Under the pieces are notes generated by a model. It was not told the DNA's origin. It was given only the letters and a program-made list of their open reading frames with translations, and made no database searches. The translations under genes were made by a program, and so were the position numbers. Below are positions 1 to 8,519 of a stretch of 8,519 bases of DNA, one piece after another (the stretch's first letter is position 1; each line of letters opens with the position of its first letter). The stretch is from Desulfobacteraceae bacterium (GTDB taxonomy: Bacteria; Desulfobacterota; Desulfobacteria; Desulfobacterales; UBA11574). Location: NCBI GenBank assembly GCA_030671225.1, contig DAOVAE010000037.1, positions 1 to 8,519 on the forward strand, read 5' to 3'.

Positions 1-31
1 ATCAAAATTATCTGAACCGGGAGGATTTGTT

Positions 32-322
32 ATGATGATCACAATCAATGGAGAAAATTTTATAACCGATAAAGAAATGATAACGGTCATAGATCTTCTC
101 AACGAGAGAAATGTATCCACGCCGGAAACTGTCTCAGTTCAGGTCAATGGCAGTTTTGTTAAACGGAAGAATTTCAATACAACCGTTGTTAAGGAAAATG
201 ATGAAGTCGACTTCATATTTATGATGTCAGGGGGATCATTTCCCGATGATAATAAGACATTCGTTTTGCATCCGACCTCCACGATTTCTACGAATATTCA
301 GAAAAACAAAAAAGAGAGTTGA
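32..322 (+). CDS. hcyS: Ubiquitin-fold sulfur carrier protein (HcyS/ThiS/MoaD-like) with a C-terminal extension
   Basis: This 96-residue protein is a small beta-grasp sulfur carrier that would be C-terminally thiocarboxylated and act in the cytoplasm. The N-terminal ITINGENF strand, the central VSVQVNGSFVKR segment and the KENDEVDFIFMMSGG segment follow the ThiS pattern, which ends in a Gly-Gly. Here Gly67-Gly68 is followed by 28 more residues (69-96), polar and Lys/Asn/Ser/Thr-rich, so the carrier cannot be adenylated until a protease trims it. A JAMM protease domain is encoded two genes downstream. A GGGAGG ribosome site at 19-24 sits 7 bases before the first ATG; a second ATG at 35 is the alternative start. 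The stop is 6 bases before the next gene. ThiS or MoaD in thiamine or molybdopterin synthesis are alternatives, but the fused JAMM, sulfite reductase and TusA partner argues for amino-acid sulfur assimilation. The family call is firm; the hcyS name is inferred from context. Confidence 0.82.
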   Translation: MMITINGENFITDKEMITVIDLLNERNVSTPETVSVQVNGSFVKRKNFNTTVVKENDEVDFIFMMSGGSFPDDNKTFVLHPTSTISTNIQKNKKES

Positions 323-328
323 GGTTTT

Positions 329-1144
329 ATGATCAACTTTACTGAAAAACAACTTGAACGTTACAGCAGACACATCATTCTCAAAGATGTTGGTATAGAA
401 GGACAAGCCAAAATCATGAACGGCAAGGTTCTGATTATTGGCGCCGGCGGTCTCGGTTCACCTGCAGCTCTGTATCTGGCAGCCGCAGGCGTGGGGACCA
501 TTGGCATTGTTGATTCTGATACGGTGGAGCTTTCCAATTTACAACGACAGATCATTCACTTTACCAAAGATCTATATACCCCTAAGGCAACATCGGCTGC
601 CGAAAAGATGGCGGCGCTCAACCCTGAAGTGACAATCAAAACCTATTATACGTTTGTCAGTGCCGACAACATCCGAGGAATTATCCGAGAGTATGATTTT
701 GTAATTGACGGCACCGATAATTTTGCTGCGAAATTTTTAATCAACGATGCCTGTGTGATGGAGGGCATCCCCTTTTCTCACGGCGGAATCCTTCGTTTCA
801 ACGGCCAGACCATGACGGTCTTGCCGGAAGAATCCGCTTGCTTGCGTTGCGTATTTGAAGGGCCTCCTCCCAGAAATGCCGTGCCGACCTGCGCTCAGGC
901 CGGAGTGCTCGGCGCCATTGCCGGTTTGTTGGGAACCATACAGACGTCCGAGGCATTGAAGTTTCTGACCGGGGCGGGTACGCTGTTGACCGATTCAATG
1001 CTCTTTTTCGATATTTTGACCATGGAGTTTATCAAGCACAAACTGGGAAAGAACAGGGAATGTGGATTATGCGGGGAAGAGCCGACAATTCAGGAACTCA
1101 TTGATGAACAACAGCCTGTCTGTGATTTGAAAACGACCAATTAA
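329..1144 (+). CDS. hcyF: E1-like carrier-adenylating enzyme (HcyF/ThiF/MoeB/HesA family)
   Basis: This 271-residue cytoplasmic enzyme is expected to use ATP to adenylate the C-terminal glycine of the sulfur carrier so that sulfide or persulfide can form a thiocarboxylate. The N-terminus has the family opening RYSRHIILKDVG. The nucleotide loop GAGGLGSP spans residues 38-45, the DSDTVELSNLQRQ segment (Asp/Asn/Arg ATP-Mg contacts) spans 62-74, and DGTDN is at 127-131. CLRC (171-174) and CGLC (245-248) form the usual four-cysteine zinc site. Cys188 in PTCAQAGVLG is at the conserved crossover position. There is no C-terminal rhodanese domain, unlike long MoeB/MOCS3 forms; sulfur is more likely supplied by the reductase/TusA protein encoded next. 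It starts 6 bases after the carrier stop with GAGG at 321-324, and ends 10 bases before the third gene, so translation is probably coupled. The family is certain; the HcyF role is inferred from the operon. Confidence 0.88.
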   Translation: MINFTEKQLERYSRHIILKDVGIEGQAKIMNGKVLIIGAGGLGSPAALYLAAAGVGTIGIVDSDTVELSNLQRQIIHFTKDLYTPKATSAAEKMAALNPEVTIKTYYTFVSADNIRGIIREYDFVIDGTDNFAAKFLINDACVMEGIPFSHGGILRFNGQTMTVLPEESACLRCVFEGPPPRNAVPTCAQAGVLGAIAGLLGTIQTSEALKFLTGAGTLLTDSMLFFDILTMEFIKHKLGKNRECGLCGEEPTIQELIDEQQPVCDLKTTN

Positions 1145-1154
1145 GGAAAAAGAT

Positions 1155-4037
1155 ATGTTGAAAATTACCGAAAACATCATTTCCGGCATTATAGACCATG
1201 CGAAAAAAGATTCGCCTATTGAAGCGTGCGGTTATCTTGCTGAAAAAGAAGGAGTTATCATTCATCAGTACAGGATGAAAAATGCGGATGCATCGGATAT
1301 ACATTTTTCCCTTGATCCCGAAGAGCAATTTGACGCTGTTCGTGACATACGAGCAAAAGGGTTCAAGCTGGCGGCGGCATATCACAGTCACCCGACCACA
1401 CCGGCCCGCCCTTCTAAAGAAGACATCAGACTGGCCTATGATCCTGATATAAGCTATGTAATTGTTTCCCTGTCTGATGGATCGGAAACCCTAAAATCCT
1501 TTAAAATACGTAACAATTATGTAGAGCCCGAAAAAATAGAAATTGTCCAGGATCAACAAGAAGGCTTTAGAAATGGTCTAAAACAAATTGCAAAAAGTCG
1601 GTCGGAAGATGAAAACCATACGGACCTAAAGGCAAGCATCTCTGACCGCATCAGGCGCAGCCAAAAAACAGAAAGCGGTCTGGTCCGATTCTATGAAATA
1701 CCGCCAACCTTTGAAGCTGAAATCGACGAATTAGAGGCACAAATTCAAAGATTCAATGAAGGAGAAATCCCTGCCAGGGAATTAAAAGCGCGTCGCGTAC
1801 CTTTTGGGGTCTATGCCCAGCGCACAAAAGGCACCTACATGGTTCGCGTCCGGGTTCCCGGCGGCTGTGTAACACCCTTTCAGCTTAATACGGTTGCCGG
1901 ACTTTCCGATAGATACGGAAACGGTTCGATTCATATCACGACGCGTCAGGGACTCCAGATCCATGATGTGGTGTTGAAAAATATTGTTGAGGTCATTCGG
2001 CAACTTAATGAAGTCGGCTTGGCCACCAGGGGCGGCGGCGGGAATACGGTACGTAATATCACGGCTTCATGGAACGCCGGAATATCAGAAGATGAAGTCT
2101 TTGATGTTACCCCCTACGCCCTTTCCCTGACAAGCCGGTTAATTGCCGAACCTGATTCCTGGCTTGTACCCCGCAAATACAAGATATCCTTTGCCAACTC
2201 TGCAGATGATAATGCCGGCGCCACCTTCAATGATCTAGGCTTTATTGCCCATGTTAAAAATGGAGCAAAGGGATTCAGAGTCTACGTGGCCGGCGGCATG
2301 GGATTAAAGCCTCAGGTCGCACATCTGCTGCATGATTTTATTCCGGCAGATCAAACCTACATGGTAGCCAAAGCGGTAAAACAGCTTTTTTCAAAATACG
2401 GAAACCGCAGAAACAAGCATACCGCACGGCTGCGGTTTCTCCGGAACAAGCTTGGCAGAGATAAATTTGTTGAATTGTACCACCAAGAGCTTGAAGAACT
2501 GAAAAAGCAGCCTGTTGAACCTTTTATTGTAGCAAATATGGACAACGAACCAGCACCGAGCATACCTATTGAGCCGGTTGAGATACGATCTCCGGATTTT
2601 GACCTCTGGAAACATCGGTTTGTAAGAAAGCAGAGACAGCCAGGATTATACTCTGTTTTGATTCCGGTGCTTCTTGGAGACCTCAGCAGTGAGTACGCCA
2701 TCGAACTGGCCGATTTTCTGATTAATTTTGGCGAAAACGTGCTGCGCTGCACCACCCAGCAGAACCTGAACATCAGGAACATTCCGGGTGACTATTTAGG
2801 AAATGTTTACCAGGTTGTAGTCGCCATATCAGATATGTCAACCGGGCCGGAATTCATGGCCAATTGCATTGCCTGCACAGGGGCAAACACCTGCACCCTC
2901 GGCATCTGCCTTTCTCAGGGCGCCCTGCAGGCAATATTCAGAAAACTCAAAAAATCGGACCTGAATCTTGATGAAATCAGTGATCTGAAGTTGCACATTT
3001 CCGGATGTCCCGATACCTGCGGACTTCACTCAACGGCTGATATAGGGTTTCACGGCAAGGCCGCACGTAAGAACCAGATTATGTATCCGGCTTATAACAT
3101 AGTTGCCGGATCAGTCACCAAAGACGGGCACTCGCGTCTTGCAAGAAAAATCGACATGATCAGCGCCCGCGATCTGCCTGATTTTGTGGCCGAGCTTTTA
3201 AACCATTATCTTAACAAAAAGGACAAATATGCTTCATTTGTTCACTACATTGATGATTGCGGCGAAGCGGATATCAGGACCATCTGTGATAAATATCGCG
3301 ATATTCCGAATTTTGATGATGATAAGAAGTACTATTTCGACTGGGGGGCGAAGGAAGTTTTTTCAGTTGTTGGCATGGGCATAGGGGAATGCTCCGCCGG
3401 ATTGTTTGATCTCATCAATGTGGATCGCGATTTGATAAAAAAACTCCGAGAGGAAAGAAAATCGTTTGCCGACAGCAGTAAAATAGATGAGGCGTTGTAT
3501 AAAATGACCTTTTCGTCATCACGGATGCTTTTAATTGCACGGGGTATTGAAGCACAATCCGACCGTGAAGTGTTCAATACATTTGACAAACATTTTATTG
3601 AAGCGGGCTTAGTTGACAAGCGGTTTAAAAAGCTCATTACAGTTGCGCGCAACAGGGATTTTGAGCAATTGAGGAATATGGAGCATCAGGTTCATGAGTT
3701 GACGACCGCAATGGAGGCATTATATGAATCCATGAATGATTCACTTCGTTTTCCGAGTGAGAAGGAAAAACAAATTGACGAGAGCGACATGAGGGATCGC
3801 ACTGCGGGTAATGACCAAGAAGTATTTAGGGATTATCGCGGTGTTGCCTGCCCGATGAATTTTGTAAAAGTAAAACTGGATCTCGCCATGATGACAACAG
3901 GCCAAACGCTGAAGGTTCTCCTGGATGACGGAGAGCCCATCGAAAATGTTCCGAGGTCTGTAGCCGATGAAGGGCATGAAATCGTAGAGCAGAAAAAAAC
4001 AGATGATTACTGGGCGGTGCTCATTAGAAAAGGATAG
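1155..4037 (+). CDS. Multidomain JAMM protease / siroheme sulfite reductase / TusA-like protein (HcyD-Sir-TusA fusion)
   Basis: This 960-residue cytoplasmic protein joins three sulfur-transfer activities. Residues 1-120 are a JAMM (Mov34/MPN, Mec+/HcyD-like) zinc peptidase with Glu23, His77-Ser-His79-Pro, Ser87 and Asp90. Residues 173-685 are a full ferredoxin-type sulfite/nitrite reductase. Its anion-site residues are Arg264 (TTRQ), Arg300 (NTVRN) and Lys341/Lys343 (PRKYK), and its siroheme-[4Fe-4S] ligands are Cys574, Cys580, Cys618 and Cys622 (ACTGANTC and SGCPDTCG). Residues 690-880 are an unassigned, mainly helical region with GIGECSAG near 742-749. Residues 890-960 are a TusA/SirA-like domain with Cys899-Pro900. 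Known reactions are sulfite to sulfide (six electrons), removal of carrier C-terminal residues by JAMM enzymes, and persulfide relay by TusA. AAGGA at 1143-1147 precedes the ATG. The frame is open throughout with every domain intact, so it is unlikely to be an artefact. Nitrite as substrate cannot be excluded, but the partners favour sulfite. Confidence 0.9.
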   Translation: MLKITENIISGIIDHAKKDSPIEACGYLAEKEGVIIHQYRMKNADASDIHFSLDPEEQFDAVRDIRAKGFKLAAAYHSHPTTPARPSKEDIRLAYDPDISYVIVSLSDGSETLKSFKIRNNYVEPEKIEIVQDQQEGFRNGLKQIAKSRSEDENHTDLKASISDRIRRSQKTESGLVRFYEIPPTFEAEIDELEAQIQRFNEGEIPARELKARRVPFGVYAQRTKGTYMVRVRVPGGCVTPFQLNTVAGLSDRYGNGSIHITTRQGLQIHDVVLKNIVEVIRQLNEVGLATRGGGGNTVRNITASWNAGISEDEVFDVTPYALSLTSRLIAEPDSWLVPRKYKISFANSADDNAGATFNDLGFIAHVKNGAKGFRVYVAGGMGLKPQVAHLLHDFIPADQTYMVAKAVKQLFSKYGNRRNKHTARLRFLRNKLGRDKFVELYHQELEELKKQPVEPFIVANMDNEPAPSIPIEPVEIRSPDFDLWKHRFVRKQRQPGLYSVLIPVLLGDLSSEYAIELADFLINFGENVLRCTTQQNLNIRNIPGDYLGNVYQVVVAISDMSTGPEFMANCIACTGANTCTLGICLSQGALQAIFRKLKKSDLNLDEISDLKLHISGCPDTCGLHSTADIGFHGKAARKNQIMYPAYNIVAGSVTKDGHSRLARKIDMISARDLPDFVAELLNHYLNKKDKYASFVHYIDDCGEADIRTICDKYRDIPNFDDDKKYYFDWGAKEVFSVVGMGIGECSAGLFDLINVDRDLIKKLREERKSFADSSKIDEALYKMTFSSSRMLLIARGIEAQSDREVFNTFDKHFIEAGLVDKRFKKLITVARNRDFEQLRNMEHQVHELTTAMEALYESMNDSLRFPSEKEKQIDESDMRDRTAGNDQEVFRDYRGVACPMNFVKVKLDLAMMTTGQTLKVLLDDGEPIENVPRSVADEGHEIVEQKKTDDYWAVLIRKG

Positions 4038-4082
4038 ATGCTTCACCGGCAGCTTTCGTGCAAAATTCAGGGAAAGGTAGTA

Positions 4083-4101
4083 TTCCCTTCGAACAAGGGA
4101 A
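4083..4101. repeat. Perfect 7-bp inverted repeat in the post-operon gap
   Basis: TTCCCTT and AAGGGAA face each other across a 5-base loop (CGAAC). The stem could fold in RNA from either strand, but there is no T run on either side, so a standard intrinsic terminator is not supported. It lies directly beside the point where the - strand LarE-like reading stops making sense. It could be a weak processing or termination hairpin, or a rearrangement scar. Confidence 0.5.
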
Positions 4102-4106
4102 GGGCT

Positions 4107-4190
4107 GTATGCTACAATGGCACCGTTATACTTGGAGAAATAACTTTCTAATTTCCGCGCACAGATTTCCAGAGCCGCATTATTTTTCAT
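4107..4190 (-). pseudogene. Possible truncated 5' end of a LarE-like PP-loop gene
   Basis: Read on the - strand from an ATG at 4190, 28 codons give a sequence containing RKLESYFSKYNGAIVAYS. This resembles the N-terminus of LarE-type ATP-pyrophosphatases, where a helix is followed by a (V/I)VA(Y/F)S strand that leads into the SGGVDS loop. The loop is absent: the reading continues as PSLVRREYY and then runs antisense into the upstream operon gene. No strong ribosome site precedes the ATG. If the resemblance is real, this is a remnant of a neighbouring gene broken by deletion or rearrangement. The match is short and judged from memory, so confidence is low. Confidence 0.25.
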
Positions 4191-4236
4191 GATCTTATCT
4201 ATTCAAACCTTTTTTATCTTTTATAACCAAATTTTT

Positions 4237-4264
4237 TTGTTACTAAAAAATTATTGATTAATAT
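4237..4264 (+). promoter_or_regulatory. Candidate sigma70-type promoter for the TPR gene
   Basis: TTGTTA at 4237-4242 and TAATAT at 4259-4264 are separated by 16 bases in an A+T-rich stretch, about 100 bases upstream of the TPR start. Other weak pairings are possible in this A+T-rich DNA, so the position is tentative. Confidence 0.3.
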
Positions 4265-4360
4265 GCTACGCAGTGGTATGTTGATGTCAATCTAAAGTCT
4301 TAAATGCTTCATGCAAATGTTTTAGAACAAAGATACCTACTTTTCTGTTTTGGAGGTTAA

Positions 4361-4972
4361 ATGGCGAATAAAGAAAAAACCAAAGGCGATTACGTTAAAA
4401 AGGAAACCATGCTGCTTGTTGTTTTAATTACTCTGATAGTGGGGTTTTTAGGAGGAATTGTTTTCTCTGTTTATAAATTCAGGACAAAAGAATCGGTACA
4501 AACAGCGATGCTGCCGGAGCAGACCGCTATGGATAAGGATGTCTCAATAGATAGGGCGGTCAAGATTTTCGAACTAGAACAAAAGACCTCTCAAAGTCCT
4601 GATGATGTTGCAGCATGGGTGCAGCTGGGGAATCTATATTTTGATGCGAATAACTATACCAAGGCGATTTTAGCATATAATAAATCCCTGGAACTTAATC
4701 CTGACAATGTCAATGTTATGACCGATCTGGGAGTAATGTATCGTCGCAACGGCCAACCACCTGAAGCGATTAAAGCCTTTGACAGAGCAATAAAGATTGA
4801 TCCTAAACATGAAACCGCCCGGTTTAATAAGGGTATTGTTCTTATGCATGATTTAAATGATTTGGACGGCGCTATCCGGGCATGGGAAGAGCTTGTCAAG
4901 GTAAATCCACTGGCAAAGGGACCAAACGGACGCTCCGTCAAAGAATTTCTTGATAAATTAAAAGAAAGATAA
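4361..4972 (+). CDS. Membrane-anchored tetratricopeptide (TPR) repeat protein
   Basis: This 203-residue protein has a charged Lys-rich cytoplasmic N-terminus (1-15), one hydrophobic membrane helix (about 17-38, containing LLVVLITLIVGFLGG) and a soluble part expected in the periplasm. Residues 82-184 form about three consecutive TPR units. Their signature positions are visible in AWVQLGNLYFDANNYTKAI, DLGVMYRRNGQPPEAIKAF and ARFNKGIVLMHDLNDLDGAI, with the Asn-Pro or Asp-Pro turns (ELNPD, KIDPKH, VNPLAK) between units. TPRs bind partner proteins, so it is probably a scaffold or adaptor; the partner cannot be read from the sequence. The topology resembles NrfG/CcmH-like TPR proteins but no such cluster is present. 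A strong GGAGG at 4352-4356, 4 bases before the ATG, fixes the start. The next gene begins 156 bases downstream. Confidence 0.85.
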   Translation: MANKEKTKGDYVKKETMLLVVLITLIVGFLGGIVFSVYKFRTKESVQTAMLPEQTAMDKDVSIDRAVKIFELEQKTSQSPDDVAAWVQLGNLYFDANNYTKAILAYNKSLELNPDNVNVMTDLGVMYRRNGQPPEAIKAFDRAIKIDPKHETARFNKGIVLMHDLNDLDGAIRAWEELVKVNPLAKGPNGRSVKEFLDKLKER

Positions 4973-4995
4973 CATTTTATTGGAAGATTTTCCTC

Positions 4996-5024
4996 TTGCA
5001 AATAATAAATATTACTGTAATTAT
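4996..5024 (+). promoter_or_regulatory. Candidate promoter and short direct repeat upstream of the peptidase gene
   Basis: TTGCAA at 4996-5001 is followed after 17 bases by AATTAT at 5019-5024 (or after 16 by TAATTA). The octamer TATTACTG occurs at 5010-5017 and again at 5022-5029, a 12-base period that overlaps the -10 region and could be a regulator site or chance in A+T-rich DNA. Confidence 0.25.
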
Positions 5025-5115
5025 TACTGATTAACTACCAAACAACTAGTCAATTTTACGTAAATGCTCAGGGTATATCTGGAGCCGGTTTGGCGGAAGT
5101 ATTCCCTTTTTTAAT

Positions 5116-5120
5116 GAGGA
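5116..5120 (+). promoter_or_regulatory. Ribosome binding site that decides the start of the peptidase gene
   Basis: GAGGA lies 8 bases before the ATG at 5129. It favours that start over the upstream in-frame TTG at 5090 and the ATG at 5114, which the site itself overlaps. Starting at 5129 also gives a normal-length signal peptide. Confidence 0.6.
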
Positions 5121-5128
5121 AATGTTGC

Positions 5129-8107
5129 ATGCATATAACTAAAAGAATGATTTTTGTTTCACTTGTTTGTCTCCCGGTAACGGCTTGGAGTGCGAACCTG
5201 CAATATGCACTCGATGTCAAGATAAATACCTCCGAGCAGAAAATCACTTGTACTGCCCGACTTAAAGCAGATGCTGAGAAAAAAATAAATTTATCCGTTG
5301 GCAATCTACGCAAATTGAAGGTTGATGGTAACGATGTCAACACCGTTGCTAATGAAAATATCAGCCTGACGGTCCAAAAGAACAAAGAAATAATTATCAG
5401 CTATGAAGCCCTGATTACTGATAAAGAGACTAACTTCATTGATAAAGATAATGTGTTTTTAACCGAGGAATGGTATCCACAGCCTGATGTTCTGGCCGAG
5501 TATGCGCTTTCTGTGACTTTACCAGAAAATTTTATTGCCACCTCAGAAGCTGAAACAACGACAATCCAAAAACATGGCGGGAACAAAACTTTTAATTTTC
5601 AGTTCAGTCATCCGCTGGATACTTTACATCTGGCGGCTTCAATCCGGTATGTTTTGAGAAAAGACTACTATAACAATATTGTCATTGAAGCTTATTTCTT
5701 TAAAGAAGACGCCCATCTCGCTGATACATATATTGCTCATACTAAAAAATATCTGGCAATGTATGAAACTATGCTTACTCCGTATCCCTATAAGCGTTTT
5801 GCCATTGTAGAAAATATTTTCCCCACCGGCAATTCCATGCCTACTTATACACTGCTTGGTAACCAGGTAGTGAATTTACCATTTATTGTCAAAACTTCTC
5901 TGGGGCATGAAATTCTGCACCAATGGTTTGGCAATTCTGTTTATATTGATTTCGCTCACGGCAATTGGGCAGAAGGAATCACCACCTACCTGGCCGATCA
6001 TCACTATGCATCTATAGAAGGCAAAGACACTGCCTATCGCAAACAAATCTTGGTGGATTACAATGCTTATGTAAATGCAGACAATGCAATGCCGGTGAGC
6101 AATTTTATAAGCCGGCACAATAAGGCCCAAAGCACCATCGGTTATGGTAAGGCTGCGATGTTCTTTCATATGCTACGAAAACTTTATGGTGATGAATCAT
6201 TTTTTACAGCCTTGCGGGAGTTCCTACAGCAGAATAGTTTTCGTAAAGCTTCATGGCACGACATCCAGCGCACTTTTGAAAGAGTGTCTGGAAAAGAACT
6301 GTACGCATACTTTGGGGATTGGCTCACCCGAAAAAATATTCCACGGCTTAGTGTGGAAAATGCTGAGTTGATTGTGGAGCAGGGACAACTTAAGCTGAAC
6401 TTTACTCTATTACAACAGGGTGAAGCTTATCCACTGCATATCCCTGTCACCTTATACACTGACAACAGCAAAAATATGCTATTTGTTGAGGTGACAAAAT
6501 CTAAAGAAAACATAAGTCTTGCTCTGGATGAACCACCCAATAAAGCTGTCATTGATGAAAACTACTCACTTATGCGGCAATTAGCCCCTGAAGAAATTCC
6601 TCCGGTTTTGGCCGGTATCATGGGCAAACAAAAGCTGACTGTGATTATTTCATCCAGGCAACGTTCAATATACCAACCTCTAATAGACTCGTTGGGAGTT
6701 AAAAATATCACTTATGTGACTTCGGACAAAACCACATTTCCTCAGATCAAAGAAAATACGTTTCTGATTGCAGGTTATGACACTACTCTTGCAGACACAC
6801 TGTTCGGGGAACAAGCCGTCCCCGAAGATGGAGTGCGCATAAAAGTGTATAAAAATCCATATAATACATCAGAGCGCATCGCTCTGTTACACACCAAAAA
6901 CAAAAAAGAAGCAAAAGCGGTACAGCGTAAAATATCTCATTACGGCAAATACACCGAGCTGGCCTTTAAAAACGGTCAAAACACTTTCAAAGCGATTTCC
7001 AAAGCAGATAACGGCATCTTGGTGTTGTCACATCCGGCAACCCGGGCTCTAATACCTGACAAGCTGGCAACAATAGGCGATATTATACCCAAACTCTTAT
7101 CCAGCCGTATTATTTATATAGGCGAAAAGCATGACAAATTCGCGCACCACATCAACCAACTTATAGTCATCAAAAAGATGCACGAGGCCGGATATGAACT
7201 GGCTGTTGGTATGGAAATGTTTCAAAGACCTGTTCAACAGGTGGTGAATGACTACTTTGCCGGGCGGATTGATGAGCGTATATTTTTGCAAAAATCCGAA
7301 TATTTTACAAAATGGAAGTACGACTACAATCTGTATAAGCCGATCATTGATTATCTCAAACAACAAAACATCCCGCTTGTAGCCCTCAATATCAAAGGAG
7401 ATATTACCCGTAAGGTTGCCCGTGAAGGCATACACAGTCTGCCCGATGAAAAAAAGAAACAGTTGCCCTCTTCAATGGATTTTTCAAATGAACAATACCG
7501 GGGAGATTTGAATAAGGTGTTTGCTCTGCATACGAAACAAAAAGAACTGCAGGATTATAATTACTTTTTACAAGCCCAAACTCTGTGGGACGAAGGCATG
7601 GCGGAATCTGCCCATCAGTTTCTGGCAAACAATCCTGAACGCAAACTGGTGATATTAGCGGGTAATGGTCATGTCAGGCATAAATATGGAATTCCTGAAC
7701 GTTTGTATCGGCGCAACAATGAGCCGTTTACGGTCGTTGTCCAAGATGAAGCAATTGAAGATGATATTGCTGATTATGTTCTGTTGACCACTGAGCTGAA
7801 GGGTAAGAAAGCGCCTAAATTGGGTGTGATAGTTGAAGAAAAAGACCAGGATTTGGTTGTTGTGGGCGTGGAGCATAAAAGCCCCGCAAAGAAAGCCGGG
7901 TTGCAAGAAGGGGATATTATTAAACAGTTTGCGGGACAGTCAATAACATCGTTGGCTGACTTGAAACTTGCACTGTTCTACAGCGAAATTGGAAGTACAC
8001 TCAAGATCCAGCTTAAAAGGGGCGATAAGACACTGGATAAAGAGATCGAGTTGTTCAGAATCAAACAGTTTTCACATCAGCTTTTCATGGAAAAGCATGA
8101 AAGGTGA
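5129..8107 (+). CDS. Exported M1-family peptidase / ChaN-type domain / PDZ domain fusion
   Basis: This 992-residue protein has a type I signal peptide: Lys5-Arg6, a hydrophobic core at 7-18, and probable cleavage after Ser21 in TAWSAN. It is therefore likely periplasmic or outer-envelope. Residues 22-210 resemble the M1 beta N-domain. Residues 210-405 are the zinc catalytic domain, with HEILH (His260, Glu261, His264), zinc-ligand Glu282 in NWAEG, and the YGKAAMFFHML segment giving the likely catalytic Tyr339. Residues 405-490 form a beta domain. Residues 495-655 are unassigned. Residues 656-872 match the ChaN family (haem-binding lipoprotein; TIKI/TraB-like fold), with GEKHD at 665-669, GMEMFQRP at 694-701 and GNGHVRHKYGIPERL from 845. 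Residues 895-977 are a PDZ domain (SPAKKAGLQEGDII). The exopeptidase GAMEN motif is missing. A start at the TTG at 5090 would add 13 residues. The substrate is unknown; degradation of envelope proteins or peptides, perhaps haem-associated, is a guess. Confidence 0.85.
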   Translation: MHITKRMIFVSLVCLPVTAWSANLQYALDVKINTSEQKITCTARLKADAEKKINLSVGNLRKLKVDGNDVNTVANENISLTVQKNKEIIISYEALITDKETNFIDKDNVFLTEEWYPQPDVLAEYALSVTLPENFIATSEAETTTIQKHGGNKTFNFQFSHPLDTLHLAASIRYVLRKDYYNNIVIEAYFFKEDAHLADTYIAHTKKYLAMYETMLTPYPYKRFAIVENIFPTGNSMPTYTLLGNQVVNLPFIVKTSLGHEILHQWFGNSVYIDFAHGNWAEGITTYLADHHYASIEGKDTAYRKQILVDYNAYVNADNAMPVSNFISRHNKAQSTIGYGKAAMFFHMLRKLYGDESFFTALREFLQQNSFRKASWHDIQRTFERVSGKELYAYFGDWLTRKNIPRLSVENAELIVEQGQLKLNFTLLQQGEAYPLHIPVTLYTDNSKNMLFVEVTKSKENISLALDEPPNKAVIDENYSLMRQLAPEEIPPVLAGIMGKQKLTVIISSRQRSIYQPLIDSLGVKNITYVTSDKTTFPQIKENTFLIAGYDTTLADTLFGEQAVPEDGVRIKVYKNPYNTSERIALLHTKNKKEAKAVQRKISHYGKYTELAFKNGQNTFKAISKADNGILVLSHPATRALIPDKLATIGDIIPKLLSSRIIYIGEKHDKFAHHINQLIVIKKMHEAGYELAVGMEMFQRPVQQVVNDYFAGRIDERIFLQKSEYFTKWKYDYNLYKPIIDYLKQQNIPLVALNIKGDITRKVAREGIHSLPDEKKKQLPSSMDFSNEQYRGDLNKVFALHTKQKELQDYNYFLQAQTLWDEGMAESAHQFLANNPERKLVILAGNGHVRHKYGIPERLYRRNNEPFTVVVQDEAIEDDIADYVLLTTELKGKKAPKLGVIVEEKDQDLVVVGVEHKSPAKKAGLQEGDIIKQFAGQSITSLADLKLALFYSEIGSTLKIQLKRGDKTLDKEIELFRIKQFSHQLFMEKHER

Positions 8108-8519
8108 CGCGCAGGTTGCCTGTGTCCTATTTAGTATCTCTCATTCCTAATTTTTCTCTGCTGAAAAATAACTTAAAGTAATAAAAAGACGCTTTCAACC
8201 AAAATGCTAATTTAATAGCACATCCTATTGACATGCCAAATCGTGGCGCGCTATCTGCTGAGACTGTCGAGAAACCAAAAAAGCATGATTTTAAGGTTTT
8301 TACCTATCTAATTTTATTACATGTAAAATTCGTAAAAATTCCAAAATTGGGCTTTTTCGACAGTCTCGCTATATATAGCAATGCGCTTAATTTTTGTGAT
8401 ATCATATGGTTGTCTCTTAATAGGTTTTCACGGTAAAGGCTCTAAATTATATTTACGGTCCACAATATATAGTATATGCTCATTTCGCTGATTTTTTATA
8501 GCGCTGATTGATGTCTGCC
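8108..8519. other. 412-base A+T-rich right-end region without a supported gene
   Basis: No convincing gene is present. Short structures seen are: TGCTA/TAGCA around a 6-base loop at 8205-8220 (no T tract); a TTGACA hexamer at 8228-8233 with only a poor -10 match after 18 bases (TATCTG); the long-range inverted repeat 8260-8367; the 12-bp palindrome GCTATATATAGC at 8368-8379; and CGCTGATT repeated at 8486-8493 and 8502-8509. The peptidase gene has no clear intrinsic terminator. Confidence 0.6.
8260..8367. repeat. MITE-like element bounded by 11-bp perfect inverted repeats
   Basis: GAGACTGTCGA at 8260-8270 is the exact reverse complement of TCGACAGTCTC at 8357-8367. Similarity continues imperfectly inward: the right arm read in reverse gives AAAAGCCCAATTTTGG, against AAAAGCATGATTTTAAGG on the left after an 8-base offset. 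The roughly 108-base span has no transposase and is A+T-rich, as expected for a non-autonomous insertion remnant. GCTAT occurs just outside on both sides (8250-8254 and 8368-8372), which could be a target duplication, though it is not flush with the left arm. An RNA stem with a long loop is the alternative. Confidence 0.45.

Follow-up and report, generated by a model that had tools for sequence, protein, structure and literature searches.

In the DNA described here, a single gene encodes one polypeptide in which a predicted JAMM metalloprotease and a siroheme sulfite reductase are followed by a helical and a TusA-family domain. On balance, we favor the view that this fusion protein trims the ThiS-like sulfur carrier encoded beside it and loads that carrier with sulfur derived from sulfite. 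In this way sulfite would likely become carrier-bound sulfur for the synthesis of sulfur amino acids, and little sulfide would escape in free form. We know of no fused member of this family whose activity has been measured.

The window, meaning the whole stretch of DNA analyzed, is an entire contig of 8519 bases from a fragmented, 69% complete genome with 1.06 Mb of sequence, and it begins at the carrier gene. Its relevant features are the following:

32..322, + strand: ThiS-like sulfur carrier of 96 amino acids, Gly-Gly at residues 67-68 (PF02597, 38.1 bits, cut-off 22.5)
236..319, + strand: C-terminal tail of the carrier past the Gly-Gly, predicted JAMM substrate (from tail comparison)
329..1144, + strand: E1-like carrier-activating enzyme, ThiF/MoeB family (PF00899, 264.9 bits)
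1155..4037, + strand: JAMM-sulfite reductase-helical-TusA fusion protein of 960 amino acids (open frame, Pfam, alignment, and predicted model)
1155..1547, + strand: JAMM/Prok-JAB metalloprotease domain (E23, H77, H79, S87, D90)
1548..1703, + strand: variable linker without in-frame starts (low model confidence, gapped alignment region)
1704..3269, + strand: siroheme/4Fe-4S sulfite reductase, NirA/ferredoxin type (R264, R300, K341, K343, C574, C580, C618, C622)
3270..3770, + strand: linker with cysteine C746 in GECSAG, plus a helical, apparently HEPN-like domain (about residues 744-864)
3822..4031, + strand: TusA-family domain whose CPMN motif contains Cys899, encoded at 3849-3851 (PF01206, 71.6 bits, cut-off 28.6)

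The carrier, E1, and fusion genes are consecutive on one strand, 6 and 10 bases apart, an adjacency that agrees with the partnership of carrier and E1 proposed in an earlier, sequence-only reading of the window. That reading also supposed the carrier to be held by the fusion protein; it is instead the product of a separate gene and bears an unusual tail of 28 residues. PF00899 is the only Pfam match above cut-off in the E1, in which no rhodanese domain was matched. On the 3' side of the fusion gene lie genes for a TPR protein and an M1-peptidase/ChaN/PDZ protein, neither of which shows a link to it, and no O-acetylhomoserine sulfhydrylase (OAHS) gene is found within the 8519-base window.

Three sulfur-handling modules in one open frame

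The sequence-only reading had described three active-looking modules in one open frame, and this is borne out. Prok-JAB, two NIR_SIR_ferr, two NIR_SIR, and TusA matches each exceed the Pfam curated cut-off, and all 13 residues that had been named for the JAMM, reductase, and TusA modules are where they were placed, including the JAMM metal ligands E23, H77, H79, and D90. The start codon is preceded, at 8 to 11 bases, by AGGA. A homologue search passed 3114 proteins, and architecture was read from the Pfam lists of the best 120: 26 of these, the window's included, combine JAMM, sulfite reductase, and TusA, and nearly all the others combine sulfite reductase and TusA. The 13 residues are invariant in an alignment of the 26 full-architecture proteins. 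Across a broader sample of 119 proteins, the eight reductase residues listed above are kept in every one, and Cys899 is kept in 118. The TusA domain falls short of the TusA equivalog NF001423 (23.9 bits, cut-off 78).

Is the frame translated as a unit? The linker between protease and reductase is modeled with low confidence (pLDDT below 50 at residues 136-165). A start-codon scan found no in-frame ATG, GTG, or TTG within residues 120-228, a stretch that spans this linker, which rules out a separate start for the reductase there, and 1155-4037 is predicted to yield a single translation product. A fragmented, incomplete assembly could in principle have created the frame by a sequencing or assembly error, but the same architecture is shared by those 26 of the best 120 homologues, by all 16 long proteins (window included) that match a JAMM-region query, and by two of the named loci introduced below, L039 and L052. 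Given these independent relatives and a linker that lacks an alternative start, an assembly join is ruled out, and we give the artefact explanation practically no chance.

What does the reductase reduce? Its sequence matches PF01077 and PF03460, and its four cluster cysteines, together with two ferredoxin-like and two 4Fe-4S/siroheme repeats, place it with the ferredoxin-type enzymes. The top NCBI models are NirA-like (NF007126, 247.9 bits, under its cut-off of 523), which might suggest a nitrite reductase, or else a sulfite-detoxifying enzyme, whose further domains are decorative. However, K343, present in 119/119 proteins, is replaced by Asn in the tobacco nitrite reductases of the alignment (the N226K mutant being entry 3vlx). 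K343 is a residue of the sulfite reductase type and so argues against a nitrite reductase, as do the sulfur-assimilation genes that neighbor the relatives. A nitrite-reducing or detoxifying role is, in our estimation, very improbable.

The structure-similarity list (VIA-align) for the whole model covers residues 1-137 and 189-705, and the solved chain of Mycobacterium tuberculosis NirA (1zj8) aligns with the reductase part only (model residues 189-708). The helical part, queried separately, appears to have a HEPN-like fold, and such a domain between reductase and TusA is so far undescribed. An alignment was built from 72 of 77 locus stretches plus the window (L055, L079, L101, L110, and L118 were omitted). 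In its 73 rows, the R-x4-6-H motif of HEPN ribonucleases occurs at no position common to more than 2 rows, and 12 rows have a match anywhere.

The carrier tail and a proposed route for sulfur

As mentioned, the translated carrier runs on for 28 residues after its Gly-Gly. Tails as such are general: 66 of 67 carriers, the window's own among its relatives, have at least one residue past the last Gly-Gly (1 to 5 residues in 62, 20 in one, 28 in three including the window's, and none in one), as do 45 of the 47 carriers near an E1 in the named loci, which are the best 80 of 259 relatives. The carriers are therefore a plausible substrate for a protease, and one would be needed ahead of E1 action, in agreement with the fused JAMM domain. 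In the related locus L042, the stretch that aligns with the long tail is a non-coding gap. That the tail is a lone read error is countered by two further protein clusters with 28-residue tails. These tails are identical at 26/28 and 28/28 positions and the carrier bodies at 62/68 and 56/68, and since the tails are more alike than the bodies, chimeric contigs or recombination may lie behind them.

How might such a protein work? We picture the following cycle. (i) The JAMM domain would remove the 28-residue tail and expose the Gly-Gly, as its residues and the tail suggest. (ii) The E1, judging by its family, would adenylate the Gly-Gly end. (iii) Sulfite would be reduced by the reductase, which has the residues for it, with ferredoxin or a comparable protein as the electron source. 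(iv) Cys899 of the TusA domain would catch the siroheme sulfur as a persulfide, possibly via C746. (v) The persulfide sulfur would pass to the carrier adenylate, giving a thiocarboxylate. (vi) A PLP enzyme, most likely OAHS, would take the sulfur from the carrier. Release of the product from the carrier may be a further task of the JAMM domain, as it is of HcyD in Wolinella. With protease and reductase fused, the carrier cycle would begin and finish on a single scaffold. The capture by Cys899 and the hand-over to the carrier form the weakest step of this scheme. Channelling and passage through Cys899, both put forward in the sequence-only reading, are what we infer from the sequence, and the interpretation offered there is partly supported.

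One bolder speculation, which we advance tentatively, is that the sulfite reductase, an assimilatory one, contains its own sulfur acceptor: it would stop at zero-valent sulfur and move it from the siroheme to C746, to Cys899, and on to a self-trimmed ubiquitin-like carrier, never as free sulfide. Such an enzyme would be the assimilatory analogue of DsrAB-DsrC. According to Cao et al. 2026, four assimilatory sulfite reductases yield zero-valent sulfur directly, and so far there is no evidence for DsrC in assimilation (PMC13188885). Zero-valent sulfur is the oxidation state needed for a TusA persulfide. If the hand-off is real, many uncultured bacteria would not have to end their assimilatory reduction of sulfite at free sulfide, and the sulfur acceptor of an assimilatory siroheme would become testable on one purified protein.

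Relatives, gene neighborhoods, and repeated joining

The named loci came from an alignment query, so that every 80-locus count below describes the best-scoring part, the best 80 of 259 relatives, with up to 10 kb of flanking DNA examined on either side of each. Neighbors were counted as sequence clusters, one representative per cluster being scanned against Pfam. The sequence-only reading had treated the joining of the modules as special. This stands for the JAMM domain, which is joined to the reductase in 4/80 loci (L039 and L052 in full; L042 and L085 end before the TusA), but not for TusA, whose joining to the reductase is the rule (71/80 loci, from many phyla). The widespread core is sulfite reductase plus the helical, apparently HEPN-like domain plus TusA. 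JAMM is a gene of its own in 52/80 loci, and none was seen in 24/80; in 41 of these 52 loci it overlaps the frame of the reductase or stops no more than 200 bases away. Fused or co-located, JAMM accompanies the reductase in 56/80 loci. A close relative with separate genes could have told against the joining; at L040 (61% identical) the JAMM gene is indeed separate, and overlapping, so the fusion is optional, though the one in the window stands.

All 71 TusA domains fused in these best 80 of 259 loci carry CPxN, 60 of them as CPMN, and the usual TusA motif is CPxP. An additional free TusA occurs in 9 of the 80 loci, mostly from Bacteroidetes or Chlorobiota, with the motif CPMT. The fused domain forms a subclass of the TusA family. 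A sulfite reductase with a CPxN TusA tail could serve as a genome marker of thiocarboxylate-based sulfur assimilation where the methionine or cysteine route looks incomplete.

Why join the modules at all? It may be that the fusion serves co-expression only, that ordinary sulfide meets the carrier adenylate in solution, and that TusA serves some other step. Separate JAMM genes are, after all, the commoner arrangement among the best 80 of 259 loci, most of them close by, and overlapping adjacent genes fuse easily. Moreover, besides the fusion, genome G009 encodes DsrA (617 bits, above the curated cut-off) with a likely DsrB adjacent, and thus makes sulfide; neither was seen in G000 or G001, each 69% complete. 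Against this stand the joining of TusA in 71 of these 80 loci, the near-invariance of its cysteine, and the recurrence of JAMM joining. On a FastTree tree of 199 sequences (30 fused), the fusion label needs 7 changes. On an IQ-TREE tree of 42 rows, well-supported branches force at least 6, and a single origin is rejected, since the AU test excludes a fused clade (p-AU 5.65e-11). As the 42 rows were picked around fused proteins, 6 is a minimum for the sample and no rate. In the sampled tree, then, the fusion appears to have been gained or lost at least six times, the two directions being indistinguishable. A ubiquitin-type protease has been joined repeatedly to a redox enzyme, and the same pair joined again and again argues for a working link. 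We consider co-expression alone a serious but unlikely explanation and prefer a protein that trims and loads its carrier. DsrA and the likely DsrB of G009 do mean that scarce sulfide cannot be the universal reason for the fusion. Free sulfide should abound in a sulfate reducer, and what the fusion brings may be speed, control, or a saving of sulfite rather than shielding.

Across many phyla, a kit recurs that comprises carrier, OAHS, E1, JAMM, and sulfite reductase-TusA, with PAPS-reductase-type, CysN-type, and siroheme genes near. In numbers from the best 80 of 259 loci, E1 genes are found in 51, OAHS-family genes in 37 (with E1 as the next gene downstream in 32), PAPS-reductase-type genes in 36, CysN-type genes in 24, two siroheme-type gene clusters in 30 and 22, Rrf2 regulators in 22, and PALP (CysK-type) enzymes in 22. 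Clusters that hold OAHS, PAPS reductase, and siroheme genes mark the system as a thiocarboxylate pathway of the Wolinella type in variant form. Among TusA-bearing reductases, 52/71 have two or more of the three partners (carrier, E1, and JAMM) no farther than 4 kb away, versus 1/7 TusA-less ones (Fisher p 0.004, kinship ignored), and where at least 3 kb of DNA is available on both sides, the figures are 38/47 and 1/5 (p 0.011, kinship again ignored). L042 and L085 were set aside here as cut; L059, counted as TusA-less, is cut at its 3' side and may have lost its TusA thereby. Among the 71 TusA-bearing loci, 19 have fewer than two of these partners within 4 kb (several are cut by contig ends, but 6 are flanked by about 10 kb in each direction), and 18 show no JAMM in up to 10 kb per side. 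The reductase-TusA unit may thus also work without a carrier kit nearby.

Within the window's class, 11/389 genomes, its own included, have a match at E 1e-60 or better, and JAMM-joined copies were seen only in the window's family, in G000, G001, and G009; in G179 and G342, three loci break off on the JAMM side and so are uninformative on joining. The close relatives are Desulfobacterales: L039, from G009, is a full fusion, and L042, from G001, is a fusion cut at a contig end. An apparent fusion to PAPS reductase (P0019) was set aside as evidence, since its TusA stops short and a partial PAPS reductase follows, as may happen in a misjoined contig; its reductase part is still a row of one alignment and of the 199-sequence tree.

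The likely product and known systems

Does the sulfur go to methionine? The fusion could be a general sulfite-to-thiocarboxylate loader whose carrier feeds another product than homocysteine, such as cysteine, thiamine or another thio-cofactor, or tRNA. The carrier passes the cut-off of TIGR01683, the ThiS of thiamine synthesis (48.3 bits, cut-off 37.45), so its name alone is no pointer to methionine. In addition, no OAHS gene separates carrier and E1 in the window, in L042, or in the fused L052, CysK-type genes are found in the loci counted above, and protein thiocarboxylates serve several products (PMC6225789). Against another product stand the OAHS-family genes, so often directly upstream of E1, and a regulator family shared in G001 by the carrier operon and an OAHS gene with metX. 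There, a regulator with an HTH and two CW domains is encoded some 600 bases ahead of the carrier (L042). Another, 68% identical to it, immediately precedes an OAHS-family gene, after which comes metX (L147). In G009, too, an OAHS-family gene is preceded by such a regulator, and the window genome has two copies, one at a contig end. Because the family adjoins other genes too, its tie between the carrier operon and methionine genes is suggestive only. The OAHS-like genes elsewhere in G001 and G009 reach 450 and 456 bits against TIGR01326, below its cut-off of 495, and the 69% complete window genome has a single strong PF01053 protein, whose best score is to methionine gamma-lyase. We doubt that another product is the answer, though it would be no great surprise, and retain sulfur amino acids as the likely destination.

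Several known systems share parts of this scheme. In Mycobacterium, CysO-CysM-Mec combines a carrier thiocarboxylate with release by a JAMM protease, as proposed here; there, however, the product is cysteine, the E1 bears a rhodanese domain, and the reductase is not known to be part of the unit. In the DsrAB-DsrC system of sulfate reducers, a sulfur-accepting cysteine protein likewise partners a siroheme reductase, but DsrC is a separate protein, not known to be related to TusA, and the system is dissimilatory. The closest parallel is the protein-thiocarboxylate methionine pathway of Wolinella succinogenes, reportedly described by Krishnamoorthy and Begley in 2011, with HcyS, HcyD, HcyF, Sir, and MetY. 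In it, sulfide from Sir reacts with the carrier adenylate in solution. Shared with it are a carrier residue past the Gly-Gly, a JAMM protease, an E1, a sulfite reductase, and, in the clusters of many relatives, OAHS. In contrast to Wolinella, protease and reductase here form one polypeptide, the carrier tail has 28 residues, and OAHS is not adjacent in the window; the joining of TusA and a HEPN-like domain to the reductase may be a further difference. Two papers cite the pathway (PMC6271081, PMC6225789).

Operons of ThiS, JAB, E1, SirA, SiR, PAPS reductase, and OAHS were described by Iyer et al. 2006, whose class 4e shares the gene kit, always includes SirA (TusA), and has a predicted assimilation role; in the passages on these operons, SirA and JAB are separate proteins, and the fusion noted is ThiS-SiR, from two actinobacteria (PMC1779556). 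A rhodanese domain is found on 19/529 halobacterial NirA proteins, so that the same reductase family is joined to a sulfurtransferase domain, though it is rhodanese there and TusA here, and the passage on these proteins mentions no JAMM (PMC11237513). The gene kit (2006), the ThiS-SiR and NirA-rhodanese fusions, and the Wolinella pathway are therefore already known. No report of JAMM-SiR or SiR-TusA joining was seen among the titles and opening abstracts listed in open-literature searches. As for where else the sulfur might come from, the next genes in the OAHS/metX operon of G001 encode a TusA-like protein and a desulfurase of the NifS/IscS type, which hints at a second sulfur source.

Reductases with the helical domain and without TusA

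The HEPN-like helical domain that lies between the reductase and TusA in the fusion protein may be more broadly distributed than the joining to TusA, judging from sequence matches. In other genomes of the phylum (L123 and L125-L130), members of a related reductase family have a C-terminal stretch that matches this domain, without TusA, and a GECAG motif was read in three of them (L123, L125, and L128). Six further loci, mostly from Acidobacteria (L056, L062, L066, L069, L072, and L088), also encode a reductase with the helical domain and no TusA. No carrier kit (carrier, E1, and JAMM) was seen within 4 kb in five of these six, with little flank available at L072. These six loci provide a natural control group.

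Free TusA genes and a shared carrier tail

A free TusA gene with a CPMT motif precedes JAMM in nine loci (L050, L065, L068, L079, L080, L082, L087, L094, and L099), and is itself preceded by a DsrE-like gene in eight.

Three clusters of carrier proteins (P0122-P0124) share a near-identical 28-residue tail, while their bodies diverge more. What accounts for this? Recombination, chimeric contigs, and a functional tail are the alternatives.

Frames behind the fusion and an operon possibly linked to methionine

Two further frames stand out in the window:

3744-4190, minus strand: frame with similarity to the N-terminal part of LarE at its start
5090-8107: one 1005-aa protein with M1 peptidase, ChaN/Tiki haem-binding, and PDZ domains

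The start of the first resembles L166:651-1592 at 33% over 86 columns, with a 27-residue gap, and by sequence it looks like a decayed LarE remnant lying behind the fusion.

In G001, a same-family genome with a JAMM-joined reductase, one locus has a consecutive gene row:

L164 (G001:C450), 40-5604: regulator, OAHS-family gene, metX, MetW-like, TusA-like, NifS/IscS-type desulfurase, IscU-like

The MetW-like and IscU-like genes were assigned by eye. The row is possibly a second route into methionine, with sulfur drawn from cysteine.
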